Source: Candidatus Gastranaerophilales bacterium | Lineage (GTDB): Bacteria > Cyanobacteriota > Vampirovibrionia > Gastranaerophilales > Gastranaerophilaceae | NCBI GenBank assembly: GCA_947589425.1 | Contig: CANQAV010000001.1 | Location: forward strand, 124,001-188,000 | Direction: 5' to 3' | Length of the DNA: 64,000 nt | Shown here: in pieces, positions 1-64,000 of the stretch | Layout: each line of letters starts with the position of its first letter | Position numbering within the stretch: position 1 is the stretch's first letter | The notes under the pieces: model-generated | Databases searched by the model: none | The model's input: only the letters and a program-made list of their open reading frames with translations | Told to the model about the DNA's origin: nothing | Program-made: the position numbers and the translations under genes

Positions 1-132
1 TTTATACTTATCAGGTGTTGCACGATGCATATTGAGCAACATAATAAGTGCCAAAAAGCCGATAACACAAAGTACTATCAGAATTTCAGCAAGCGTAAAG
101 CCATGTGTTTTTGTAATCTCACAAACTTTCAT
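1..132 (-). CDS. Prepilin-like protein, N-terminal 44 residues only (cut by window edge)
   Basis: The first 44 codons of a minus-strand gene are present; the rest lies beyond position 1. After ten mostly polar residues comes the prepilin peptidase site G11-FTLAEILIVL, with Glu at +5, followed by about 20 hydrophobic residues ending in RATPDK. That is the class III signal and N-terminal alpha helix of type IV pilins and pseudopilins. The RATPDK tail is shared with the next gene (346-1122), so the two are probably duplicates. It lies last in the minus-strand series of minor pilins, 213 bases after its neighbour, so it may have its own promoter. The protein should sit in the inner membrane until PilD-type cleavage and assembly into a pilus. 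Confidence 0.75.
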   Translation of the reverse strand, partial: MKVCEITKTHGFTLAEILIVLCVIGFLALIMLLNMHRATPDKYK

Positions 133-345
133 ACTTTAATCCTTAAATTATGTAATCCGACAATATAATTTTATTTTTTAGAGCTGTGTTTGTCAAGTGA
201 AAGCAAGCTTAAATTCCTCATATTAGATGAAAAACAGATATACCCAAGTCCGATATACTCGAAATACCGGTGTTTTGCAGAAATGTATTCCATATTGGTA
301 TAAATGCCCGAAAATAAGAAAATATAACGTATTAAGACATATTTC

Positions 346-1122
346 TTAATTATTGTTATCTTTATTCAGTTTGTCTGCACGCAGGTATTCGTCTTCAAGT
401 TCACCCTGTCGAACGCTTACATTTCCGTCAACATTAATTATTATTGCAAATCTGTCTCTGTTGGGTAAATTTTTCTCATTCGAATTTAGACTTGTAAGCT
501 TATTTGGATTGTTTATACCGCTCGAACTATAACAAAAACCGGAATAATCCGAAGGACTTGAACTGCAGGCGCCAAGACTGCCGTAATTCGGTTTGTTGGG
601 ACCTCTTTTAAGCCCGTCAACATCAACAACAATAACTGCTTTTTGACCGACACCGCAGGTATGATAAGCATCAATTGTGCAAGACGCTTCATCCCCAAGC
701 ACGGGAACAAACCAGGCAACTCCGTCCGTTGTTTCAAAATAACAGCCGTCATCAGTATAAAAAAGCTTGCTTGCAAGATTTAATCTGTCTGCAAAAAGAG
801 TGCAGAGTTTTAATTTTCCGCCGATTTTTGTAATTTCGCCTCTGCTTGTCACAATTGAAGTAGAGGGAATACCGACTTCTTCCGTATTTACGAGTTTGAT
901 TTTTTTAGGGTCAAACGGATATAGCGATTCGTCGGCTGCAATGTCGTTAATTGCACGCTGAGCAACAGAGAATGCTTTTTTGAACATAGCTTTATTTTTG
1001 TCAGGAGTTGCACGCTGTACGTTAACCAATAAAAGTACGGCTAAAACACCCAGTATACACATAACTATAAGAGTTTCCGCAAGGGTGAAGCCATATTTTT
1101 TTTCAATATCGTAAAATTTCAT
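346..1122 (-). CDS. Type IV prepilin / pseudopilin-like protein
   Basis: This 258-residue protein starts with a short basic leader and the cleavage site G11-FTLAETLIVM (Glu at +5), followed by one hydrophobic helix to about residue 33. The rest is a soluble globular domain with several cysteines (for example in CTLF, DDGCYF, EASC, HTCG) that could form disulfides. The pattern VVDVDGLKRGPNK resembles the 'D.NG...pN' segment common near the C-terminus of G-type pseudopilins. It is a minor-pilin candidate in a minus-strand run with 1273-2370, 2378-5713 and 5735-6541, 150 bases after the previous gene. No assembly ATPase, platform protein or prepilin peptidase is in the window, so the exact machine (type IV pilus or type II secretion) is not decided. 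Confidence 0.8.
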   Translation of the reverse strand: MKFYDIEKKYGFTLAETLIVMCILGVLAVLLLVNVQRATPDKNKAMFKKAFSVAQRAINDIAADESLYPFDPKKIKLVNTEEVGIPSTSIVTSRGEITKIGGKLKLCTLFADRLNLASKLFYTDDGCYFETTDGVAWFVPVLGDEASCTIDAYHTCGVGQKAVIVVDVDGLKRGPNKPNYGSLGACSSSPSDYSGFCYSSSGINNPNKLTSLNSNEKNLPNRDRFAIIINVDGNVSVRQGELEDEYLRADKLNKDNNN

Positions 1123-1272
1123 TATAATCGTAAAATCCTTATTTAATAAACTTCTATCGTAATTCTATTTTTTATATTTGAATTTGTCAAGCATAACAAT
1201 GAAGAACAGATTTGCACCCAAATTTTGTTATGACTTTTAAAAATAATCTTTTAAAAACAACGCCAAGCGCTT

Positions 1273-2370
1273 TTACCAAAGTATAAGCACGGCTCCATAC
1301 CTGTTATTGCGAGGATTAGTAATTGCTTCAAATAATTTTGCCGCAGGCTCAACATCTTTCATACAGCCGGCATCATCCGTACCCTTCTTAAGACAAGTTT
1401 GCGAAGAACTGCGTTTTGAAGAAATTGAGCCGACTATCATACTCATCTTGTCCCATGTTATATCGGAACGATAAGAGGAGTCTTTAAATAACAAATTAAC
1501 ACCAATCTGAGGGTTTGCAGAGCCGAGGATGCCGTAATTTGTTCTTCTGTTTGTCAGAGTAGATACATCCGAAAAATGACCTATTTCAAAAATCCCGTTA
1601 TCGGTATGATTACCGTCCTCGCCTGTTTTTACACAGCCGTTTAATTTAATTGCCATATAATGATCGCTCGGAGCACCGGAAGAATCATAAGCAGTAACTT
1701 CAACGGGAGAACAGCTTGTTTGCCTTAATGCCGCATCATCAACACAAGGTCTTCCCGCCGTAGTTAATCTGCATTCCGAAACATTAGATGCAATAATTGT
1801 ATGATTGTTTAAAATACCGTTTGTGGTTGTTGTTTGTTGATATCCTTTTGCATCTAAAATTTCAGCACCTAAATTATAATCGCCGTCTTCAATAATTAAA
1901 GGGGCAATTCTTGTAACACCGGACTCGTGGTTATTTTCATCATATACGCCGGGTCTTATTCCGATATCATTTCCCAGCTCGTCCGAATATGCGGTAATGA
2001 CCTGACCAAATCGACGTGCGGAACCGGTTTCATTATTACCCGCACCTCTTGCAACAACATAAAACCTGGCGGGACGCTGATTTAGTTTTAAAATACATAT
2101 ATCACCCGTATTTGTACTATCTGCAAGTTCTTTGGGCTCAGGCGAAAGAGTTGTTCTTTCATCTGACTGCCACTGATAAAGTCTGCCATCGTCCCACCAA
2201 CAGGCAAACTGTCCCCTTGTTGTAACAACTTCTTGCCGTTTTACGGTTTTTGTAATCAATGACATCATTAGAACGCAAACAAGCATTATAATTATCATTG
2301 AAACAAGCGTTTCAACAAGGGTAAAGCCTAAAAAGAATTTATTTTGTTTTGTTTTATGAGTTTGTTTCAT
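1273..2370 (-). CDS. Minor pilin-like protein (PilW/GspJ-like position), 365 aa
   Basis: The leader MKQTHKTKQNKFFLG is followed by FTLVETLVSMIIIMLVCVLM, a clear prepilin signal with Gly at -1 and Glu at +5. The transmembrane helix ends near residue 43 with KTVKRQE. The remaining 320 residues form an exported domain with cysteine pairs and no family I can name. The protein ends in YGAVLILW, an ending nearly shared by the next two upstream genes (SVIITW, GQIKILW). It begins seven bases after the stop of 2378-5713 and is surely cotranscribed with it. Size and place in the run fit a minor pilin that helps prime or tip a pilus; that role is inference. Confidence 0.75.
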   Translation of the reverse strand: MKQTHKTKQNKFFLGFTLVETLVSMIIIMLVCVLMMSLITKTVKRQEVVTTRGQFACWWDDGRLYQWQSDERTTLSPEPKELADSTNTGDICILKLNQRPARFYVVARGAGNNETGSARRFGQVITAYSDELGNDIGIRPGVYDENNHESGVTRIAPLIIEDGDYNLGAEILDAKGYQQTTTTNGILNNHTIIASNVSECRLTTAGRPCVDDAALRQTSCSPVEVTAYDSSGAPSDHYMAIKLNGCVKTGEDGNHTDNGIFEIGHFSDVSTLTNRRTNYGILGSANPQIGVNLLFKDSSYRSDITWDKMSMIVGSISSKRSSSQTCLKKGTDDAGCMKDVEPAAKLFEAITNPRNNRYGAVLILW

Positions 2371-2377
2371 TTTTATT

Positions 2378-5300
2378 CTACCAAGTAATTATAACAGAGC
2401 CGTCTCCGCCTTTGAGGTTTGTTTCTTGCGGCAAGTCAAATTGGTTTACAGTACCGCCTGCCATAGTAACAGCACCGGTGTAGATATTTTTGTCTCTATT
2501 ATACATAATTTTTGAAGGAGCATCTTTTAAAATCGAATTAGATCCTGCCGAGGAATTAAAGATTACTGCATCTCCGTAATTTGTATCAATATAATTATAT
2601 TCTGCACCTTTAGTACCGATTCCCGCACCGGAGCGACCTGCACCGAGACCGACAGCGCTGGAGTTTTTAACTATGGACTTAATTGAATCAAATCCCGAAG
2701 GCTTATATGCCGTCACATTCATATTAAATGAAGATTTTATATCGTTTCTCTGACAGCAATCTGTCGTTTTTGTGCCCGAAAAACACTGGTTAATTTTATC
2801 CACTCTTTGAAATTGCGGATTAGCTCTATATGCATATTCGTAAGTACCATGTATTGCTCCTCTGTCAAAAAGAGCATCGTCAAGGTGTTCATATATATTT
2901 GTCGAATCACCTGCATAACAAGGAACATATTTATCGGTTTCAAAGCCGCCTTTTCCGCCTTTTCCGCCTTTTGCAAAAAGAATTTGCTGATTAGCGGCAG
3001 CTCCAGGAACTCTAAGCGAAACTATTGTGTCGTGTCCGTTGTTGCCTTGAGGATTTCTTGCTCTTTTATTACTTTGTTCTACATAATATTTATAATTGAT
3101 TGCAGAAGTATTTGAAGCTCCGTCTTTTACAATAGCCTTCAAACTTAAATTACTAAATTGGGTCGAAGCCAAATCAGCAGCATTGGACAAATTCCAGTTT
3201 CCGCCGCTTCCGATTCTTACTACAAGATGAGTACCTCTTGCGGGAGTTTTAGGTATTTTGGTTGTAACATATTCGCCGGGGGTGCCTGCTTCGCCATATC
3301 CGAGCCATTTAATTGAAAAAGGATATGACCAGCTAAATTGTTCATTGTGCGGTTTTGATAAGTCTGGTCCTACACCCGCCGGCACGCTCCCTTCATCTGG
3401 CTCCCAAACATATGAATAACCGGATGTCCCCGTTTTTTCATCATGCCACTTTACCTTATTACCTTCTTTATCTGTTTGATAAACTCTATTTAAATTAAAA
3501 TTCGTGACATCGCCGCCAGATGCAGATGCACTAGCATCGTGTGTGGTTTTACATGCATCAGCTTGGAGGCTATTAGTTAATTTTTTGCAAGATGTTGGAG
3601 AACCGCCATTTGCAGATGCTGTTAGTGAAACTCCGCCCGACGCTGATTTAAAGGAAACACTGCAGCTTTTACCGGTATAGCCCAAGCATCCATCCATAGC
3701 AGGGGAGCTAAATTCACCGCAACTCTCTTTACTTCCCAAATCGACTGCACTTGTATTACCGTCTTTGCCTTTCAGTTTATCTCCTATTTCCCAAAAATTA
3801 TTAAAATCTAAATTGCAATCGGCATTACTTGAAGGATTAAAACTTTCGTCACCGCGAAGTTTTGAATAATCAGTTGAAGCAACTGCACAAGCTCCTGCGC
3901 CATAATAAGTATTAAGATTATAATAGGCTGTTTTATCTATGTGACATGGATTATCAAGCACACAACCGCTGTGATAATCTTTATAATTCCATTGAACGGC
4001 AGCACAAGCAGCACCGCCTGCACCACCGCAAGCTAAAACGGAAGGCTTGAATTTATGTTCTTTATCAATATTGTAATTACTATCCGTACCTTCAATCATT
4101 TCAATACTTCCCCATCTCGGAACATTGTATACTTCCGATCTTTGTCCGGGTCCGCCTAAAACTTTTGTATATGTCAAAACATCATGCGGGAAATAGTTTT
4201 TTCCGCTGCCGGGTGTAATAGGAACAACAATACGTTGTGATCCGCCAAAAACAGTAACTTGTCTATTTAAACCTAAATTATAGAAAAAGTCATCACCATA
4301 TTCTCTTCCTTGGTCACGGCAAAATCTGTGATCATCAGTTCTTATAGGGGTATCACTATCTTCATAGGTCGCTATTTTTCCATCCGCGCCTCTTTTAAAA
4401 CGGCAATTATGAGGTGCGTGTATATTTGCTCTGGTAATATTTCCGTACACACCGCCCCCTAAACGGCTATTAATATATTTTGCCGCTTCATCAATATTTC
4501 TAGTAATTTCCGTCTCCGCCATCAATGCTGATTCACCATAATTTTGGTCACCTTCCGGAGATACGATTTCCTCCGATAAAAACAGATTACCCCCCGCAGG
4601 AGCAAACCGCCCTACAATTGCATAATCCGCATCAAGATCGTCGGCATGGGTATGATGAGCGGCTACGTATGTTTTTGCCATGTCATATACCTGGTTAAGA
4701 GATACATGTTCTGACCTTCTATTAAACTCATTTCCGTCAGAATCGGCAACCTCTTGCGTATGAATCGGAACTGCAGCAACCGGCCCGCCGCCTGCACCGC
4801 CGCCGCCAACAGCGTGGACTACCATATCTTTTGCATTTTCCGGAAGTTCAAACATTGTTTCGCAATCTTCATCAAATCTTGCAACTCTTGTGTAATTACC
4901 ATGACCGTCGTTACACATTAAATGCCTGTCAATCATTGCATTGGAATTGCCCGAATAAAATCTTTCCCAAGGATAGGCAAGAAGTTGTGTATCTTGTTCG
5001 GAAGATTGATAATTTTCAACTATCCAAAGGTTTGCATGGTTTTGTGCAATAATTCCTCTGTCGGCTACATTAGTAAAAGGAATGCTTCTTGCAATCCTAT
5101 CATCAATTATTCTTCTGGAGCCGGGCGCTACTTCGCCGCCACCAAGCGCAAAGAAGTTAGCCGCAGCCGGGTCATCTTGGACAGTTACAGGGTTTGCTGC
5201 CTCATTAACCGTAACTCTTTTATAGTTAATACTTGCATCATCAAAAAGCCATCTGCCCCCTCTTTTAACAACTTCCGTATGTTCAGTATTGTCACGTGAT

Positions 5301-5713
5301 GAAGTAATTCTAACTCTTGCATCCGTAATTGAGCCGTCGGCATTGATAATAGGTACCGCATCATAATATTCAATATAATACAAATTACCATCGGGACTGA
5401 CGGCACCATCGGGTATGACGGCGGATGTAATTCTCTCATAAACTCTAATTTTTTGTTTTGATTTTGTATCAGGGATTTTTTCAAAATAATCATCTCCGAT
5501 TTTTAAGATTTCCTTGGTAAAAACTTCATATCTGCCGTGGGCGCCCCCTCCGAGAGTTGAATTTGCATCAGAAAAGTTTGCAAGTTTTCTTGTTAAAGAA
5601 GGTGTCATTGCGGCAACCGCAACCGCAACCGCCACAACAATAATAGCCGTTTCTAAAATCGAGAAAGCTGATTTTAAATTTTTTTTCTTTTTTTCAATTT
5701 TCATAATTCTCAT
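2378..5713 (-). CDS. Giant pilin-like protein with glycine-rich domain (candidate pilus-tip adhesin), 1111 aa
   Basis: The N-terminus is prepilin-like: a lysine-rich leader, Ala16 at -1, then FSILETAIIVVAVAVAVAAM (Glu at +5) and one hydrophobic helix. The remaining roughly 1070 residues are far longer than a normal pilin. They contain glycine-rich runs (AVGGGGAGGGP near residue 300, CGGAGGAAC, GKGGKGG, GAGRSGAGIGTKGAE) and end in KGGDGSVIITW. This is the pattern of the glycine-rich fold seen in phage tail-fibre and some adhesin domains. Many cysteines are present. The ATG at 5713 follows an AAGGGAT ribosome site, supporting this start. It lies 21 bases after 5735-6541 in the same operon. I infer an adhesin mounted on a pilus through its pilin-like helix, in the way large minor pilins or PilY1-type proteins act. 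Confidence 0.7.
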   Translation of the reverse strand: MRIMKIEKKKKNLKSAFSILETAIIVVAVAVAVAAMTPSLTRKLANFSDANSTLGGGAHGRYEVFTKEILKIGDDYFEKIPDTKSKQKIRVYERITSAVIPDGAVSPDGNLYYIEYYDAVPIINADGSITDARVRITSSRDNTEHTEVVKRGGRWLFDDASINYKRVTVNEAANPVTVQDDPAAANFFALGGGEVAPGSRRIIDDRIARSIPFTNVADRGIIAQNHANLWIVENYQSSEQDTQLLAYPWERFYSGNSNAMIDRHLMCNDGHGNYTRVARFDEDCETMFELPENAKDMVVHAVGGGGAGGGPVAAVPIHTQEVADSDGNEFNRRSEHVSLNQVYDMAKTYVAAHHTHADDLDADYAIVGRFAPAGGNLFLSEEIVSPEGDQNYGESALMAETEITRNIDEAAKYINSRLGGGVYGNITRANIHAPHNCRFKRGADGKIATYEDSDTPIRTDDHRFCRDQGREYGDDFFYNLGLNRQVTVFGGSQRIVVPITPGSGKNYFPHDVLTYTKVLGGPGQRSEVYNVPRWGSIEMIEGTDSNYNIDKEHKFKPSVLACGGAGGAACAAVQWNYKDYHSGCVLDNPCHIDKTAYYNLNTYYGAGACAVASTDYSKLRGDESFNPSSNADCNLDFNNFWEIGDKLKGKDGNTSAVDLGSKESCGEFSSPAMDGCLGYTGKSCSVSFKSASGGVSLTASANGGSPTSCKKLTNSLQADACKTTHDASASASGGDVTNFNLNRVYQTDKEGNKVKWHDEKTGTSGYSYVWEPDEGSVPAGVGPDLSKPHNEQFSWSYPFSIKWLGYGEAGTPGEYVTTKIPKTPARGTHLVVRIGSGGNWNLSNAADLASTQFSNLSLKAIVKDGASNTSAINYKYYVEQSNKRARNPQGNNGHDTIVSLRVPGAAANQQILFAKGGKGGKGGFETDKYVPCYAGDSTNIYEHLDDALFDRGAIHGTYEYAYRANPQFQRVDKINQCFSGTKTTDCCQRNDIKSSFNMNVTAYKPSGFDSIKSIVKNSSAVGLGAGRSGAGIGTKGAEYNYIDTNYGDAVIFNSSAGSNSILKDAPSKIMYNRDKNIYTGAVTMAGGTVNQFDLPQETNLKGGDGSVIITW

Positions 5714-5734
5714 ATATCCCTTTTAATTCCATTT

Positions 5735-6541
5735 TTACCATAAAATCTTAATTTGACCGTACAATCCGGCTTCGTTTGCAGCACCGCTCATTCCGCATGT
5801 TTGACTGAATGCGCTTTGCTTTGCTTGTGTATATTCGTCTGCTTCCGGACTTGTTGCATCTATATCCAAACCTTCCGGAAAGTCTTCATTTGTTGTAACA
5901 CCGCCTCTTGCTCTTGCAAGTTCATACCAATTATTGCCTGCTGCGCCGTTATCACCAAGAAGGTCTTTAAAAGTATCGGGATTGGTTGCATTTGGCAGCC
6001 AAAATAAAACAGTATCTTGTCCGTTAGTGTTATTTTCTCCGCCTTGACCTATGTGGAAATAGTATAGTCCGTTCATGGCAGGAAGATAGAGCGTTTTAGA
6101 TTCACCCGGAGTTCCGGCAAGATGCGCTCCGCCGCCTCCGCCGCCGCCGATTAAGTGTATTGTTACAAATTCATTTCTGTTTGGGTCAAGAGGGTCTCTG
6201 TTGGTACTGTTTTGATTAACTACGCAATAAGCCGTATTAGCGGTTGTACCGTCTTGAGCCGCATCAAATGCACATTCGCTGCTTACGAATACAAATATAT
6301 TTCTGTCATTAAACTGATCTCTGTTTGCGGCAGTGCAATCATCAAACGGAAAAGTCCACTCTCCCGAAGGAGAAGCCATGTCATTTGTATAATGGTTTTT
6401 CTTAATTGCTACCGAAAGAATCATGGCAAGCACGAAAAACGAAATCATCATACTCATCATAAACTCTATTATTGTAAATCCATCTCTTCGCAAGTTGCTT
6501 TTCCTTATTTTATACAATGGCATTATAATACCATTCGGCAT
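5735..6541 (-). CDS. Minor pilin-like protein with glycine-rich domain, 268 aa
   Basis: The first gene of the minus-strand pilin run. The leader ends in RRDG21, followed by FTIIEFMMSMMISFFVLAMI, a prepilin signal with Glu at +5. The exported part holds a glycine run (HLIGGGGGGGAHLAGTPGES, about residues 130-150), then an IGQGG segment, and ends in YGQIKILW. It looks like a shortened version of the glycine-rich module of the 1111-residue neighbour. An ATG at 6523 is an alternative start that shortens the leader to 15 residues, which is more typical; neither has a clear ribosome site. A divergent prepilin starts 102 bases away on the other strand, so the intergenic space 6542-6643 should hold promoters in both directions. 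Confidence 0.72.
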   Translation of the reverse strand: MPNGIIMPLYKIRKSNLRRDGFTIIEFMMSMMISFFVLAMILSVAIKKNHYTNDMASPSGEWTFPFDDCTAANRDQFNDRNIFVFVSSECAFDAAQDGTTANTAYCVVNQNSTNRDPLDPNRNEFVTIHLIGGGGGGGAHLAGTPGESKTLYLPAMNGLYYFHIGQGGENNTNGQDTVLFWLPNATNPDTFKDLLGDNGAAGNNWYELARARGGVTTNEDFPEGLDIDATSPEADEYTQAKQSAFSQTCGMSGAANEAGLYGQIKILW

Positions 6542-6643
6542 TTTTGTAAAATTCTTTAATTTAAAAGAGGTAATGTTAATTTTTATGTATTTTAATTTAA
6601 AAAATATTATGATATTATTTAAAAAAAGCAGGGAGTTTTATAT

Positions 6644-7762
6644 ATGATAATAAGAAAAAAAGCGTTTACATTGGCTGAAATGCTGATTGTTATGACAATT
6701 ATAGGCATCATTGTTGTTTTGGGGCTGATTACCTTAAACGGTGTGATGAACGACTATGGAGCATCTTATTACAATGCATATTTAACTCTTAAAAAAGCTG
6801 CGTACAATGTTTTAGCGGATCCGTATTGTCCGGATGCAACATCGGGGGGAGAAATATGCCCCGACGGTACAAGAGCATTTCCGACAACTTCGCAGGAGCT
6901 ATGCTTGAGGTTAACCGAATTTATCAACGTTGCAAGTGATGACGAAAACGGAATAAGATGCGATGCTCAGTTTGCGGCAAAACCGGACGGTACTACATTT
7001 TTAAATGACGGAAATAATGTCAATAGCTCAAATCCTAATAATGTAGTTGGTTTTACTTCCAGTAATTCATACAGATATTATATATCAAACAAGCTCAGCT
7101 ACCTTATCTCAAAGAAAACCGAAGCTGTTTCAAGCAATTTTCAAGAAACCGAGTGTCATTATAACTGTCTTGAAGATTCAAAAGGGAATAGAAATTGCTT
7201 TCTTGTATACTGCGAAAGAAACGGCACAAACGAAAGCGAAGACAGGCTTGATAATAACGGATTTTATGTAACTAATTTCTTTGTGGTTTTTGTTGATATA
7301 AACGGCAAGAAAACTCCAAACAGAACAAATAAAACATCAAGACAAACAATATATCCCGATATTGTTCCTTTTATCGTGACTACAAAAGGAGATGTTATCC
7401 CCGTCGGATATCCGGTATTTGACCTTAGATATATGTCGGCAAAAGTTAAATATCCCGATTATAAAATGGAAGCAGGAAATCCTGTTATAAGAGCGCAGGA
7501 AGAAATGTTTTCAAAAAGTGAAACATACGAAAATGCAAGAACGGAAGCATGGGGAAATGAAAGTATGAACGCAAATATACCAATGAGCGTTGATTATAAC
7601 AAAATTGATATCTTGAGACCTTTGTATACAAATGTATTAGATAAAACCGGTGCTCAAGTTACACCGAATTGGGCAAGTTCATTCAATGAGGCACAAGGAT
7701 GCGAAGAAAACTCCGCCGCTTGCAGAGTTATAGTTGACAGCTTTAAAGAAAGAAGATTTTAA
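6644..7762 (+). CDS. Type IV prepilin-like protein, 372 aa
   Basis: A very short leader, MIIRKKA, precedes FTLAEMLIVMTIIGIIVVLG, a textbook prepilin helix with Ala at -1 and Glu at +5. The soluble part has several cysteines, including a cluster near residues 167-190 (ECHYNC, NCFLVYC), and a VFVDINGKKTPN segment like the one in G-type pseudopilins. A GGAG ribosome site lies about 10 bases before the ATG. It is divergent from the minus-strand pilin run and directly followed (nine bases) by a glycosyltransferase, which might modify pilin or surface glycans. It probably takes part in the same pilus; it could also be the major pseudopilin of a secretion system. Confidence 0.78.
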   Translation: MIIRKKAFTLAEMLIVMTIIGIIVVLGLITLNGVMNDYGASYYNAYLTLKKAAYNVLADPYCPDATSGGEICPDGTRAFPTTSQELCLRLTEFINVASDDENGIRCDAQFAAKPDGTTFLNDGNNVNSSNPNNVVGFTSSNSYRYYISNKLSYLISKKTEAVSSNFQETECHYNCLEDSKGNRNCFLVYCERNGTNESEDRLDNNGFYVTNFFVVFVDINGKKTPNRTNKTSRQTIYPDIVPFIVTTKGDVIPVGYPVFDLRYMSAKVKYPDYKMEAGNPVIRAQEEMFSKSETYENARTEAWGNESMNANIPMSVDYNKIDILRPLYTNVLDKTGAQVTPNWASSFNEAQGCEENSAACRVIVDSFKERRF

Positions 7763-7771
7763 TTTTTAGCC

Positions 7772-8644
7772 ATGTATAAAATATCGGTTATAATCCCTGC
7801 ATATAACAGCGAAAAGTATATTTCAAGCTGTCTTAATTCAATTATCAATCAAAGTTTTGATGATTTTGAAGTAATTGTAATAAACGACGGCTCATGCGAT
7901 AAAACAGGGGAAATCGCCCTTGAATACGCAAAAAAAGATAAAAGAATTAAATATTTTTCTCAAAAAAACAAAGGTCCTTCTTCCGCACGGAATTTAGGGA
8001 TTAAGGAAGCAAAAGGGGAATATATTTTATTTGTTGATTGTGATGATTGGCTTAATTCTGATTATCTTCGGGAGCTTTATGGTGCAATTATAAAAAACGG
8101 GAGCGATATAGCCGTTTCAAATTTAATCAGAAAAGGGAAATATAAGTATAAACACAGATTTAACTATAAAGAAGAAAAAACTGCGCAAGATTTGGCCCAA
8201 AAAACAAAACTTTTAAAAGTTCCTTTGTGCTGTTATGCCACAGGGAAACTCTATAAAAAAGAATTGGTTGAAAATCAGCCTTTTATAGACGGAGTATTTT
8301 TTGAAGATATGATGTGGCTTCCCGAGGTAATAAAAAAATCAAAAAAAATTGTAACGGCTCCCGAGGCAATTTATTATTACAGGGTAAATAATTCTTCAAT
8401 CGTTAAAAAAACACCGAGCAAAAAGAAACAGCAGGATTTATACAACGCAAAAAAATATATTGTAAAATTTTTTGAAGAGAACAATTTAAAACTTAGCGGC
8501 AAAGAAAAAAACGTTACAAAATTTACATATTATTTTCTTAAAATTCCGATTTTAAAAATAAAAGAAAAAGGATGTATTGAAACATATCTTCTTTTCGGAT
8601 TTTTGCCGATATTTATTAAAAAACTCAATAAAGAGGTTATGTAA
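7772..8644 (+). CDS. Family 2 glycosyltransferase (GT-A fold)
   Basis: The N-terminus KISVIIPAYNSEKYISSCL, then VINDGSCDKT and GPSSARNLGIKEAKGEYILF, is the classic GT2 nucleotide-sugar domain. FVDCDDWL supplies the DxD-type metal site near residue 90. A later FFEDMMW segment fits the ED acceptor-site motif. The length of 290 residues is usual for a single-domain cytoplasmic GT2. It starts nine bases after a prepilin gene, so it is likely in that transcript. The donor sugar and acceptor cannot be told from sequence; pilin or cell-surface glycan are both possible. Confidence 0.85.
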   Translation: MYKISVIIPAYNSEKYISSCLNSIINQSFDDFEVIVINDGSCDKTGEIALEYAKKDKRIKYFSQKNKGPSSARNLGIKEAKGEYILFVDCDDWLNSDYLRELYGAIIKNGSDIAVSNLIRKGKYKYKHRFNYKEEKTAQDLAQKTKLLKVPLCCYATGKLYKKELVENQPFIDGVFFEDMMWLPEVIKKSKKIVTAPEAIYYYRVNNSSIVKKTPSKKKQQDLYNAKKYIVKFFEENNLKLSGKEKNVTKFTYYFLKIPILKIKEKGCIETYLLFGFLPIFIKKLNKEVM

Positions 8645-8712
8645 AAAAGTTTATAATTTTTAAAAATTATTGTAAAATATTTTAGATTTAATTTTTTGTT
8701 GGGAGAATAAAG

Positions 8713-10389
8713 TTGAAAAACACAGACGGGAACGTATTATCCTTTTTGGAAAACAAAACAACGACATATAAAGACAGAATTGCGCTCGGCATGAAAAATG
8801 ATTTCGGGTGGATTGAATATACTTATGAAGGTTTGGGACAGATGAGCAGAAAAATTGCATCTTATCTGATAAACGACCTTCAAGTTAAAAGACAGGGCAA
8901 GGTTGCAATATTATCCGAGTCTAAAGTTGAATTCGGGGCGGCATTTTTTGCTTCGGTTATAGCGGGAACTACTTTTATTCCTCTTGATATTAAATTAACC
9001 ATCCATGAACTTAATTCGATTATGTCAAATTGCGAGCCGGAAACGATTTTTGTATCGGAGCGTTATCTTGAAACCGTTCTTGAGCTTAAAAAAACAATTA
9101 CCTCAATAAAAAATATAATTCTTATTGATAATGTTAAAAATTCGCAATATATAAGTATATATAATCTTCCGAACAATTATACGGCAAAATTTCGCCACAG
9201 AAGCCTTAATTCAACGGCTTTAATTATATATACATCAGGTACTACGGGTAAACCCAAAGGAGTTCAGACGACTTTTAAAAATCTGCTTTCTCAAATTCAA
9301 GATTTAAAAATCGAGCTTGATTATGTATTTAAAAATGATGAACAGGTTAATGTGCTCTCAATATTGCCTATGAATCATCTTTTTGAATTTACCGTCGGCT
9401 TTGCGACGTTTTTAAATATGGGCTATTCGATTTATTATACGAAATCCCTCAGACCAAAAGACGTGCTCGGGGTTATGAAAGACAGAAGAATTAAGTTTAT
9501 GATAACAGTTCCTTCGTTTTTCAAAATGCTAAAAACACAGCTTGAAGGCGACCTTGCAAAAGAATCAAAATGGAAACATATGCTCTATAATTTTAAATAT
9601 CACTATATTGCAAAATTTATCCCCTTCAAACCGCTTAAAAAGATGTTGTTTAAAGATATACACGACAGATTCGGAAACAACTTTTACGGATTTATTTCGG
9701 GCGGTGCGCCAATGGATTTGGATATGGCAAAATATTTTAACCGCATCGGAATTACGGTACATCAAGGATACGGGCTTTCGGAAGCAAGCCCCGTTGTTAC
9801 GATGAATTTAAGAAAAGGACTTGATATCAGGTCTGTCGGAATTCTTTTAAACAGTTTTGAAGCAAAGCTTGATAAAGATACAAACGAGCTTCTTGTTAAA
9901 GGTCCTGCCGTTATGAAAGGGTATTATAAGCAGGAAGAATTGACAAAAGAAACAATTGATGAAGAAGGCTGGCTTAAAACAGGGGATATCGCCCGAATTG
10001 ACAAAAAAGGACAGGTGTTTATTACGGGAAGAATTAAAAACATGATTGTTCTTGCGGGCGGAAAAAAAGTATTTCCCGAAGAAGTTGAAGCTGCGCTTGA
10101 TGAAAGCGAATTAATCAAAGAAGCGTGCGCCCTTTCAACCACAAAACAAACAGGCGAAAAAAAAGGCAACGAAGAAGTAAGCGTTGTTGTTGTGGGTCAT
10201 GATGAACTTTATGAAAAATATGACGATAAAACGGTTGAAAAAATGCTTATAGCAGAGGTTAAAAAAAGAAGCCAAAAGCTTTCGCTGTTTAAACGTCCGA
10301 CAAATATTATAGTTTATAAAGGGCTTCTTCCACGCACGGCAACAAGAAAAATTGTGCGCAAAGAGGTTAAAAAGCTTGTAAGTGTCTGA
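8713..10389 (+). CDS. AMP-binding acyl-CoA/acyl-ACP ligase-like enzyme
   Basis: An ANL-superfamily adenylating enzyme of 558 residues. The P-loop-like A3 motif is LIIYTSGTTGKPKG; A5 is GYGLSEASPVV; the hinge/A7 region is GWLKTGDIARID; the C-terminal A10 lysine lies in TATRKIVRKEV. The family activates a carboxylate with ATP to an acyl-adenylate and passes it to CoA or ACP; overall look is long-chain fatty acid-CoA ligase. The start codon is TTG at 8713, preceded by a GGGAG ribosome site. Its 3' end overlaps the next gene by eight bases, so the two are translationally linked. Which fatty acid it takes is not visible. Confidence 0.85.
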   Translation: MKNTDGNVLSFLENKTTTYKDRIALGMKNDFGWIEYTYEGLGQMSRKIASYLINDLQVKRQGKVAILSESKVEFGAAFFASVIAGTTFIPLDIKLTIHELNSIMSNCEPETIFVSERYLETVLELKKTITSIKNIILIDNVKNSQYISIYNLPNNYTAKFRHRSLNSTALIIYTSGTTGKPKGVQTTFKNLLSQIQDLKIELDYVFKNDEQVNVLSILPMNHLFEFTVGFATFLNMGYSIYYTKSLRPKDVLGVMKDRRIKFMITVPSFFKMLKTQLEGDLAKESKWKHMLYNFKYHYIAKFIPFKPLKKMLFKDIHDRFGNNFYGFISGGAPMDLDMAKYFNRIGITVHQGYGLSEASPVVTMNLRKGLDIRSVGILLNSFEAKLDKDTNELLVKGPAVMKGYYKQEELTKETIDEEGWLKTGDIARIDKKGQVFITGRIKNMIVLAGGKKVFPEEVEAALDESELIKEACALSTTKQTGEKKGNEEVSVVVVGHDELYEKYDDKTVEKMLIAEVKKRSQKLSLFKRPTNIIVYKGLLPRTATRKIVRKEVKKLVSV

Positions 10390-11266
10390 TTTCAATAATA
10401 TTTCACAATTAATATGCGACTATTTGTCATATCTTGAAATTGAAAAAGGACTGTCAAAGAATACAATAGCCGCTTATCAAAATGATATAATTACGTTTTT
10501 TGATTTTATTGAAAAAGAAAACGAAAACACAGCCTTAAATGAGATTAAAAGACGGGATTTTTCATCTTATACAAAATATCTTGCAAGAAAAGAAATTAAT
10601 CCCTCGAGCATAGTAAGAAAAATCGCATCAATTAAAGGGTTTTTTAAATTTTTATGCCACAGAAGAGATATTGAAACAAACCCCGCCATATCAATTACTT
10701 CGCCTAAACTGCCCAAAAAATTACCAAAAGTTTTAACCATATCCGAAGTTGAAAAAATATTAAAAAATCATCTCTCAATATTTGAATATGCGGTTATTGA
10801 GCTTTTATATTCCGCAGGAATAAGGGTCAGCGAGCTTGTTGAATTACAGCTTAAAAATATGGATTTATCTCAAAAAGTGATAAAAGTATTCGGTAAAGGC
10901 TCAAAAGAGCGAATTGTGCCGATAAATAACAAATGCATTAATGCTCTGCAAAAATATTTGAAACAAAGGGAACTAACCGCCCTTAAATATAATTCAAAAC
11001 CATATTTATTTTTAAATTCAAGAGGGGGAAAAATCAGCCGCCAGAGGGTTTATAAAATTATAAAAAAACAAGGCGAAATTATAAATAAAAAAATCTCTCC
11101 GCATACCTTGAGGCACAGTTTTGCAACACATCTTCTCGAAAGAGGAGCCGACCTCAGGGTTGTACAGGAATTATTGGGACATGCAAGCATTGTAACAACG
11201 CAATTATACACCCATATAAGCAAAAAAACCTTGAGAGAAGTCTATTTTTCAATTCAGGAGAAATAA
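10382..11266 (+). CDS. xerC: Tyrosine recombinase XerC/XerD
   Basis: The 294-residue length and two-domain plan match Xer recombinases. The N-terminal SAM-like domain begins YLSYLEIEKGLSKNTIAAYQNDI. The catalytic domain has the first Arg in LYSAGIRVSELVELQ, Lys in the FGKGSKERIVP hairpin, HxxR in SPHTLRHSFATHLLERG, His in LLGHASIVTTQ and the nucleophile Tyr in QLYTHISKKTL. It should resolve chromosome dimers at dif with FtsK; the XerC versus XerD choice is not settled. The start is GTG at 10382, inside the end of the ligase gene. It has full length and no neighbouring mobile-element genes, so I read it as housekeeping rather than an integrase. Confidence 0.85.
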   Translation: MSDFNNISQLICDYLSYLEIEKGLSKNTIAAYQNDIITFFDFIEKENENTALNEIKRRDFSSYTKYLARKEINPSSIVRKIASIKGFFKFLCHRRDIETNPAISITSPKLPKKLPKVLTISEVEKILKNHLSIFEYAVIELLYSAGIRVSELVELQLKNMDLSQKVIKVFGKGSKERIVPINNKCINALQKYLKQRELTALKYNSKPYLFLNSRGGKISRQRVYKIIKKQGEIINKKISPHTLRHSFATHLLERGADLRVVQELLGHASIVTTQLYTHISKKTLREVYFSIQEK

Positions 11267-11555
11267 AATAAGAAAAAGCCGTCATAAGGCGGCTACTAGA
11301 CTTGGGGAGGAGGTTTTGAAAAGGGTTTCCCCTTATCAAATTCTTATATTAATTTTTTCGTCATAAAACTTAACAATCTTTAGAATAAAAAAATTGATTT
11401 CATACAAAAGATGTAAATTGAAAACGTAAACCATACAACTAACAGTCAAAAATTAGACATTTAAGGACACAAACTCAAAAACACTTATTTTAAATAAGTG
11501 TTTTAAGGATGGAAATATACAGTGGATATAACCTACTTTAGAGAATTCCACCGTA
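11267..11555. other. Intergenic region with several hairpins, no clear gene
   Basis: These 289 bases lie between the convergent xer and yitT genes. A small stem AGCCG (11277-11281) / CGGCT (11290-11294) is followed by a purine-rich GGGGAGGAGG stretch. A GGGGA/TCCCC pairing (11304-11308 with 11328-11332) comes next. Further on is a near-perfect inverted repeat at 11478-11504. The early part could be a small RNA or the end of the xer transcript. A possible 16-codon TTG reading frame there has its ribosome site too close to be convincing. Confidence 0.4.
11478..11504. terminator. Probable bidirectional terminator between xer and yitT
   Basis: A 13-base inverted repeat (AAAACACTTATTT / AAATAAGTGTTTT) with a one-base centre gives a hairpin whose arms end in A and T runs on both strands. 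It lies between two convergent genes. The stem is AT-rich, so strength is uncertain. Confidence 0.5.
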
Positions 11556-12389
11556 TTATTTTTTATAACGTTTTCCGCAAACTTCATGCACGTTTTCAAT
11601 TGATATAAATGCATCTTCATCAATATTTTGAACAAGTTCTTTAAGTTTGTACAGCTCAATTCGAGGAACAACGCAGTATATCATTGTTTTTTTGGCTTTA
11701 GAGTATCCGCCCTGTGCTTCAAGATAGGTTACGGTTTTATTTAAATTATTAATTATTGCCTGTCCTAATTCATGTCCTTTATCGGAAACTATTCTGATTG
11801 ATTTTTCTTCGCTTAAACCTTGCACAATTGTATCAATTGCCCGATATGCAACAAGATAAGTCAAAGTTGAACACATTGCCTGCTCCCAGCCGTATAAAAA
11901 TCCTGCGGCGCTAAAAACAAAAACATTGATAAACATTATAATTTCGCCAACCGAATAGGGATATTTTTTTGAAATTTTCATGGCAAGAATTTCAGTTCCG
12001 TCCAGACAGGAATTATTTTTTAATACAATTCCGACACCCGTTCCCAAAATACCCCCTCCGAAAAGTGCCGCTAAAATAAGGTTATCTGTAATCGGAGAAT
12101 GAAAATGTGCCGTAAAATAATTTACAAAAAGAGCAAGCGCACTAACGCTATAGAGTGCAAGAAATATAAACTTTTTGCCAAATTCATTGTATGCGAGAAG
12201 CAAAAAAGGAATATTTAAAACAACAAGAAATATACCCAGATTAAACTTAGTAATATAACTTGCCATGATTGATATACCCACTATTCCGCCATCGATTATA
12301 TTGTTCGGAACAAGGAAGGTTTCAAGCGCAAAAGCTGCAATCAATGCTCCGAGAGTGGCAAATATTAAATTGATTATTAAATCCTTCAT
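11556..12389 (-). CDS. YitT family membrane protein (DUF161/DUF2179)
   Basis: I place the start at the ATG at 12389; a longer open frame upstream overlaps the divergent gene. The 277-residue product has about five to six hydrophobic segments in the first two thirds, including GGIVGISIMASYITKFNLGI and GGGILGTGVGIVLKNNSCLDGTEILA, which are typical of the YitT repeat. The C-terminal soluble domain (IRIVSDKGHELGQAIINNL, TYLEAQGGYSKAKKTMIYCVV) is DUF2179. The family is a widespread inner-membrane protein of unproven transport function. Only 22 bases separate its start from the divergent lipoprotein gene. Confidence 0.85.
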   Translation of the reverse strand: MKDLIINLIFATLGALIAAFALETFLVPNNIIDGGIVGISIMASYITKFNLGIFLVVLNIPFLLLAYNEFGKKFIFLALYSVSALALFVNYFTAHFHSPITDNLILAALFGGGILGTGVGIVLKNNSCLDGTEILAMKISKKYPYSVGEIIMFINVFVFSAAGFLYGWEQAMCSTLTYLVAYRAIDTIVQGLSEEKSIRIVSDKGHELGQAIINNLNKTVTYLEAQGGYSKAKKTMIYCVVPRIELYKLKELVQNIDEDAFISIENVHEVCGKRYKK

Positions 12390-12411
12390 ACATTTATGAT
12401 AAAATAACCAT

Positions 12412-13206
12412 ATGAAAAAGTATACAACTTTATCAATTATTTTAATTTTTTCGTTGTTTTTGCTTACATCTTGCGCAAGGCTTAAAAAAGAGCCTACTGA
12501 CTTGGAAATAATATATGAAAGAGGATATCTCATTGCAGGTGTAAAAACCGATTCTCCGCCCTTTGGATATTACGACAAAAACGGGGAATTAACCGGTATT
12601 GATATTGAACTTACAAAAAAGATAGCCGATGAAATTTTTGAAGAAGAAAATTCGAAAAGAATATATTTTGTGCCCGTTACCCCTCAGACAAAAATTGCAA
12701 AATTAAACTCAAAAGAGATTGATATAATTGTTGCAACACTTAGTATCACACCAAAAAGAAAACTGATAATGGATTTTTCAATTCCATATTTTACGGCAAA
12801 CCAAACAATCATGACCAAAAAAGATTCAGACATTAAAAACATATATTATTTTAACAAAAAAGGGAAATTGGGTGTCGTGCTCGGTACTACCGGTGAAAAG
12901 GCGGCACGCATGATTGTTCCCAACGCTTATGTTATAGGTATGACAAATTACACCGAAGCGCTTAAAAACTTAAAAAACGGAAACATCAACGGAATTTTGG
13001 GCGATGATGCAATTCTGAAAGGATTAAACAAGGGCGATTACAAAATCATACCTCATTCCTATTCTAAAGAGTTTTATGGCGTTGGTGTCAGAAAAACGGA
13101 AAATTCTAAAGATTTGTTAAAGAAAATAGATACCGCAATATCCGCTCTGTTAGACGAAAAAAGGTTTAACAGCAGTTTAAACAATGCTAAAATTAATAAA
13201 AAATAA
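12412..13206 (+). CDS. Solute-binding lipoprotein of amino-acid ABC transporter type
   Basis: The N-terminus has a basic start, a hydrophobic core and the lipobox LLTSC, giving a lipidated Cys near residue 20. The mature part has the SBP_bac_3 signatures: ERGYLIAGVKTDSPPFGYYDKNGELTGIDIELTKKIA and later PYFTANQTIM. The fold binds polar amino acids outside the inner membrane and normally delivers them to a permease. No permease or ATPase gene is beside it. Instead its 3' end overlaps by 23 bases the gene for an inactive membrane-pyrophosphatase homologue, so it is either an orphan binder serving a distant transporter or part of a new pair. There is no Shine-Dalgarno; a TATGAT -10-like box lies just before the ATG, so the mRNA may have almost no leader. 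Confidence 0.85.
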   Translation: MKKYTTLSIILIFSLFLLTSCARLKKEPTDLEIIYERGYLIAGVKTDSPPFGYYDKNGELTGIDIELTKKIADEIFEEENSKRIYFVPVTPQTKIAKLNSKEIDIIVATLSITPKRKLIMDFSIPYFTANQTIMTKKDSDIKNIYYFNKKGKLGVVLGTTGEKAARMIVPNAYVIGMTNYTEALKNLKNGNINGILGDDAILKGLNKGDYKIIPHSYSKEFYGVGVRKTENSKDLLKKIDTAISALLDEKRFNSSLNNAKINKK

Positions 13207-15328
13207 AATTTCCATTATAATGATGTTTATGGATAGAATTAAAAATAAATCATTTTTTTATTATCTTGTGTTTTGGGGAGTTGTTTTAGCAGCTATATGT
13301 CTAAACCTTAATGCATATCACTCAAACTTGATTGCAAATAAAACCCCGGAATTGATTTTGGCATCCCTTGCGGCGGTGTTTATCTGTATAGGAATTAAAT
13401 TCCCCGTAAACAAGTGTATCCGGGAAACAAAAAAAGTATCAAAGTATATAAATTCTTCACTTACAAGGATTTTAATTAATAAAAACAAATTTTTCTGCAT
13501 TGTATTAATTGCGGCTTTTGTTGTACTGTACAAATTTTTAATTCTGAATTCCATATCTTTAAAACATGGTTTTGCATATTTTATTTTAGGTATTCTGATA
13601 CATAAAACCCTAAGCATCATAGGATATTTTTTCTTAAAAGATGCACAGAATTCAACCCTTGAAGCAATTGAAAATTCGGCAATTGACGGCAGTCAAAATG
13701 CTTTTAACGCATCTGCCTTATATTCCGTTATTTTAATATGTCTTTCATCCGTGATAACGGTAATTGTGTGTTTATTACAAACGGAAACACTTTATTTACT
13801 TATATATCTGTCGGGTATTGCTTTCTGTTCTTTTTATGACGGCACAATCAATTGCGTCCTTAAAGTTTCGTCATTAAATGCATCAATTATGACACCACGT
13901 GTTGAAAACAACTTAACCGAGAACGATAAAAGAAATCCCATAACGCTTCTTAAAGATGTTGCGGGGAACATATTAAAATCTAACTCGGATATAACCGGAC
14001 TTTTAGAAACATATATAATCCTGACCACAATATGCTTTATAACGGGAAGACTGATAAACAATATAATCTGTACATACATTCCCATAATTTTTGCCGCCAA
14101 CATAATATTGACTTCAACAATATCACTTATGAATACAAAATTATATAAAACCAAAATTCCCGAAAAAAAATTTTTAACCTCGGCTCTTATAGGTATCATT
14201 ATTAATGTCTTAATGATATATCGCTTTATTGAACTTCAAATTCCCGAAAGGTCACGGCTTATTTCATGTTTTCTCACGGGAATAATTTACGGATATTTAC
14301 TGTATTTTTCCAATAAAAAATTTTTATTTGAAAAGTCCAAATCCGTTGTAAACATAATAAACGCATCCTTTGCAAATTCGGCTCAAACCGTCATACAAAC
14401 ATTCAGAGAAAGTTTTAAAAACATATTTACGCCGTTTGTATTAACGGGTTTATCAATAGCGCTTGCATATACAATGTGTTACGGAATGCAGGAGTCCCAA
14501 TGGGGAATATACGGCATAATATTAAGTGCACTTGGGTTTTTATGCCCAATATGCTCCTCGCTTGAAGAAAATATTTTTTCAAATGTACTTTCCGATTTAT
14601 CAATATTTGCCAAAACAAAACAACAAGATATCAATTCCGATGCACAAGAAAGAATTGTTTCACTAAAAGAAGAATCAATAAAAACAAAAGTCAATGCCGA
14701 AATATACGGTTGTAATTCAAACATATATACCGCAATAGCAATAATAATGTGCTGCTCTTTATTAAGCGGTTTCAAAAGTATTGACTTAATAAACCCGTAT
14801 GTTCTTTTTGCGGTCATTACAGGTCTTTGTGTTCCTTTTTTGTATTGCGCATATATCTTAAACTGTTGCGCAAAGTGTACATCTAAGCTTGTGTTTGAAA
14901 TAAAAAAGCAACTGAAAAAATTTCCTCAAATAATAAAATATGAAATGCGGCCCGATTATGAAAAATGTATAGATACGGGAGTAATATTATCTGCTTATAA
15001 TACGATTTTATATAATTTGCTTCCGCTGATTATCTTTTGGATAGTGACAAAAACAAATACTGCTTGCCTTGAAGGCTTTCTTCTGGCATTAATATTTACA
15101 AGCGCAATAATAGTTTTGATTTCATCAGATTCAAAAAACATAGCAAAAACCGCACTTATATGTTTTTCGTCTCAATATCAAAAAACATACAAAACACAAG
15201 AATATTATTCAATAAATACCGCATTTTTAATTGCAAAAGAATTTAAAAATACCCTTGTTCCTTCATTGTGTTTATTATTTAAATCCTATGCCGTATTTAC
15301 CCTTTTGATTGTCCCTCTTGTTAAATAG
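13184..15328 (+). CDS. Membrane pyrophosphatase homologue lacking the catalytic residues
   Basis: A 714-residue polytopic membrane protein with about 16 hydrophobic segments, the size of H+/Na+-translocating pyrophosphatase (HppA). Residues 248-277 (DKRNPITLL...DITGLLETY) align without gaps to the HppA signature that reads DPRNPATIADNVGDNVGD...GADLFESY. The Arg-Asn-Pro and Glu-(Thr/Ser)-Tyr ends are kept, but the metal-binding aspartates are Lys, Gly and Lys. The preceding KAADVGADLVGKVE element is KVSSLNASIMTPRVE, with Ser for both Asp. RPDYEKCID near residue 589 matches the family's KPDYARCVD. The C-terminal DTVGDPFKDTAGPS element has lost four residues and has Asn for the last Asp (FKNTLVPS). 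The fold is kept, pyrophosphate chemistry almost surely lost. It overlaps the upstream lipoprotein gene by 23 bases; ATGs at 13220-13229 are alternative starts. The alignment is from memory of the family. Confidence 0.7.
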   Translation: MLKLIKNKISIIMMFMDRIKNKSFFYYLVFWGVVLAAICLNLNAYHSNLIANKTPELILASLAAVFICIGIKFPVNKCIRETKKVSKYINSSLTRILINKNKFFCIVLIAAFVVLYKFLILNSISLKHGFAYFILGILIHKTLSIIGYFFLKDAQNSTLEAIENSAIDGSQNAFNASALYSVILICLSSVITVIVCLLQTETLYLLIYLSGIAFCSFYDGTINCVLKVSSLNASIMTPRVENNLTENDKRNPITLLKDVAGNILKSNSDITGLLETYIILTTICFITGRLINNIICTYIPIIFAANIILTSTISLMNTKLYKTKIPEKKFLTSALIGIIINVLMIYRFIELQIPERSRLISCFLTGIIYGYLLYFSNKKFLFEKSKSVVNIINASFANSAQTVIQTFRESFKNIFTPFVLTGLSIALAYTMCYGMQESQWGIYGIILSALGFLCPICSSLEENIFSNVLSDLSIFAKTKQQDINSDAQERIVSLKEESIKTKVNAEIYGCNSNIYTAIAIIMCCSLLSGFKSIDLINPYVLFAVITGLCVPFLYCAYILNCCAKCTSKLVFEIKKQLKKFPQIIKYEMRPDYEKCIDTGVILSAYNTILYNLLPLIIFWIVTKTNTACLEGFLLALIFTSAIIVLISSDSKNIAKTALICFSSQYQKTYKTQEYYSINTAFLIAKEFKNTLVPSLCLLFKSYAVFTLLIVPLVK

Positions 15329-15363
15329 CTTTCAAATGTGTATAATTTTGTACGGCAAAAGTT

Positions 15364-16989
15364 ATGACTCTAAGAAACAAACAAATTGAATATTATAAAG
15401 AAATTTTAAAAGAAAACGAGTTTCTTCTTTTAAAATCCAAAGACGGTTTTTTTAAAAATCACTATATAAAATCCCCTCTTAACGTTTTAACTAATTTTTC
15501 GGGAACGGAAGGCGAAGCAATAATTGATTGCAGAGGGAAAATCAGACTTTTTGTCGATACACGATATCATATTTTAGTTGATAAACAAGCGTTTAGCGAT
15601 ATTGAAGTATATAAAATGGATTTCAGCGAATGGTTTTTCGGAGCATTTCAAAAATTTTATAAAAAAAATTCAATTCTCTATGTATATGACGATATTTCGC
15701 TTTATGAATATATGGAGCTTGATAAATATTTTGATTTAAGACGTTATTCGCTTAAAAAAGAGTTTTTGAAAAATGATGACTTTAATAAAAAAGCTCAAAT
15801 TTTTGTTTCATCTTCCGATACAAAAGACTATGGTTTTAATTATAAAATTGAAAAATTAAAAACTCTTTACCCGAAAATATCAAAAATGCTTATTTTTAAT
15901 TTGGATGAAATTGCATATTTAACAGGGTTGAGAAGTTTTCAAACAAAATATTCCTCTCTTTTGCGCTCGATTTTATATCTGGATTTAAAAAATTCTTCAT
16001 ATACTTTGTTTTCGGATAAAATCCCGAAAATAAAAACAGAAAACCTTAAATACAATAAGCTTAAATACTTTAAAGATTTTATCAACAGCATTGACGATGA
16101 AATTTATTTTGATATTAATTCAATCACGCTTGATAACTTTCTTGCGGTTAAAAAGCCCCGTGAAATCAAACAAAATAAACTTCCTTTGATAACTTCAATC
16201 AAGCCGAAATCGGTTATTTCGCATCTTTTGAATGCAAATAAAAAACTTGATATTGCAATATATAATTTTAAAAAGAAATTAAAAAAAGGATTAAATGAAG
16301 TTGAACTTGTTGAAATATTTGAAGACGAACTTTTAAAAGCGGGGGCAAAATGTCCTTCTTTTAAAACGATTCTTGCGCTGGGAGAAAACAGTGCTTCAAT
16401 TCATTATTCAACATATGATAAAAATAAAATATTAAATGATGAAATGCTTCTTCTGCTTGATTGCGGAGGATATTACGAAGAAGGATATGCAACGGATATA
16501 ACAAGAACATTCTATTTTGGCAAAAACCCGCCAAAAATTTATAAAACAATTTATACTGCGGTTTTAAAAGCCTTTTTTGCGGTATATTTATCCAATGAAA
16601 CAGATGCTAAAAAATTACATATTCTTGCAAACGATTATTTAAAAGAATACAATAATGACGGCTTTTTCTTTAACCATGGTTTAGGACACGGTATCGGAAC
16701 ATCATGCCATCAAAATCCGCCAAGGCTTTCTTTAACCTCTCTTGATATAATTAAACCTTATCAAACCCACTCAATTGAGCCCGGGCTATACGGAAAAAGC
16801 AAAAGCACAAATCTTGAATTCGGCGTAAGACTTGAAAATTGCGTGTACAGTGATTTGGATTATAAAAAAAGAACTCTGTCAAAATTTCCCTTTGAAGATA
16901 TTTTAATAGATTACAGTATGCTTAATCAAAAAGAAAAAAATGCACTTGTTGAATGGCAAAATAAGGCGGAATTAAATGAATGTATCTGA
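15364..16989 (+). CDS. pepP: Xaa-Pro aminopeptidase (M24B)
   Basis: The 541-residue product has a creatinase-type N-terminal region and a C-terminal pita-bread metallopeptidase domain. Visible metal ligands: Asp in LLLDCGGYYEEG, Asp in YATDITRTF, His in NHGLGHGIGTSCHQNPP, Glu in SIEPGLYG and Glu in VRLENCV. It removes an N-terminal residue preceding proline, in the cytoplasm. The ATG at 15364 follows the pyrophosphatase homologue by 35 bases, and its end overlaps the next gene by 14 bases, so it is in an operon. The protein is at the long end for the family. Confidence 0.88.
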   Translation: MTLRNKQIEYYKEILKENEFLLLKSKDGFFKNHYIKSPLNVLTNFSGTEGEAIIDCRGKIRLFVDTRYHILVDKQAFSDIEVYKMDFSEWFFGAFQKFYKKNSILYVYDDISLYEYMELDKYFDLRRYSLKKEFLKNDDFNKKAQIFVSSSDTKDYGFNYKIEKLKTLYPKISKMLIFNLDEIAYLTGLRSFQTKYSSLLRSILYLDLKNSSYTLFSDKIPKIKTENLKYNKLKYFKDFINSIDDEIYFDINSITLDNFLAVKKPREIKQNKLPLITSIKPKSVISHLLNANKKLDIAIYNFKKKLKKGLNEVELVEIFEDELLKAGAKCPSFKTILALGENSASIHYSTYDKNKILNDEMLLLLDCGGYYEEGYATDITRTFYFGKNPPKIYKTIYTAVLKAFFAVYLSNETDAKKLHILANDYLKEYNNDGFFFNHGLGHGIGTSCHQNPPRLSLTSLDIIKPYQTHSIEPGLYGKSKSTNLEFGVRLENCVYSDLDYKKRTLSKFPFEDILIDYSMLNQKEKNALVEWQNKAELNECI

Positions 16990-17752
16990 AATTAAAAGTT
17001 TGCAGAATGATTTTGTTAAATATCTTGTAAAACTTCAAAATCCGAAATTCAGAAAACAGGAAAAAATAATACTTCTTGACGGCGAAAAAACAATTTCGGG
17101 TCTTATTGACGAAGATATTGAATTTGAATATCTTTTAATTAAAAAAGGGGATAAATTTGCTTCATATAAAAATATCAAAAATCTTGTTTATGTAACTGAT
17201 GAAATATTAAAAAAAACTTCAACCACAAAATCTCCTTCAAGTGTGGTCGGGCTCATAAAAGAGCCGCATCAGGATAAAAATATCTTTTATAAATTTAACA
17301 AAATTGCCCTCATAGAAAATATAAAAGATGCCGGAAATTTAGGGACGATAATAAGGAGTGCATGTGCATTCGGAATTGAAGGAATAATATTATTTTCCCA
17401 ATGTGTCGATTTATATAACACAAAAACAATCCGCTCCGCAGCGCAGAATATGTTTAAAATCCCCATTATTACGATTGATGATATTAATTTTATTAAAGAT
17501 TTAAAAAAAGAAAGAAGGCTTATATCTCTTGTTGTTAATTGTGATAAAAGCCTGTATGAAGCGGATTTTAGCAAAAAATTTATTATTGCCTTGGGAAGTG
17601 AAGCATGCGGATTAAGTGAAGAAATTATAAAGTTAAGCGACGAAAAACTCACAATTCCCATGGAAAATAATGTTGAATCAATAAACCTCGGAATATGCGC
17701 ATCGGTTGCTTTTTCGCTTATAAAATTTAAAAACGGTGACTTTAAAGATTAG
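16976..17752 (+). CDS. SpoU/TrmH-family RNA 2'-O-methyltransferase
   Basis: A SPOUT methyltransferase of 258 residues with a substrate-binding N-terminal domain (NPKFRKQEKIILLDGEKTI). The three SpoU motifs are KDAGNLGTIIRSACAFGIEG, ALGSEACGLSEE and IPMENNVESINLGICASVAF. It should methylate a ribose 2'-OH in rRNA or tRNA using SAM in the knotted C-terminal domain. The exact target (RlmB-type or TsnR-type) is not clear. It starts inside the end of the aminopeptidase gene and is the last gene of that run. Confidence 0.88.
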   Translation: MNVSEIKSLQNDFVKYLVKLQNPKFRKQEKIILLDGEKTISGLIDEDIEFEYLLIKKGDKFASYKNIKNLVYVTDEILKKTSTTKSPSSVVGLIKEPHQDKNIFYKFNKIALIENIKDAGNLGTIIRSACAFGIEGIILFSQCVDLYNTKTIRSAAQNMFKIPIITIDDINFIKDLKKERRLISLVVNCDKSLYEADFSKKFIIALGSEACGLSEEIIKLSDEKLTIPMENNVESINLGICASVAFSLIKFKNGDFKD

Positions 17753-17839
17753 CCCCATTTAGACTATTTATTTATTGCCAATGTGATGAAAGCATGATAT
17801 TATAAAAATACATTGAAAGACTATATTAAAGAGGCAACA

Positions 17840-18040
17840 ATGCGAATTTTACCTGTATATACAAGGTACAACAAAAGCTTTAATCAAATCAACAGAAACA
17901 CGGGCTTTGAAAGAAGCAAGACCATTCCTTTCGTAAAAGAATGTCATCAATATACAGGTGTTGCAAGCGTAGATTTAGCATACGCAAGCATGTTTGATAA
18001 TTCCATAGCAAAAGATTTAAAGCTTATGAAGCTGATATAG
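17840..18040 (+). CDS. Small uncharacterised protein, 66 aa
   Basis: The ATG at 17840 is chosen because AAAGAGG stands nine bases before it; the open frame upstream has only a TTG at 17813. The product begins RILPVYTRYNKSFNQINRN and has no membrane segment or known domain. It is basic in its first half. It sits alone between an RNA methyltransferase and a prepilin gene, 21 bases before the latter's start, and could be cotranscribed with it. I do not recognise the family. Confidence 0.6.
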   Translation: MRILPVYTRYNKSFNQINRNTGFERSKTIPFVKECHQYTGVASVDLAYASMFDNSIAKDLKLMKLI

Positions 18041-18061
18041 TCTTAAAGGGGATTTTAAACA

Positions 18062-18772
18062 ATGAAGAAGGCTTTCACCCTTGCCGAAATAATGATTGCC
18101 CTTATACTTATAGGCTTTTTAACCGGCGTAATTCTTATACAATCCAACAGGAATATGCCTGATAAAAATGTCGTATTGTTTAAAAAAGCAAATAATACTC
18201 TTTCAAATGTAATCAAGCAGCTTACAAATTCGGATAAATATTTTTTTGAAGGTGATTTAGGCAAAAAACCTGACGGAACTTTAATTCAAGATAATAAGTA
18301 TCTTTGTGACGTTCTAAAAGACATAATATCTTACGGCTCATCCGACTGCGATAAATCAGACTTATATCCCGAAGCCAATCTTGATATATACGGCGAAAAT
18401 ATTGAAGAAATAAAACAAGGGTTGGCAAAGTTTGAAACACTGGCCAACACAAAACAGCCCGGAGGAACGATAAGTGCATCAGACAACATTATATGGATTA
18501 TTCCAAAGGCTCTGCCATACGGTGCACAAGACAAAAACAAATGCCCCTCAAGTGATGATTTCAGACTGTATTCCGACCCGAACGGTTTTAATTCTCCTTG
18601 TTTTAAAGATTTAAGCGGCTTTGACTCGCATTACAGGGCAATTTGCTTTGATACGGACGAACTTGAAAAAGGAGAAATACCTTTTTGTTATGGCATAAGG
18701 GTTGACGGAAAAATCGCAACAAGTCCAAGAGTTGACGAATGGATTAACAAATCAGTACATAAGAAGGATTAA
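18062..18772 (+). CDS. Type IV prepilin-like protein, 236 aa
   Basis: The shortest possible leader, MKKA, is followed by FTLAEIMIALILIGFLTGVI, a clear prepilin helix (Ala at -1, Glu at +5). The segment NRNMPDKNVVLFKKANNTLSN recalls the RATPDK...FKKAF region of the gene at 346-1122, so the two belong to the same pilin subfamily, although they are 17 kb apart. The soluble part contains cysteines at KCPSSDDF, NSPCFKDL and RAICFDTDE. AAAGGGG eight to twelve bases before the ATG is the ribosome site. It is a satellite minor pilin outside the main locus. Confidence 0.78.
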   Translation: MKKAFTLAEIMIALILIGFLTGVILIQSNRNMPDKNVVLFKKANNTLSNVIKQLTNSDKYFFEGDLGKKPDGTLIQDNKYLCDVLKDIISYGSSDCDKSDLYPEANLDIYGENIEEIKQGLAKFETLANTKQPGGTISASDNIIWIIPKALPYGAQDKNKCPSSDDFRLYSDPNGFNSPCFKDLSGFDSHYRAICFDTDELEKGEIPFCYGIRVDGKIATSPRVDEWINKSVHKKD

Positions 18773-18777
18773 ATTAA

Positions 18778-19572
18778 ATGACAAAAGAAAATCTTGCACA
18801 AATAGGTATTTTTGGAGGCTCCGGCTTCTATAAATTTTTAGATAATATTGAAGAGGTAAATATTGACACTCCTTACGGCAAAACTTCCGATGCTTTAATG
18901 CTCGGAACAATATCTGGCAAAAAGGTTGCTTTTATGCCCCGCCACGGAAGAAACCATACGATTGCACCTCATAAAGTTAATTACAAAGCCAACGTTTGGG
19001 CAATGAAAGAAATAGGATGCAAGCGTGTAATTTCGCCCTGTGCCGCAGGTTCTCTTCAAAAACACGTTAAGCCCGGTGATATTGTATTTTGCGACCAATA
19101 TGTCGATAAAACCCACGGAAGGTTGGACACATATTTTGAAGAAGGCAACATTCAACATATTTCATCAGCAGAGCCATATTGCCCTCAATTAAGAGAAGTT
19201 GCAATTAAATGCGCTAAAGATTTAGGCTATTCAATACACGAAAAAGGCACTGTTGTCGTAATTCAGGGACCGAGGTTTAATACAAAAGCGGAAAGCGCTT
19301 TTTTAACCCGTCAAGGCTGGGAAGTAATTAATATGACACAATATCCCGAAGTTCATCTTGTGAAAGAATTAAATATGTGTCCTTTGAATATTTCCCTTAT
19401 AACCGATTATGATGCGGGTCTTGTAGCGGATTGCGAGCCGGTATCGCATGAAGCGGTAATGAAAGTGTTTGCCGATAATATTGCAAAACTTCAAAAATTA
19501 TTGTTTTTGATTGTTGAAAACATTGATGATATAAAAACTTGTCAATGCGGCAATAGTGCAAATTGGGATTAA
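18778..19572 (+). CDS. mtnP: S-methyl-5'-thioadenosine phosphorylase
   Basis: The 264-residue protein has the family motifs IGIFGGSGFYKFLDN, FMPRHGRNHTIAPHKVNYKA (phosphate and purine site), SPCAAGSLQKHVKPGD, QGPRFNTKAES, INMTQYPEVHL and ITDYDAG. It splits methylthioadenosine with phosphate into adenine and methylthioribose-1-phosphate, recycling the by-product of polyamine synthesis and radical SAM chemistry. It complements metK further along the window. It starts five bases after the prepilin stop, with yggT 15 bases downstream. Confidence 0.9.
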   Translation: MTKENLAQIGIFGGSGFYKFLDNIEEVNIDTPYGKTSDALMLGTISGKKVAFMPRHGRNHTIAPHKVNYKANVWAMKEIGCKRVISPCAAGSLQKHVKPGDIVFCDQYVDKTHGRLDTYFEEGNIQHISSAEPYCPQLREVAIKCAKDLGYSIHEKGTVVVIQGPRFNTKAESAFLTRQGWEVINMTQYPEVHLVKELNMCPLNISLITDYDAGLVADCEPVSHEAVMKVFADNIAKLQKLLFLIVENIDDIKTCQCGNSANWD

Positions 19573-19587
19573 TACGGGGGATAAAAA

Positions 19588-19854
19588 ATGGGTATTTCTG
19601 TTGCTGTTGCACAGCTGTTTAATCTTATATTTTTACTTTTATTCTTAACAATTTTGTTAAGCTGGTTTCCTAATATAAACTGGTATAAAGAGCCCTTTAA
19701 AACATTAAAGGCATTTTCTGAAATATTTTTAGCTCCGTTCAGAAAGATTATACCGCCTATCGGAATGATTGATATATCGCCGATAGTGGCATTTTTTTGT
19801 CTTTCCGTAATAAGAAATATAATTATAAGATGTTTATTGATGATGGGTTTATAA
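19588..19854 (+). CDS. YggT family membrane protein
   Basis: An 88-residue protein with two hydrophobic helices (about residues 6-27 and 62-86) around the segment SWFPNINWYKEPFKTLKAFSEIFLAPFRKIIPPIGMIDISP, which is the YggT signature. GGGGG lies close before the ATG. The family occurs in Cyanobacteria and plastids (YlmG/YCF19) and has been linked to nucleoid or division functions there. It closes the operon before a strong terminator. Confidence 0.85.
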   Translation: MGISVAVAQLFNLIFLLLFLTILLSWFPNINWYKEPFKTLKAFSEIFLAPFRKIIPPIGMIDISPIVAFFCLSVIRNIIIRCLLMMGL

Positions 19855-19889
19855 AATTAAAAGCGCTGTATCCTCAGCGCTTTTAATTT
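19854..19889. terminator. Strong bidirectional terminator between yggT and fabF
   Basis: A 15-base perfect stem (AAATTAAAAGCGCTG at 19854-19868 and its complement at 19875-19889) with a six-base loop. The AT-rich outer arms give U runs on both strands. It overlaps the stop codons of two convergent genes. Confidence 0.85.
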
Positions 19890-21126
19890 ATTTTGCAAAT
19901 ATAAGTACCGCATTACATCCGCCAAAGCCAAACGAATTAGATAACACTGCCTTTAATTCCTTTTTCTGTGCTTTATGAGGAGTGTAATTTAAGTTTGCAA
20001 CTTCAGGGTCTTGTTCATCAAGATTAATTGTAGGGGGAATAATACCTTCATTTAATGCTTTAATTGCAATAATTGCCTCAACAGAGCCCGCACCACCCAG
20101 CATATGTCCTGTCATGGATTTTGTTGATGAAACATTAAGATTTTTATTCTGCTCCATATCGCCAAAGAGTTTTGCAATTGCTTTTGATTCCGCAATATCG
20201 CCCACATGAGTTGATGTACCGTGAGCATTAATGTAGCCTATATCAGATGTTTTCAAATCCGCATCCTTTAGAGCAAACTCCATTGCAAGCACAGCGCCTC
20301 TTCCTTCCGGATCGGGAGCAACCATATCATAAGCATCCGAAGATTGACCATAGCCTTTAAGTTCGGCATATATTTTAGCTCCTCTCTTTAGAGCATGTTC
20401 TCTTTCTTCCAATACCAACATGCCTGCGCCTTCCGACATAATAAAACCGTCCCTTTTAACATCATAAGGACGAGAAGCCTTAGCGGGCTCATCATTTGCT
20501 CTGGATAGAGTTTTTGCCGAAGTAAAAGCACCGATACCCAAATCGCAAATACCTGCTTCGGCACCGCCCGCAATCATTATATCAGCATCATTATATTGAA
20601 TTGCACGAGCAGCGTCACCCAAAGAATGAGCACCTGTTGCACAAGCCGTAACAACGGATTTTGACATACCTCTTAAACCGTATTTAATTGAAATTTTGCC
20701 TGCCGCCATATTTGTTATCATCATAGGTACCATAAAAGGGGAGCATTTGTGATATCCTCTTTGCTGCATTACTTCATGATTTTTTTGAATTGTTTCAAGT
20801 CCGCCCGCAGCCGAGCCGGCAATAACTCCAAATCTGGTCATATCTTCTTTGGATAAATCAAGTTTGCTGTCTTCCATTGCCAAAGTTGCCGCAACAACCG
20901 AACACAATATAAATTTGTCCATTCTTCTTGCATCTTTCGGGTCAACAAATTTTGATGCGTCAAATTCGGGAACTTGACCTCCAATGTGTACAAGATGTTT
21001 TTCTTTATCAAGGGTCAAATATCTTACTGCACTTTTACCCGCAATAAGGTTTTCCCATAATGTGTCAACTCCGATGCCGAAAGGCGATACGCAACCCATA
21101 CCGGTTACAACAACTCGTCTTTTCAT
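19888..21126 (-). CDS. fabF: 3-oxoacyl-ACP synthase II
   Basis: The 412-residue condensing enzyme has the catalytic Cys162 in VVTACATGAHSLGDAARAI and the two histidines in YINAHGTSTHVGD and TGHMLGGAGSVE. The N-terminus RRVVVTGMGCVSPFG is canonical. It elongates acyl-ACP with malonyl-ACP. It is the last gene of the VOR-fabH-fabF run on the minus strand, 42 bases after fabH. The acyl carrier protein gene, often found beside fabF, is absent here. Confidence 0.93.
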   Translation of the reverse strand: MKRRVVVTGMGCVSPFGIGVDTLWENLIAGKSAVRYLTLDKEKHLVHIGGQVPEFDASKFVDPKDARRMDKFILCSVVAATLAMEDSKLDLSKEDMTRFGVIAGSAAGGLETIQKNHEVMQQRGYHKCSPFMVPMMITNMAAGKISIKYGLRGMSKSVVTACATGAHSLGDAARAIQYNDADIMIAGGAEAGICDLGIGAFTSAKTLSRANDEPAKASRPYDVKRDGFIMSEGAGMLVLEEREHALKRGAKIYAELKGYGQSSDAYDMVAPDPEGRGAVLAMEFALKDADLKTSDIGYINAHGTSTHVGDIAESKAIAKLFGDMEQNKNLNVSSTKSMTGHMLGGAGSVEAIIAIKALNEGIIPPTINLDEQDPEVANLNYTPHKAQKKELKAVLSNSFGFGGCNAVLIFAK

Positions 21127-21168
21127 ACTTATTTTATTCTCCTTTGTTATATATTAATATTTCAGCGT

Positions 21169-22164
21169 TTAAATCTTTTCATTAAGTCTTATAATTGCAT
21201 TTGCAGATGTCATTCCCGCTCCGAAGGCACTTATTGCAATTGTTGCGGGAAGCTTCATCTGCCCTTTATCTATTGCTTCTCTTATTGCACAAGGAATTGA
21301 TGCTGCCGACATATTACCGTAGTGCTCAATATTTGAAATGACTTTAGATTGTTCAATATTAAGTCTTTGAGCAAGAGCATCAATCATTCTTAAATTGGAT
21401 TGATGAGGAACAAAATAGTCGATATCATCAACCTTTAAATTTAATTTATCAAGCAATTCTTCAAGCTTTTGAGGAATTGTTGTCATGACATATTTATATA
21501 CATCCTTACCTTTCATTTGAATAAAAGGCTTTTCTTTTGTTTTAATTTCATCAACAAGAGGGGAATTTACACCTTGAATTTTAAGAGTTATATAATCTCC
21601 GCAATTGCCGTCAGACATTAAATCAACCCCAATTATATCATCGCTTTCCTTATCATCCGCACAAACAATTGCACAACCCGCACCGTCCCCAAATAAAACA
21701 CAGGTTGAGCGCTCTGACCAATCCGTATATTTTGTTGTTGCATCCGCTGCAACAATTAAGATATTTTTATATATTCCCGCTTTAATAAAAGCACGTGCAC
21801 AGTTAAGAGAATATATAAAACCTGAGCAAGCCGCTCTTAAATCGAAAGCTGCGGCATTATCCGCCTTAATTGCTTTCTGTATAATACACGCAACCGAAGG
21901 ATAAATGTCTTCGGGAGCAGATGAAGCCGCAATAATTAAATCTATTTTATCAACATCAAAATTTGCTCTTTTGATTGCTTTTTTTGCGGCATTAATCCCC
22001 AAATCAGATGAAGTCATATCGCCCGAGATAACTCTTCTTTGCTTAATACCCGTTCTTGTCGTAATCCACTCATCGGATGTATCAAGTATTTTTGTCAAAT
22101 CATCATTTGTGACAATATTTGGTGCAACTTCATAATCTATTGATATTATTTTAGTATAAGCCAA
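21169..22164 (-). CDS. fabH: 3-oxoacyl-ACP synthase III
   Basis: The 331-residue protein has the KAS III triad: Cys113 in DLRAACSGFIYSL, His in YFVPHQSNLRMIDAL and Asn in EHYGNMSAASIP. The segment DEWITTRTGIKQRR is the CoA-binding N-terminal motif. It starts fatty acid synthesis by joining a short acyl-CoA to malonyl-ACP. It lies two bases after the gamma subunit gene of a 2-oxoisovalerate-type ferredoxin oxidoreductase, an enzyme that makes acyl-CoA. This suggests, without proof, that its primer is branched. Confidence 0.92.
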   Translation of the reverse strand: MAYTKIISIDYEVAPNIVTNDDLTKILDTSDEWITTRTGIKQRRVISGDMTSSDLGINAAKKAIKRANFDVDKIDLIIAASSAPEDIYPSVACIIQKAIKADNAAAFDLRAACSGFIYSLNCARAFIKAGIYKNILIVAADATTKYTDWSERSTCVLFGDGAGCAIVCADDKESDDIIGVDLMSDGNCGDYITLKIQGVNSPLVDEIKTKEKPFIQMKGKDVYKYVMTTIPQKLEELLDKLNLKVDDIDYFVPHQSNLRMIDALAQRLNIEQSKVISNIEHYGNMSAASIPCAIREAIDKGQMKLPATIAISAFGAGMTSANAIIRLNEKI

Positions 22165-22166
22165 TA

Positions 22167-22709
22167 TTAGTTCCCTTCTTGAATATAATTATAACCCAAT
22201 AAATATGCTTCAATATTTTTTTGGATTAACTCTTTTTTATCTTTTAAAATTTTTTCATAAGCTTTTTTAACATTGTCAATTGATAAATTGCCCAATAATT
22301 TTGACAATATTCCAAGAGCAATCGAATTTGTTGTTTTGATGTTTCCCAATTTAAGCGCCTCTTGAGTTAAAGGAGCAAAAATATATTTTATATCATCTCT
22401 TGTTTTGTTGATTTTTGCCAAAGATGAATTAACGATTATTGTACCGTTTTCTTTTACTTTATTTATGAATTTATCAAAAGAAGTTTGATTAAGCGCAACA
22501 ACAAAATCTACTTCATCATTTTGAGGACACAAAATTTCACTGTCTGACATGTTAATTTCGCAATTAACCGCCCCGCCTCGCATTTCTGCACCATAACAGG
22601 GACAGAGCGAAACAAATTTTCCCGATAGCATAAATATATTTGCTATTATTGTAGAAATTGATACAATTCCCTGACCGCCCGCACCTGATATTAGTAAACT
22701 CTTATTCAT
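22167..22709 (-). CDS. vorA: 2-oxoacid:ferredoxin oxidoreductase, gamma subunit
   Basis: A 180-residue protein with the gamma-domain signatures ISGAGGQGIVSISTIIANI, CYGAEMRGGAVNCEI and NSIALGILSKL. It is the structural catalytic-interface subunit in four-subunit 2-oxoacid:ferredoxin oxidoreductases. It overlaps the beta subunit gene by eight bases. The naming as VOR follows the alpha subunit's look; KOR (2-oxoglutarate) is the alternative. Confidence 0.82.
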   Translation of the reverse strand: MNKSLLISGAGGQGIVSISTIIANIFMLSGKFVSLCPCYGAEMRGGAVNCEINMSDSEILCPQNDEVDFVVALNQTSFDKFINKVKENGTIIVNSSLAKINKTRDDIKYIFAPLTQEALKLGNIKTTNSIALGILSKLLGNLSIDNVKKAYEKILKDKKELIQKNIEAYLLGYNYIQEGN

Positions 22710-23457
22710 TTAACACGTCCTTAAAAATCCCTAAAGGATAAATTTTAGTCAATTCATTTTTAATTTTGTTGTGTGATTCAACGGGAGTCAACTTCCAGTT
22801 TGTCGGACATGATGACAATATTTCGACAAAAGCAAAACCCAATCCTTTTTTTTGATATTCAAAAGCTTTTTTAATTATTTTTTTGGCATTCATTATATTT
22901 TTTATATCATACAGAGCAACTCTTGCCGAAAAAGATGTTCCGTCGGAAAGCGCAATATGTTCTGCGGTTTTAATCGGAAAACCGTGGTATTCCTTGTTTC
23001 TTCCCAGAGGGCTTGTTGTCGTAACCTGTCCCAAAACGGTTGTAGGCCCGAGTTGACCGCCCGTCATACCATAATTTGTATTATTTATACAAATTGCCGT
23101 TATATTTTCTCCTCTTAGAGCACTGTGCAAAGATTCGCCCAATCCGATTGAAGCAAAATCACCGTCCCCCTGATAAGTAAATACGAAATTTTCTTTTTTC
23201 TGAGCACGCATTGCTCTTTTAATTCCGGTAGCAACGGCGCATGCTCTGCCATGAGGAGCTTCAATACAATCAACATCCAAAAAATTATATAAAAATACGC
23301 TGCAGCCCGATGAAGCAACAGCAATTGTTTCATCTCTTAAATTTAATTCATCCAGAACGTTTGCAACCAATTTAACCGCAATCCCGTGGTCACATCCGGG
23401 ACAGAAGGTAAAAGTTGAATTTTCTTTTATTGTTTTAGGAGTGCGATAAACTAACAT
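22702..23457 (-). CDS. vorC: 2-oxoacid:ferredoxin oxidoreductase, beta (thiamine diphosphate) subunit
   Basis: The 251-residue subunit has TFCPGCDHGIAVKL near the N-terminus and the thiamine diphosphate/Mg2+ site GDGDFASIGLGESLHSA...NNTNYGMTGGQLGPTT. It decarboxylates the 2-oxoacid and passes electrons to ferredoxin, leaving acyl-CoA. It overlaps the alpha gene by 23 bases and the gamma gene by eight, so the subunits are made together. Confidence 0.85.
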   Translation of the reverse strand: MLVYRTPKTIKENSTFTFCPGCDHGIAVKLVANVLDELNLRDETIAVASSGCSVFLYNFLDVDCIEAPHGRACAVATGIKRAMRAQKKENFVFTYQGDGDFASIGLGESLHSALRGENITAICINNTNYGMTGGQLGPTTVLGQVTTTSPLGRNKEYHGFPIKTAEHIALSDGTSFSARVALYDIKNIMNAKKIIKKAFEYQKKGLGFAFVEILSSCPTNWKLTPVESHNKIKNELTKIYPLGIFKDVLNE

Positions 23458-24514
23458 CCGTCCTCCTTAAAATTTCATCCGTTCTTGAAACAAGCTCATC
23501 AATTTTCATAAAATCTCCGACGGGCTTGCCGATAAATTCAATCTTTGAATTGCCCAAAACAGACAGTTCGACATCTTTTAACATTTGACCCATATTCATC
23601 TCAATATCAATTATTAAATCAGCCTTCTTTGATAATTCGGCAAGTCTTTTTTGAGGAAAAGGCCAAAGGGTTTTGGGTCTGAATAGTCCCATTTTAAGAC
23701 CTTTTCTTCGATAATAATTGCATAGCGCTTTAGCTTGGCGTGACATGGTAGAAAAAGCAGTCACAATAATATTTGCATCATCCGTCAAATATTCTTCCCA
23801 ATCAGCTTCTTTTTCTTTAATTATCGAATATTTTTCAAACATTTTTTTAATATGATTGTTTAACTTATTGCTTGAAGGCTCAAGAGAATGTATCTTTCTT
23901 GAAGGGCGGTTTTTAGCACCTTCTAAAGTCCAATTCGAGCAGTTAATTTCATCATATTTATTATCATCAAATTCAACAGCCTCGGACATTTGCCCCAAAA
24001 GCCCGTCAAGCAGTATGATAACAGGATTTCTGTATTTTCTTGCAAGATAAAAAGCACGATACGTTAAATCAATACATTCCTGAACGTTTGAAGGAGATAA
24101 TACAATAATTCTATAGTCACCGTTTCCTCCGCCCGTAACGGATTGATTGTAATCGCCCTGCGAAGGGTAAATATACCCCTGCCCCGGGCCTGCTCTCATA
24201 ACATTAACAAGTACAATCGGAAGTTCATCCGAACAAGCGTAAGAAAGCGCTTCCTGCATTAAAGAAACAGCGCACGATGAGCTTGAAGCCATAACTTTAG
24301 CACCTGTTGAAGAAGCGCCCAAAGCCATATTAATTGCGCCGATTTCAGATTCCGCACAAACATACCCTAAGCCCGATTCCTGCATCTTAAGGCTTAAATA
24401 TTCTCCGATTTCAGTCTGCGGAGTGATAGGATAGCCAAAATAACAGGAGCATCCGCACTTAAGTGCAGCTTGAGCTATTGCGATATTACCTTTTAAAAGC
24501 GTTTTTTCACTCAT
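23435..24514 (-). CDS. vorB: 2-oxoacid:ferredoxin oxidoreductase, alpha subunit (VorB-like)
   Basis: I start it at the ATG at 24514 (MSEKTLLKGNIAIAQAAL), which overlaps the ferredoxin gene by eight bases; a longer frame adds an improbable hydrophobic tail. The 359-residue protein has CYFGYPITPQTEIGEYLS, VMASSSSCAVSLMQE, NVMRAGPGQGYIYPSQGDY and ILLDGLLGQMSE. These closely match 3-methyl-2-oxobutanoate:ferredoxin oxidoreductase VorB as I remember it, more than 2-oxoglutarate KorA. The product would be isobutyryl-CoA and related branched acyl-CoAs from amino-acid keto acids. Confidence 0.83.
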   Translation of the reverse strand: MSEKTLLKGNIAIAQAALKCGCSCYFGYPITPQTEIGEYLSLKMQESGLGYVCAESEIGAINMALGASSTGAKVMASSSSCAVSLMQEALSYACSDELPIVLVNVMRAGPGQGYIYPSQGDYNQSVTGGGNGDYRIIVLSPSNVQECIDLTYRAFYLARKYRNPVIILLDGLLGQMSEAVEFDDNKYDEINCSNWTLEGAKNRPSRKIHSLEPSSNKLNNHIKKMFEKYSIIKEKEADWEEYLTDDANIIVTAFSTMSRQAKALCNYYRRKGLKMGLFRPKTLWPFPQKRLAELSKKADLIIDIEMNMGQMLKDVELSVLGNSKIEFIGKPVGDFMKIDELVSRTDEILRRTDVSLSHS

Positions 24515-24722
24515 TTTTATAAACTTCACAAATAGCATTATCAGGACACATATAAGCACAACTTGCGCAAGCTATGCATTTATTCTCGTTATCCTCAAAT
24601 TCTACAGTGTATTCTCCCGTTTTTCCTATTATTTTGCTTTTTTTGATTAATTTATGAGGACATACATCAATACAAAGATAGCAGGATTTACATTTGCTAT
24701 TATCTATTTTGATGTAGGACAT
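24507..24722 (-). CDS. vorD: 2[4Fe-4S] ferredoxin-type delta subunit
   Basis: A 71-residue protein with two ferredoxin motifs, CKSCYLCIDVCPHKL and CIACASCAYMCPDNAIC, each CxxCxxCxxxC followed by Pro. It is the electron-transfer subunit of the oxidoreductase and the first gene of the operon. The start ATG at 24722 is preceded by AGGGGAG. Confidence 0.88.
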   Translation of the reverse strand: MSYIKIDNSKCKSCYLCIDVCPHKLIKKSKIIGKTGEYTVEFEDNENKCIACASCAYMCPDNAICEVYKNE

Positions 24723-24811
24723 AAAACTCCCCTGTTGGCTTATCAGTAAATATTTTATCTCAAAAAAATAAAAAAGTGAATTTATTAATAAATATTGATA
24801 TAATTAGTTTT

Positions 24812-26122
24812 ATGAACTACTTTTATCTTTATATTTGTGCGCTTTGCGCATCTTTTGGCGGGTTATTGAGCGGATATGACACCGGAGTTATATCGGGAGC
24901 GCTTTTATATATAAACAAAAGCTTTGATATTTCATCATCCGCCCTCGGGTTTTTAGTTGCTTCCGTATCTTTGGGAGCTGTTTTAGGTGCGCTTATAAAC
25001 GGAGTATTAATTGATAAAATCGGAAGAAAAAAGGTATTAATTTTAACGGCATTAATTTTTATTTTCGGGTCAATCTTTTGCTCGATTTCAAAAACTCCGG
25101 CTCAATTGATTTTATCAAGAATACTTACGGGAATTGGTGTCGGAGTCGTAAGTTTTGCAGGACCTTTATACCTGGGTGAAATTGCGCCGAAAGAAAAAAG
25201 GGGGCAGATAGTATCTTTTCACCAAATTGCAATAACTTTGGGAATTTTGTTTTCTTATTTTTCAAATTATATGTGTGCAAACCTTGTACACAACTGGAGA
25301 ATTATGCTTTTAATCGGGGCTTTTCCCGCATTTGTTCTTCTTTTGGGTATGTTTTTTCAAAAAGATACTCCCAGATGGCTCATATTAAACGGTAAAACCG
25401 ATGAAGCAAAATATGTATTGGAAAAATTTAAAACAACAAACCCCGATGAAGAAATAAAAAACATTAAAAAAACCGCAAATAAAGAAAAAATCGTCTTTTC
25501 CAAAAAGCTGTTAAAGCCTTTTATGATAGGAATAGGGCTTATGTTTGCCCAAATCGCAACAGGGATTAACGCAATCATATACTACACTCCTTCCATATTT
25601 AAAATGACAGGCTTTGAAACAAATAAAGATGCTCTTTTTGCAACAATTTTTATCGGATTGATAAATTTTTTAATGACATTTCCCGCAGTATTTTTATCAG
25701 ACAAAATAGGACGAAAACCCCTTCTTTATACGGGGCTTTCGGGCATGGGATTAAGTCTTTTTATATTGGCATTTGTATTTGTTCTTGATTTTAGTTTCAT
25801 AAAATATCTTGCGTTAATATTCACAACTCTTTATATAGTATCTTTTTCAATGTCGCTTGGTCCTATTGCGCTTTTATTGATTTCTGAAATTTTCCCGCTC
25901 AAATACAGAGGTTTTGCAATGAGTATATCAATTGTTGCAAACTTTATTTTTAATTTTATAACAACTGGGGTTTTCCCTGTTGCAATCGAAAAACTGGGCG
26001 GATTTATAACATTTATGATTTTTGCTTTTATATGCCTTATATCATTTATTTTTGTTTATTTCGCCGTGCCCGAAACCAAAGGAATAAGCCTTGAAGAAAT
26101 TGAACAGCGTATGTCAAATTAG
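24812..26122 (+). CDS. Sugar porter family MFS transporter
   Basis: Twelve hydrophobic segments over about 436 residues. Signatures: FGGLLSGYDTGVISGALLYI in helix 1, DKIGRKKVLIL in loop 2-3, RILTGIGVGVVSFAGPLYLGE, ATGINAIIYYTP in helix 7, DKIGRKPLL in loop 8-9 and the C-terminal PETKGISLEEIE. This is the XylE/GalP-type H+:sugar symporter family. I prefer the ATG at 24812 because it places helix 1 right after the start; a GTG at 24776 is possible. The substrate is not readable. It overlaps the convergent dedA-like gene by four bases. Confidence 0.88.
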   Translation: MNYFYLYICALCASFGGLLSGYDTGVISGALLYINKSFDISSSALGFLVASVSLGAVLGALINGVLIDKIGRKKVLILTALIFIFGSIFCSISKTPAQLILSRILTGIGVGVVSFAGPLYLGEIAPKEKRGQIVSFHQIAITLGILFSYFSNYMCANLVHNWRIMLLIGAFPAFVLLLGMFFQKDTPRWLILNGKTDEAKYVLEKFKTTNPDEEIKNIKKTANKEKIVFSKKLLKPFMIGIGLMFAQIATGINAIIYYTPSIFKMTGFETNKDALFATIFIGLINFLMTFPAVFLSDKIGRKPLLYTGLSGMGLSLFILAFVFVLDFSFIKYLALIFTTLYIVSFSMSLGPIALLLISEIFPLKYRGFAMSISIVANFIFNFITTGVFPVAIEKLGGFITFMIFAFICLISFIFVYFAVPETKGISLEEIEQRMSN

Positions 26123-26739
26123 CTTTCTTTCAAATTTTTAACATGATGCCATATATAAATTGCACCCAAAACCAAACAAACAAATATAATTAAAGCATCA
26201 AACCTGTGCCAGATGTGTTTTAGGGTTTCAGTGTTTTCGCCTAATTTTACTCCAACATAAACAAGAACATAACTCCACACTAAAGAGCCCAAAAAGGTAA
26301 GAGTGAAAAAATATCTCTTTTTTGCCTTTAAAATTCCTGCGGGTAAAGATATAAAAGTTCTTACAACAGGAAGCATTCTGCAAATAAAAAATGACCAATC
26401 GCCGTATTTTTCAACCCATTTATCAGCAGCTTCCAAATCATGGCGGGAGACAAGAAAATATTTTCCGTATTTTTCAACAAACTTTCTTCCGCCAAAATAT
26501 CCGATATAATACGAAGGAATTGAGCCGATTAAACAACCCAAAGCCCCGAAAAATGCCGCAGTGTGGATTGAAAATATACCTTTTGAAACCATAAAACCCG
26601 CAAAAGGCAATATCGCTTCTGAAGGAAGCGGAATATTGCACGACTCTATTGCCATTAAAAGTGCAATCCCCCATGGCCCCATATTTGTTATAACGCCCTG
26701 TATCCAATTCACAACCGATATTATTATATTATCCAGCAT
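26119..26739 (-). CDS. DedA family membrane protein (SNARE-associated/VTT domain)
   Basis: The 206-residue protein has the DedA pattern: ESCNIPLPSEAILPFAGFM, FGALGCLIGSIPSYYIGYFGGRKFVEKYGKYF and FICRMLPVVRTFISLPAGILKAKKRYF, plus a C-terminal membrane helix. DedA proteins are inner-membrane transporters, with members shown to move undecaprenyl phosphate or phosphatidylethanolamine. Which one applies here is unknown. An AAGGAG site precedes the ATG. Confidence 0.88.
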   Translation of the reverse strand: MLDNIIISVVNWIQGVITNMGPWGIALLMAIESCNIPLPSEAILPFAGFMVSKGIFSIHTAAFFGALGCLIGSIPSYYIGYFGGRKFVEKYGKYFLVSRHDLEAADKWVEKYGDWSFFICRMLPVVRTFISLPAGILKAKKRYFFTLTFLGSLVWSYVLVYVGVKLGENTETLKHIWHRFDALIIFVCLVLGAIYIWHHVKNLKES

Positions 26740-26828
26740 AAAAACTCCTTAAATAAAAAATATTTTACAATAAAATTTGACAAAGTTAAAATAATTAACC
26801 TAAACTGGTATATAATAAAGCATTACTT

Positions 26829-27580
26829 ATGAAATATTTTTTAAAAATTAAAAATTTAATTATAAAACTCCTGACTTTTTGGATTTTTCCAAAAAGTTTG
26901 AAGAAACAGATAAGAGAATTCTTATTTTATTTTTCGATTTTTGATTTGATTAAATTTAAAAGACAAAACTTTCACACAATTTCATTAGGAGAAAATTGTC
27001 TGCCGAGAATGCTTTTAACAGCAATTAAATTAAAACCGAGGAAATTCTACGGTGAAAAAACCATGCCCTTTGACTTGTGTATACACAAAGATATAAATAA
27101 AATTACGCAGGCAATAGAAAACGATTTTGAAGATTATTTCGACGGTTTAATTTTTGAAAATAACGGCTGGATAAATAAAAAGTATGATGTTATTTATATG
27201 CACGACAATTCTCTTAATCAAGAACGGTTCATAAAGCGCTATCAAAAGAGGATTGAAAACTTTAAAAATATATTTAATTCAAATAAGATACTCTATTTTA
27301 TTTATTCCAATTATAGAAAGACCCCCCCCTCAAGAGCGAAATTGAAAAATTATATGAAACAATTTCAAAAAAGCGAAATGGCAAACCTTTTGAATTAATT
27401 ATTCTGGTTTCAAAAGAAGTTGAAAATTTGGATAACATAAAACAAATTATCGGAAAAATTGACTTTAATGACACAAAATGGGGTCATTACATAATGGATA
27501 AATACCATTCATACGATAATTCTTACACAAAATATCGAAATTATGCCGAAAAAAAATTAAAAGAGATAATCAAAAATTAA
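26829..27580 (+). pseudogene. DUF1796-like papain-type peptidase family gene, frame broken at a poly-C tract
   Basis: The frame from ATG 26829 encodes a protein with HTISLGENCLPRMLLTAIKL, KTMPFDLCIHKD and YMHDNSLNQERFIKRYQKRI. This is the conserved start, SPFDW-like and HDF-like order of the DUF1796 papain-like family (inferred by eye). At 27322-27329 eight C bases shift the frame, which then stops at 27398. Adding one C (or removing two) joins the frame to a further 83 codons that end at 27580, two bases before the next gene's stop. That second part (PFELIILVSKEVENL, DTKWGHYIMDKYHS) reads like real coding sequence. Either a phase-variable gene caught in the off state, a true pseudogene, or an assembly error. 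Confidence 0.65.
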
Positions 27581-27581
27581 A

Positions 27582-28706
27582 TTATTTCTTCACAAAATCA
27601 CCGTATAATCTCACTTCTTGAGGTTTTATATTTTTGTTAAGAAGGGATTTTGATGCAATTTCATTTCTTCTTCCCGCAGAATAAAAATCTTCTTTTTGAT
27701 TTAAATATTTCTTTTCAAGTCTTCTTTGGTTTAATTTCGGCAATCCGAAACCTAAATACATTGTTTCAAATGCCAATGCACCCGTCCTTATAAGTCCGTT
27801 TAAAGCTTTAACATCGCTTACAAGACGGTTATCTTTTCTTGAGAAAAAGTCAATCAATTGTTCTTTTACTTTTTCATCCAAATTTTTATCTTTAAGGGCA
27901 TCTATTCCCGTTTTTTCAACTTCTTGAAGAGAGGTTAAAACTTTTTGAGCAGGTCCCATATCGACACTAAGCCCCGCTAATTTATCCGCTTTTAAAGAAG
28001 CAACTCTTGCGCTTTGTTTTTCAATAAGATTATCTATAACTTTTTTAAATACTTTGTCGGGGCTGCCGTTTTGATTTTTTATTTCATCAAAAACTTTAAG
28101 AATTTCATCTATACTGTTATAGCCCGAATATTTAGATATTGCTTCATTATTTTTTAGCGCAACAACACCCGATGTGGGATGAATTGTATCAAGTATGTTT
28201 TTCCCTATCATTTTAAGTTTTTCTTTAGGACTTTCCATAAACTCCTGCGCTTTTTGCGCAATTCCTTTAAGCCCTTTTTCGCTGTTATTATTGAATACTC
28301 TTTGATATGGTTTTGAAGTCAAAGGAAGCCCCGTAATTTTAGAAACGTTTCCCGTAATTAAAGATGTAACGGCTTTAAGTGCAAAAAGCATTATGATTAC
28401 TGTCTGAACATCTCTGAACAAAATTTCTTTTAATTCATCTTTTGTGGCTTCTTTATCATCAGGATTTCTTTTTGCGGCAGTAATAATTCTCGGAATAACA
28501 ACCCCGCCTATCATCAAAGTTGCAAGTGAAACAAAAGAATTATTTGCTCCCGTAGGCTCAATATGTTTCAAAAATTTTTCAAAAGTATCTTTTTTTGGCA
28601 TTTTATTAACTGCGCTGCCAATATGAGAGCACACGCTGTCTGCACCTTTGCGTACAAATTGCGCAGCTTTTGAGGAAGCTATACGATTTAATTTTTCAAT
28701 CGCCAT
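27582..28706 (-). CDS. Uncharacterised lineage-type membrane-associated protein, 374 aa
   Basis: Not a family I can name. Hydrophobic stretches occur at about residues 58-77 (SFVSLATLMIGGVVIPRII) and 102-118 (VIIMLFALKAVTSLITG), and a weaker one near 320-335 (GALAFETMYLGFGLPKLNQ). The region between is helical and lysine-rich. It overlaps the upstream gene by one base, so they are translated together. The C-terminal hydrophobic segment followed by LPKLNQRRLEKKY resembles the ends of 28706-29722 and 42103-43416, suggesting one larger family. Confidence 0.7.
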   Translation of the reverse strand: MAIEKLNRIASSKAAQFVRKGADSVCSHIGSAVNKMPKKDTFEKFLKHIEPTGANNSFVSLATLMIGGVVIPRIITAAKRNPDDKEATKDELKEILFRDVQTVIIMLFALKAVTSLITGNVSKITGLPLTSKPYQRVFNNNSEKGLKGIAQKAQEFMESPKEKLKMIGKNILDTIHPTSGVVALKNNEAISKYSGYNSIDEILKVFDEIKNQNGSPDKVFKKVIDNLIEKQSARVASLKADKLAGLSVDMGPAQKVLTSLQEVEKTGIDALKDKNLDEKVKEQLIDFFSRKDNRLVSDVKALNGLIRTGALAFETMYLGFGLPKLNQRRLEKKYLNQKEDFYSAGRRNEIASKSLLNKNIKPQEVRLYGDFVKK

Positions 28707-29722
28707 TAATTACCTCCCCCGTTACCCGAATTTTTATTTTTACCCGCTTCGTCATATATAACGGAGGCATTAGGATTAACCTTGCCTGATGCAAGAGTAT
28801 ATAATTTTGGAATGAATGACATTAAAATTCCCGTTAAAACAATCATTGAAGAAACTGTTACGAGTCTTTTTCCGATAAAATTATTTTTAAATGCTGTTAT
28901 TATATCGGAATTTACATCCACAGAGCCATTTTTTCCGTTTCTTTTGGCAAAATCTTTAGCATATTCGCTTACATATCCTATATAATTTTTAAATCCCGTT
29001 TTTCCTTTTGCATTAGACGATACGGAATATTTTACTTTTGTAAAATCAGTATTTTTAAAATCATCTTTTGTTCTTTTTACAATCTCTTCAAACTTATCTT
29101 GCAACTCCGTTAATATTTTTGAAGCTTCCTTTTTATTTTTTGCACCGTGATATTTCATTATTCCTTTTGAAATAACATCAATATCTGCCTTATCTACAAC
29201 ATCTTTTCCTATGGATTCTTTTAACATATCTTCGGCGGATATATCAAAAAATGTTTTATAAAAACTTTTTTCTTTCATGCCGGAGCGTACTTTTTGCATT
29301 AAATAAGAAAGATTTTGTATGTTCTCAACATGTGTATTTGCCGTTTTACCGCAAAGCCTTGTTGCAACGGCAAGAATACCCACAGGCGCAACACACATGG
29401 TAGGACCCGTTAAAAATTCTCTTACCGCTTCTTGTAAAAAAGCGGGAATATTAATTTTTCCCGTATATTTATATCCCGCCATGGCACCTTGGATGCTTCT
29501 TGGGATATTTGTACCCATACAGTCTTCTACCGTAAATTGAAGCGCTCTTCCGCCGTTATCAACAAATTGCCAAAAGCCTGCCAGTTTATCTCCTATATTC
29601 GCAATAGCAGACATATTGCCGAAAGAAGGATTATTCTTTTGGTGTTTACAACCGTTGTTATTGCTGTTTTTGTTTCGACTGTAATTTGGAATTCTTGCGT
29701 TATTTACGGAAGAAAGCTTCAT
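28706..29722 (-). CDS. Uncharacterised lineage-type protein with NPSFG motif, 338 aa
   Basis: The N-terminal 33 residues are Asn/Lys-rich and lead into KNNPSFGNMSAIANIGDKLAGFW. A hydrophobic segment lies near residue 115 (MCVAPVGILAVATRLCG) and another near 295 (VTVSSMIVLTGILMSFIPKLYTL), followed by a Gly/Asn-rich end. The middle is probably coiled, charged helix. No enzyme motif is visible. It is the first gene of a two-gene operon. The NPSFG element and the 'hydrophobic helix then PKL' end recur elsewhere in the window. Function unknown. Confidence 0.7.
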   Translation of the reverse strand: MKLSSVNNARIPNYSRNKNSNNNGCKHQKNNPSFGNMSAIANIGDKLAGFWQFVDNGGRALQFTVEDCMGTNIPRSIQGAMAGYKYTGKINIPAFLQEAVREFLTGPTMCVAPVGILAVATRLCGKTANTHVENIQNLSYLMQKVRSGMKEKSFYKTFFDISAEDMLKESIGKDVVDKADIDVISKGIMKYHGAKNKKEASKILTELQDKFEEIVKRTKDDFKNTDFTKVKYSVSSNAKGKTGFKNYIGYVSEYAKDFAKRNGKNGSVDVNSDIITAFKNNFIGKRLVTVSSMIVLTGILMSFIPKLYTLASGKVNPNASVIYDEAGKNKNSGNGGGN

Positions 29723-29916
29723 TCAATTCCCCTTATAAAACACAGATAAATAAAAACCCGTGAATATATTTTATTGCCATTTTTTTAAGCATTTTTTTAA
29801 ATTCTTAACAATACAGAAAATAAAAAGCAAAATGTATTTTAACACGTAAATTTAATATTAAAAGCATAACGGGATGTTTCATTAAGAAATATAACACCTT
29901 ATTGTGTTGATTATGT

Positions 29917-30834
29917 TTAGTTTTTTCCAATCATATTTTTAAATTGCAGGTAATCTTCGCCGATACGTCGCACTAATTCGCCTGCACTGTTGAACTTAAT
30001 TTGTTCTCTTATTTTTTGAACAAAATATACTTTTAATTTTTTCCCGTATAAATTTTCATCAAAATTATATATATGAGCTTCAAGGGTTTCCTGTTTTGTA
30101 TCTTTAAATGTCGGCTTAACGCCCCAAGAAACAATGGAAGGAAGTTTTTTTTCTTCAATTTGAACATAAGCAAAATACACACCGTAGGGCAATTTTATGA
30201 GCCCTGCGGGCCAAAGCATATTTGCCGTAGGATACCCCAATGTCCTTGCTATCTTATCCCCTTCGATTACAACGTTTTCAACGCCGAACATTCTGCCCAA
30301 TAACTCGTTAGCAAGCTTAATTTCGCCCTTCGCAATTTTTTTTCTTATTTCACTTGAGCTTACTTTTGTCTTATTATTCAACTTATATTCCGGAACGGTA
30401 ATGCAATTGTAGTTAAATTCTTCGGAATATTTCCTGATTGTCTCCGGATTACCGGTTTTATTTTTCCCGAAAGTATGGTTATACCCCGTAATGATTGCAC
30501 TTGGCTCGAAATTTTTAACAAGAACATTTTTAATATATTCATAAGCTTCAAAATTTTTTAGCTCCTCAAAATTGAGTTCATAAATGTAATCCACGCCCGC
30601 CCTATCAAGCATTTCATCCCTGTCTTGCAAGGTTTGAATTGAAGGTACAACGGAAGAAGAAAAATAATTTGCCGGATTTTTATCAAAGGTAACCACTGCT
30701 GACTTAATATCTTTTAAAGAAGCGTATTTTGTTAATTCCGAGATAATTTTCTTATGCCCGATATGAATACCGTCAAAATACCCTAAAGCCAAAGCAATTC
30801 CTTTATTTGGAGAAAGTTTTCGGAATACTTTCAT
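29917..30834 (-). CDS. ribF: Bifunctional riboflavin kinase / FAD synthetase
   Basis: The 305-residue protein joins an FAD synthetase nucleotidyltransferase domain (ALALGYFDGIHIGHKKII; TFDKNPANYF; the ITGYNHTFGKNKTG loop) to a C-terminal riboflavin kinase domain (RTLGYPTANMLWP, LPYGVYFAYVQ, LEAHIYNFDENLYGKKLKVYF). It makes FMN and then FAD. It overlaps the rel gene by one base at 30834, an unusual but clear operon link. Confidence 0.93.
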   Translation of the reverse strand: MKVFRKLSPNKGIALALGYFDGIHIGHKKIISELTKYASLKDIKSAVVTFDKNPANYFSSSVVPSIQTLQDRDEMLDRAGVDYIYELNFEELKNFEAYEYIKNVLVKNFEPSAIITGYNHTFGKNKTGNPETIRKYSEEFNYNCITVPEYKLNNKTKVSSSEIRKKIAKGEIKLANELLGRMFGVENVVIEGDKIARTLGYPTANMLWPAGLIKLPYGVYFAYVQIEEKKLPSIVSWGVKPTFKDTKQETLEAHIYNFDENLYGKKLKVYFVQKIREQIKFNSAGELVRRIGEDYLQFKNMIGKN

Positions 30835-33071
30835 TAATATTTAATATCCTTATTTTGAGTTTTGTTTTTGATTTTCTTTTTTTGGGGCTTGTTTTGCATC
30901 AAATTTTCTTTTTGCTGAAGCCTTCTAACCGAATATACATCACTTATGGATTGAATTGCAAGAATAACTTTTTTAAGAGTTTCAATACTGTCCAGTTCTA
31001 TACCCAAATCAATTATACCGAATTTTCTGCCTTTTAAATAAGTGTTTGAATATATAATATTGATACCCAAATCGCCCGTTTTCATTAATACATCTCTTAA
31101 TATACCCACTCTATCCTGACATTCAATTCTAAGATGAGCCATATATATTGATTTTGTAACATTATCAGACCATGAAATATCTATCATTCGCTCCGGCTCA
31201 ATATTATAAAGACATTTGCAATCAAGCCTGTGAACACTTACTCCCTTTGAGCGTGTCACAACACCTATTATGGGCTCACCGGGGATTGGCGAACAGCATT
31301 TTGCTAAAGACCAAAGCAGCCCTTCAAGCCCTATGATATCATTCTTTTTATTTTTTCCCTTCTTTGCCCCCGTTTGATTTTGATTTTGTTCCCGAGCGAG
31401 TTCCTCGTCCGTTTTTGGTGTTTCATATTTTTTTAAGACATTTAAAACTTTATGAATTGTTGTTTCGCCGTAACCTAAAGCTGCGTATAAATCTTCCGCC
31501 GTCTTATAGTTCATTTCCTTTGCGGCATTTTCAATTATTCCCGCTTTTAACAATTCATCAAAAGTATTTTTTGTAAGTTCGAGTTCAAGGTTTGTTCTTC
31601 CGAGCTGAATATTATCTTCACGGTTAAATTTCTTAAACCATTGGCGGATTTTAGAACTTGCATTTTTCGTAACAACAAAATTCAGCCAATCAATTTTTGG
31701 CATGAATTGTTTTGAGGTTAAAATTTCAACTATATCGCCGTTTTTTAGTTTCGTATCAAGCTGAGCAATTCTTCCGTTAATTAAAGCGCCAACCGTTCTG
31801 TGTCCGACTTCGGTATGAATTCTGTACGCAAAATCAACGGGAGTCGAATTTTGGGGCAGGTCAAACACATCTCCGTTGGGGGTAAAAACAAATACCTGAT
31901 CGTTAAAAAGGTCAAACTTAACGCTTTCAACAAATTCTTTTGCATCACTGGTATCGCGCTCAAGCTCCATTACCTTTCTCATCCACGAAAACTGCATATC
32001 CTGCCTGTTGTTAGCTTTAATTGAGCCTGATTCTTTGTATCGCCAGTGCGCTGCGATACCATATTCGGCAACTTCGTGCATTTTATGCGTTCGAATTTGA
32101 ATTTCAACGGGTTTATTTTTTGCTCCTATAACCGAGGTATGTAAAGAGCGGTACATATTGCCTTTAGGCATTGCTATGTAATCTTTAAATCTTCCCGGGA
32201 TAGGCTTAAACAACTGGTGAATGATGCCTAAAACCTGATAACACTCGGCTTCACTGTCTACAATAACTCTGACTGCCGTAACATCATACAATTGGTCAAA
32301 TGAAACATTCAAGCGCTTCATTTTGTTGTAAATCGAATAGTAATGTTTTGCTCTGCCTTTTATTGTTGCTTTTATACCGTGTTTATCAAGTTCTTTTTTT
32401 ATTGTTTCAATAAGAGTATTAACCGTGTCATCTCTCATTGCTTTTGTTTCTGATACAAGCTTTGCAATTTCATAATATTTTTCGGGCTCTAAATATCTTA
32501 AGGACAAATCTTCAAGCTCTGCTTTAATTTTCCCCATCCCCAACCTGTTTGCAAGGGGAGCAAAAATATCAATTGTTTCCTGAGCAATCTTTTTTTGTTT
32601 CGGTGCTGCCATATATGAAAGAGTGCGCATATTATGCAGTCTGTCGGCAAGTTTTAATACGACAATTCTTATATCCTGCGCCATGGCGATAAACATTCTT
32701 CTGAAATTTTCCGCCTGACGTTCTTCTTTTGATTTAAACTGATATTTACTTAACTTTGTAACACCCTGTACAAGATTAACAACGTCAGAGCCGAATTTTT
32801 CTTCCATTTCTTCGGGGGTAGTGTCGGTATCTTCCAAAACATCATGCAAAAAAGCGGCAATAATCGTATCTTTATCAAGCTTTAAATCCACAAGAATTTT
32901 TGCAACTTCGACAGGATGTATTATATATGGCTCCTGAGAAACTCTAAATTGCCCTTCGTGAAGTTTTTTTGCCCAAAGATAGGCTTGTTCAATCTGCGCA
33001 ATATCCTCGTTTGTTCGATGTTGTTTAATTAGTTCCGCTTTTATTTCATCAAATGTTTTTTGATAAGTCAT
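30834..33071 (-). CDS. rel: Bifunctional (p)ppGpp synthetase/hydrolase
   Basis: A full-length 745-residue Rel/SpoT protein. The HD hydrolase domain has YIIHPVEVAKIL and FLHDVLEDTDTT. The synthetase domain has GRAKHYYSIYNKM, YDVTAVRVIV, RFKDYIAMPKGNMYRSLHT (the RxKD charge typical of bifunctional enzymes) and EIQIRTHKMHEVAEYGIAAHW. A TGS domain (VFVFTPNGDVFDLPQNSTPVDFAYRIH) and a C-terminal ACT domain follow. Both activities look intact, so it should be the cell's main stringent-response enzyme. I choose the ATG at 33071, with GGGAAA just before it, over an upstream TTG. Confidence 0.93.
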   Translation of the reverse strand: MTYQKTFDEIKAELIKQHRTNEDIAQIEQAYLWAKKLHEGQFRVSQEPYIIHPVEVAKILVDLKLDKDTIIAAFLHDVLEDTDTTPEEMEEKFGSDVVNLVQGVTKLSKYQFKSKEERQAENFRRMFIAMAQDIRIVVLKLADRLHNMRTLSYMAAPKQKKIAQETIDIFAPLANRLGMGKIKAELEDLSLRYLEPEKYYEIAKLVSETKAMRDDTVNTLIETIKKELDKHGIKATIKGRAKHYYSIYNKMKRLNVSFDQLYDVTAVRVIVDSEAECYQVLGIIHQLFKPIPGRFKDYIAMPKGNMYRSLHTSVIGAKNKPVEIQIRTHKMHEVAEYGIAAHWRYKESGSIKANNRQDMQFSWMRKVMELERDTSDAKEFVESVKFDLFNDQVFVFTPNGDVFDLPQNSTPVDFAYRIHTEVGHRTVGALINGRIAQLDTKLKNGDIVEILTSKQFMPKIDWLNFVVTKNASSKIRQWFKKFNREDNIQLGRTNLELELTKNTFDELLKAGIIENAAKEMNYKTAEDLYAALGYGETTIHKVLNVLKKYETPKTDEELAREQNQNQTGAKKGKNKKNDIIGLEGLLWSLAKCCSPIPGEPIIGVVTRSKGVSVHRLDCKCLYNIEPERMIDISWSDNVTKSIYMAHLRIECQDRVGILRDVLMKTGDLGINIIYSNTYLKGRKFGIIDLGIELDSIETLKKVILAIQSISDVYSVRRLQQKENLMQNKPQKKKIKNKTQNKDIKY

Positions 33072-33159
33072 ATACTTTCCCGAATTCAACTCAATTTATT
33101 ATACTACTTATATGGCTTTCAAGGTATATTATATATAGTATTTTGAGAAATTATTAACA

Positions 33160-33435
33160 ATGGATAAACCCGAAAACATTGAACAACTTAAAAATAATAT
33201 AGCTCAGGGCGATTTTAAGCTGACTGTTAAAGTTATTGCAAACGCTAAAATTGAGCTTATAGATTTCTCCTGCGAAACGGTTAAAATAAAAGTTAAACAA
33301 AGGGCGTTTGACGGAAAAGCCAACAAGGCAATTATTGAATTGTTAAGCAGAGAATTAAAACATCCCAAATCCAAAATAGCTATAGTAAGCGGTGAAAAGT
33401 CCTCAAATAAAGTAATTTTGTTTACAAAAATATAA
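33160..33435 (+). CDS. DUF167 (YggU) family protein
   Basis: A 91-residue protein with the DUF167 pattern: LTVKVIANAKI, then KIKVKQRAFDGKANKAIIELLSRELKHPKSKIAIVSGEKSSNKVILF. The family is small, widespread, of unknown biochemical role and often lies near yggT, which is in this window but not adjacent. It stands alone between rel and the c-di-GMP gene. Confidence 0.88.
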   Translation: MDKPENIEQLKNNIAQGDFKLTVKVIANAKIELIDFSCETVKIKVKQRAFDGKANKAIIELLSRELKHPKSKIAIVSGEKSSNKVILFTKI

Positions 33436-33451
33436 ATTTCTACACATTATG

Positions 33452-33480
33452 TTAAGAGAATTGTAAAGATGTGTTATAAT
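33452..33480 (+). promoter_or_regulatory. Candidate sigma-70 promoter of the GGDEF/HD-GYP gene
   Basis: TTAAGA (33452-33457), a 17-base spacer and a perfect TATAAT (33475-33480). It stands about 70 bases before the GTG start. Only the -10 is strong. Confidence 0.5.
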
Positions 33481-33550
33481 TTTGATAGTAATTTAGCATT
33501 TTTTATATTCACCCGATTTAATATATTTGTTAAGTTGCGAAAGGTTAGTT

Positions 33551-35395
33551 GTGGATTCGAATAAGGTTAAAAAAGACAGTACCAATTCTTCGGCAGAAGG
33601 CAGCAAATCGACATATCAAAAAACCTCAAACCCGATTGATACGAACAAGATTTTGCCTCTTAATACTAAAACATCGGCAAACAGGCTATACGGCGGATAT
33701 ACAAATCCATACAACAAGCTGAATGAAATAAGCTATCCCGATATTATTAATGCGCTTAATTCGGCTGTTTTAAATCAAAGAGATGCCGTTCATCTTTTTT
33801 ACGAAATTCACAATCAAATATGTAAAAAATTCAACTTAAATTTTTCGGCTCTTGGCATATATAATCCCAATTCAAATTATATAAACGTCAAGCTGATTGA
33901 TAAAACAGGCTCAAATTACAACACAAAAATACCGATTAATAACTCTGATAATGTACTTATTAAATCATTTCAATCAAAACAGATAATATTCACAACCGAC
34001 AGTGATTATCTGAATATGAATTATCTTGCTAACGCATCGACAAATATAATTCCCCTGATTGCTTTTCAAGAGTGTCTCGGTGTAATTATATTCAGCGACA
34101 ACAATAACAACCAATTCTTTGAATTTTATAAATTAATAGCAAATTATTTCGCAATATTCTATAAAAACAGACAGCTGTCGGATTTGGTCGACAGGAACAC
34201 GGATACGGATTCTCTGACCGGATTATCAAACCACAAAAAGCTTCAGGAAGACCTGGCTTTTGAAATTACTCAGGCAATTAACGATGATTCTAAATTCGCA
34301 TTTTGTATATTTGATATAGCCAACATTTCCGAAATCAACAACGAATTAGGTCATGCCAAAGGGGATGCCGTAATTAAAGAAGTGGCGAAAAAAATCAAGA
34401 AAAATGTAAGAAATACAGATATTCTGGGAAGATACGGCGGTGATGAAATTGCAATCATCATGCCCGATACATCTGTTGAAGAAGCAAAATATGTCTGCGA
34501 ATTTCTTTTATATAACCTTGCATGCACAATGTTTGATGATTTAGGACAATTAAAATTCTCATGCGGCATTTCAATGTTCCCTTCCTCAACAAACAAACAG
34601 GAAAAATTGACAATTTTAGCCGAACAGGCTTTATATATAGCAAAAAGCAAAAGAAGCCAGTCGGGTCAATCTGAAATTGTTTCAACAGAGGACTTTAACT
34701 TCTGGGATGATGAAGCTCTTAAATGTTTTGCACAGATTTTAACAAGAAAGCACGCCACAATCGGCATAAATATCGGCGAAGAACTAATTAACCAATTCCA
34801 CAGCGAAAAAATACTCTCTAATGAACATATGCTGGATGTTGTTTCATCTCTGGCAAACACAATAGATGCAAAAGATACCTATACAAAAGGTCACTCTGCC
34901 GCTGTTTCAAGATATTCGGAAGCTCTTGCCCGTGCAATTAATCTTCCCGAAAATGAAGTTGAAAGAATAAAACTCGGAGCACTTTTACACGATATCGGAA
35001 AAATCGGCATACCCGAACACGTATTAAGAAAGCCTACCGCATTATCCGAAGAAGAATGGAATATAATGAAACAGCATCCTTCAATCGGTGCGGATAAAGT
35101 GTTAAAACCGAATAAATCACTCCATGACTTAATCCCGATGGTAAAATATCACCATGAACACGTAGACGGCTCAGGCTATCCATACGGCTTAAAAGGTGAT
35201 GAAATACCGCTTTCGGCTAAAATTGTTGCGGTAGCGGATGCTTACCACGCTCTTATTTCAGACAGACCCTATCGCAAGGGTTTATCGGTAAACAAAGCTT
35301 GCGAAATTTTAAAAATGGGCGCAGGCGTACAATGGGATAAGGAACTTGTAAGACAATTTATTATCATTGCTCCTTCTCTTGCAACAAACATATAG
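33551..35395 (+). CDS. Cyclic di-GMP enzyme with GAF-like, GGDEF and HD-GYP domains
   Basis: I choose the GTG at 33551, six bases after AAGG, giving 614 residues. An N-terminal low-complexity region is followed by a GAF-like sensor (about 60-195). Then comes a diguanylate cyclase domain with GRYGGDEIAIIMP near residue 297 and an RNTD inhibitory site exactly five residues before it. The C-terminal HD-GYP domain has HSAAVSRYSEALA, LLHDIGKIGIPEHVLRKP, YHHEHVDGSGYPYGLKGDEIP and VADAYHALISDRPYR. It should both make and degrade c-di-GMP, with a GAF-sensed input. No membrane segment, so cytoplasmic. With pilus genes in the same genome, control of surface motility or attachment is a reasonable guess. 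Confidence 0.88.
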   Translation: MDSNKVKKDSTNSSAEGSKSTYQKTSNPIDTNKILPLNTKTSANRLYGGYTNPYNKLNEISYPDIINALNSAVLNQRDAVHLFYEIHNQICKKFNLNFSALGIYNPNSNYINVKLIDKTGSNYNTKIPINNSDNVLIKSFQSKQIIFTTDSDYLNMNYLANASTNIIPLIAFQECLGVIIFSDNNNNQFFEFYKLIANYFAIFYKNRQLSDLVDRNTDTDSLTGLSNHKKLQEDLAFEITQAINDDSKFAFCIFDIANISEINNELGHAKGDAVIKEVAKKIKKNVRNTDILGRYGGDEIAIIMPDTSVEEAKYVCEFLLYNLACTMFDDLGQLKFSCGISMFPSSTNKQEKLTILAEQALYIAKSKRSQSGQSEIVSTEDFNFWDDEALKCFAQILTRKHATIGINIGEELINQFHSEKILSNEHMLDVVSSLANTIDAKDTYTKGHSAAVSRYSEALARAINLPENEVERIKLGALLHDIGKIGIPEHVLRKPTALSEEEWNIMKQHPSIGADKVLKPNKSLHDLIPMVKYHHEHVDGSGYPYGLKGDEIPLSAKIVAVADAYHALISDRPYRKGLSVNKACEILKMGAGVQWDKELVRQFIIIAPSLATNI

Positions 35396-35432
35396 ATTTG
35401 CATATTTTTAAAATAAAATATAAAATTTAAAT

Positions 35433-36545
35433 ATGCAAAAATTTGTTTTTAAATTCTTTATTCTGCTTACATTATCAATTTCTTTGATGTTTTTTTCATT
35501 AATCTTTTTGCAAAAAAATGCAATGGAAAAAGAGTTTAAAAAAATGGCGCCCCCACAAAAAGAATTTATGATGAGAGGCCACATGCCGCCTCCCGGTTTT
35601 TCTCCTTTAAAAAACAGGAAAGAGCCTCCTTTATATATTCCTTTAATTGCAATAATTTCACTAAGTTCGATTTTAATTTATTTATTGCTGTCTTATTTGG
35701 ATAAAAATTTTATTTCACCTTTTATTATTATTCAAAAAAATTTAAAAGACTTCGCACAAGGAGCTCAAGACATAAAATTTGTTACAAAAAGCGAAAATAA
35801 AAATGTTTTGGAAACCTTTAGCGCATTAAACGGAATGATGGAAGATATTAAACAAAAAGAAAAGCTGCAGGAAAATTTTATTCAAAACCTTGCTCATGAT
35901 TTAAGGGGCCCCATTCTTGCTCAAGAAAGGGCTATTGAGATATTACAGGATGAATTTAATAACCACGAACTTCTTGAAGGACTCATGGAAAACAGCGAAA
36001 AATATCTTAAGATGATTAATCTTATAATTGAAGCATATAACCGACAGGAATTTAAAATTGAAAAAACGGAATTTGATTTATGCAAGATGTCTGATGCAAT
36101 AATAAAAACACTCATTCCGCAGGCAAAAGAAAAAAATATTAAAATAATAAATCAAGTTGCACGGGATTTTATAATTTGGGGAGATTATCTTTCAATAAAC
36201 AGAATTATAGTGAATTTAATAATAAATTCAATAGAAAGCATACCAAGCAACAAAGAAATATTCGTTAAATCTAAAGAAGACAGGGCAAATAACACAATAA
36301 TCATTGAAGACAACGGTCAGGGAATTCCCAAAGACAAACTGGAAAATATATTTAAAAAACATGTTTGTGTAAATAAAACTGGGAAAAAAGCTATTTCCGG
36401 ACTGGGTTTAACCATAGTTAAAGAGCTTGTTGAAAAACATGAAGGAAATATAACAGTTCAAAGCGAAGAAAATATGTATACAAGATTTATAATTAATTTA
36501 CCGAAAAAGGAAAAAAATGAAAAAACACAGCGTAATATTGGTTGA
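35433..36545 (+). CDS. Membrane sensor histidine kinase
   Basis: Two transmembrane helices (about residues 6-26 and 68-88) enclose a 40-residue external loop rich in Met, Pro and Lys (MAPPQKEFMMRGHMPPPGF). A HAMP-like stretch follows, then the H-box with His155 in NLAHDLRGPILAQE, the N-box in NLIINSIESIP, G1 in IIEDNGQGIP and G2 in GLGLTIVKELV. It phosphorylates the response regulator whose gene overlaps its end by 29 bases. The Met/His loop might bind a metal ion such as copper; that is speculation. The ATG at 35433 falls inside an 11-base inverted repeat. Confidence 0.88.
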   Translation: MQKFVFKFFILLTLSISLMFFSLIFLQKNAMEKEFKKMAPPQKEFMMRGHMPPPGFSPLKNRKEPPLYIPLIAIISLSSILIYLLLSYLDKNFISPFIIIQKNLKDFAQGAQDIKFVTKSENKNVLETFSALNGMMEDIKQKEKLQENFIQNLAHDLRGPILAQERAIEILQDEFNNHELLEGLMENSEKYLKMINLIIEAYNRQEFKIEKTEFDLCKMSDAIIKTLIPQAKEKNIKIINQVARDFIIWGDYLSINRIIVNLIINSIESIPSNKEIFVKSKEDRANNTIIIEDNGQGIPKDKLENIFKKHVCVNKTGKKAISGLGLTIVKELVEKHEGNITVQSEENMYTRFIINLPKKEKNEKTQRNIG

Positions 36546-37185
36546 TGACGACCCGTTTTTAAGACAAACTCTTTCATATCAATTAAAAAAGCAGGAAAAT
36601 ATAGATTTTATAGCTTCCTATCAAAACGGGGCCGAAGCTGTTGAAAACACAAAGAAAAATCCGCCCGAAATTATAATAATGGATATAGAGATGCCCGTAA
36701 TGGACGGAATTGAAGCCGCAAGACAGATAAAACAATTTGACAGAAACATCAATATAATAATGCTCACCTCTCACAGTGAAAAAGAAAAAGTTTTTTCGGC
36801 ATTTTCATGCGGGGCTAATGCATACTGCGTTAAAAACATTAAAACAGATGAACTTTTAAACGTTATCGATATGGTATCAAACGGCAATGTATGGCTTGAT
36901 AAAAGTATCGCAGGCTATCTGTTTGAAATAATAAAAACATCGGAAAATCAAAAAGAAAACGAGCCCGAAAAGAAAAAAACCTTAGAACAATTCAATATCA
37001 CACCGAGAGAACAAAATATACTAAAGCTCATATCCGACGGTTTTACAAATGCTCAAATTGCTGACGAACTCGTAATTTCACTCAATACCGTTAAAAATCA
37101 TGTTGCAAGCATAATTGATAAATTATCCGTAAAAGACAGGACTCAAATAGCAATATTTACGTTGAAAAATAAACTCCTTGATTAA
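36517..37185 (+). CDS. NarL/LuxR-family response regulator
   Basis: The receiver domain has VDDDPFLRQ, the phosphoacceptor Asp56 in IIIMDIEMPVMDGIEAAR, Thr/Ser in LTSHSEKEK and Lys in CVKNIKTDEL. The C-terminal LuxR helix-turn-helix reads ITPREQNILKLISDGFTNAQIADELVISLNTVKNHVASI. The 222-residue length is typical. It is the partner of the overlapping histidine kinase and will act as a dimeric DNA-binding regulator. Confidence 0.9.
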   Translation: MKKHSVILVDDDPFLRQTLSYQLKKQENIDFIASYQNGAEAVENTKKNPPEIIIMDIEMPVMDGIEAARQIKQFDRNINIIMLTSHSEKEKVFSAFSCGANAYCVKNIKTDELLNVIDMVSNGNVWLDKSIAGYLFEIIKTSENQKENEPEKKKTLEQFNITPREQNILKLISDGFTNAQIADELVISLNTVKNHVASIIDKLSVKDRTQIAIFTLKNKLLD

Positions 37186-37273
37186 AATGGTCCTCCGGAA
37201 CTATTAATTTTCACTTCAAATTTTTTTTATTAATAGTACAAGGATGATAAAAAAAGAGTAAGGAGTAAAAAAT

Positions 37274-37861
37274 ATGAGTAATTACACGGATTTAAAAATT
37301 TTTGCACAAAACTACATGCAAGGTCAGCAAAATTACAGAAGCCAAACGCAAAACAGTTTGCCAAGACAAGGAAATCCCGATGAATATGCACAAATTTATG
37401 CACAGCAAAACAATTTAAGTTTTGAAGAAGCAAAATCACAATTAAAATCTCAATACGGAGATCCTCAAACAAATTCAATATTTGATAATCAATTTTCCGA
37501 ACAAGATGCAACCGCATCAGACAATTTTGACCTTTCGGAATATGACGAATTATTCGGCAGTGAAAATACAAATAACGACATCAAAGGATTATTCCAATCC
37601 GTTCTCGATTTCTTTAAAGGCGGAAACGGCCCAAGAAACGAAGGCGACCCGCAGCATCATATAAACCCTGAAACAAATAGTATCAGCGGTCCTCAAAAAG
37701 AAGGTGATTACAACCCTCAAACATCTTCCCTTTCCCAATCAAACGCCAATAGTCAAGCTCCCGATGACTATGCACAAGCTTATGCAAACGAACACAATAT
37801 ATCATTGGAAGAAGCAAAAGCAGAACTTGAAAGAATGTATGGCGCCCCCCAACAAGACTAG
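37274..37861 (+). CDS. Gln/Asn-rich protein with two terminal helical repeats, 195 aa
   Basis: The protein carries two copies of a roughly 30-residue element: PDEYAQIYAQQNNLSFEEAK...YGDPQ (35-65) and PDDYAQAYANEHNISLEEAK...YGAPQ (163-195). Between them is a long polar, low-complexity linker with a short helix (IKGLFQSVLDFFKGG). There is no signal peptide or membrane segment. AAGGAG precedes the ATG. An inverted repeat CTATTAAT/ATTAATAG (37201-37236) stands upstream and a terminator follows, so it is a monocistronic unit. I do not recognise the family; the repeat may be a small protein-binding domain. Confidence 0.65.
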   Translation: MSNYTDLKIFAQNYMQGQQNYRSQTQNSLPRQGNPDEYAQIYAQQNNLSFEEAKSQLKSQYGDPQTNSIFDNQFSEQDATASDNFDLSEYDELFGSENTNNDIKGLFQSVLDFFKGGNGPRNEGDPQHHINPETNSISGPQKEGDYNPQTSSLSQSNANSQAPDDYAQAYANEHNISLEEAKAELERMYGAPQQD

Positions 37862-37884
37862 TTTTTTTTGAGAGTTGCTGTTTT

Positions 37885-37919
37885 AAAAAAAGGTTTCTTG
37901 TATAAGAAACCTTTTTTTT
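37885..37919. terminator. Bidirectional terminator between the repeat protein gene and aspS
   Basis: Stem AGGTTTCTT / AAGAAACCT with a four-base loop, extended by a run of A on the left and of T on the right, so it works on both strands between the convergent genes. Confidence 0.85.
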
Positions 37920-37940
37920 GGTGTATTAATCAGTTTAAAT

Positions 37941-39716
37941 TTATACCTTTGGAATGTTTCTCAATTTCAAATGCAGTTCTCTTAACTGTTCTTCGGAAGC
38001 CAATGACGGAGCATTTGTCATCAAATCTTTTGCAGCGGAATTTTTAGGAAATGCAATAACTTCACGAATTGAATTTGCTCTCAATAACAGTGCCACAAGC
38101 CTGTCTAAACCGATTGCAAGACCGCCGTGAGGAGGAGTACCGTATTTAAACGCATCAATCATAAACTCAAATTTTTCTTCGATATCTTCTTTTGTAAGAC
38201 CGAGTGCGTGGAAAACTTTTTCCTGAATTTGAGCATCATGAATTCTGATTGACCCGCCTCCCAGTTCATTGCCGTTATAGATAATATCATAAGCAATAGA
38301 TTTAACATTGCCTTTATCTGTTTCTAATTTGTCTATATCTTCCATTGCGGGCATTGTAAAAGGATGATGCATTGATTTAAATGTATTATCTTCAAAACTG
38401 TATTCAAACAAAGGGAAATCAACAACCCACAATAAATCATGTTGAGATTTATCAATCATATTTAATTTTTCGCCAAAATATAATCTGAATCTTCCTAAAA
38501 CATCAAATACAATTTGAGGATAATCCGCAACAAAGAAAACAATGTCGCCGTTTTGAGCATCTGCTCTTTTTTGGATTTCTTTTATCTGTTCTTCGTTTAA
38601 GAATTTTAAAACAGGCGATTTAACGCTTCCGTCTTCCATATATGTAATCCATGCAAGACCTTTAGCGCCGAACGAAATTGCAAGATTTCTTATATCATCC
38701 ATTTCTTTTCTTGAATAGTTTGCAATACCGGGGATTTTAATTGCTCTTACCGTTCCGCCTTGTTTAATTACCGATTTGAATGCTTCAAAAGTAGATTGTT
38801 CCATTATATCGGTAACATTAAACAATTCTAATCCGAAGCGGGTATCGGGTTTATCGGAGCCGAATCTGTCCATTGCTTCTTTGTATGTAATTCTTCTAAA
38901 GGGTGCATGGACTTCAACTCCCGCAGCCTTGAAAGCTTGTTCAATAAGCCCTTCGGTCATTTTGATAACGTCATCCTGATTAACAAATGACATTTCCATA
39001 TCGACCTGTGTGAATTCGGGCTGTCTGTCCGCTCTTAAATCTTCGTCTCTGAAACATTTTGCTATTTGATAATATTTTTCAAATCCCGAAACCATTAAAA
39101 GCTGTTTAAAAATCTGAGGAGATTGAGGAAGGGCATAAAATTTTCCGTCGTGTATTCTTGAAGGAACTAAATAATCTCTTGCCCCTTCGGGGGTTGCCTT
39201 AATTAAAACAGGAGTTTCAACTTCCATAAAATCAAGGTCATTTAAATAATTTCTTATAGCGGTAACTATCTTATGGCGAAGTTTGAAGTTGTTAATCATT
39301 TTTTCACGTCTTAAGTCTAAATATCTGTATTTAAGACGCACATCTTCGGAAACATTATCGTCATCCAAAACAAAAGGAAGAGTCTGAGCGCTTGATAAAA
39401 CATTAACTTCATCGGGATACATCTCAATTGTACCTGTTTTTAATTTGTCGTTAATTGTATCATCCGGTCTTTTTGAAATTTTACCTATTGCTTGAATTAC
39501 ATACTCGGGCTTAATTTTAGATAAAATTTTGTGCACTTCGGGGTTAATTTGAGGGTCTGCAACAAGCTGAAAAAGACCTGATTTATCTCTTAATTCAACA
39601 AATATAATACCGCCCAAATCTCGAATTGTGCTTGCCCAGCCTGCTAATGTCGTACTTTTTCCGATATCGTTTTCGCATAAATCGCAACAGCTTTGTTTTT
39701 TGTATGTTAATTCCAT
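37941..39716 (-). CDS. aspS: Aspartyl-tRNA synthetase
   Basis: The 591-residue bacterial-type AspRS has an N-terminal OB-fold (STTLAGWASTIRDLGGIIFVELRDKSGLFQ), the class II motif 2 region (YYQIAKCFRDEDLRADRQPEFTQVDMEMSF), a GAD insertion (EAFKSVIKQGG...ISFGAKGLAWI) and motif 3 (PPHGGLAIGLDRLVALL). It charges tRNA-Asp. I choose the ATG at 39716 with GAGG before it, not the one at 39728. It is divergent from metK. Confidence 0.93.
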   Translation of the reverse strand: MELTYKKQSCCDLCENDIGKSTTLAGWASTIRDLGGIIFVELRDKSGLFQLVADPQINPEVHKILSKIKPEYVIQAIGKISKRPDDTINDKLKTGTIEMYPDEVNVLSSAQTLPFVLDDDNVSEDVRLKYRYLDLRREKMINNFKLRHKIVTAIRNYLNDLDFMEVETPVLIKATPEGARDYLVPSRIHDGKFYALPQSPQIFKQLLMVSGFEKYYQIAKCFRDEDLRADRQPEFTQVDMEMSFVNQDDVIKMTEGLIEQAFKAAGVEVHAPFRRITYKEAMDRFGSDKPDTRFGLELFNVTDIMEQSTFEAFKSVIKQGGTVRAIKIPGIANYSRKEMDDIRNLAISFGAKGLAWITYMEDGSVKSPVLKFLNEEQIKEIQKRADAQNGDIVFFVADYPQIVFDVLGRFRLYFGEKLNMIDKSQHDLLWVVDFPLFEYSFEDNTFKSMHHPFTMPAMEDIDKLETDKGNVKSIAYDIIYNGNELGGGSIRIHDAQIQEKVFHALGLTKEDIEEKFEFMIDAFKYGTPPHGGLAIGLDRLVALLLRANSIREVIAFPKNSAAKDLMTNAPSLASEEQLRELHLKLRNIPKV

Positions 39717-39791
39717 ATTTTTCCTCATGTTTTGATATATTTAGCAGAACAATTATAAAATAAACAAAATAAATTTAAAATATTAAAATTC

Positions 39792-39819
39792 TTGTTTTCA
39801 AAATCCTTTGTATTAAAAT
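39792..39819 (+). promoter_or_regulatory. Candidate metK promoter
   Basis: TTGTTT (39792-39797), 16 bases, TAAAAT (39814-39819). A start of transcription near 39826 would put the first base of the leader pseudoknot only a few bases into the mRNA. Confidence 0.45.
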
Positions 39820-39828
39820 ATTTCTTAG

Positions 39829-39877
39829 TACCGGGTCGGAATTAAAAACCTTACCGGTGGTTAATAAAAATTAAGGA
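39829..39877 (+). promoter_or_regulatory. Candidate SAM-sensing H-type pseudoknot in the metK leader
   Basis: P1 pairs 39829-39834 (UACCGG) with 39854-39859 (CCGGUG). The 19-base loop ends in CCUUA (39849-39853), which is exactly complementary to UAAGG (39872-39876), part of the AAGGAG ribosome site eight bases before the metK ATG. The two stems interleave to form an H-type pseudoknot with a 12-base A/U-rich connecting strand. The topology is that of SAM-II, SAM-V and SAM/SAH riboswitches, several of which control metK by hiding the ribosome site. I could not match it to any one consensus. No tool was run. Confidence 0.5.
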
Positions 39878-39884
39878 GAAAATC

Positions 39885-41150
39885 ATGTCAGGAAAAAATT
39901 TTTTATTCACATCAGAATCCGTCACCGAAGGTCATCCCGATAAAGTATGCGATCAAATATCGGATGCTATTTTGGACGAATTTTTAACAAAAGACCCAAA
40001 ATCAAGAGTTGCGGCGGAAACAACCGTTACAACGGGTATGGCTCTTGTATGCGGTGAAATAACTTCAAATTGCTATGTGGATATTCCTTCAATCGTAAGA
40101 AATACTATTAAATCAATAGGATATAACGGAGAAGAAGGCGGAGGTTTTGACTATAAAACATGTGCCGTTTTAACTTCAATTGACGAACAATCATCAGACA
40201 TTGCAGGCGGTGTTAATATGGCGCTTGAAGCAAGAGAAGACAACTCAAAAACATCAAAAGAAGAAACTCTTGATATAGGTGCGGGTGATCAGGGAATTAT
40301 GTTCGGCTTTGCATGCGACGAAACAAAAGAGTTTATGCCGCTTCCCATTGCGCTTGCTCATAAGCTTGCATACAGACTATCTCAAGTAAGAAAAGAAAAA
40401 ATTGTTGACTATTTAAGACCTGACGGCAAAACTCAGGTGAGTGTGGAATACAGAAATTCAAAACCCTACAGAATTGATACAATCGTAATTTCAACCCAGC
40501 ATGACCCGATTGTTAAAGGGTGTGAAAACAACAAAGAAATACAGGAAATAATAAGAAAAGATATGATTGAACTTGTTGTTGAACCTGTGTTCAAAAATTA
40601 CGATATTAAACCCGATTCATCCACAAAATATTTAATTAATCCTTCGGGTCGCTTTGTTATCGGCGGACCTCAAGGAGATGCAGGGTTGACGGGAAGAAAA
40701 ATAATTGTTGACACCTATGGCGGTTATGCCCGCCACGGCGGGGGGGCATTTTCGGGAAAAGACCCGACGAAAGTTGACCGCTCTGCAGCATATGCAGCAA
40801 GATGGGTTGCAAAAAATATTGTAAAAGCAGGGCTTGCATCAAAATGCGAAATCGAGCTTGCGTACGCAATCGGAAAATCAGAGCCGGTTTCAATTCTTGT
40901 AGATACATTTGAAACGGGAAAAATTCCAGATGAAGAAATATCAAAGATTGTAAAAGAAACATTTGATTTAAGACCGGCAGCAATCATCAAACAGTTTGAT
41001 TTAAGAAATCTTCCCGCAAAAAACGGCGGAAAATTCTATCAAAAACTTGCTGCATACGGACACATCGGAAGAGAAGATTTTTACGTGCCATGGGAAGAAA
41101 CACAAATGGCAGATATACTCTCTAAAAAAGCATCTTTAGCTATGGTATAA
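39885..41150 (+). CDS. metK: S-adenosylmethionine synthetase
   Basis: The 421-residue enzyme has [24 protein letters not shown] at the N-terminus, [13 protein letters not shown] (ATP site), [22 protein letters not shown] and [23 protein letters not shown] (phosphate-binding loop). It makes SAM from methionine and ATP. It is monocistronic, with a strong AAGGAG site that a leader pseudoknot could mask and a terminator right after the stop. The product feeds the SpoU and RlmN methylases and radical SAM enzymes in this window. Confidence 0.95.
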
Positions 41151-41154
41151 AATT

Positions 41155-41180
41155 AAGCCGTCAAAATTTTGACGGCTTTT
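41155..41180 (+). terminator. metK terminator
   Basis: A perfect inverted repeat AAGCCGTCAAAA/TTTTGACGGCTT followed by TTTT, four bases after the metK stop and just before the next gene's ribosome site. Confidence 0.85.
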
Positions 41181-41189
41181 AAAAGGAAT

Positions 41190-41723
41190 ATGGAAAAGTC
41201 AAACAAAACCGAGACAATCGGCAATCTTATCAACGAAAGTGTTTTTGCGCAGATGATTAAAAAAGATAAATTCAACTGCGCAATAAAATGTGCAACAATT
41301 TTTTCATTTTGGGAAGAAATTGTGGGCAAAAAGTTTTCGAAATGCACAAAACCGTACGCAATAAAAAAGAATAAAATGTTTATAAAAGTCGAAAGCCCGG
41401 TAATTGCTCAGGAATTATCATTTAACAAAGAAAAATTAATACAAAAAATCAACTCATATTCCATGCCCTTAGATATAAATATTAAAGAAATAATGTTTGA
41501 TTACAAAAATTTTTATTCCGATGAAAATAAAGAAAAAAAAGAAGAAAATGATTCGGTAATATATTTTGATACAAAAAAAATTGATGAAACGAAATTTAGC
41601 GAAAAAACCGAGGAATCAATAAAAAAATCGGTTGATAATATTACTTTTTTAGATGAAACTCAGAAAAAAATCTTTGTAAAAAAAATAGTTAATACTTTTA
41701 AAGCAAGATTTTTACAAAAATAA
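41190..41723 (+). CDS. DUF721/DciA-like protein
   Basis: I start it at the ATG at 41190, preceded by AAAAGGA, rather than at a TTG inside the terminator. The 177-residue protein has FSFWEEIVGKKFSKCTKPYAIKKNKMFIKVESPVIAQELSFNKEKLIQKIN. This is the DUF721 pattern: W..IVG, a basic beta strand region, then 'v.sp..aqEL'. DUF721 includes DciA, the loader of the replicative helicase DnaB in most bacteria. The acidic, lysine-rich C-terminus is extra and lineage-specific. A role in replication start is likely but not proven. Confidence 0.65.
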   Translation: MEKSNKTETIGNLINESVFAQMIKKDKFNCAIKCATIFSFWEEIVGKKFSKCTKPYAIKKNKMFIKVESPVIAQELSFNKEKLIQKINSYSMPLDINIKEIMFDYKNFYSDENKEKKEENDSVIYFDTKKIDETKFSEKTEESIKKSVDNITFLDETQKKIFVKKIVNTFKARFLQK

Positions 41724-41734
41724 TTAAAATATAC

Positions 41735-41763
41735 TGGACAAAAAAAAATAAGTAGTGTATTAT
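41735..41763 (+). promoter_or_regulatory. Promoter of a 28-codon peptide gene
   Basis: TGGACA (41735-41740), exactly 17 bases, TATTAT (41758-41763). Expected transcription start near 41770, about 22 bases before the small ORF. Confidence 0.55.
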
Positions 41764-41791
41764 GTTTGCGTTGACTGTATTGAGGTTTTTT

Positions 41792-41878
41792 ATGTTAGAT
41801 AAAGTTATTGAATTAATACGACGTATACTTACATCAAGAAAAGAGGCTCTTATTTATATCCCTATTGATAAGGATTAA
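41792..41878 (+). CDS. Small peptide gene, 28 aa, amphipathic
   Basis: The frame starts at ATG 41792, six bases after GAGG, and codes for MLDKVIELIRRILTSRKEAL followed by IYIPIDKD. The first 20 residues can form an amphipathic cationic helix. It is bracketed by a good promoter (41735-41763) and a strong terminator (41891-41925), so it forms a complete transcription unit of about 155 bases. I know no homologue. It may be a membrane-active or regulatory peptide, or the unit may act as RNA. Confidence 0.5.
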   Translation: MLDKVIELIRRILTSRKEALIYIPIDKD

Positions 41879-41890
41879 AAAAATTTAGAA

Positions 41891-41925
41891 AAATAAGACC
41901 TCTTTAAAAGAGGTCTTATTTTTTT
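41891..41925 (+). terminator. Terminator of the 28-aa peptide unit
   Basis: A 15-base perfect stem (AAATAAGACCTCTTT and complement) followed by a T run, 12 bases after the small ORF's stop. Confidence 0.85.
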
Positions 41926-42004
41926 GTAAAAAAATGTATAAATTAAGCTTTTATATGGCAACAAATAATATTTAGGAAAGTTTAAATTTTAGTAAAGGAT
42001 AAAT

Positions 42005-42082
42005 ATGATAAAAAATATTCGACGCAATTTACAGGTAAATACAAAAGTTCAAAGATTAATGAACTTAATTTGGGGACTATAA
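42005..42082 (+). CDS. Possible 25-codon leader peptide
   Basis: ATG 42005 follows AAAGGA by five bases. The frame gives MIKNIRRNLQVNTKVQRLMN and LIWGL, a basic peptide ending 20 bases before the next gene's start. It may be a small protein or an upstream ORF of the 437-residue gene. Support is only the ribosome site and the spacing. Confidence 0.35.
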   Translation: MIKNIRRNLQVNTKVQRLMNLIWGL

Positions 42083-42102
42083 TTTAGTTGTAAAGGAATA
42101 AA

Positions 42103-43416
42103 ATGAATATACCGAGCATTATATCAACATCATCATTAAACTTATTATCAGGCTTAGCAAATAACGACAGCTCTATTGCATCCATGGTAGTAAAAGATAC
42201 CATTTCTAATGCGGCTATCGTACATACATATAAAAAAGAAGGCGGAAAAGATGACGCAAGAGAAAAAGCCATTGAAGAATTCGGCACGGGCGCAATATGG
42301 CTTTTTGGCATTCCTACCGTTAAAGCAATAATGGATAAAACAATCTATCCGCTTTTAGGGATAAGCTCTAAAATTGACCCCAGAATTTTAAATGACAAGG
42401 AAAAACTTTCTCAAATAAAACAATCTCTTGAAAGTTCAAGCAACGAATTTTTAAGCAAAGAAAAAGAAATCTTTAAAAACTTGGAAAGCAAAGCAGGGCT
42501 CTATAAGGGTGCTCACGTTGCAAAATTTGCGATTTCTACCGTATTATCCGCAATTGCGCTCAAAAAAATAATAGAATATAAACAAAAAACAACACAAAGA
42601 AGAATACAAAAAGATTATTACAATAACAATGCTTCAAAAATTTTAATTAACAAACAAAAAAATGAAAATATAGCTTTTAGCGCATTTTGTCCGCAAAAAA
42701 AAGCTAAAAATGTTTCATTTGGCGGTCTTGGTGCAGCTTTAGGCGACTTTATGTATAACCCCATTAAAAACACATCAATTCTCGACTGCGTTATAACGGG
42801 AACAAGACTTAAAGAAGCGAGAAGAGGAGAAAGAAAAGAAGTCGCACTAAAAGAAGCATTCCAAATTTTCTTCATATATTGTCTTGCAAAACCAATTCAG
42901 AAAGGATTTGAATTTGTAGGTAAAAAAATAAACAGGCCGATTGAACTTGACCCTAAAGTATTGTTCTCAAAAAATCTTAAACAAGATATAAATGCCTCAA
43001 AGCCTGCAATCGAAAGCTTATTAAATTCTAATAACATATTAAAAGATATATATTCTCTTGATGTTAAAAATCCGCTTGTAAGTTTGCTTGATAAAAACGG
43101 CGTTATATCAACTCTTAAAGGAAAGAACGGGGAAATTAACGCAATAAGCTATCTGAAAACTCCGGATGAAAGTGCGGTAAAAAGCACTCTAAAAAATCTG
43201 CTCAGCCTCAACGGCAAAATTGAAAATCTAAAATCAATTAAAGCTTTTAAAACCCTTGCCGTTTTAGGTAATGTTGCGCTTGCTGCTTGGGCTATGGGTG
43301 TACTGCAGCCAAAAGTTGCAATCGGAATGAGAAAACTTTTAAATCACGGGGATAACAGAAATCCTGCAATTGTTGAACAGGAAAGAAAAATGAATTTGGA
43401 AGCACATCAGGGCTAA
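42103..43416 (+). CDS. Uncharacterised lineage-type protein with NVSFG motif, 437 aa
   Basis: The N-terminal half has helices and weak hydrophobic segments (ISTVLSAIALKKIIEY at about 144-160). At residues 205-215 it has KKAKNVSFGGLGAALGDFMYNP, with the NVSFG element like the NPSFG of 28706-29722. A further hydrophobic segment near 385-405 (AVLGNVALAAWAMGVLQPKVAI) is followed by a charged tail. AAAGGA precedes the ATG. No catalytic motif is seen. The shared pattern with 27582-28706 and 28706-29722 suggests a lineage-restricted family at the membrane. Function unknown. Confidence 0.7.
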   Translation: MNIPSIISTSSLNLLSGLANNDSSIASMVVKDTISNAAIVHTYKKEGGKDDAREKAIEEFGTGAIWLFGIPTVKAIMDKTIYPLLGISSKIDPRILNDKEKLSQIKQSLESSSNEFLSKEKEIFKNLESKAGLYKGAHVAKFAISTVLSAIALKKIIEYKQKTTQRRIQKDYYNNNASKILINKQKNENIAFSAFCPQKKAKNVSFGGLGAALGDFMYNPIKNTSILDCVITGTRLKEARRGERKEVALKEAFQIFFIYCLAKPIQKGFEFVGKKINRPIELDPKVLFSKNLKQDINASKPAIESLLNSNNILKDIYSLDVKNPLVSLLDKNGVISTLKGKNGEINAISYLKTPDESAVKSTLKNLLSLNGKIENLKSIKAFKTLAVLGNVALAAWAMGVLQPKVAIGMRKLLNHGDNRNPAIVEQERKMNLEAHQG

Positions 43417-43661
43417 ATTTCAATAAAAAGTTTTCTTCCCACTATATTTGGTTTGCCGTTGTAGTAACCCGCAAAATAGCCCCCTTCAATCGGATTATTT
43501 TTGCCGTAAAAAGAGCTTTCGCCGTATGTTGTAGATAAAAAAGGGTTATTACTTTGGCTTGTGCCGAAGGGATTGTTTGATTTTACAATCGGTTTGGCAA
43601 CCGGGGCAATTTGATTACCCGAAAAAGATTTTGAAATTAAAGAAACTAAATTCGATAACAT
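43413..43661 (-). CDS. Small uncharacterised protein, 82 aa
   Basis: Convergent with the previous gene, overlapping it by four bases. AAAGGA lies six bases before the ATG at 43661, which supports expression. The protein is polar and rich in Asn, Ser, Gly and Pro, with repeated NNPFG/NNPFL elements (about 30-42) and a C-terminal GYFAGYYNGKPNIVGRKLF. It has no signal peptide or membrane helix. The family is not known to me. Confidence 0.55.
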   Translation of the reverse strand: MLSNLVSLISKSFSGNQIAPVAKPIVKSNNPFGTSQSNNPFLSTTYGESSFYGKNNPIEGGYFAGYYNGKPNIVGRKLFIEI

Positions 43662-43912
43662 GAAGAATCCTTTTTTATCTTATTAATGATAATTTTTAAT
43701 ATGTCAAAAAATATTTTAACATTTTTATTTCAGATTACATCAAACATTTAACCGGTAATTTTTAATAAATATTAAATTGATATCCAAAATTATATTCTTA
43801 TGGTAAAATTTAATTGTTAAGATGACTTATATCATTTTTTATATATAAAATTAAATAAATATGATGTTATTGGTCTGAAAGCAAGTTTGTAGATAATAAG
43901 AGGACTAGGACA

Positions 43913-45445
43913 ATTAATACCGTATTATACATTATTTTAGCTCTTTTACTTATATTCTGCGCTTCCATGACAATATTGTTTGTGAGGCAAAAAGCAAAAG
44001 TTGAAGTCTTAGAAAAAAACGAACAAAAATATATTCAAGATTTTAAAGAAAAAGAGAGTTTTTTAAAGAAAGAAGCACTTATCTCGGCACGTGAAGAACT
44101 TCATCAGGAAAAAATGGAATTTGATGAAATGAGCCGTGAAAAGAAGCTTGAATTCGACAAAATAAAACAAGACTTATTGAAGCAAAAAGATGATTTAACT
44201 CAAAAAGAGCAAGATGTAATAAATAAAGAAATTACTTTATCCAAAAAAGAAGATGAAATCGAGCAAAAGGAAGATTATCTTGCAGATGCGATTGCAAAAC
44301 AGATAACAGAACTTGAGCGTGTGGCACAAATGTCACGAGATGAAGCAAAAGACATGTTGTTAAGCCAGCTTAAAGACGAGTTGGCTGCGGAGCAAATTCA
44401 GCTTATTCGTGAAAACGAGCTTAAAATTAAAGAAACGGCAGAAGAAAAAGCACGTGAAATTTTAAGTCAGACAATGCAAAAATGTGCTATAGAACAGGTA
44501 ATTGAAACAAGCGTTTCCGTTGTATCTTTGCCTTCGGATGAAATGAAAGGCAGAATTATAGGACGTGAAGGCAGAAATATAAGAACTCTTGAAACCCTTA
44601 CGGGAGTTGACCTTATAATTGATGATACTCCGGAAGCGGTGGTATTATCTTGCTTTGACCCGATTAGACGTGAAATTGCAAAATTAACAATTGAAAAACT
44701 TATTCAAGACGGAAGAATTCACCCTGTTCGAATTGAAGAAGTTTACGAAAAATCAACCAAAGAAGTTGAAAACAAAATCAAACAAGAAGGTGAACGGGCT
44801 GCTGTTGACCTTGGAATTATGAACCTTAACAAAGAGCTTTCAAAAACACTTGGACGCTTATATTATAGAACAAGCTACGGACAAAACGTGCTCAAACACT
44901 CAATCGAAGTTGGGCAGATTGCAGGTATGCTTGCAAGCGAACTCGGCTCGGATGTCAAACTCGCAAGACGTGCAGGTTTATTGCATGACATAGGAAAAGC
45001 GGTTGATCAAGAGCAGGAAGGCACTCACGTACAACTGGGAGCAGAGCTTGCAAGAAGATATGGCGAAAAAGAAGCCGTAGTCCACGCTATTGAAGCGCAT
45101 CATGATGATGTCGCCTGCAACAGCTTAACCGATGCACTTGTTAAAATTGCGGATACAATTTCCGCAGGCAGACCAGGTGCACGTCGTGATACGCTTGAAA
45201 TCTATATTAAACGCCTTAAAAAGCTGGAAGAAATTGCTAACAGCTACGAAGGTATTAAGCAGTCCTTTGCCGTTCAAGCAGGTCGAGAGGTTAGGGTTGT
45301 AGTCCAACCCAATGTATTTGATGATATTGCAAGCGCAAAACTCGCACGTGATATTGCAAAACGCATTGAGGACGAACTTGAGTACCCCGGTCAAATCAGA
45401 GTAACCGTTGTAAGAGAAGCAAGGGTTACGGAAATTGCAAAATAA
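43913..45445 (+). CDS. rny: Ribonuclease Y
   Basis: RNase Y is an endonuclease anchored to the membrane by an N-terminal helix. From ATG 43967 the frame lacks most of that helix. The open frame upstream encodes [20 protein letters not shown], a good anchor, but has no ATG, GTG or TTG; the only plausible codon is ATT at 43913, nine bases after AAGAGG. That gives 510 residues, near the family's usual 520. A long coiled coil (to about 180) is followed by the KH domain ([21 protein letters not shown]) and the HD domain ([24 protein letters not shown]). It starts the rny-ymdB-PHP operon. Confidence 0.85.
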
Positions 45446-45495
45446 TACATAAGGGGTATGGTTTTAATACTTACACAGTTCAAGAATACCGTACA

Positions 45496-46311
45496 ATGCA
45501 AAACACATACAATGTATTATTCATAGGCGACATAGTAGGGCGTCCCGGAAGAAAAACCGTTGAACAGTTTTTGGCGCAAAAATCATCACAATATGATTTT
45601 ATAATTGCAAATGTTGAAAACGCAAGCCACGGGTTTGGAATAACAAAGAAAAATTATGATGAGTTGATGTCATACGGCATAAACTGTATGACATCAGGCA
45701 ACCATATTTGGGATAAAAAAGAAATTTTAACTTATATTGATGAGCAAGAGACATTAATTCGCCCCTATAATTACCATAAATCAATTCAAGGAAGAGGCTG
45801 GAATATATTTTCAGATAAATTTATCGTGATTAATCTTCTGGGTAAAACATTTATGCCCCCCATAAACTGCCCCTTTACCGCTCTTGAAGAAGCACTCAAT
45901 GAGATAAGTTCAGAATATGAACTTAAAGACAAAATTATAATTGTAGATTTTCACGCAGAGGCAACCGCCGAAAAACAATGTTTTGCAAAATTTGCAAGCT
46001 CAATGGGAGTAAATGCCGTAATAGGAACTCATACCCACGTTCAAACGGCAGATGAAACAATAATTGACGATAAATGCGCTTACATTACCGATGTCGGTTT
46101 TTGCGGAAGTCAAAAAGGAATAATAGGAATGGAATATGAATCATCCCTAAAACGTCTTTTGACATCAATAAACGAAAGATTTGACATTGAAGATACACCG
46201 CCTTATATTCTTAACGCTTGCGAATTAAGATTTTGCGGCAGTGCAATAAACGATATAAAAAGAATAAAATTTATATACAACAAAGACGAGGTGTGCGAAA
46301 ATGAAAATTGA
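45496..46311 (+). CDS. ymdB: YmdB-family metallophosphoesterase
   Basis: The 271-residue protein has the binuclear-metal motifs NVLFIGDIVGRPGRK, NVENASHGFGI, MTSGNHIWDKKE, VDFHAEATAEK and IGTHTHVQTADE. The family hydrolyses 2',3'-cyclic nucleotides and in Bacillus affects biofilm and motility choice. The rny-ymdB order is conserved across many bacteria, and here 50 bases separate them. It overlaps the PHP gene by 11 bases. Confidence 0.92.
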   Translation: MQNTYNVLFIGDIVGRPGRKTVEQFLAQKSSQYDFIIANVENASHGFGITKKNYDELMSYGINCMTSGNHIWDKKEILTYIDEQETLIRPYNYHKSIQGRGWNIFSDKFIVINLLGKTFMPPINCPFTALEEALNEISSEYELKDKIIIVDFHAEATAEKQCFAKFASSMGVNAVIGTHTHVQTADETIIDDKCAYITDVGFCGSQKGIIGMEYESSLKRLLTSINERFDIEDTPPYILNACELRFCGSAINDIKRIKFIYNKDEVCENEN

Positions 46312-47149
46312 CCTTCATATTCACACAACATACTCGGATGGTGTTTTAACCCCCGAACAAATTGCGGATACCGCAATTGAATGTAATCTTGATGTTATAG
46401 CGCTTACTGACCACGATAACGTTTTATCACACAAAATTGCATCCGATTATGTAAAAAGCAAAGGCTTAAAGCTTGAAATAATCCCCGGAGTTGAGATAAA
46501 TACAATCTACAAAGGCTATGAAGTCCATATCTTAGGATACTTTATGGATGAAAATAATCCGCAGTTTATCGAGTTAATAAATGCACAACAAAAAGCGAGA
46601 ATAGAACAAACTCATCAGATAATAGAGCGTCTTGTAAAAAAAGTCGGTTTAAAAATAAAATATGAAGATGTTCAAAAACTTGTTGCGCCAAAAGGCTCTA
46701 TAGGGCGTCCGCATATTGCACGTGCAATAACTTCCTGCGGCGGAAGCGCAAACATAATGGAAGCATACGCTAAATATATTAACAGCAGCTCTGAAGTATA
46801 TGTTGAAAGAAAAACCGTCTCGCCCCATGATGCCGTTGAAATTATTAACGAAGCGGGCGGAATTCCTGTTTTTGCGCATCCGATTGATGTTGAAATAGCG
46901 GATACTTTAACCGAAGAACTTGTAAACTATGGCTTAAGAGGAATTGAAGCATATCACAGAAAACACTCTCCCGCCGCAGTTGAACACTTTTCAACTCTTG
47001 CTGAAAAATACGGACTTGTTGTAACGGGAGGCTCTGATTTCCATGCTCCTTCTTTAAACCATGGTACGATATTAATGGGTAAAAACTTTGTACCCGAGTG
47101 GATATACGATAAACTTATGATTGAAAAGAAAAAAATTGAACTTGCTTAA
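46301..47149 (+). CDS. PHP-domain phosphoesterase (RNase AM/TrpH-like)
   Basis: The 282-residue protein begins KIDLHIHTTYSDGVLTPEQIADTA and ALTDHDNVLS, the PHP HxH and DHD metal sites. Others are PGVEINTIYKGYEVHILGY, GRPHIARAI, FAHPID and GGSDFHAPS. The family includes YciV/RNase AM, a 5'-3' exonuclease that trims RNA and oligonucleotides. Overlap with ymdB and the operon with RNase Y fit a role in RNA turnover. Histidinol phosphatase is less likely. Confidence 0.85.
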   Translation: MKIDLHIHTTYSDGVLTPEQIADTAIECNLDVIALTDHDNVLSHKIASDYVKSKGLKLEIIPGVEINTIYKGYEVHILGYFMDENNPQFIELINAQQKARIEQTHQIIERLVKKVGLKIKYEDVQKLVAPKGSIGRPHIARAITSCGGSANIMEAYAKYINSSSEVYVERKTVSPHDAVEIINEAGGIPVFAHPIDVEIADTLTEELVNYGLRGIEAYHRKHSPAAVEHFSTLAEKYGLVVTGGSDFHAPSLNHGTILMGKNFVPEWIYDKLMIEKKKIELA

Positions 47150-47739
47150 AATTCGTTTTTTAAATAATCGAAAAGCAGACTAAATTTTTCATTTAATTTT
47201 TCGATGTTTTCTTCTTCATCAATTTCAATTGTAATTGTGGGAATATTCCGCTCAACTCCGCAATATGTTCCGAAACTCCCGGGGGTGGGATAGCCGATAT
47301 CATCCGTTATTTTATAGCCTAAAAATTTTTTAATTTTTTGAGCTAAATCAAGCGCATCCCCGTCATAGTTAATTGTTTTATAAGGAGAGTGGATTGTAAT
47401 AATACCGTCAAACTTATTTTTTTCAATTAAATCAACGAGAAATTTTGTTTCTTCTTCGCTGTTTGGCTTTGTACCGCCGTAATAATCGTTATTCTCGCTT
47501 TTTTTCCAATTTTTTGTCGGAAAATTCCTGTTGAGGTCAACTCCGTTTAAATTTTTGCGTTCATTATTTTTATTTAAACGGGGTATGAAAAAAAGAGAGT
47601 TTTTCCCGTTAATTTTGCTTTTATTTAAATAAGAATTTATAAAATATTCGCCCTGGGGCTCATCTCCGTGAAAAACTCCAATTATGAGCAATTTTTTATC
47701 ATAATTGGAGTTTTCTTGTTTTATTAACGAAATTTTCAT
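47146..47739 (-). CDS. Small M14-type metallocarboxypeptidase (MpaA-like)
   Basis: I start it at the ATG at 47739, which overlaps the response regulator by only six bases. The 197-residue protein has the zinc motif HxxE in GVFHGDEPQGE, the substrate-binding NGVDLNRNFPTKNW, the third zinc His in TIHSPYKT and the catalytic Glu in TITIEID. These are M14 family marks; the compact size and order recall murein-peptide amidase MpaA, which cuts the gamma-D-Glu-diaminopimelate bond in peptidoglycan recycling. No signal peptide, so cytoplasmic. Substrate is inferred. Confidence 0.75.
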   Translation of the reverse strand: MKISLIKQENSNYDKKLLIIGVFHGDEPQGEYFINSYLNKSKINGKNSLFFIPRLNKNNERKNLNGVDLNRNFPTKNWKKSENNDYYGGTKPNSEEETKFLVDLIEKNKFDGIITIHSPYKTINYDGDALDLAQKIKKFLGYKITDDIGYPTPGSFGTYCGVERNIPTITIEIDEEENIEKLNEKFSLLFDYLKNEF

Positions 47740-47743
47740 CAAC

Positions 47744-48490
47744 TTATCCGATTCTTTGGAACATATAGCCAATTCCGCGTGCGGTAAGAATTAATTCCGG
47801 ATTAGCGGGGTCTGTTTCAAGTTTGGAACGGAGTCTTGAAATATGAACATCAACAACACGTGTATCAATTCTATGATCCGGCGGATATGCCCAAACATGC
47901 TGCAAGATTTCATTTCTTGAATAAGCCGTGCCGGAGTTATTAACCAAAAGTTCAAGAAGGCTGAATTCCATACCCGTAAGACGAATTCTTTCGTTTTTGC
48001 GGTAAACCTGTCTTCTTGCGGTATCAATTTTAATATTGCCTGTTGTAATAACATTTTTGGTTGTTTTTCCCGTGGGGATAGTAATGTCTTTTGAAACAGT
48101 TCTTCTTAAAACCGCCTTAACACGTGCTTCAAGTTCTTTTGGGCTGAATGGCTTAATAACATAATCATCAGCACCCAATTCAAGTCCCGTTATTCTTTCA
48201 GAAACATCACCCAATGCCGTTAAAATTATAATGGGGATATCGGAAACTCTTCTTATTTCTCTTGTTACACCATATCCGTCCATCTTGGGCATCATAACAT
48301 CAAGAATAACGATATCGGGGTTTGTTTTGTTAAATAATTCAACTGCTTCTTCGCCGTCCTCGGCAGTAACTACGTTATATCCTGCCATTTTAAGACGGGT
48401 TTCTAAAATTCTTCTGATACTTGCTTCATCATCCACTACAAGAATTTTTTGTTTTGTTTCAGACTGCTCCGTTGGAATATCTTTAGTCAT
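47744..48490 (-). CDS. rpaB: OmpR-family response regulator, RpaB-like
   Basis: The receiver domain reads KILVVDDEASIRRILETRLK, phosphoacceptor Asp64 in VILDVMMPKMDGYGVTREIR, then SDIPIIILTALGDVSERITG and GADDYVIKPFSPKELEARVKAVLRR. This is almost word for word cyanobacterial RpaB as I recall it. The C-terminal winged helix has RLTGMEFSLLELLVNNSG, RNEILQHVWAYPPDHRIDTRVVDVHISRLRSKLE and ARGIGYMF. In Cyanobacteria RpaB, with kinase Hik33/NblS, governs high-light and stress genes and is essential. In a non-photosynthetic relative its regulon must differ. No kinase gene is adjacent. Confidence 0.85.
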   Translation of the reverse strand: MTKDIPTEQSETKQKILVVDDEASIRRILETRLKMAGYNVVTAEDGEEAVELFNKTNPDIVILDVMMPKMDGYGVTREIRRVSDIPIIILTALGDVSERITGLELGADDYVIKPFSPKELEARVKAVLRRTVSKDITIPTGKTTKNVITTGNIKIDTARRQVYRKNERIRLTGMEFSLLELLVNNSGTAYSRNEILQHVWAYPPDHRIDTRVVDVHISRLRSKLETDPANPELILTARGIGYMFQRIG

Positions 48491-48573
48491 GTCTCTTCCT
48501 TACTTATTTGTGTTATTGAGTTACAAAATATTAATTTTTTTAACTTTATATTAACATAAATTAATTTTTTTTG

Positions 48574-48603
48574 CAAAAAAAAGCTCGTTTAATAAACGAG
48601 CTT
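48574..48603 (-). terminator. Terminator of the gene at 48644-49204
   Basis: Stem AAAGCTCGTTTA/TAAACGAGCTTT with a one-base centre. On the minus strand the hairpin is followed by a run of T (complement of the A run from 48574). Confidence 0.75.
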
Positions 48604-48643
48604 TGGTTTATAGTTTAATTAGGATTTGGAGAGTTAGTTAATT

Positions 48644-49204
48644 CTAGCTAAATTTTGGTGCATTTTGTTGTATTTCACCACTTATACTTTCTTTCAAAGA
48701 CTCAAGTTCTTGCTCTTCTAACTGTATCATTGTTTCCAATTCCGTTTGCTTTTGAGTCAATTCATCTTCTTTTTCTTTTAAAAGCGGCTTAATGTAATCT
48801 TCCGCATATTCTTTAAGTGCTTCATTATAAAATTCTGTTTCCATTCTTTCGGTGTCTAAATCACCGTTTTCATCAAAATATAGTGTTGCTTGTGCTGCAA
48901 TTGCGGGATTGTTGTAATACTGTTCTTGAGTTATGGTATCGTATGCCGTTGAATAATAATCTGTTTTCGTTTGTGCCATTTCAGTCGCAGCTTCATTACC
49001 GTAACCCATAAAATCAAGCGCATCGCCAAACAAATCACTTCCTAATGAACTAATTTCACCGGGTGTAATTTGACCGTCGCCGATAGCATTTGAAAAACTT
49101 GTCAGCTGTCTTATTTCACGCTGCAATTGGAGCAATTGATATTGATGATCATTTTTGCTTTGCTTAAGCTGATTAATCCTAAGACTCATTACAAGCCATG
49201 CCAT
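48644..49204 (-). CDS. Uncharacterised helical protein, 186 aa
   Basis: A single-gene unit with a terminator after it. The first 35 residues (MSLRINQLKQSKNDHQYQLL onwards) and the last 55 (KEKEDELTQKQTELETMIQL onwards) look like coiled coils. The middle is acidic and contains ITPGEISSLGSDLFGDALDF. There is no signal peptide or long hydrophobic helix. I recognise no family; an accessory structural protein is possible. Confidence 0.65.
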   Translation of the reverse strand: MAWLVMSLRINQLKQSKNDHQYQLLQLQREIRQLTSFSNAIGDGQITPGEISSLGSDLFGDALDFMGYGNEAATEMAQTKTDYYSTAYDTITQEQYYNNPAIAAQATLYFDENGDLDTERMETEFYNEALKEYAEDYIKPLLKEKEDELTQKQTELETMIQLEEQELESLKESISGEIQQNAPKFS

Positions 49205-49349
49205 AATGTCACACTCCTAACCTAATTTAATTTTTAAAACTAACCTTACATTTTAATAAAGTATTTATTGTGCTTAAAATTGTTTTTTTTAAACAATTGT
49301 GTAACAAAACTTAACATATTATTCATAAATTTTATAGTTTAATTATTGT

Positions 49350-51128
49350 ATGATAAGTGATGAATTTTTAGCCGAATATGAAGATATATTGTTTCAAATT
49401 GAGCGTCCGTCAAGGTATATCGGGGATGAATACGGCTCATACGATAAAAATTTTGACAAACAAAAAGGGAAATTTCTTTTTGCATTTCCCGATAAATATG
49501 AAATAGGAATAAGTAATTTCGGGCATAAAATCATATACGATTTAATAAACAAAGAAGAAGGATATCTCTGTGACAGGATTTATGCACCCGACAAAGATTT
49601 TATAGAACTTCTTAAAAAAAACAATAAACCTCTTTATGCTCTTGAATCAAAAAGAAAGCCAAAAGAATTTGATGTGGTCGGTTTTGGGCTTCAATATGAA
49701 ATGTGCTATACTACCGTTCTTAAAATGCTTGAATTATCCGATATTCCGATATTTTCAAAAGACAGAAATATATCTCACCCCCTTATTTTAGCGGGAGGAC
49801 CCTGTACATCGAACCCAAAACCCATGAGCCCTTTTATTGATGTTTTTATAATCGGAGACGGAGAAGAAGTTAACATTGAAGTCTTAAAAAAATATGTTGA
49901 ATTGAAAAATTCAAAAGACAGATTTGAAATCATAAAAGAACTGTCAAAAATTAAAGGAGTATATTGTCCTATTGTTGATAATTTTACTCAAAAAAGAATT
50001 GCAAATTTAACTTATGAAAATCATCCTCTAAATTCCCCTGTTTCACATTTTGCATCAATCCACGACAGAGCAACCATTGAACTAAGGCGGGGATGCGGAA
50101 GAATGTGTCGCTTTTGCCAGGCATCTCACATAAATTTGCCTATAAGAGAAAGAAAAAAAGAAGATATTATAAATATAGCAAAAGAATATGTTAAAAATAC
50201 GGGCTATGACGAATATTCGCTTCTTTCTTTGTCATCTAATGACCACGGACAAATTGAAGATATTTTAGAAGCTCTTTCATGCCACTTTAAATCAACGGGG
50301 ATTAATGTATCCCTGCCTTCTCAAAGGGCGGATAAATTTTCTCTCAGACTTGCAAGCTTAATTAACGGCGAAAAAAAATCTGCAATTACAATTGCTCCGG
50401 AAGCCGGAACACAAAGAATGAGAGATGTAATCAATAAAAATCTGGATGAAAATCAAATAATAAACGCAACAATATCCTGTATTAAAAACGGATGGAATAA
50501 AATTAAATATTATTTTGTAATAGGGCTTCCTTTTGAAACTTATGATGATTTAAAAGGAATTGTTGAGCTGATTGAAAAAGTTAATTTATCTTGCAGAAAT
50601 GAAGGTCTTAAATATCCTCAAATTACATGTTCAATATCGGTATTTGTACCAAAACCCCACACACCTTTTCAATTTGCAAGGCAGAACACAATTGATGAAA
50701 TTAATGAAAAAATAAACTACCTTAAAAATTTAAAAAACAGTTTAAAAAATGTCAGATTTAATTTCCACAATCCTAAAATGTCGCAATTGGAAGCATTTTT
50801 TACAAGAGGAGATGAAAAAGTTTCATATTTTATTTATGAAATGTACAAAAACGGAGCCTATCTTGAATCATGGGATGAAAATCTTAATTTGGAATTATAT
50901 GAAAAAACCTCAAAAAAATTAAATATTGATATTGAAAGCACTACTTCAAGAGAAATAGGACAAGAAGAATTGCTTCCGTGGGATAAAATCAGCTACGGCA
51001 TTGATAAAAATTGGCTCAAGGAAGAATATAACAAAGCAAAAACCGCAGTCAAAACAATTCCTTGCGAAATTAAGTGTTCCAACTGCGGAGTTTGTAAAAA
51101 TTTATCAACCAAAAAAAATTTGGCTTAA
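49350..51128 (+). CDS. B12-binding-type radical SAM protein (TIGR03960-like)
   Basis: The 592-residue protein has an N-terminal B12-binding-like region (FPDKYEIGISNFGHKIIYDLI; LAGGPCTSNPKPMSPFIDVF; IIGDGEEVN). The radical SAM cluster motif is LRRGCGRMCRFCQASHINLP, CxxxCxxC, near residue 250. IAPEAGTQRMRDVINK and FVIGLPFETYDDL follow. The C-terminus has an extra CSNCGVC that could hold a second metal. The family is common in anaerobes and often beside a DUF2344 partner, which is not present here. The reaction is unknown. Confidence 0.82.
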   Translation: MISDEFLAEYEDILFQIERPSRYIGDEYGSYDKNFDKQKGKFLFAFPDKYEIGISNFGHKIIYDLINKEEGYLCDRIYAPDKDFIELLKKNNKPLYALESKRKPKEFDVVGFGLQYEMCYTTVLKMLELSDIPIFSKDRNISHPLILAGGPCTSNPKPMSPFIDVFIIGDGEEVNIEVLKKYVELKNSKDRFEIIKELSKIKGVYCPIVDNFTQKRIANLTYENHPLNSPVSHFASIHDRATIELRRGCGRMCRFCQASHINLPIRERKKEDIINIAKEYVKNTGYDEYSLLSLSSNDHGQIEDILEALSCHFKSTGINVSLPSQRADKFSLRLASLINGEKKSAITIAPEAGTQRMRDVINKNLDENQIINATISCIKNGWNKIKYYFVIGLPFETYDDLKGIVELIEKVNLSCRNEGLKYPQITCSISVFVPKPHTPFQFARQNTIDEINEKINYLKNLKNSLKNVRFNFHNPKMSQLEAFFTRGDEKVSYFIYEMYKNGAYLESWDENLNLELYEKTSKKLNIDIESTTSREIGQEELLPWDKISYGIDKNWLKEEYNKAKTAVKTIPCEIKCSNCGVCKNLSTKKNLA

Positions 51129-51583
51129 AAATTATCATCTTTAATGTGTGTTTTTTCAAAACTTACTGCTTTTAAAAAATGTTTCGCAAAACTTGCACGT
51201 CTTTCCCGTTCGTTTGGAAATTCATTTATAAATGCTTGAAGTTCACCATAATCCAAAAATTTTGAGCCGCAATCATAACATTCATCAATTTCAACGGTTT
51301 GTTTTTCACTTGTAAAATGTTTTAACATTGGAATGCCGCACTCGGGACAAGTTCTTGTTTTACTGCTGTCAACTTCTTCAAAAACTTTATCTTTAAGAAG
51401 GTTTTCAATCTCTTCTATATTTTTTTCGTTTTTGCAGATTTTTTCAAGTTCATAGTTGTTAAAAAATATTCCGCCGCATCCGTCAAGACAAATATCAATC
51501 GACGAGTTCATGTCTGCTAAATTAACTTTTTTCATTTGTTTACCGCAAGCCGGGCAAGTTATTATTTCTTTGCTGTCGTACAT
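51125..51583 (-). CDS. Zinc-ribbon (zf-TFIIB-like) protein, two-repeat
   Basis: The 152-residue protein has two ribbons: CPACGKQMKKVN...ICLDGCGGIFFNNYELEKI and CPECGIPMLKHF...VDECYDCGSKFLDYGELQAF. Each has a CPxCG followed by a (C)xxCG and an 'ff...EL' end, the zf-TFIIB pattern. The C-terminal 30 residues are basic. It may bind nucleic acid or a protein partner. It is convergent with the radical SAM gene (4-base overlap) and stands downstream of the signalling operon. Confidence 0.72.
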   Translation of the reverse strand: MYDSKEIITCPACGKQMKKVNLADMNSSIDICLDGCGGIFFNNYELEKICKNEKNIEEIENLLKDKVFEEVDSSKTRTCPECGIPMLKHFTSEKQTVEIDECYDCGSKFLDYGELQAFINEFPNERERRASFAKHFLKAVSFEKTHIKDDNF

Positions 51584-51625
51584 TTTATCCGCCTTTCCAT
51601 ATACATAATATCATATTATACTTTT

Positions 51626-51994
51626 TTAAAATGTTTTATTTAAATGATTTTTTACAGTTGTCACAAATCCGGATACATCAATAGGTTTTGTTAAATATGT
51701 ATCAATGCCGATTTCTTTTGCCCGAGATTTATCGCAATCCATAGCACAAGCGCTTACCGCTATTACTGAAGGAAGCCTGATATCTTCTTCTTTTAAGTTT
51801 TTTACAACAGAAAACCCATCCATCTTAGGCAATTGAATATCAAGAATTACAAGGTCATATTTATTAACTTTCAGCTTGTTATATGCATCCAATCCGTCAT
51901 ACGATTTTTCAACCGAATAATTCTGATAGGTTAAAATATCATAAAACAATTTCATATTAAGTTCATTATCTTCAACTACAAGAATTTTTTTCAT
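51626..51994 (-). CDS. Single-domain response regulator (CheY/DivK-like)
   Basis: At 122 residues it is only a receiver: KILVVEDNELNMKLFYDIL, phosphoacceptor Asp52 in LVILDIQLPKMDGFSVV, Ser in AVSACAMD and Lys in YLTKPIDVSG. It overlaps the kinase gene by four bases (ATGA-type link). With no output domain it must act by protein contact or as a phosphate shuttle. Confidence 0.88.
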   Translation of the reverse strand: MKKILVVEDNELNMKLFYDILTYQNYSVEKSYDGLDAYNKLKVNKYDLVILDIQLPKMDGFSVVKNLKEEDIRLPSVIAVSACAMDCDKSRAKEIGIDTYLTKPIDVSGFVTTVKNHLNKTF

Positions 51995-53223
51995 ACTGTT
52001 ATATTTTTAAATTCCATTATAAAAGTGGTACCTTTGTTTAATTCACTCTCGAGAGTGATTTTTCCGTTGTGTAATTTTACAAGCTCTTTTGTAATTGTAA
52101 GCCCAAGTCCGGTTGAGCTTTGAGTTGTTGTATAAATATTGTTCAAGTGCACAAATTTTTTAAATATTTTTGAATGATATTTTTTATCTATTCCTATTCC
52201 GTTATCTTTTATTTTAAGTATATAATTCGCATCATGCTTATGTGAAACAATTTCAATCAGCCCGTTATTCGGAGTAAATTTTATTGCATTTGATAAAAGA
52301 TTGTATAAAATTTGCTGAAATTTTTGAGAATCCGCATTAATCAACCCCTCAAAATCGTTTTTTATCTCCACTTTTATATTTTTGTTTTTATAAAGGGGCT
52401 CTAAAATATTAACAACTTCCTTTATGCTTTGAGTTGGATTTATTTCGGAAGGAGAAAATTTCATAGCATGAGCTTCAAATTTAGAAATATCTAAAATTTC
52501 ATTAATCATTCCCAAAAGATGAAGGCTTGATATTTGAATATCTTTTATATATTCGGCTTGTTTATCGTTCAACTTCCCGAATATTTGACTGTCCAGCGCC
52601 TGAGAAAAACCTATTATGGCGTTCAGGGGCGTTCTTAGCTCATGTGAAATGTTTGCCAAAAACAAACTTTTTGTTTTATCAAGCTCCTGTAATTTTTTGT
52701 GCTGTTTTTTAATGATTTCATAAGCGTTATCTTTTTCAATAATGGCATCTTGCATTGCTTTTAATTGAATTTTAAAAACCTCGTTTAATTCATAATCTTT
52801 AATTTTATAACTTATAAGATTTACAACGGCACAAAAAGAATTTTTCATTTCTTCGGTAATTTCATCTTTTGTGCTTAATATACAGAAACCAAAAACAGAT
52901 TCTTTAATTGCCAATTTTTGCACAATCGTATTTGTATAAAACAAATCATCTTCAACGGTTTTAAATTCTTGCAATGAATTATTTTTAAATATTTTTTTAA
53001 CCATAACCGGGTTAATTTTATAAGACAATATATTTTTTTTATTTTTTCTTGCCGCTCTCAGCCTGTACTCCGTATTTTCGCAAAAAAATATCCCCAAAGA
53101 ACAGTTTTTATACAAAGATGACATCAAATTCAAAATATGAGAATAAAAATTTTTGTTTTTTACTTCACTTTTGTTTATGATGTCATCTATGAGATTCAAA
53201 GTATTGTTTAATATATCGCTCAT
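51991..53223 (-). CDS. Soluble sensor histidine kinase with GAF-like input
   Basis: 410 residues, no membrane helix. Residues 25-145 look like a GAF domain, followed by a short coiled coil. The H-box has His194 in LFLANISHELRTPLNAIIGF; N-box NLLSNAIKFTPNNG; G1 KIKDNGIGIDKK; G2 SSTGLGLTITKELV. It is the likely partner of the single-domain regulator that overlaps it. The gene before it (23 bases upstream) encodes a winged-helix protein without a receiver. Confidence 0.88.
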   Translation of the reverse strand: MSDILNNTLNLIDDIINKSEVKNKNFYSHILNLMSSLYKNCSLGIFFCENTEYRLRAARKNKKNILSYKINPVMVKKIFKNNSLQEFKTVEDDLFYTNTIVQKLAIKESVFGFCILSTKDEITEEMKNSFCAVVNLISYKIKDYELNEVFKIQLKAMQDAIIEKDNAYEIIKKQHKKLQELDKTKSLFLANISHELRTPLNAIIGFSQALDSQIFGKLNDKQAEYIKDIQISSLHLLGMINEILDISKFEAHAMKFSPSEINPTQSIKEVVNILEPLYKNKNIKVEIKNDFEGLINADSQKFQQILYNLLSNAIKFTPNNGLIEIVSHKHDANYILKIKDNGIGIDKKYHSKIFKKFVHLNNIYTTTQSSTGLGLTITKELVKLHNGKITLESELNKGTTFIMEFKNITV

Positions 53224-53245
53224 AAGATATATTATAAGATATATT

Positions 53246-53737
53246 TTACAGTTTGAACAGATATCCGCCTTTTACGGCATTTTGAAGAATATCCTGTGAT
53301 ATTTTAGTTCTTAAATTTTTAATATACTTATAAACGTAATCGGTAGGCAAATTTAATAACGCCGCAAGGTCTTTTGCATATACAATCTTACCTTCATTTT
53401 TTGCAAAATGAGCCAAGACTGTTTCTTCTCTTTCAGTTAAAGGTTTTTTACAGGTTATCTTTAATTTTACTTGGCGCAGAATATCTTTTTCGCCGTTTTC
53501 AATTATTTCTTTTTGAATATCTTGTGATTTTTTTGCTACTTTTAAAATTTTATCCTGATTATTTTCTTTTGATGTAAATATTCTTTTTTCGTTCTGCATA
53601 ACGATATCAATGATATCGCTTGTTTGCTTATCTTCCTCTAAAACTTTGCCCAATCTTCTTGCATATTCTTCAAGGGTAATTTTTTCTAAGGAACTCCTCC
53701 AGCGTTTAATTTCTTCTTTGCTTAGATATTGACTCAT
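53246..53737 (-). CDS. Winged-helix protein (OmpR-type DNA-binding domain without receiver), 163 aa
   Basis: The N-terminal 90 residues are charged and helical (KEEIKRWRSSLEKITLEEYA) with no known fold. The last 65 match the OmpR/PhoB winged helix in outline: LTEREETVLAHFAKNEGKIV, AKDLAALLNLPTDYVYKYIK, LRTKI and a terminal GGYLFKL like the family's 'GvGYrl'. This suggests a DNA-binding regulator that is not itself phosphorylated. It is the first gene of an operon with a histidine kinase and a single-domain regulator. Assignment of the domain is by pattern only. Confidence 0.6.
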   Translation of the reverse strand: MSQYLSKEEIKRWRSSLEKITLEEYARRLGKVLEEDKQTSDIIDIVMQNEKRIFTSKENNQDKILKVAKKSQDIQKEIIENGEKDILRQVKLKITCKKPLTEREETVLAHFAKNEGKIVYAKDLAALLNLPTDYVYKYIKNLRTKISQDILQNAVKGGYLFKL

Positions 53738-53901
53738 TTATATCTCCCACGAAATTTTATTTTATATCTTCGTTATTAAATTTATATCACAAGTTGAATA
53801 AGAAAATCAGCAAATGTTTCATAACGTAAAATTTTTTTTAAATTAATTAATAATACCGCTTTTGCTATTGACAATAAAAATGCCCGTTTACATTTTTATG
53901 T

Positions 53902-53937
53902 AAAAAAGCTTAACTTTTTTAAGAGTTAAGCTTTTTT
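53902..53937 (-). terminator. Terminator of the dnaJ-like gene
   Basis: A 14-base perfect stem AAAAAAGCTTAACT/AGTTAAGCTTTTTT with an eight-base loop; it includes the stop codon of the gene. On the minus strand it ends in a T run. Confidence 0.85.
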
Positions 53938-54980
53938 AATTGTTCATAAAGTTCAATTGCCCGAGGGGAAATTTTCTCATTCAGTACAATTTTAATATAA
54001 ATATCCAAATCGCCTTTTGTGCCGTCTTTTTTATTTAACCCCATTCCTTTAAGTCTTAATTTTTTACCTGTTTGGGTATTTTTCGGGATTTTAACTTTTA
54101 CTTTTCCCCAGGGAGTTACTGCTTCTTTTTCAGCACCTAAAACGGCTTCATAAGGTAACAATTCCAAATCTTTTACAAGATTATATTCATTTACCCGATA
54201 TTCACCGTCAACGATTTTTACAACAAGATAAGCGTCGCCCGAATGACCGAAGGCATCTTTTTTTCCTTCACCTTTAATTCTGATTTTTTGTCCTTCATGA
54301 ACAAATTTTGGCACTTGAAAAGTTATATTTTTAGTCACTTTTTCAAGACCCGTTCCCGCACAGTTTGAACAAAATCCTTGATGAGAGCCGTGACATACGG
54401 AGCATTGTTGATATGAAGATAAAGTTACCGTTTTTTTAGGGCACTTGATTAAATCATCAACAGTTAAAGAAACGTTTTGTATGATATCAAGATTTTCTTC
54501 ATTTTTTTGTTGTCTTTGAGAGCTTGTATCTTGATAGGTATTTGTTTTTCTTCTTGTGCTTTGATTGGTAAATTGAGAAAAATCATTGAAAGCAGACGAA
54601 AAACCACCCCTGCTTGAAGTCCTTCCACCCATTTGCTGGCTTAGGATATCGCCAAAAATTGCCGAAAAGAAGTCTGAAAATCCGCCTTGAGAAGAACCTG
54701 TGCCGAAATTTGAAAAATTAAAGTTTTCAAATCCGGGAGGAGGCGTGAAATCAGCTCCCGATTGCCATGAAGAGCCAAGCTGGTCATAGCGTTTTCTTTT
54801 ATTTTCATCTCCCAAAACTTCGTATGCTTCGTTAATATCTTTGAATTTATTTTGAGCATCAGCAGATTTATTAACATCGGGATGATATTTTCTTGCCAGT
54901 TTTCTGTATGCGCTTTTTATTGCCTGCTGTGTGGCATCTCGTGATACGCCTAATATTTCATAGTAATCTTTATATTTCAT
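53919..54980 (-). CDS. DnaJ-family co-chaperone with reduced zinc finger
   Basis: The 353-residue protein has an intact J domain ([37 protein letters not shown] present), a Gly/Phe-rich linker with many Ser and Gln (70-150), and the C-terminal peptide-binding domains ([45 protein letters not shown]). Between them only two CxxC elements remain, CSVCHGS and CSNCAGTG, where standard DnaJ has four. That is enough for one zinc, not two. It should stimulate DnaK. It is intermediate between DnaJ and CbpA types. Confidence 0.82.
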
Positions 54981-55039
54981 ATTATTATATTAAATCTAAA
55001 AACTGAAAAATGTTAAGTTCTTAATTATTTTTTTATTAT

Positions 55040-57703
55040 TCAGCTTAAAGCGCTTATGATTTCATCCTGTACTTTTAAAAGAATTTCGTCAATTCCTTCT
55101 TGAGTTTTACCCATACCCTGTGCCATTTGAGGCTTTCCGCCGCCATTTCCCCGAAGCGCACGGGCAATTTCTCCTACCAGTTTTCCTGCCTGAACTTTCT
55201 TAATCAAAGAGTCGCTTACTTTTGCATTTATAAACACCGTTCCGTCGTTTTTCATTGACAAGAGTATAATAACGCTTTGACCGAGTTTTGCCGAAATCAA
55301 TTCAAGACCTGCTTTAATGGCGTTTGGATTAATGTCTTCGATTTTTGTAATAAGCACTTTTGAAGAGTTTACTTCTTTTGCTTTGGATAAGAATGTAGAG
55401 AAACTTTCCTTTGCCATTTTAGCTTCAATGTCTGCCAGTTTTGAAGATAAATCTTTGTTATCATTAATCAGTTTATCTATTTTTTCTTGAATTTTATCGG
55501 CAGGAACTTTATTTAAATAAGATAATTTATCAAGCTCATCCGCTTTTGAATTTAAAAGTTCAAAACAAGCATCAGAACACACTGCCTCAATTCTTCTTAC
55601 TCCCATTGAGCTTGCCTGTTCCGATACTATTTTTGCCATTCTTAAATCTTTTGAATTATCAACGTGACAGCCGGCGCAGAGTTCTTTTGAATAACAATTT
55701 CCTTCTTCATCATCAAAACTTACAACTCTTACGTAATCGCCGTATTTTTCGCCAAATAGTGCCATAGCGCCCGTTTGCTGTGCTTCTTGAAGAGGCATTA
55801 CACGGGTTGTTCTTTTTAAGCCTTTTTTAATCCAAAAATTGATATTATCTTGAATTTGTTTAATTTCAGAAGGCTTTAAGGCTCTATCGAAAGTAAAATC
55901 ATATCTTGTTTTATTTTCTTCAACGGATGAGCCCGCTTGATGTACTTCTTTACCCAATACTTTCTGCAGGGAAGCCTGAAGAAGATGAGCCAAAGAGTGA
56001 TGTTTTGTAATTTCCGCCCTTCTTTCAATATCAATTTGAGCAAAAACGCTATCCCCTTTTTTAATCGGATTTTCGCCCGCAATAATTCTGTGGACATAGA
56101 TTTCCTGAACTTTAAACGTTTTAATTACTTCAAATTTTTGTCCTTCTTTTTCTAAAATTCCGCTGTCTCCCGTTTGTCCGCCGCATTCGGCATAAAAAGG
56201 AGTTTTATCAAGAATAATGTCAAATATGCCGTCTTGAGCCTCGTCAACGATTTTACAATCCGAATTTACGATTGAGAGTACTTTCGCTTCGCAAGCGGAA
56301 TTTTCATAGCCTAAAAATTCTGTTGCGGGGTTATCAATATAACTTAAATCATTTGTTATAACTACTTTTTGAGCGGATGAGCGGGCTCTTTCTTTTTGTT
56401 CTTTCATTGCAAGTTTAAAGCCTTCTTCATCAACCGAAATCCCTTTTTCTAAAGCAATTTCAACGGTTAATTCATAAGGAAAACCGTATGTATCATAAAG
56501 TTTAAAAGCATCATCCCCCGAAATCATTTTAGAATTGTTTTTTTGAGCTTTTTCAATCGAATTTTCAATCAGCTGGTAACCTTTATCAAGAGTCAATTTA
56601 AAGCGTTCTTCTTCTTTTAAAATCGTCTCTTTGATTTTATTTTCATTTTCTTTTAATTCGGGGTATTGAGCACAGTATTTTTTAATTACTTCGTCGACAA
56701 CAGGCTCTAAAAAGGGCAATTGAAGCCCTAAAAGATATCCATGGCGCAATGCACGTCTTAATATCATTCTTAAAACATAGCCCCTGCCTTCATTTGAAGG
56801 CATAATGCCGTCTGCAATCATAAAAGAAACACATCTTGCGTGGTCTGTTACAATTCTGAGCGAAATATCTGTTTTTTGATTTTCTTTGTATTTTTTTCCT
56901 GAAATTTCACAAACTTTATCCAAAATATGTTTCAATACGTCGGCTTCAAAAGTGGATTCAACCCCCTGGCATACCATTGCAATACGCTCTAAACCCATAC
57001 CCGTATCAACATTTTTCTTATCAAGCGGAGTTTGTCTGCCTTCTTCATCCTGAAACAATTCGGTAAAGACCATATTCCAAATTTCAACCCATCTGTCGCA
57101 TTCACAGGTTGCAATTGAACAATCGTTACTGCATTTTAAATGTTCGCCAAGGTCATAGTGAATTTCGCTGCATGGACCGCATGAGCCTGTTGGTCCGGGC
57201 GGGCCCCAAAAATTATCTTTTTTACCTTTTCTTATAATTCGGGAAGGGTCTATATCCGTTTCATTTTTCCATATTTCATAGGCTTCATCATCTGTTTCAA
57301 ATATCGTCACCCAAAGGCGGGATTTATCAAGTCCAAGATATTCCTTGCTTGTAACAAATTCCCAAGCCCAAGGAATTACTTCTTTTTTATAATAATCACC
57401 CCATGCAAAATTTCCGAGCATTTCAAAAAAAGTATGGTGTCTGGGCGTTCTTCCGACATTTTCTATATCAGAATCTTTTCCGCCCGCACGGGCGCATTTT
57501 TGACAGGTTGTTGCTCTGGGGGGAGTATAAGGGCATTGTTTTAAGCCTAAATAATATGGTACAAACTGCACCATACCCGCAGAGGTCAACAATAATGTCG
57601 GATTGTCGGGTATTAAACTCGAGCTTTTTACACGTGTGCTGTTATGTTTTTTTTCAAAAAAACTTAAAAAACCTTCTCTTATTTCATCAACTGTTTTCAT
57701 CAT
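55040..57703 (-). CDS. alaS: Alanyl-tRNA synthetase
   Basis: Full-length, 887 residues. The class II core begins IREGFLSFFEKKHNSTRVKS and has NPTLLLTSAGMVQFVPYYLG, NVGRTPRHHTFFEMLGNFA and GMGLERIAMV. The editing domain has HSLAHLLQASLQKVLG and CAGCHVDNSKDLRMAKIV (zinc ligands). The C-Ala domain ends RALRGNGGGKPQMAQGMGK. It charges tRNA-Ala and removes mis-charged Ser and Gly. Two adjacent ATGs at 57703 and 57700 are possible starts. Confidence 0.95.
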   Translation of the reverse strand: MMKTVDEIREGFLSFFEKKHNSTRVKSSSLIPDNPTLLLTSAGMVQFVPYYLGLKQCPYTPPRATTCQKCARAGGKDSDIENVGRTPRHHTFFEMLGNFAWGDYYKKEVIPWAWEFVTSKEYLGLDKSRLWVTIFETDDEAYEIWKNETDIDPSRIIRKGKKDNFWGPPGPTGSCGPCSEIHYDLGEHLKCSNDCSIATCECDRWVEIWNMVFTELFQDEEGRQTPLDKKNVDTGMGLERIAMVCQGVESTFEADVLKHILDKVCEISGKKYKENQKTDISLRIVTDHARCVSFMIADGIMPSNEGRGYVLRMILRRALRHGYLLGLQLPFLEPVVDEVIKKYCAQYPELKENENKIKETILKEEERFKLTLDKGYQLIENSIEKAQKNNSKMISGDDAFKLYDTYGFPYELTVEIALEKGISVDEEGFKLAMKEQKERARSSAQKVVITNDLSYIDNPATEFLGYENSACEAKVLSIVNSDCKIVDEAQDGIFDIILDKTPFYAECGGQTGDSGILEKEGQKFEVIKTFKVQEIYVHRIIAGENPIKKGDSVFAQIDIERRAEITKHHSLAHLLQASLQKVLGKEVHQAGSSVEENKTRYDFTFDRALKPSEIKQIQDNINFWIKKGLKRTTRVMPLQEAQQTGAMALFGEKYGDYVRVVSFDDEEGNCYSKELCAGCHVDNSKDLRMAKIVSEQASSMGVRRIEAVCSDACFELLNSKADELDKLSYLNKVPADKIQEKIDKLINDNKDLSSKLADIEAKMAKESFSTFLSKAKEVNSSKVLITKIEDINPNAIKAGLELISAKLGQSVIILLSMKNDGTVFINAKVSDSLIKKVQAGKLVGEIARALRGNGGGKPQMAQGMGKTQEGIDEILLKVQDEIISALS

Positions 57704-57856
57704 AATAATTTGATGTTATCACAAAAAAGAAAACATACAAAATAATACCGATATTCATTTCAATAATTCAAAGCAATATCTAAATTTTATTATCGCATAT
57801 TTAAAAAAGTTCTTGATTATTTTTTTTGATATTGTATTATGAAAAAGCAAGCAATT

Positions 57857-57931
57857 GCGGGAGTAATTCAGTGGTAGAATGCTTCCTTGCCAAGGAAGAT
57901 GTCGCGGGTCCGAGTCCCGTCTCCCGCTCCA
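57857..57931 (+). tRNA. tRNA-Gly (anticodon GCC), CCA encoded
   Basis: The acceptor stem GCGGGAG (57857-57863) pairs with CTCCCGC (57921-57927). The anticodon stem CTTCC/GGAAG (57882-57886, 57894-57898) holds the loop TTGCCAA with anticodon GCC at 57889-57891. The T arm GCGGG-TCCGAGT-CCCGT is present and the gene ends T-CCA. A minus-strand open frame over it is a shadow. Confidence 0.95.
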
Positions 57932-57944
57932 TTTAAAAAACAAT

Positions 57945-57980
57945 ATCCGTAAGCCTTTTGGGCAAGCGGATTATTTTTTT
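57945..57980 (+). terminator. tRNA-Gly terminator
   Basis: A stem of ATCCG and GCC pairing with GGC and CGGAT around a small internal loop, followed by TTATTTTTTT, 14 bases after the tRNA end. Confidence 0.7.
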
Positions 57981-58232
57981 ATTTGGCGGATTTTTATTTA
58001 TTCTCACATTATGCTCACATTTTTTTGAAAAAATATTATTGATTTTATCTTGAGCCTTTAAGACTTCTTATCATATTAAAATAGCGATGGTAAATTTTTA
58101 CAGATATTGATTTTTCTAAATTGCCAATCTTTGTTTCTAAAATATAATTTTTATATCCGAAATAAAAATACAAATTTGAAAAAATTAAAAAACCATGATA
58201 GCATGAGTGCAATTATTGAAAGAGAGGCATAT
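57981..58232. other. AT-rich intergenic region after tRNA-Gly
   Basis: No gene, integrase or repeat of the tRNA 3' end is visible. It is strongly AT-rich and precedes accessory genes. The later part (58107-58232) is an open frame but reads like a non-coding upstream extension of the next gene. Confidence 0.5.
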
Positions 58233-59291
58233 ATGGAATTTAGCGAAAAGGTGGCACAATTAAAAGATAGAGCTTTGAATTTAAAAGATAATTTAACAAG
58301 CGAAGAAGCTACCAAAAATGCTTTAATAATGCCTTTTTTAAATACATTGGGTTATGATGTTTTTAATCCTTTAGAAGTAGTTCCCGAATATGTCGCTGAC
58401 AGCCGTTTTAAAAAAGATGAAAGAGTTGATTATGCAATTTTAAAAGACGGTAAACCAATAATTTTTATTGAATGCAAAAGAGTAGATAACGATAAACTGG
58501 ATATTAAAAAACATGGCGGGCAGCTTTTTAAATATTTCACTGCTTCAAAAGCTAAATTTATTATTTTCACAAACGGCATTGTTTATAAATTCTTTTCCGA
58601 TGTTGAAGAGACAAATATTTTAGATAAAGACCCGTTTTTTACATTTAATCTGCTTGAATATAAAGAAAGCCAATTATCAACTTTGCAGGATTTTTGTAAA
58701 GAAAATTTTGATATGGAAAAAGCCTTTTCTTCTGCCGGAGATTTAAAATATATCAGAAGTTTTGAAGAAGTAATTGAAAATGAATATAGAACACCCTCTG
58801 ATGATTTTGTGAAATATTTACTGGATAAATCTGCAATATATGACGGAGTTAAGACAGCTAAAGTCATTGAAAAACATAAAAAAACAACAGTGGAAGCGTT
58901 TAATCTTTTTATGTCAAAAGTTATGAAAACCTCTCTTGATTTTGGGCATTTGAATAAAGCAGATGATAAATCCGATAATAAAAATGAAATTGTAACTACT
59001 CTTGAAGAATTGGAAGGCTTTGCGATTGTAAAAGCTATATTAAACGGTACTGTTGATATAAACAGGGTTACCTATCGGGATAATGCAAGCTATTTTAATG
59101 TTTTACTTGATGATAATATAAGAAAAACTATTTGCAGATTGCATTTTAATAGGGCGCAAAAGTATATTTCATTTTTGGAAGGTACGAAAGATATAAAAAC
59201 ACCGATTGATAACGTAAATAGTATTTTTTCTTATAAAGAACAAATAGTTAACAAAATAAAAGAAATTGAAACTAATTACGCTAAAAAATAA
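58233..59291 (+). CDS. Stand-alone HsdR N-terminal-type nuclease-like protein
   Basis: I choose the ATG at 58233 because GAGAGG stands six bases before it; the open frame reaches 126 bases further up. The 352-residue protein has the type I restriction R-subunit N-terminal (HSDR_N) pattern: KNALIMPFLNTLGYDVFNP, VPEYVADS, DERVDYAILKDGKPIIFIECKRVDN. It contains the D...ExK residues of PD-(D/E)xK nucleases (Asp of VDYAI, Glu and Lys of IECKR). There is no helicase domain and no HsdM or HsdS gene beside it. The second half is helical and unassigned. It may serve in defence or an unknown process. Confidence 0.75.
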   Translation: MEFSEKVAQLKDRALNLKDNLTSEEATKNALIMPFLNTLGYDVFNPLEVVPEYVADSRFKKDERVDYAILKDGKPIIFIECKRVDNDKLDIKKHGGQLFKYFTASKAKFIIFTNGIVYKFFSDVEETNILDKDPFFTFNLLEYKESQLSTLQDFCKENFDMEKAFSSAGDLKYIRSFEEVIENEYRTPSDDFVKYLLDKSAIYDGVKTAKVIEKHKKTTVEAFNLFMSKVMKTSLDFGHLNKADDKSDNKNEIVTTLEELEGFAIVKAILNGTVDINRVTYRDNASYFNVLLDDNIRKTICRLHFNRAQKYISFLEGTKDIKTPIDNVNSIFSYKEQIVNKIKEIETNYAKK

Positions 59292-59308
59292 TAAAAAGGA
59301 GCAAATAG

Positions 59309-59400
59309 ATGTAGAAATTTTTGATTATTCAGGAATGAGTAATCCTCCTGAAATTATTGGCTTTGGAAATTGTTACTTAGCTTTAGAAAATAGAAATTAG
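59309..59400 (+). pseudogene. Remnant of a ~31-codon gene with broken start
   Basis: AAGGAG (59296-59301) is followed seven bases later by ATG immediately followed by TAG. One extra base after the ATG would open a 31-codon frame (VEIFDYSGMSNPPEIIGFGN then CYLALENRN) that runs to TAG at 59400, eight bases before the next gene. The peptide reads like real coding sequence. Either a one-base deletion or a gene using another start such as ATA. Confidence 0.35.
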
Positions 59401-59407
59401 GAAGTTT

Positions 59408-59851
59408 ATGAAAAAAATTTTTGTTATTATATTTTTATTTTTTATTTCTTTGCCCGTTTTTGCAGCTAATTTAGCTCAACAAAAATTGAAAAAAGAATTT
59501 TGGAGCAACCCAACATTAGTAAATAAATTCAATACAATGGCAAAAACTGTTTTTATTTGGCAGGACTATTATTTAAGTAAAAATGATACCGATTCGGATA
59601 CATATTTCAACGATATTATCAAAACAAAAGCAAAATATTGCAGCCAAAATGATATAAAAAGTTCTAAGAACTGTAAATATTCTACAAAAGTATCAAACAA
59701 TTTTATTAAAATAGGGGAGCTTAATATTTTTGAAATTGAAAAATTTGAAAAAGCAACTGATATTTTGAATAAAAATCCAATCGTAATAGATGATTCTGAT
59801 ATTCAATATCTGGATAAAGATTTAATACAGGTAATAGTCTTACTATTTTAA
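59408..59851 (+). CDS. Small secreted protein of unknown function, 147 aa
   Basis: A clear signal peptide, MKKIFVIIFLFFISLPVFA, ends with an AxA-like site near residue 19. The mature part is lysine-rich, with LKKEFWSNPTLVNKFN, FIWQDYYLSKNDTDSDTYF and cysteines in AKYCSQND and KNCKYS that may form a disulfide. No family recognised. It sits 12 bases before another small exported gene in an accessory region and is probably cotranscribed with it. Confidence 0.65.
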   Translation: MKKIFVIIFLFFISLPVFAANLAQQKLKKEFWSNPTLVNKFNTMAKTVFIWQDYYLSKNDTDSDTYFNDIIKTKAKYCSQNDIKSSKNCKYSTKVSNNFIKIGELNIFEIEKFEKATDILNKNPIVIDDSDIQYLDKDLIQVIVLLF

Positions 59852-59863
59852 TAAAATGCTTTT

Positions 59864-60283
59864 ATGAATAAAACTTACACAATCATAATCTTATCAATAA
59901 TCATATTAATACTTTTAGCGGGAATTGGATTGTATGCTACAACATACCCCCTAAAATCATCTGATTTAACCTATCAAAAAGGCAAAACTAAAGAAAAACA
60001 TTTTGTCCAAGCTTATTGCAAGGGTGAAATTGAAGTCAGATTGCCCGATAAAACTCGTGTAGATTGTTTAACGGATGAATACGCCATTGAATTTGATTAC
60101 GCTAATAAATGGGCTGAAAGCATTGGTCAATCACTTTATTATGCAAAAATGACAGGAAAAAAACCAGCTGTAGCAATTATTATGAAAAAACCGACAGATG
60201 AGAGGTATATAAAAAGAATAGAAAAAGCTAATAGCGATATAACTATTTTTAAAATTCAAGGTTATAAAAATAGTAGCTTATAA
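59864..60283 (+). CDS. Membrane-anchored protein with nuclease-like core, 139 aa
   Basis: A signal-anchor helix (TIIILSIIILILLAGIGLYA) comes first. The soluble part has YCKGEIEVRLPDKTRVDCLTDEYAIEFDYANKWAESIGQSLYYAKMTGKKPAVAII. I have seen this core in small proteins of integrated elements. Its spacing of Glu (GEIEVRL), Asp (RVDCL) and Glu-x-Asp (AIEFD) followed by a lysine resembles a PD-(D/E)xK restriction-nuclease fold, though the export signal makes a nuclease on chromosomal DNA odd. The two cysteines may form a disulfide. Confidence 0.6.
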   Translation: MNKTYTIIILSIIILILLAGIGLYATTYPLKSSDLTYQKGKTKEKHFVQAYCKGEIEVRLPDKTRVDCLTDEYAIEFDYANKWAESIGQSLYYAKMTGKKPAVAIIMKKPTDERYIKRIEKANSDITIFKIQGYKNSSL

Positions 60284-60327
60284 GAGTTAAAATTTGTAAT
60301 ACAAAGTCTTTAAATTTTAAACAATCG

Positions 60328-60336
60328 TGGTATAAT
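60328..60336 (+). promoter_or_regulatory. Extended -10 promoter for a candidate antisense RNA
   Basis: TGG directly before a perfect TATAAT (60331-60336) is an extended -10 element, which needs little -35 help. Transcription would start near 60343, reading against the small toxin-like gene. Confidence 0.5.
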
Positions 60337-60342
60337 ATAAAC

Positions 60343-60448
60343 AGGGAAAAGGCTCAAAGAGCCGCATACTCTTCAAGCCTTTCTTAACTTCCCTATTTAA
60401 ATGAAAGAAGTGCTATGATTATCGCTAAGATAAGCCATAGCGCTTTTT
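60343..60448 (+). ncRNA. Candidate antisense RNA (type I antitoxin-like)
   Basis: A roughly 105-base RNA is predicted from the extended -10 promoter (60328-60336) to a good intrinsic terminator. That terminator pairs 60409-60417 (AGTGCTATG) with 60436-60444 (CATAGCGCT), with an inner stem TTATC/GATAA, and is followed by TTTTT. Its first half forms a hairpin (60344-60393). It is fully complementary to the 3' half of the minus-strand toxin-like ORF and its 3' untranslated part, as in convergent type I toxin-antitoxin pairs. Confidence 0.5.
60344..60393 (-). terminator. Stem-loop at the 3' end of the toxin-like mRNA
   Basis: On the minus strand a 13-pair stem (60349-60361 with 60369-60381; two G-U pairs) and an outer GGGAA/TTCCC pair enclose the end of the transcript, followed by TTTATATTAT. 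It may be the terminator. The same bases form the 5' hairpin of the plus-strand antisense RNA. Confidence 0.45.
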
Positions 60449-60467
60449 CTGTTATACAGAATTTCAC
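60393..60467 (-). CDS. Candidate type I toxin: 24-aa hydrophobic peptide
   Basis: The frame starts with GTG at 60467, seven bases after a perfect AAAGGAGGTGAT ribosome site, and ends with TAG at 60393. The peptide begins MKFCITEKA, continues as an unbroken membrane-spanning stretch (LWLILAIIIALL) and ends SFK. Such short single-helix peptides with a very strong ribosome site are typical of type I toxins. The predicted leader carries an anti-Shine-Dalgarno (complement of 60515-60522) that can hide the ribosome site. The stop codon touches a long stem-loop (60344-60393). A convergent antisense RNA is predicted. No homologue is known to me. Confidence 0.6.
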   Translation of the reverse strand: MKFCITEKALWLILAIIIALLSFK

Positions 60468-60471
60468 TTTA

Positions 60472-60522
60472 TCACCTCCTTTCCGCCTTAGTCCTCTTAA
60501 CTGTCTGTGACGGGGGAGGTAA
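60472..60522 (-). promoter_or_regulatory. Shine-Dalgarno / anti-Shine-Dalgarno pair in toxin-like mRNA leader
   Basis: The mRNA strand has UUACCUCC (complement of 60515-60522) about 35 bases ahead of GGAGGUGA (complement of 60472-60479). They can pair over eight bases with one G-U, which would block ribosome entry until the leader is processed. Confidence 0.5.
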
Positions 60523-60549
60523 TCAATAGGTCAGCTTACCCTTAAACTA

Positions 60550-60555
60550 ATTATA
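60550..60555 (-). promoter_or_regulatory. -10 box of the toxin-like transcript
   Basis: A perfect TATAAT on the minus strand, placing the start of transcription near 60543, about 75 bases before the GTG. No good -35 box at the usual distance was found (TTGTAC lies 21 bases away). Confidence 0.4.
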
Positions 60556-60570
60556 GGCTAAAGTATAAGT

Positions 60571-60765
60571 ATGGCGGTACAACAATCTTTCAGCTTTAAC
60601 ACTCTCGCAAGTAAAATGAGGGCTGAATTTAAAGAAAAAGAGCAAAAGGCAAAAGAAGCCGCGCAAAAAGTCGCAAAGCAAGCAAATATGTCAGAACTTG
60701 AACACCTCGGCTTCGCCTTGGGATACAGGCTCACAAGGCTTGTACCTCGCCTGTTCGCTTTGTAG
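60571..60765 (+). CDS. Small helical protein whose 3' end runs into a repeat, 64 aa
   Basis: The first 51 residues (MAVQQSFSFNTLASKMRAEF, then a Lys/Glu/Ala-rich helix and NMSELEHLGFAL) look like a real, charged helical protein. The last 13 residues are encoded by a copy of an intergenic repeat (60726-60780), so the original C-terminus may have been replaced. No strong ribosome site is present. The start overlaps the upstream region of the toxin-like gene. Confidence 0.35.
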   Translation: MAVQQSFSFNTLASKMRAEFKEKEQKAKEAAQKVAKQANMSELEHLGFALGYRLTRLVPRLFAL

Positions 60766-60780
60766 AGTTCAGGGTGACAG
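60726..60780 (+). repeat. 55-bp repeat unit B, copy 1
   Basis: Begins CAGGCTCACAAGGCT and ends TTCAGGGTGACAG. A near-identical copy (three or so differences) is at 61203-61257. The TTCAGGGTGACAG end is shared with unit A. Confidence 0.8.
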
Positions 60781-60816
60781 GGTAAAGAGTAGGGATTTTT
60801 GTATTTGAGTTAATAA

Positions 60817-60974
60817 ATGTCATGCTGAACTGACTAGAAAATAGCGCAAGCGTAATTTTCTGTCCTCTGTGAGCATTTCAGCATCTTACCAAGTGAAGTA
60901 ACAGACATTTAAGCAAATAGAAGGGATGTTAGATTCCCTACCCCTCAGACCCTGAAACAAGTTCAGGGTGACAG
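60817..60974 (+). repeat. 158-bp direct repeat unit A, copy 1 (REP-like)
   Basis: Matches 61015-61172 with one visible mismatch, at an offset of 198 bases. It contains nested inverted repeats: ATGCTGAA...TTCAGCAT enclosing AGAAAAT...ATTTTCT, and CCTGAA...TTCAGG near its end. The layout is that of REP/MITE-like intergenic palindromes. Confidence 0.85.
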
Positions 60975-61014
60975 CGTTAAGTTAAATGTGTGAATTCCCA
61001 TACTTCACTACCCC

Positions 61015-61172
61015 ATGTCATGCTGAACTGACTAGAAAATAGCGCAAGCGTAATTTTCTGTCCTCTGTGAGCATTTCAGCATCTTACCAAGTGAAGTAAC
61101 AGACATTTAAGCAAATAGAAGGGATGTTAGATTCCCTACCCCTCAGACCCTGAAACAAGTTCAGGGCGACAG
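61015..61172 (+). repeat. 158-bp direct repeat unit A, copy 2 (REP-like)
   Basis: Second copy of the unit at 60817-60974, separated from it by 40 unrelated bases. Same nested hairpins. Confidence 0.85.
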
Positions 61173-61202
61173 GGTAAGTGGTGATGTGATTAATGCATAC
61201 TT

Positions 61203-61257
61203 CAGGCTCACAAGGCTCGTACCTCGCCTGTTCGCTTTGTAAAATTCAGGGTGACAG
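61203..61257 (+). repeat. 55-bp repeat unit B, copy 2
   Basis: Copy of 60726-60780. It is followed by another piece of unit A (GCGTAATTTTCTGTCCTCTG from 61264), then purine-rich repeat-like sequence to about 61380. An open frame across this stretch (61193-61420) is judged not coding. Confidence 0.8.
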
Positions 61258-61427
61258 TATAAAGCGTAATTTTCTGTCCTCTGCGAGCAAAGCGAACGAA
61301 GTGCGCCAAGGCGAACGGTTGACGAAGCGCCTTGAAACCGTCAGGTCTCAAAAATCGAAGTTCAAAAAAAGTGAGCCGCCGGGAATTTCAAGACAAGAGC
61401 AACAAAATAAAAAAGATTAACAATTAT

Positions 61428-62609
61428 CTATTTACCTGACCCCAGCTTAACAACGCCTTTGCCGAACTTTTCTTCCAACTTATCCCACGATTTTGACAAT
61501 TCCTGCTTTTTTAAAACACTCTGTCCGTCAAAAAGAGAAATCTGCTGTGCGTTTTTGGTTGTCAATTTTGTTGCAAAAAACCCGACAGAACGATATATTA
61601 ACCCCTTTTTAAAAATGTTTTTAAATAAAGTCATAGCATGATGCACAAGCTCAAACTCCGTATCAAGAGGGTTTATAAGATTAGTCTTTACATCAAACAC
61701 CTGAAAATCTTTTGTTCTTAACATCACACCTATACAGCCCGTTAAAAGGTTTTCTTTTCTTAATTTTTTACAAACCTTGTGGATGTGCATATTTAATTGT
61801 TCTTTGATATAATTCTCGTCCGTTTGAAATTCTTCAAAGCTTTCGCTTCGGGAAATGCTTTTTGGCGCATCGCAAGACGTATTTACGGGATGTACAACAT
61901 GCCCCAAAAGCTCCTGTTTTAATTCAAGCCCGATTTTACCCATTGTTTTTTTAATCCACATATCCTCTTGTGAAACAAAATCCCAGGCTGTTTGAATTAA
62001 ATATTTTTTTAAAAATGCGTTTGTATTCCTGCCTATTCCCCAAACCTCGGAAATTAAAGTAGATTTCAGTTCTTCCTGAATTTGTCTGTAGCCAATTTTA
62101 TAAGTATATTTTTCGACTTTTGCTTTTTGAAGATTTTTCGCCTTGTCAGATGCAAGTTTTGCAAGGGTTTTTGAATATGATAAGCCGATTGAAACATCAA
62201 TTCCTATCTCATCTTTGATATCTTTTACGATTTTTTCAACTATTTCTTCATAAGAACAATTAAAAGTTTTTCTCAAACCCGTTAAATCCAAAAAAGCTTC
62301 GTCAATCGAATATACTTCAACATCAGGGGTAAAATCATACAATTTATCCATTACCCTTTTTGAAATTTCACAATAATAGGGAATGTTTCCGGACAGAAAA
62401 ATAACTTTTTTGAAATGATTTTTAGCTATAAAATAAGGTGCGCCCATTTCAACCCCGAGACGCTTTGCTTCATTTGAACGGGAAACCACGCATCCGTCAT
62501 TATTTGATAAAACACAGACGGGTTTTCCTATAAGTTCCGGTTTTAAAAGCCTCTCACAGGATACAAAAAAATTATTACAATCAACAAGCGCTATTACTCT
62601 TTTTGTCAC
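61428..62609 (-). CDS. umuC: Y-family DNA polymerase, UmuC-like
   Basis: The 393-residue protein has VIALVDCNNFFVSCERLLKP, SNNDGCVVSRSNEAKRLGVEMGAPYF and VEVYSIDEAFLDLTG, the catalytic palm motifs of Y-family polymerases. The GLSYSKTLAKLASDKAK element and WGIGRNTNAFLKK helix-hairpin-helix follow, then the little-finger domain. It is the catalytic part of a Pol V-type translesion polymerase. Its ATG overlaps the stop of the LexA/UmuD-like gene (4-base overlap), so it is induced with it. Confidence 0.92.
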   Translation of the reverse strand: MTKRVIALVDCNNFFVSCERLLKPELIGKPVCVLSNNDGCVVSRSNEAKRLGVEMGAPYFIAKNHFKKVIFLSGNIPYYCEISKRVMDKLYDFTPDVEVYSIDEAFLDLTGLRKTFNCSYEEIVEKIVKDIKDEIGIDVSIGLSYSKTLAKLASDKAKNLQKAKVEKYTYKIGYRQIQEELKSTLISEVWGIGRNTNAFLKKYLIQTAWDFVSQEDMWIKKTMGKIGLELKQELLGHVVHPVNTSCDAPKSISRSESFEEFQTDENYIKEQLNMHIHKVCKKLRKENLLTGCIGVMLRTKDFQVFDVKTNLINPLDTEFELVHHAMTLFKNIFKKGLIYRSVGFFATKLTTKNAQQISLFDGQSVLKKQELSKSWDKLEEKFGKGVVKLGSGK

Positions 62610-63190
62610 TTTATTTTCCTCACTATGCCGAGAGCAACGCCGAAAATCAAAAGAGAATTTTTTGGTCTTATTATGGGAAAGTCTTTGTTTTCGGGCTGTA
62701 AATATGCGCCCTGTTTATCTTTTTTATAAGTTTTTAAAGTAAATTCATTATCCACAATTGCAAGCACAATATCCCCCGTTTTTGCTTCGGGCTGTTTTTT
62801 AATAACAACATAATCTCCGTCAAAAATTCCCGCCTCGCACATTGAATTTCCCGAAACGGAAAACACAAAAGTTGAAGGCGAGTTAATATTCAACATTTCA
62901 TCCATTGAAATTCTTTTTTCGATTTTGTCATCCATAACAGAAGCAAACCCCGCTCTGACATAGCTTGACATTAACGGAGCCTTAAAAACTTCCTGATTGA
63001 TATAGAGCTTTCCTTTGTTTGATAAAATCAAATTTTTTGATTTTAAAATTTCAATATATTGTTTTATTGAATTTTTTGATTTATACCCTAAATCATTTTT
63101 AATTTTCTCATAACTTTCAAGGGCAAAAGAGCCGTAGTTTTCTTTTAATTTTTCAAAAAATTCGTTTTGTTTTAAAGTAAGCGTTTCCAT
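62606..63190 (-). CDS. LexA/UmuD-like S24 self-cleaving repressor
   Basis: I start it at the ATG at 63190 (METLTLKQNEFFEKLKENYG), giving 194 residues. The first 65 form a LexA-like winged helix (KSKNSIKQYIEILKSKNLI). The cleavage site is Ala80-Gly81 in SYVRAGFASV. The Ser/Lys dyad is Ser116 in VSGNSMCEAGIFDGDYVV and Lys153 in NEFTLKTYKK. It combines a DNA-binding domain with the UmuD partner role and heads the umuC operon. A perfect palindrome in its promoter is its likely own operator. The -10 is so close to the ATG that the mRNA may have no leader. Confidence 0.88.
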   Translation of the reverse strand: METLTLKQNEFFEKLKENYGSFALESYEKIKNDLGYKSKNSIKQYIEILKSKNLILSNKGKLYINQEVFKAPLMSSYVRAGFASVMDDKIEKRISMDEMLNINSPSTFVFSVSGNSMCEAGIFDGDYVVIKKQPEAKTGDIVLAIVDNEFTLKTYKKDKQGAYLQPENKDFPIIRPKNSLLIFGVALGIVRKIK

Positions 63191-63197
63191 AATTAAT

Positions 63198-63226
63198 ATT
63201 ATGTACAATTGTACATATAATGTCAA
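63198..63226 (-). promoter_or_regulatory. Promoter of the lexA/umuD-umuC operon
   Basis: On the minus strand TTGACA (63221-63226), exactly 17 bases, CATAAT (63198-63203). The ATG begins seven bases after the -10, so transcription should start at or next to the start codon. Confidence 0.75.
63200..63217. promoter_or_regulatory. LexA-type operator
   Basis: TATGTACAATTGTACATA is a perfect 18-base palindrome that fills the spacer between -35 and -10 and covers part of the -10. A bound repressor would block RNA polymerase. Confidence 0.75.
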
Positions 63227-63264
63227 CAACACTAAAAGTTTATTTATCTCCTTTAAAATTTGAA

Positions 63265-63301
63265 TAAAAAAAACGGCTAATTTGTGAACAAATTAAGCCG
63301 T
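63265..63301 (-). terminator. rlmN terminator
   Basis: On the minus strand ACGGCT-TAATTTG pairs with CAAATTA-GCCGT around a four-base loop, followed by TTTTTTTT. It ends the rlmN transcript ahead of the umuDC promoter. Confidence 0.85.
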
Positions 63302-63343
63302 GATGGATAGAATTAGTATTACGGAGTTTATAGAGGAGTTTAC

Positions 63344-63418
63344 ATGCCTATTAAACATGCTGAAAAATTCATTTTGCTAATTTTATATAATAATGTCAAA
63401 TTATTTTACAAAAATTAA
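63344..63418 (+). CDS. Possible 24-codon peptide or decayed gene start
   Basis: ATG 63344 follows GAGGAG by five bases, a strong ribosome site. The frame reads MPIKHAEKFILLILYNNVKL then FYKN. The basic start followed by a hydrophobic stretch could be a peptide, or the first codons of a lost gene. It lies opposite rlmN's 3' untranslated part. Confidence 0.3.
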   Translation: MPIKHAEKFILLILYNNVKLFYKN

Positions 63419-63430
63419 CAATAAAGATAT

Positions 63431-64000
63431 CTAGTCCGCTTTACCCGCAAGCTGACCGCATGCGGCATCAATGTCTGCGCCTCTTTCAAGGCGAATTGTA
63501 ACTTTTTTACCGGATGCTTCAAGAATATATTTAAATTTCATCATATCGTATTTGGAAGGCTTTTTGAAATTATTCTCATCAGACACGGGATTATAGGGTA
63601 TTAAATTTATATTACATTTAATATCTTTCAAAAATTCGCACAACTCTTGTGCGCATTCTTTTGTATCGTTAAGCCCTGATATTAAAATATATTCTATTGT
63701 AACCCTGTCTTTTGTTGCAAGGCAAAAATCGCACAGAGCTTTTTTAAGGGATAAAATATCATATTTTTTCTCAATCGGCATAATAAGCTCTCTGATTTTA
63801 TGGTTTGGTGCATGGAGCGATATCGCAAGAGTAGGAACAAGTTCTTGTTTTGATAAATCATATATTTTATCAACAATTCCCGAAGTAGAAAGAGTAATTC
63901 TCCTGATTGAAATTTGAAGATTTTTATTTATTAATTCAAGCGCTTGAATAACATTTTCATAATTATCCAAAGGCTCTCCCTGTCCCATAAAAACAACATT
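63431..64000 (-). CDS. rlmN: 23S rRNA/tRNA adenine-C2 methyltransferase RlmN, C-terminal part
   Basis: The gene runs off the window end; 190 codons are present. NVVFMGQGEPLDNYENVIQA is the RlmN NVVFMGMGEPLLN motif. TLSTSGIVDKI, LAISLHAPN, EYILISGLNDTKECAQEL and NLIPYNPVSD follow. The catalytic methyl-carrying Cys lies in RGADIDAACGQLAG near the end. The enzyme is a radical SAM methylase of A2503 in 23S rRNA and A37 in some tRNAs. Its N-terminal half with the CxxxCxxC cluster is outside the window. Confidence 0.93.
   Translation of the reverse strand, partial: NVVFMGQGEPLDNYENVIQALELINKNLQISIRRITLSTSGIVDKIYDLSKQELVPTLAISLHAPNHKIRELIMPIEKKYDILSLKKALCDFCLATKDRVTIEYILISGLNDTKECAQELCEFLKDIKCNINLIPYNPVSDENNFKKPSKYDMMKFKYILEASGKKVTIRLERGADIDAACGQLAGKAD

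Follow-up and report, generated by a model that had tools for sequence, protein, structure and literature searches.

What would be built by three neighbouring genes that each join the N-terminus of a type IV prepilin to a head of phage-fibre type? The question is raised by a 64,000-nucleotide stretch of Candidatus Gastranaerophilales DNA (the window), in which a sequence-only reading had described two adjacent genes of 1111 and 268 residues and a third neighbour ending in YGAVLILW. The best explanation of our results, and a fairly probable one, is that the three proteins are modular minor pilins that together form the tip of a type IV pilus, as a heterotrimer resembling a phage fibre.

Gene set and shared C-terminal ending

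All three open reading frames were confirmed on the minus strand: a 268-aa prepilin with a compact glycine-rich domain (GRD) head at 5735..6541 (trio member 1), a 1111-aa giant prepilin at 2378..5713 (member 3), and the third neighbour at 1273..2370 (member 2), which at 365 aa is likewise a prepilin of this set and so belongs to the finding. Further prepilin genes surround them. A 258-aa GspG/ComGC-like prepilin (346..1122, minus strand), recognized by N-terminal Pfam and NCBIfam matches and by synteny, has neither glycine-richness nor a terminal Trp and adjoins the trio downstream, constantly across relatives, whose versions end in ...EYLKS... Upstream, the constant neighbour is a divergent 372-aa prepilin (6644..7762, plus strand), identified by synteny and by Pfam N_methyl (23.7 bits, above cut-off); its orthologues end in CRVVIDS..RF or CDVVFEQYY. 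Positions 1..132 of the minus strand encode the N-terminal 44 residues of a 559-aa prepilin, with the remainder left of the window (locus L043:12453-14132). This protein is a paralogue of the 346-1122 gene, has a long CTGSGCNP/GGGS repeat tail, and matches N_methyl at G000:C1:124037-124111.

The three trio proteins share the terminal motif G-x-[VIL]-x-[IL]-x-W (KGGDGSVIITW in the giant, LYGQIKILW in the 268-aa protein and RYGAVLILW in the 365-aa protein), and they are the only W-terminated products among the 54 non-overlapping window ORFs of at least 100 aa. Across the related loci L043-L057 and L088-L099, 53 ORFs end in G-x-[hydrophobic]-x-[hydrophobic]-x-W, and a terminal W was found in none of the remaining 211 ORFs. 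GAVLILW is invariant in 11/11 orthologues of the 365-aa type, GGDGAVIITW is near-invariant in giant orthologues, and orthologues of the small, 268-aa protein (n = 10) all keep Ile266 and Trp268. The I-x-W ending is thus conserved in orthologues.

Prepilin character and pilus machinery

The N-termini are of prepilin type (KSA/FSILE in the giant, RDG/FTIIE in the 268-aa protein and FLG/FTLVE in the 365-aa protein; slash, predicted cleavage site). Residues 1-45 of the giant (5579..5713, minus strand) comprise a leader with predicted cleavage after Ala16, Phe+1, Glu+5 and a hydrophobic helix (19-45 in the model); residues 1-48 of the small protein (6398..6541, minus strand) comprise a leader, the Gly-1/Phe+1/Glu+5 motif and a helix at 24-48. 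The same motif (Gly/Ala at -1, Phe/Tyr at +1, Glu at +5), with a hydrophobic helix and a basic leader, was present in 49/49 trio members checked, bearing out the prepilin helix of the sequence-only reading. Spacing from helix to head is near-constant, with an HG/RG motif that falls between mature residues 34 and 43, in most cases at 37. Scores for Pfam N_methyl and NCBIfam IV_pilin_GFxxxE were below the curated cut-off for the 268-aa (18.7 bits) and 365-aa (14.7 bits) proteins, and the giant had no match; N_methyl was matched by 18/33 relatives at E 0.01.

In the same genome, prepilin peptidase (A24; G000:C1:57343-58563), T2SSE, T2SSF and Secretin domains were found above cut-off, and the pilus machinery found comprises GspE/PilB, GspF/PilC, a secretin, two PilT-like ATPases and the prepilin peptidase. 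Together with the motifs and the synteny, the presence of the peptidase makes leader cleavage, a position at the tip and adhesion plausible for the trio proteins. The minor pilin genes are contiguous, as in an HIJK-type tip complex. The classical complex has a capping subunit without Glu5 (PMC10191384), and no such HIJK-like subunit was found among the GRD pilins, 49/49 of which keep Glu5. The PilY1 tip adhesin domain PF05567 had no match in this genome, and control genomes likewise had none above cut-off.

This motor and secretin family serves both type II secretion systems (T2SS) and type IV pili (T4P), and so the GRD pilins could instead cap a short T2SS-like pseudopilus, choosing secreted proteins rather than binding a surface. 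The GspG-like neighbour at 346-1122 would suit such a role, and HIJK minor pilins touch substrates in T2SS (PMC10191384). However, retraction ATPases of PilT-like type, two of which are present, typify T4P and not T2SS, every member has Glu5, unlike GspK, and the NCBIfam gsp equivalog cut-offs were not reached. We consider the pseudopilus unlikely, and it is the strongest of the alternatives.

Fold of the heads

Single-chain AlphaFold predictions of both the small protein and the giant contain a TNF-like, glycine-rich domain. In the small protein it spans residues 104-268 (5738..6232, minus strand), with modelled strands at 104-110, 125-131, 148-154, 158-164, 177-182, 206-211 and 263-267. The giant has a single GRD whose strands are separated by very long insertions. 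Its block 2 (residues 295-310; 4784..4831, minus strand; pLDDT about 80), a VVHAVGGGGAGGG-type strand with a glycine run, is near-invariant across five orthologues. Block 3 (residues 806-840; 3194..3298, minus strand; YGEAGTPGEY...LVVRIGSGGNW) and block 4 (residues 893-920; 2954..3037, minus strand; GHDTIVSL...ILFAKGGKGG) each contribute two GRD strands, and KGGDGSVIITW (residues 1101-1111; 2381..2413, minus strand) holds the closing strand (1106-1110, pLDDT about 80).

Clear structural matches of both models were limited to the Pam3 fibre, the Bxb1 tail tip and the glycine-rich domains of ALK/LTK. For the small protein, Z was 10.7 with the Pam3 fibre (7ypx), 9.0 with the Bxb1 tail tip and 7.2-8.0 with ALK/LTK, the best unrelated structure scoring 3.2; for the giant, Z was 11.0 with Bxb1 and 8.3-9.4 with ALK/LTK, the best unrelated structure scoring 3.5. 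Matches among viral structure models had probabilities of 0.97-1.00. Strand order is identical in the two models, and Bxb1 and ALK are matched by both, in agreement with the proposal of a common C-terminal fold resembling phage fibres. Mean pLDDT was moderate (63 for the small protein, 44.8 for the giant); GRD strands were at about 70-90. Since Foldseek against the PDB was weak (best E 8e-3) and TM-scores were low, the case for the head fold rests on the Z-scores, the gap in ranking and the sequence matches of relatives.

Those matches are independent of AlphaFold. Pfam PF21722 (Gly_rich_2) was matched by 11/33 relatives at E 0.01, the best (3.5e-18, 66.9 bits) being a protein of locus L054, which holds the GRD-pilin trio of another genus, and relatives also matched phage PHROG families. 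The window's own proteins did not reach the PF21722 gathering score of 24.3 (small protein, 12.1 bits; 13.5 in the genome scan), so the glycine-rich profile search succeeded for relatives and not for the proteins first described. In profile-profile comparison, the 365-aa protein aligned with the glycine-rich pilins that occupy position 2 in other genera (E 1e-19, 199 columns) and with the small-protein family (E 2.5e-10); judged by these profiles, its head is a glycine-poor form of the GRD. Direct hhalign comparison of the small and giant families aligned the helix alone; the evidence for a head common to both is therefore structural, together with the shared blocks. Taken together, these predictions support well a TNF-like/GRD fold for the small and giant heads.

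Sequence searches of the PDB returned pilin helices and one chance-level match for the trio profile, and no matches for the L054 protein. A phage tblastn search with the small protein and its 458-aa L054 relative gave no match, and thus no recent phage donor is visible. Pfam CBM_20 and DPF on the giant were below cut-off and were discarded as chance. Matches in organisms beyond the family, with E between 1e-4 and 2e-8, were not counted as GRD pilins, since a pilin helix by itself would be expected to give such scores.

Distribution of the three members

The gene order of divergent prepilin, three GRD pilins and GspG-like prepilin recurs at loci L044-L047, L050, L051, L053, L055, L088, L090, L092 and L094, and trio synteny spans several genera of the family. 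Clusters with exactly three matches numbered 30, in 29 genomes of six genera. In four genomes (G163, G161, G013 and G050) the giant gene is unlinked, yet all three members are present. G161 carries two giants, and so the members are not always one each. Three same-genus genomes (G127, G021 and G154) had pilin-helix matches alone, and the trio is seemingly absent from them. The giant alone as a query against genome contigs gave no match; the family-alignment search found nine loci, all in Candidatus Gastranaerophilales.

The sequence-only reading had suggested a tip adhesin and its scaffold. As worded this is not supported, for the unit is three GRD-headed pilins and not two, and a scaffold role for the small protein was dropped because no feature marks one. 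The three could also be system-specific minor pilins spread along the filament with no joint tip complex. All members have Glu5 and are therefore able to enter the shaft, and a distributed placement is possible for non-core minor pilins (PMC10191384). A head as large as about 1065 residues would, however, be difficult to place in a shaft, and the set of three persists even where genes are unlinked, which makes this arrangement improbable. Less probable still is a competence pilus whose heads bind DNA, as is thought for the ComZ beta-solenoid in Thermus: the genome has a ComEC-family protein (E 5.9e-57) and retraction ATPases, and the N-termini resemble ComG pilins, but ComEC is widespread (matched in 10/14 control genomes), the ComG matches reflect the helix alone, and the relatives of the fold bind proteins or surface receptors.

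Proposed tip complex and its relation to known systems

For the heterotrimeric tip, we propose that each pilin would begin with a class III (prepilin) signal and a short hydrophobic helix; its head, one TNF-like jelly roll with glycine-rich loops, would follow immediately once about 36 residues of the mature protein have passed. The genome's prepilin peptidase would cut the leaders, and the three helices could then bundle and prime a type IV filament, for which the same genome supplies a PilB/PilC/PilT-like motor and a secretin. The jelly rolls may pack against one another as a heterotrimeric "torch", comparable to the homotrimeric Pam3 fibre. Their loops, hugely extended in the giant, would face outward and might recognize a ligand on the surface of other cells, of food particles or of gut mucus. 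With fibre-tip/ALK-like heads on three pilins, the pili may thus end in a three-part grasping tip.

The trio adds a variant kind to the known modular pilins. Streptococcus sanguinis PilB and PilC, of the proposed heterotrimeric PilABC tip, likewise combine a prepilin N-terminus with a non-pilin ligand-binding module, several per locus (PMC8179133, PMC9934059); in that system a small pilin module bears grafted vWA and lectin modules, whereas in the trio a TNF-like/GRD head follows almost directly after a short helix, one in each of three neighbours. The Kil Tip complexes of Myxococcus (KilLMN), like TadEFG of Tad pili, resemble the trio in having three neighbouring minor pilins, of which one is very large, with paralogous sets in one genome, and form heterotrimers with one large member (PMC12075869). 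They belong, however, to the Tad/Flp pilus class, the extra domain of the large member is unrelated, and a GRD is not reported. The tail fibre protein gp24 of cyanophage Pam3 is a trimer with TNF-like, glycine-rich receptor-binding domains carried on an alpha-helical stem (PMC9608196). It shares with the Bxb1 tail tip and the trio the TNF-like and glycine-rich domain and the closing C-terminal strand; Pam3 and Bxb1 differ in being virion proteins, homotrimeric with a dedicated chaperone and without a prepilin signal. The glycine-rich (TG) domain of ALK/LTK shares the fold (Z 7.2-9.4); these are animal receptor kinases with sequence identity of about 17%, and the likeness seen is one of fold.

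Our literature search found no paper pairing minor pilins with a glycine-rich domain, and none linking pilins to the phage-fibre/ALK glycine-rich fold; Dataset S1 of PMC8179133 (264 architectures) lay outside that search and may list it. We tentatively suggest, as a possibility somewhat short of even, that type IV pili have a hitherto undescribed class of tip, specific to one family of gut relatives of Cyanobacteriota, in which ALK/phage-fibre-type heads replace the normal pilin head on three different pilins that form a heterotrimeric fibre-like tip. The trio widens the range of modular pilins by one type of domain and by an arrangement with three members, and the receptor-binding fold of phage fibres, which is also that of the animal ALK receptor, is tied to a bacterial pilus. 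For the poorly studied gut Gastranaerophilales, the trio is a concrete candidate for surface attachment.

Gene Cluster and Pilin Part

Three neighbouring prepilin genes lie on the minus strand in the order small (268 aa, 5735-6541), giant (1111 aa, 2378-5713) and 365 aa (1273-2370); the sequence-only reading had placed these ORFs correctly, and its observation was confirmed. The trio is probably one operon because the gaps are just 21 and 7 bases. All three proteins end in an alternating hydrophobic strand followed by a terminal Trp, which was found in 0 of 51 other window ORFs and 0 of 211 other ORFs of related loci. A 258-aa prepilin (346-1122, minus) follows the 365-aa gene, and a 372-aa prepilin (6644-7762) is divergent from the trio. 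Last in the minus-strand series comes the gene of a 559-aa prepilin, a paralogue of the 258-aa prepilin; it starts at 132 and extends beyond the window (window 1-132; L043:12453-14132, minus). The protein's long C-terminal tail of CTGSGCNP-KPDPDSKSTSTSSSV and GGGSSGT repeats adds a further kind of tail to the pilins of this cluster.

The genome holding the window (G000, 1.87 Mb) encodes a motor, a secretin, two PilT-like ATPases and a prepilin peptidase, with approximately 10 prepilins recognisable by Pfam N_methyl, five of them within this cluster. Type IV pilus genes were noted earlier in Gastranaerophilales (PMC5877343). In the same genome, a two-partner-secretion transporter (ShlB/POTRA; L105:1958-3739, plus) adjoins genes for the pilus motor and secretin.

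The prepilin rule held and Glu5 was kept in 49/49 members with a recognisable N-terminus. The start of the head was nearly constant, with an HG/RG motif at mature position 34-43, mostly 37. Known modular pilins carry a module grafted onto a small pilin domain (PMC8179133), whereas spacing and models suggest that in the trio the head follows the helix too closely to accommodate one.

Fold of the Heads

The interpretation that the heads are phage-fibre-like glycine-rich domains (GRDs; TNF-like fold) was supported. The predicted structure of the small protein (14 aligned sequences) had a mean pLDDT of 63, with the domain mostly at 70-87. Foldseek ranked ALK, the Pam3 fibre and LTK highest, with weak E-values (8e-3 and worse). 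With a second aligner, the model matched Pam3 (Z 10.7, 132 residues, 3.5 A), the Bxb1 tail tip (Z 9.0) and twelve ALK/LTK entries (Z 7.2-8.0); the next entry was unrelated (Z 3.2). Among viral predicted structures, it matched phage minor tail and glycine-rich proteins (probability 0.97-1.00). Independently of structure prediction, 11 of the 33 trio relatives matched Gly_rich_2 (PF21722), and 7 matched the tail fibre assembly family PHROG 863.

The giant was predicted mostly at low confidence (19 sequences, mean 44.8); its GRD strands (295-302, 815-822, 829-833, 896-901, 909-914 and 1106-1110) were mostly at about 77-90 and followed the order of those in the small protein. The model matched Bxb1 (Z 11.0) and ALK/LTK (8.3-9.4), with all else at or below 3.5. 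Strand order and these matches show the giant to be a single GRD in which several hundred residues separate strands; a further insertion lies close to the start (about residues 75-290) and by alignment is twofold in some relatives (L045, L088). In those relatives the pre-core insertion (residues about 105-390) is a module present as two tandem copies, whose ends carry an I(I/V)EGN.T motif and LW; in the window giant it occurs once, in degenerate form. Glycine runs have been lost from the 365-aa protein, but its family aligns with glycine-rich position-2 pilins from other genera (199 columns, E 1e-19).

Distribution of the Trio

In the named collection, nine loci were matched by the family profile, all from Candidatus Gastranaerophilales. 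Within the genus, giant relatives occurred in 19/28 genomes (E 1e-6), a count that takes in some matches to the pilin helix alone or to contig-end fragments. The same-genus order is divergent prepilin, small, 315-357 aa, giant and GspG-like prepilin, with endings GEVIIRW or GGVIIKW (small), GAVLILW (315-357 aa) and GGDGAVIITW (giant). Relative to every syntenic relative read (L044-L047), the giant and 365-aa genes are swapped in the window (1273-5713). A glycine-rich 256-aa ORF without a prepilin helix (L046:526-1296, plus), ending SGYIRIENGNT and lying about 7 kb from the trio beyond other genes, is a possible free GRD protein.

Other genera have the same set including three GRD pilins (L050, L051, L053, L055), and three GRD pilins were also present in two genomes of another genus (L052, L054). 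A profile (A7) of the segment from the helix up to the first glycine run matched in 176/191 family genomes, the weaker matches being general pilins; matches outside the family were weak. Among the matches listed, strong ones (E 2e-18 or better) formed 30 clusters of exactly three in 29 genomes and six genera. In four genomes (G163, G161, G013, G050) the giant was relocated, the other two being kept as a pair and a giant still in the genome. The three GRD pilins probably work together, with this co-retention as the main evidence. The trio was not found by these searches in same-genus genomes G021, G127 and G154.

Genome G206 carries an inverted duplication (L157): two complete trios are arranged head to head, their pilin heads diverged and their first residues nearly identical, with MHSWRMDLMKCRGFSLAE and MVKRGFSLAEALVV on both sides. 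The position-2 proteins there reach just 159 and 164 aa but still have the ISW ending. G021 has 36 prepilin-like N-termini, many in 400-1000 aa ORFs, an extensive repertoire of other modular pilins.

Proposed Function

Adjacent minor pilins of known systems act as primers for the filament and remain at its tip (PMC10191384). Streptococcus sanguinis PilABC (PMC9934059, PMC8179133) and Kil Tips, with one large member (PMC12075869), are modelled as heterotrimers with extra domains, and the Pam3 fibre is a trimer (PMC9608196). By analogy, we favor a reading in which the three GRD pilins would form a heterotrimeric, fibre-like tip whose loops would bind a surface ligand. The Glu5 kept in every trio member counts against a plain HIJK equivalence. 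The scaffold role suggested by the sequence-only reading found no support.

A secretion pseudopilus is improbable. Minor pilins distributed along the shaft appear less probable still. Least probable is a DNA-uptake tip, for which ComEC is present, but ComEC is common. For this trio of modular pilins, the function of a ligand-binding tip is, by analogy, plausible.

Follow-up and report, generated by a model that had tools for sequence, protein, structure and literature searches.

The 28-codon open reading frame (ORF1) and its flanking signals, found in the 64,000-nucleotide stretch of DNA analysed here (the window; all coordinates are positions within it), constitute a real and conserved element that had been wrongly read as self-contained. 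We conclude that the gene beginning at position 42103 is probably controlled by ribosome-mediated attenuation in two stages, the first of which is the ORF1 unit. Comparison among related loci supports the frames, codons, pairings, spacing and linkage on which this reading draws. The features concerned are the following.

41735..41763, + strand: sigma-70-like promoter of the leader, TGGACA-17-TATTAT (10 of 12 consensus matches; recurs in aligned loci)
41782..41785, + strand: Shine-Dalgarno sequence GAGG of ORF1 (sequence inspection; recurs in relatives)
41792..41878, + strand: ORF1, 28-codon leader peptide MLDKVIELIRRILTSRKEALIYIPIDKD, with ATG at 41792 and stop at 41876-41878 (open frame, homologues in relatives)
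41819..41824, + strand: tandem rare Arg codons CGA CGT inside ORF1, putative control codons (codon comparison)
41841..41855, + strand: antiterminator segment within ORF1, able to pair with the terminator 5' arm at -15.0 kcal/mol (pairing comparison)
41886..41926, + strand: intrinsic terminator or attenuator hairpin (hairpin scan, comparison with other loci)
41957..41961, + strand: GGCAA-like recurring block between the terminator and ORF2, putative second promoter element (alignment of 20 loci, inspection)
41994..41999, + strand: Shine-Dalgarno sequence AAAGGA of ORF2 (sequence inspection)
42005..42082, + strand: ORF2, 25-codon micro-ORF MIKNIRRNLQVNTKVQRLMNLIWGL (conserved, between terminator and gene)
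42020..42025, + strand: tandem Arg codons CGA CGC of ORF2 (sequence inspection, comparison)
42028..42039, + strand: segment A of ORF2, able to pair with segment B (pairing comparison)
42062..42082, + strand: conserved C-terminal NLIWGL-stop of ORF2 (comparison, pN/pS)
42083..42097, + strand: segment B with the gene's Shine-Dalgarno sequence AAAGGA at 42092-42097 (inspection, pairing comparison)
42103..43416, + strand: putatively regulated gene, 437 amino acids, predicted all-helical (linkage, family searches, structure model)

The promoter, Shine-Dalgarno sequence, 28-codon frame and terminator listed in a preliminary description of the unit are all present where it had placed them, and each of the 28 genomes from the genus has the peptide. 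The promoter score is weak when taken alone because matches of the TGGACA-17-TATTAT type are no more frequent than in shuffled sequence (11 in the window versus 10.0 in shuffles), and the case for this promoter therefore rests on conservation. Boxes resembling -35 and -10 elements recur in 20 aligned loci, as does a hairpin followed by T's, in an alignment of which one row stops short of the -35 element and in which the hairpin of L019 was overlooked by the later scanner. The core of the window's hairpin (41889-41923) comprises 16 pairs, and T's end this near-palindrome on the + strand also; the scan reports the core as a - strand feature alone because the + strand T run falls within the stem. 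No further copy of the unit was found in the same genome, where the best DNA match beyond the locus and its own palindromic stem has an E value of 0.05. Rfam yielded one tRNA as the sole match above gathering score in the whole window, and at E values up to 10 the region 41700-42120 gave sub-threshold matches alone (for example, Phe_leader at 24.0 versus 55 bits).

The preliminary description knew of no homologue, but the whole genus has homologues, and other genera have shorter counterparts. Searches by tblastn with the 28-residue peptide found it in 19 of 23 same-genus relatives (own genome not counted) and in 0 of 15 genomes of other genera, and a peptide profile matches all 28 genus genomes, 27 of them at E <1e-11 and the weakest (G010) at 1.1e-4. 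The frame and start are open in each of the first 20 loci from the tblastn set, with GAGG located 9-15 nucleotides upstream of the ATG. Among 25 distinct sequences from the genus, pN/pS is 0.64 for the whole frame, 1.0 (neutral) for codons 12-17 and 0.34 for the last 9 codons. These findings support a translated frame, as the preliminary description had it, and its conservation within the genus. The peptide alignment (A1) holds 19 of the 20 peptides, two being identical, and a second alignment (A2) likewise holds 19 of 20, with L017 omitted for its unclear start and added later by script. Beyond this and a few related genera, ORF1 mostly encodes 11-22 residues, of which Arg-Arg is the main part that persists. 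Outside the genus, then, the pattern is largely one of RNA structure kept while the frame is not, which the preliminary description had named as telling against its reading, whereas inside the genus the frame is conserved as well.

A second micro-ORF (ORF2) follows the terminator, and its ending recurs across the order. An ORF2 profile, taken at E values up to 1, has matches in 246 of 286 genomes from the order, many of them over the last nine residues only. Among 130 loci examined, the gene is present in all, and 128 of the frames end in NL[IVAS]WGL-stop, one in WGLTI-stop and one in NMVWGL-stop; the 128/130 figure is selected for ORF2 because these loci were mostly reached through ORF1 or ORF2 searches, and the set holds a few genomes twice (e.g. 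L079/L122, L084/L123, L067/L184). Loci chosen by the gene (best 80 of 301) are a fairer sample, and they comprise 64 with NLxWGL-stop, 10 with NMxWGL-stop and one with WGLTI before the gene, the rest being two cut by contig ends and three without ORF2. ORF2 is lost, shortened or decayed in L235, L259 and L260. Thirty-six further loci, mostly from genomes in which the ORF2 profile is weak or silent (about 11 variants being read by eye), include 25 with NLxWGL-stop (some as LQNLIWGL, LMNLRWGL or ANLIWGL), one with NMLWGL-stop, four that hold a His-type paralogue and six with no or decayed ORF2; of these six, L302 and L308 have none, and in L295, L323, L324 and L325 it is lost, shortened or decayed.

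At the nucleotide level, 98 distinct 36-mers encoding the ending draw on all 4 codons for Gly, both for Asn and, at the final Leu, 5, and pN/pS is 0.14 with synonymous sites close to saturation. A DNA pattern for NLIWGL-stop occurs exactly once in 58 of 97 genomes and never twice, versus 4 genomes with a reversed control pattern, and it directly precedes the gene wherever coordinates were compared (G033, G036, G063, G066, G104, G117). The stop codon is TAA in 65, TAG in 51 and TGA in 12 of the 128 frames. ORF2 is between 15 and 56 residues long, with MNKHSKKLMNLIWGL and similar peptides as the shortest, and only the last ~9 residues are kept. It is very likely that ORF2 is translated and selected at its carboxyl end because this ending is conserved with free synonymous change directly before a gene. 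Its conserved C-terminal residues would lie at the presumed stall site, as in arrest peptides. The frame has grown to 56 residues in L104 and L121, where an insert resembling EAGG-QGRLCG-RKA precedes the usual ending.

Arginine codons were counted in 153 loci, which are the non-identical ones of the 128 and 64 loci above and so contain no loci without an NLxWGL ending; a terminator was found in 140 of these, and none was seen by the scanner in 13. ORF2 carries Arg-Arg in 107 of the 153 loci, encoded by CGA-CGA in 93. An ORF1 with Arg-Arg is present in 114 of the 140 leaders with a terminator, and 105 of these 114 use CGA-CGN, although four picks (L082, L102, L211, L228) resemble chance. Arg-Arg itself served as the ORF1 search criterion, with a comparison against the reverse strand and shuffles in 134 leaders as its control. 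In that comparison, 107 of 134 leaders have a frame that starts with ATG and carries CGA-CGN within codons 4-17, versus 0 of 134 opposite strands and 0.1% of shuffles; the corresponding values for any Arg-Arg frame are 111 of 134, 25 of 134 and 10.3%. The 26 of 140 leaders without an Arg-Arg ORF1 comprise five loci of the window's genus with CGA-AGC (Arg-Ser), 13 of the L222 type with Lys-Arg (using CGA, CGC or CGT) and eight with nothing alike.

CGA is a rare codon in this DNA: 27 window genes contain 404 Arg codons, of which it makes up 18, and 24 Arg-Arg pairs, of which one is CGA-CGN. The tRNA-Arg genes found in the same genome (30 of 38 tRNA loci scanned) are a single ACG beside TCT, CCT and CCG. 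An SD-like motif accompanies 61 of the 114 ORF1s, whereas 31 have no such motif but a TATAAT-like box at most 9 nucleotides from the ATG, and 22 have neither. Some ORF1s outside the genus and its related genera thus appear from their sequences to be leaderless. The leaders therefore carry an ORF with a start and either a ribosome-binding site or a seemingly leaderless start, and they are enriched in putative regulatory codons, though with two codons per leader only; both properties are expected of attenuators.

RNA that follows the Arg codons can pair with the 5' arm of the terminator, with a mean energy of -11.4 kcal/mol for a leader's own arm versus -8.0 kcal/mol when the leaders come from other arm families, in a comparison that left leader lengths unmatched between own and foreign partners. 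The own pairing beats the cross mean in 131 of 134 loci and beats all 40 cross partners in 22. Shuffled leaders average -5.9 kcal/mol, and the own pairing falls under the 5th percentile of shuffles in 106 of 134. This pairing analysis used 134 loci and the spacing analysis 110, with loci of weak terminator or short leader excluded. An alignment of 40 loci whose ORF1s are long gives a covariation score of 0.315 versus 0.251 for shuffles (0 of 500 reaching it) and 0.243 for the best slid version. Two of five covariation measures are not above shuffles (both-side-changed pairs, 300/500; further pair types, 158/500), and a slide of -2 gives more doubly changed cells than the true register (43 versus 33). 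The proportion of paired cells in this analysis (70.4%) may be depressed because the MAFFT alignment used (A5) seems to put some arms in the wrong place.

The distance from the Arg codons to the first antiterminator-paired base has a median of 16 nucleotides (interquartile range 15-17, n=110) and lies between 14 and 19 in 95 of 110 loci, versus a median of 27 (interquartile range 13-45) in shuffles. This spacing holds although ORF1 length and the intervening sequence vary. The front of a ribosome stalled on these codons would lie at approximately the point where the antiterminator pairing begins. Judged by these comparisons, whose controls remove shared ancestry only in part, the leader would form a terminator and a mutually exclusive antiterminator, the latter predicted to start just past a ribosome positioned on the regulatory codons, as in known attenuators.

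A second pairing may act at the gene itself. The pairing partners in the window are 42028-42039 and 42083-42094, the latter including the AAA of AAAGGA, and two of 106 foreign A segments pair with this segment B as well or better. When A is taken as the 18 nucleotides past the Arg-Arg codons of ORF2 and B as the stretch from the ORF2 stop to the gene, the own pairing averages -8.35 versus -5.04 for cross pairings and ranks in the top 10% in 55% and in the top 25% in 74% of 103 loci; a cruder test with whole segments has 87 of 134 loci beating the cross mean. The pairing is weak in many loci of the window's genus (e.g. L013, L016, L024). Between the end of segment B and the gene start lie a median of 16 nucleotides, and up to about 60 at the 90th percentile, in 75 loci.

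From these patterns we infer how ribosome stalling, the signal behind it, the direction in which the gene responds and the part played by the WGL ending could fit together. A ribosome would track RNA polymerase through ORF1. If it were slow on CGA-CGT, it would shield the adjacent RNA, the next segment would pair with the terminator 5' arm, and polymerase would read on, whereas fast passage over ORF1 would allow the terminator to form. On the read-through RNA, a ribosome slow on the CGA-CGC of ORF2 would cover segment A, so that A:B pairing would be absent and the gene translated; otherwise the two segments would pair at the gene's Shine-Dalgarno sequence. The NLxWGL-stop ending would act in the ribosome, most likely through slow or arrested termination beside the gene start. 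The likeliest signal would be poor charging of the single tRNA-Arg(ACG) found, which should read CGA.

The gene presumed to be the target has no known link to arginine, which counts against reading the leader as an attenuator. In a sample of the phylum, it is present in 170 of 386 genomes, one of which, with a weak match, lies outside the order. Searches with its protein sequence gave no family above cut-off in Pfam or NCBIfam (LysR-type HTH matches lie far below it), no significant family in PHROGs (best E 0.077) and a best E value of 0.25 among PDB sequences. A single-sequence structure model is poor (pLDDT 34), whereas one built from a 53-row alignment is good (pLDDT 83); this alignment (A4) consists of the window protein and 52 of 77 candidates, with near-duplicates and wrong ORF picks removed by eye. 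Foldseek found no significant match for the model (best E 0.69). A VIA-align search gave a best Z of 6.3 to 9mg8 followed mostly by ABC-exporter chains at Z of about 5, which we read as chance similarity of long helices.

Paralogues of this gene lie behind leaders of other composition. One in the same genome, on C5 (leader L347:1191-1371), follows a Cys-run peptide, MINLNLVKVQICCCCKFFLCLRA, and by raw counts Cys runs precede 10 of the 11 close homologues of this paralogue, itself included, with none at L359; the loci with such leaders are L347, L358 and L360-L368. The same rule finds Cys runs at 0 of 19 distant homologues. Upstream of a third paralogous gene, His-run leaders occur at 25 among 30 listed homologues (raw counts; 25 of L388-L417), and also at L306, L307 and L310, in other genera. 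For the His and Cys leaders, the script picked up a usable hairpin in 8 of 34 only, with antiterminator distances of 7-17 nucleotides. No leader was seen before another paralogue of the same genome, L346, nor, by eye, ahead of the other helical proteins that the window encodes at 27582-29722. Unless codons are sensed, it is difficult to account for three members of one family standing behind leaders of the Arg, His and Cys types.

The region 27582-29722 encodes, on the - strand, two adjoining proteins, at least one of which contains a motif of the SFG type similar to the one in the window gene, and neither has a family above cut-off. In most of the 20 loci, the interval from the terminator to ORF2 contains a GGCAA-like block with a T-rich stretch after it, and such a block also lies upstream of 29722, ahead of another helical-protein gene; an alternative sigma factor possibly uses it as a promoter, and the copy before ORF2 may let transcription bypass stage 1 as a second promoter. 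Elsewhere in the window, 346-7762 holds a cluster of pilin-like proteins, one of 1111 amino acids, with N-termini that we take to be of the prepilin type.

Arginine shortage is the likeliest signal, yet in 18 of 140 leaders the site retains no more than a single Arg codon. These leaders, in which a single CGN codon stands next to Ser or Lys, are consistent with another view, namely that the leaders sense generally slow translation or a ribosome inhibitor rather than arginine and that CGA-CGN is an intrinsically slow site. The C-terminus of ORF2, conserved in the manner of arrest peptides, and an E. coli upstream ORF that reportedly senses several antibiotic classes (PMC12121999) point in the same direction. 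However, the His and Cys runs before paralogues of the same family suggest amino-acid-specific sensing, and we regard a general sensor as unlikely.

It is also possible, though decidedly doubtful, that ORF2 encodes a microprotein that works with the downstream protein, with its C-terminus as the binding end and the leader structures secondary. Selection at the amino-acid level, the exact ending in 128 of 130 loci of the ORF2-selected set and an ORF2 stop located 2-4 nucleotides from the gene start in eight loci agree with such a role. A binding partner is harder to reconcile with a frame of 15 to 56 residues of which the last nine or so alone are kept, and with the several genomes that retain the gene but have lost ORF2.

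Linkage bears on whether ORF1 acts alone. The gene downstream of the unit is the same in 20 of 20 loci, whereas the upstream genes are MetK-like in 13 and other in seven (in the window, Pfam assigns a DciA gene beside the MetK-like one), and the unit was never found apart from its fixed neighbour among these loci. The gap from terminator to ORF2 is 28-29 nucleotides in L180 and L020 and 16-32 nucleotides in L105-L108, from another genus, and the gene there therefore seems to require read-through. The unit is thus tied to one gene rather than self-contained, and the suggestion of a bioactive peptide or dual-function small RNA finds no support in a peptide that is neutral over codons 12-17 and replaced beyond related genera. 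That ORF1 is an independent gene of this kind, with ORF2 and the downstream gene served by their own promoter at the GGCAA block, is highly improbable: its own promoter-like boxes and terminator, the purifying selection on its last nine codons and the recurring block before ORF2 would favour this, but the fixed linkage amid changing upstream genes, the covariation of its RNA with the terminator arm, the little room that the short gaps leave for a promoter and the replaced peptide oppose it.

The proposed two-stage attenuator shares parts with several known systems. Attenuation of the trp/his type involves a short leader ORF, regulatory codons of low general usage and alternative antiterminator and terminator structures (PMC1183508), and the present locus resembles it in its leader ORF, rare codons, predicted alternative structures and His-run leaders on paralogues. 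It differs in its two Arg codons (CGA-CGN), its lack of a known biosynthetic gene, its second micro-ORF and its occurrence in Gastranaerophilales. Many amino-acid attenuators have longer codon runs than the two Arg codons of ORF1, a point against the attenuator reading. The Salmonella mgtCBR leader has tandem attenuators, mgtM and mgtP, that answer to ATP and proline and that both act on transcription (PMC3641672). That leader likewise has two short ORFs in series, one of them rich in Pro codons, whereas here both ORFs bear the same kind of Arg codon and the second would act on translation.

In translational attenuation of erm genes, stalling on a leader ORF frees the gene's ribosome-binding site, and stalling on ORF2 would do likewise. 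The ermB gene has two leader peptides, with erythromycin as inducer (PMC8274638); unlike that system, the present locus has no resistance gene, and the motifs are unrelated. ORF2 resembles TnaC in being a short peptide with conserved C-terminal residues up to the stop codon, but it ends in TAA, TAG or TGA, and its arrest is putative. The NLxWGL motif is also not known to resemble TnaC. Paralogous hisS genes of bacilli carry histidine leader peptides (PMC2965389), and the likeness lies in paralogous genes behind amino-acid-specific leader peptides; there, one amino acid is shared, whereas here an uncharacterised helical family has Arg, His and Cys leaders. No paper on leader peptides of Gastranaerophilales or on this locus was found among the matches listed from the open literature searched.

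The most fitting class for the locus is that of ribosome-mediated attenuators, with a new design in which tandem rare Arg codons occur in two serial leaders and the second leader closes with a near-invariant peptide. A bolder version, which we advance only tentatively, holds that NLxWGL-stop is a new termination-arrest peptide retained in most of the order, that it follows a tandem-CGA leader so that one signal is checked twice, first at transcription and then at translation, and that the paralogous helical proteins behind Arg, His or Cys leaders are amino-acid-specific starvation outputs. If the attenuator is confirmed, codon-sensing leader peptides would be extended to non-photosynthetic gut relatives of cyanobacteria, and the locus would be a natural two-stage attenuator using one codon kind twice. 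The conserved nine-residue ending of ORF2 is a directly testable candidate for ribosome arrest. The leaders would also provide a first regulatory handle on an uncharacterised protein family, and three paralogues with Arg, His or Cys leader codons would imply a role for this family when a particular amino acid runs short.
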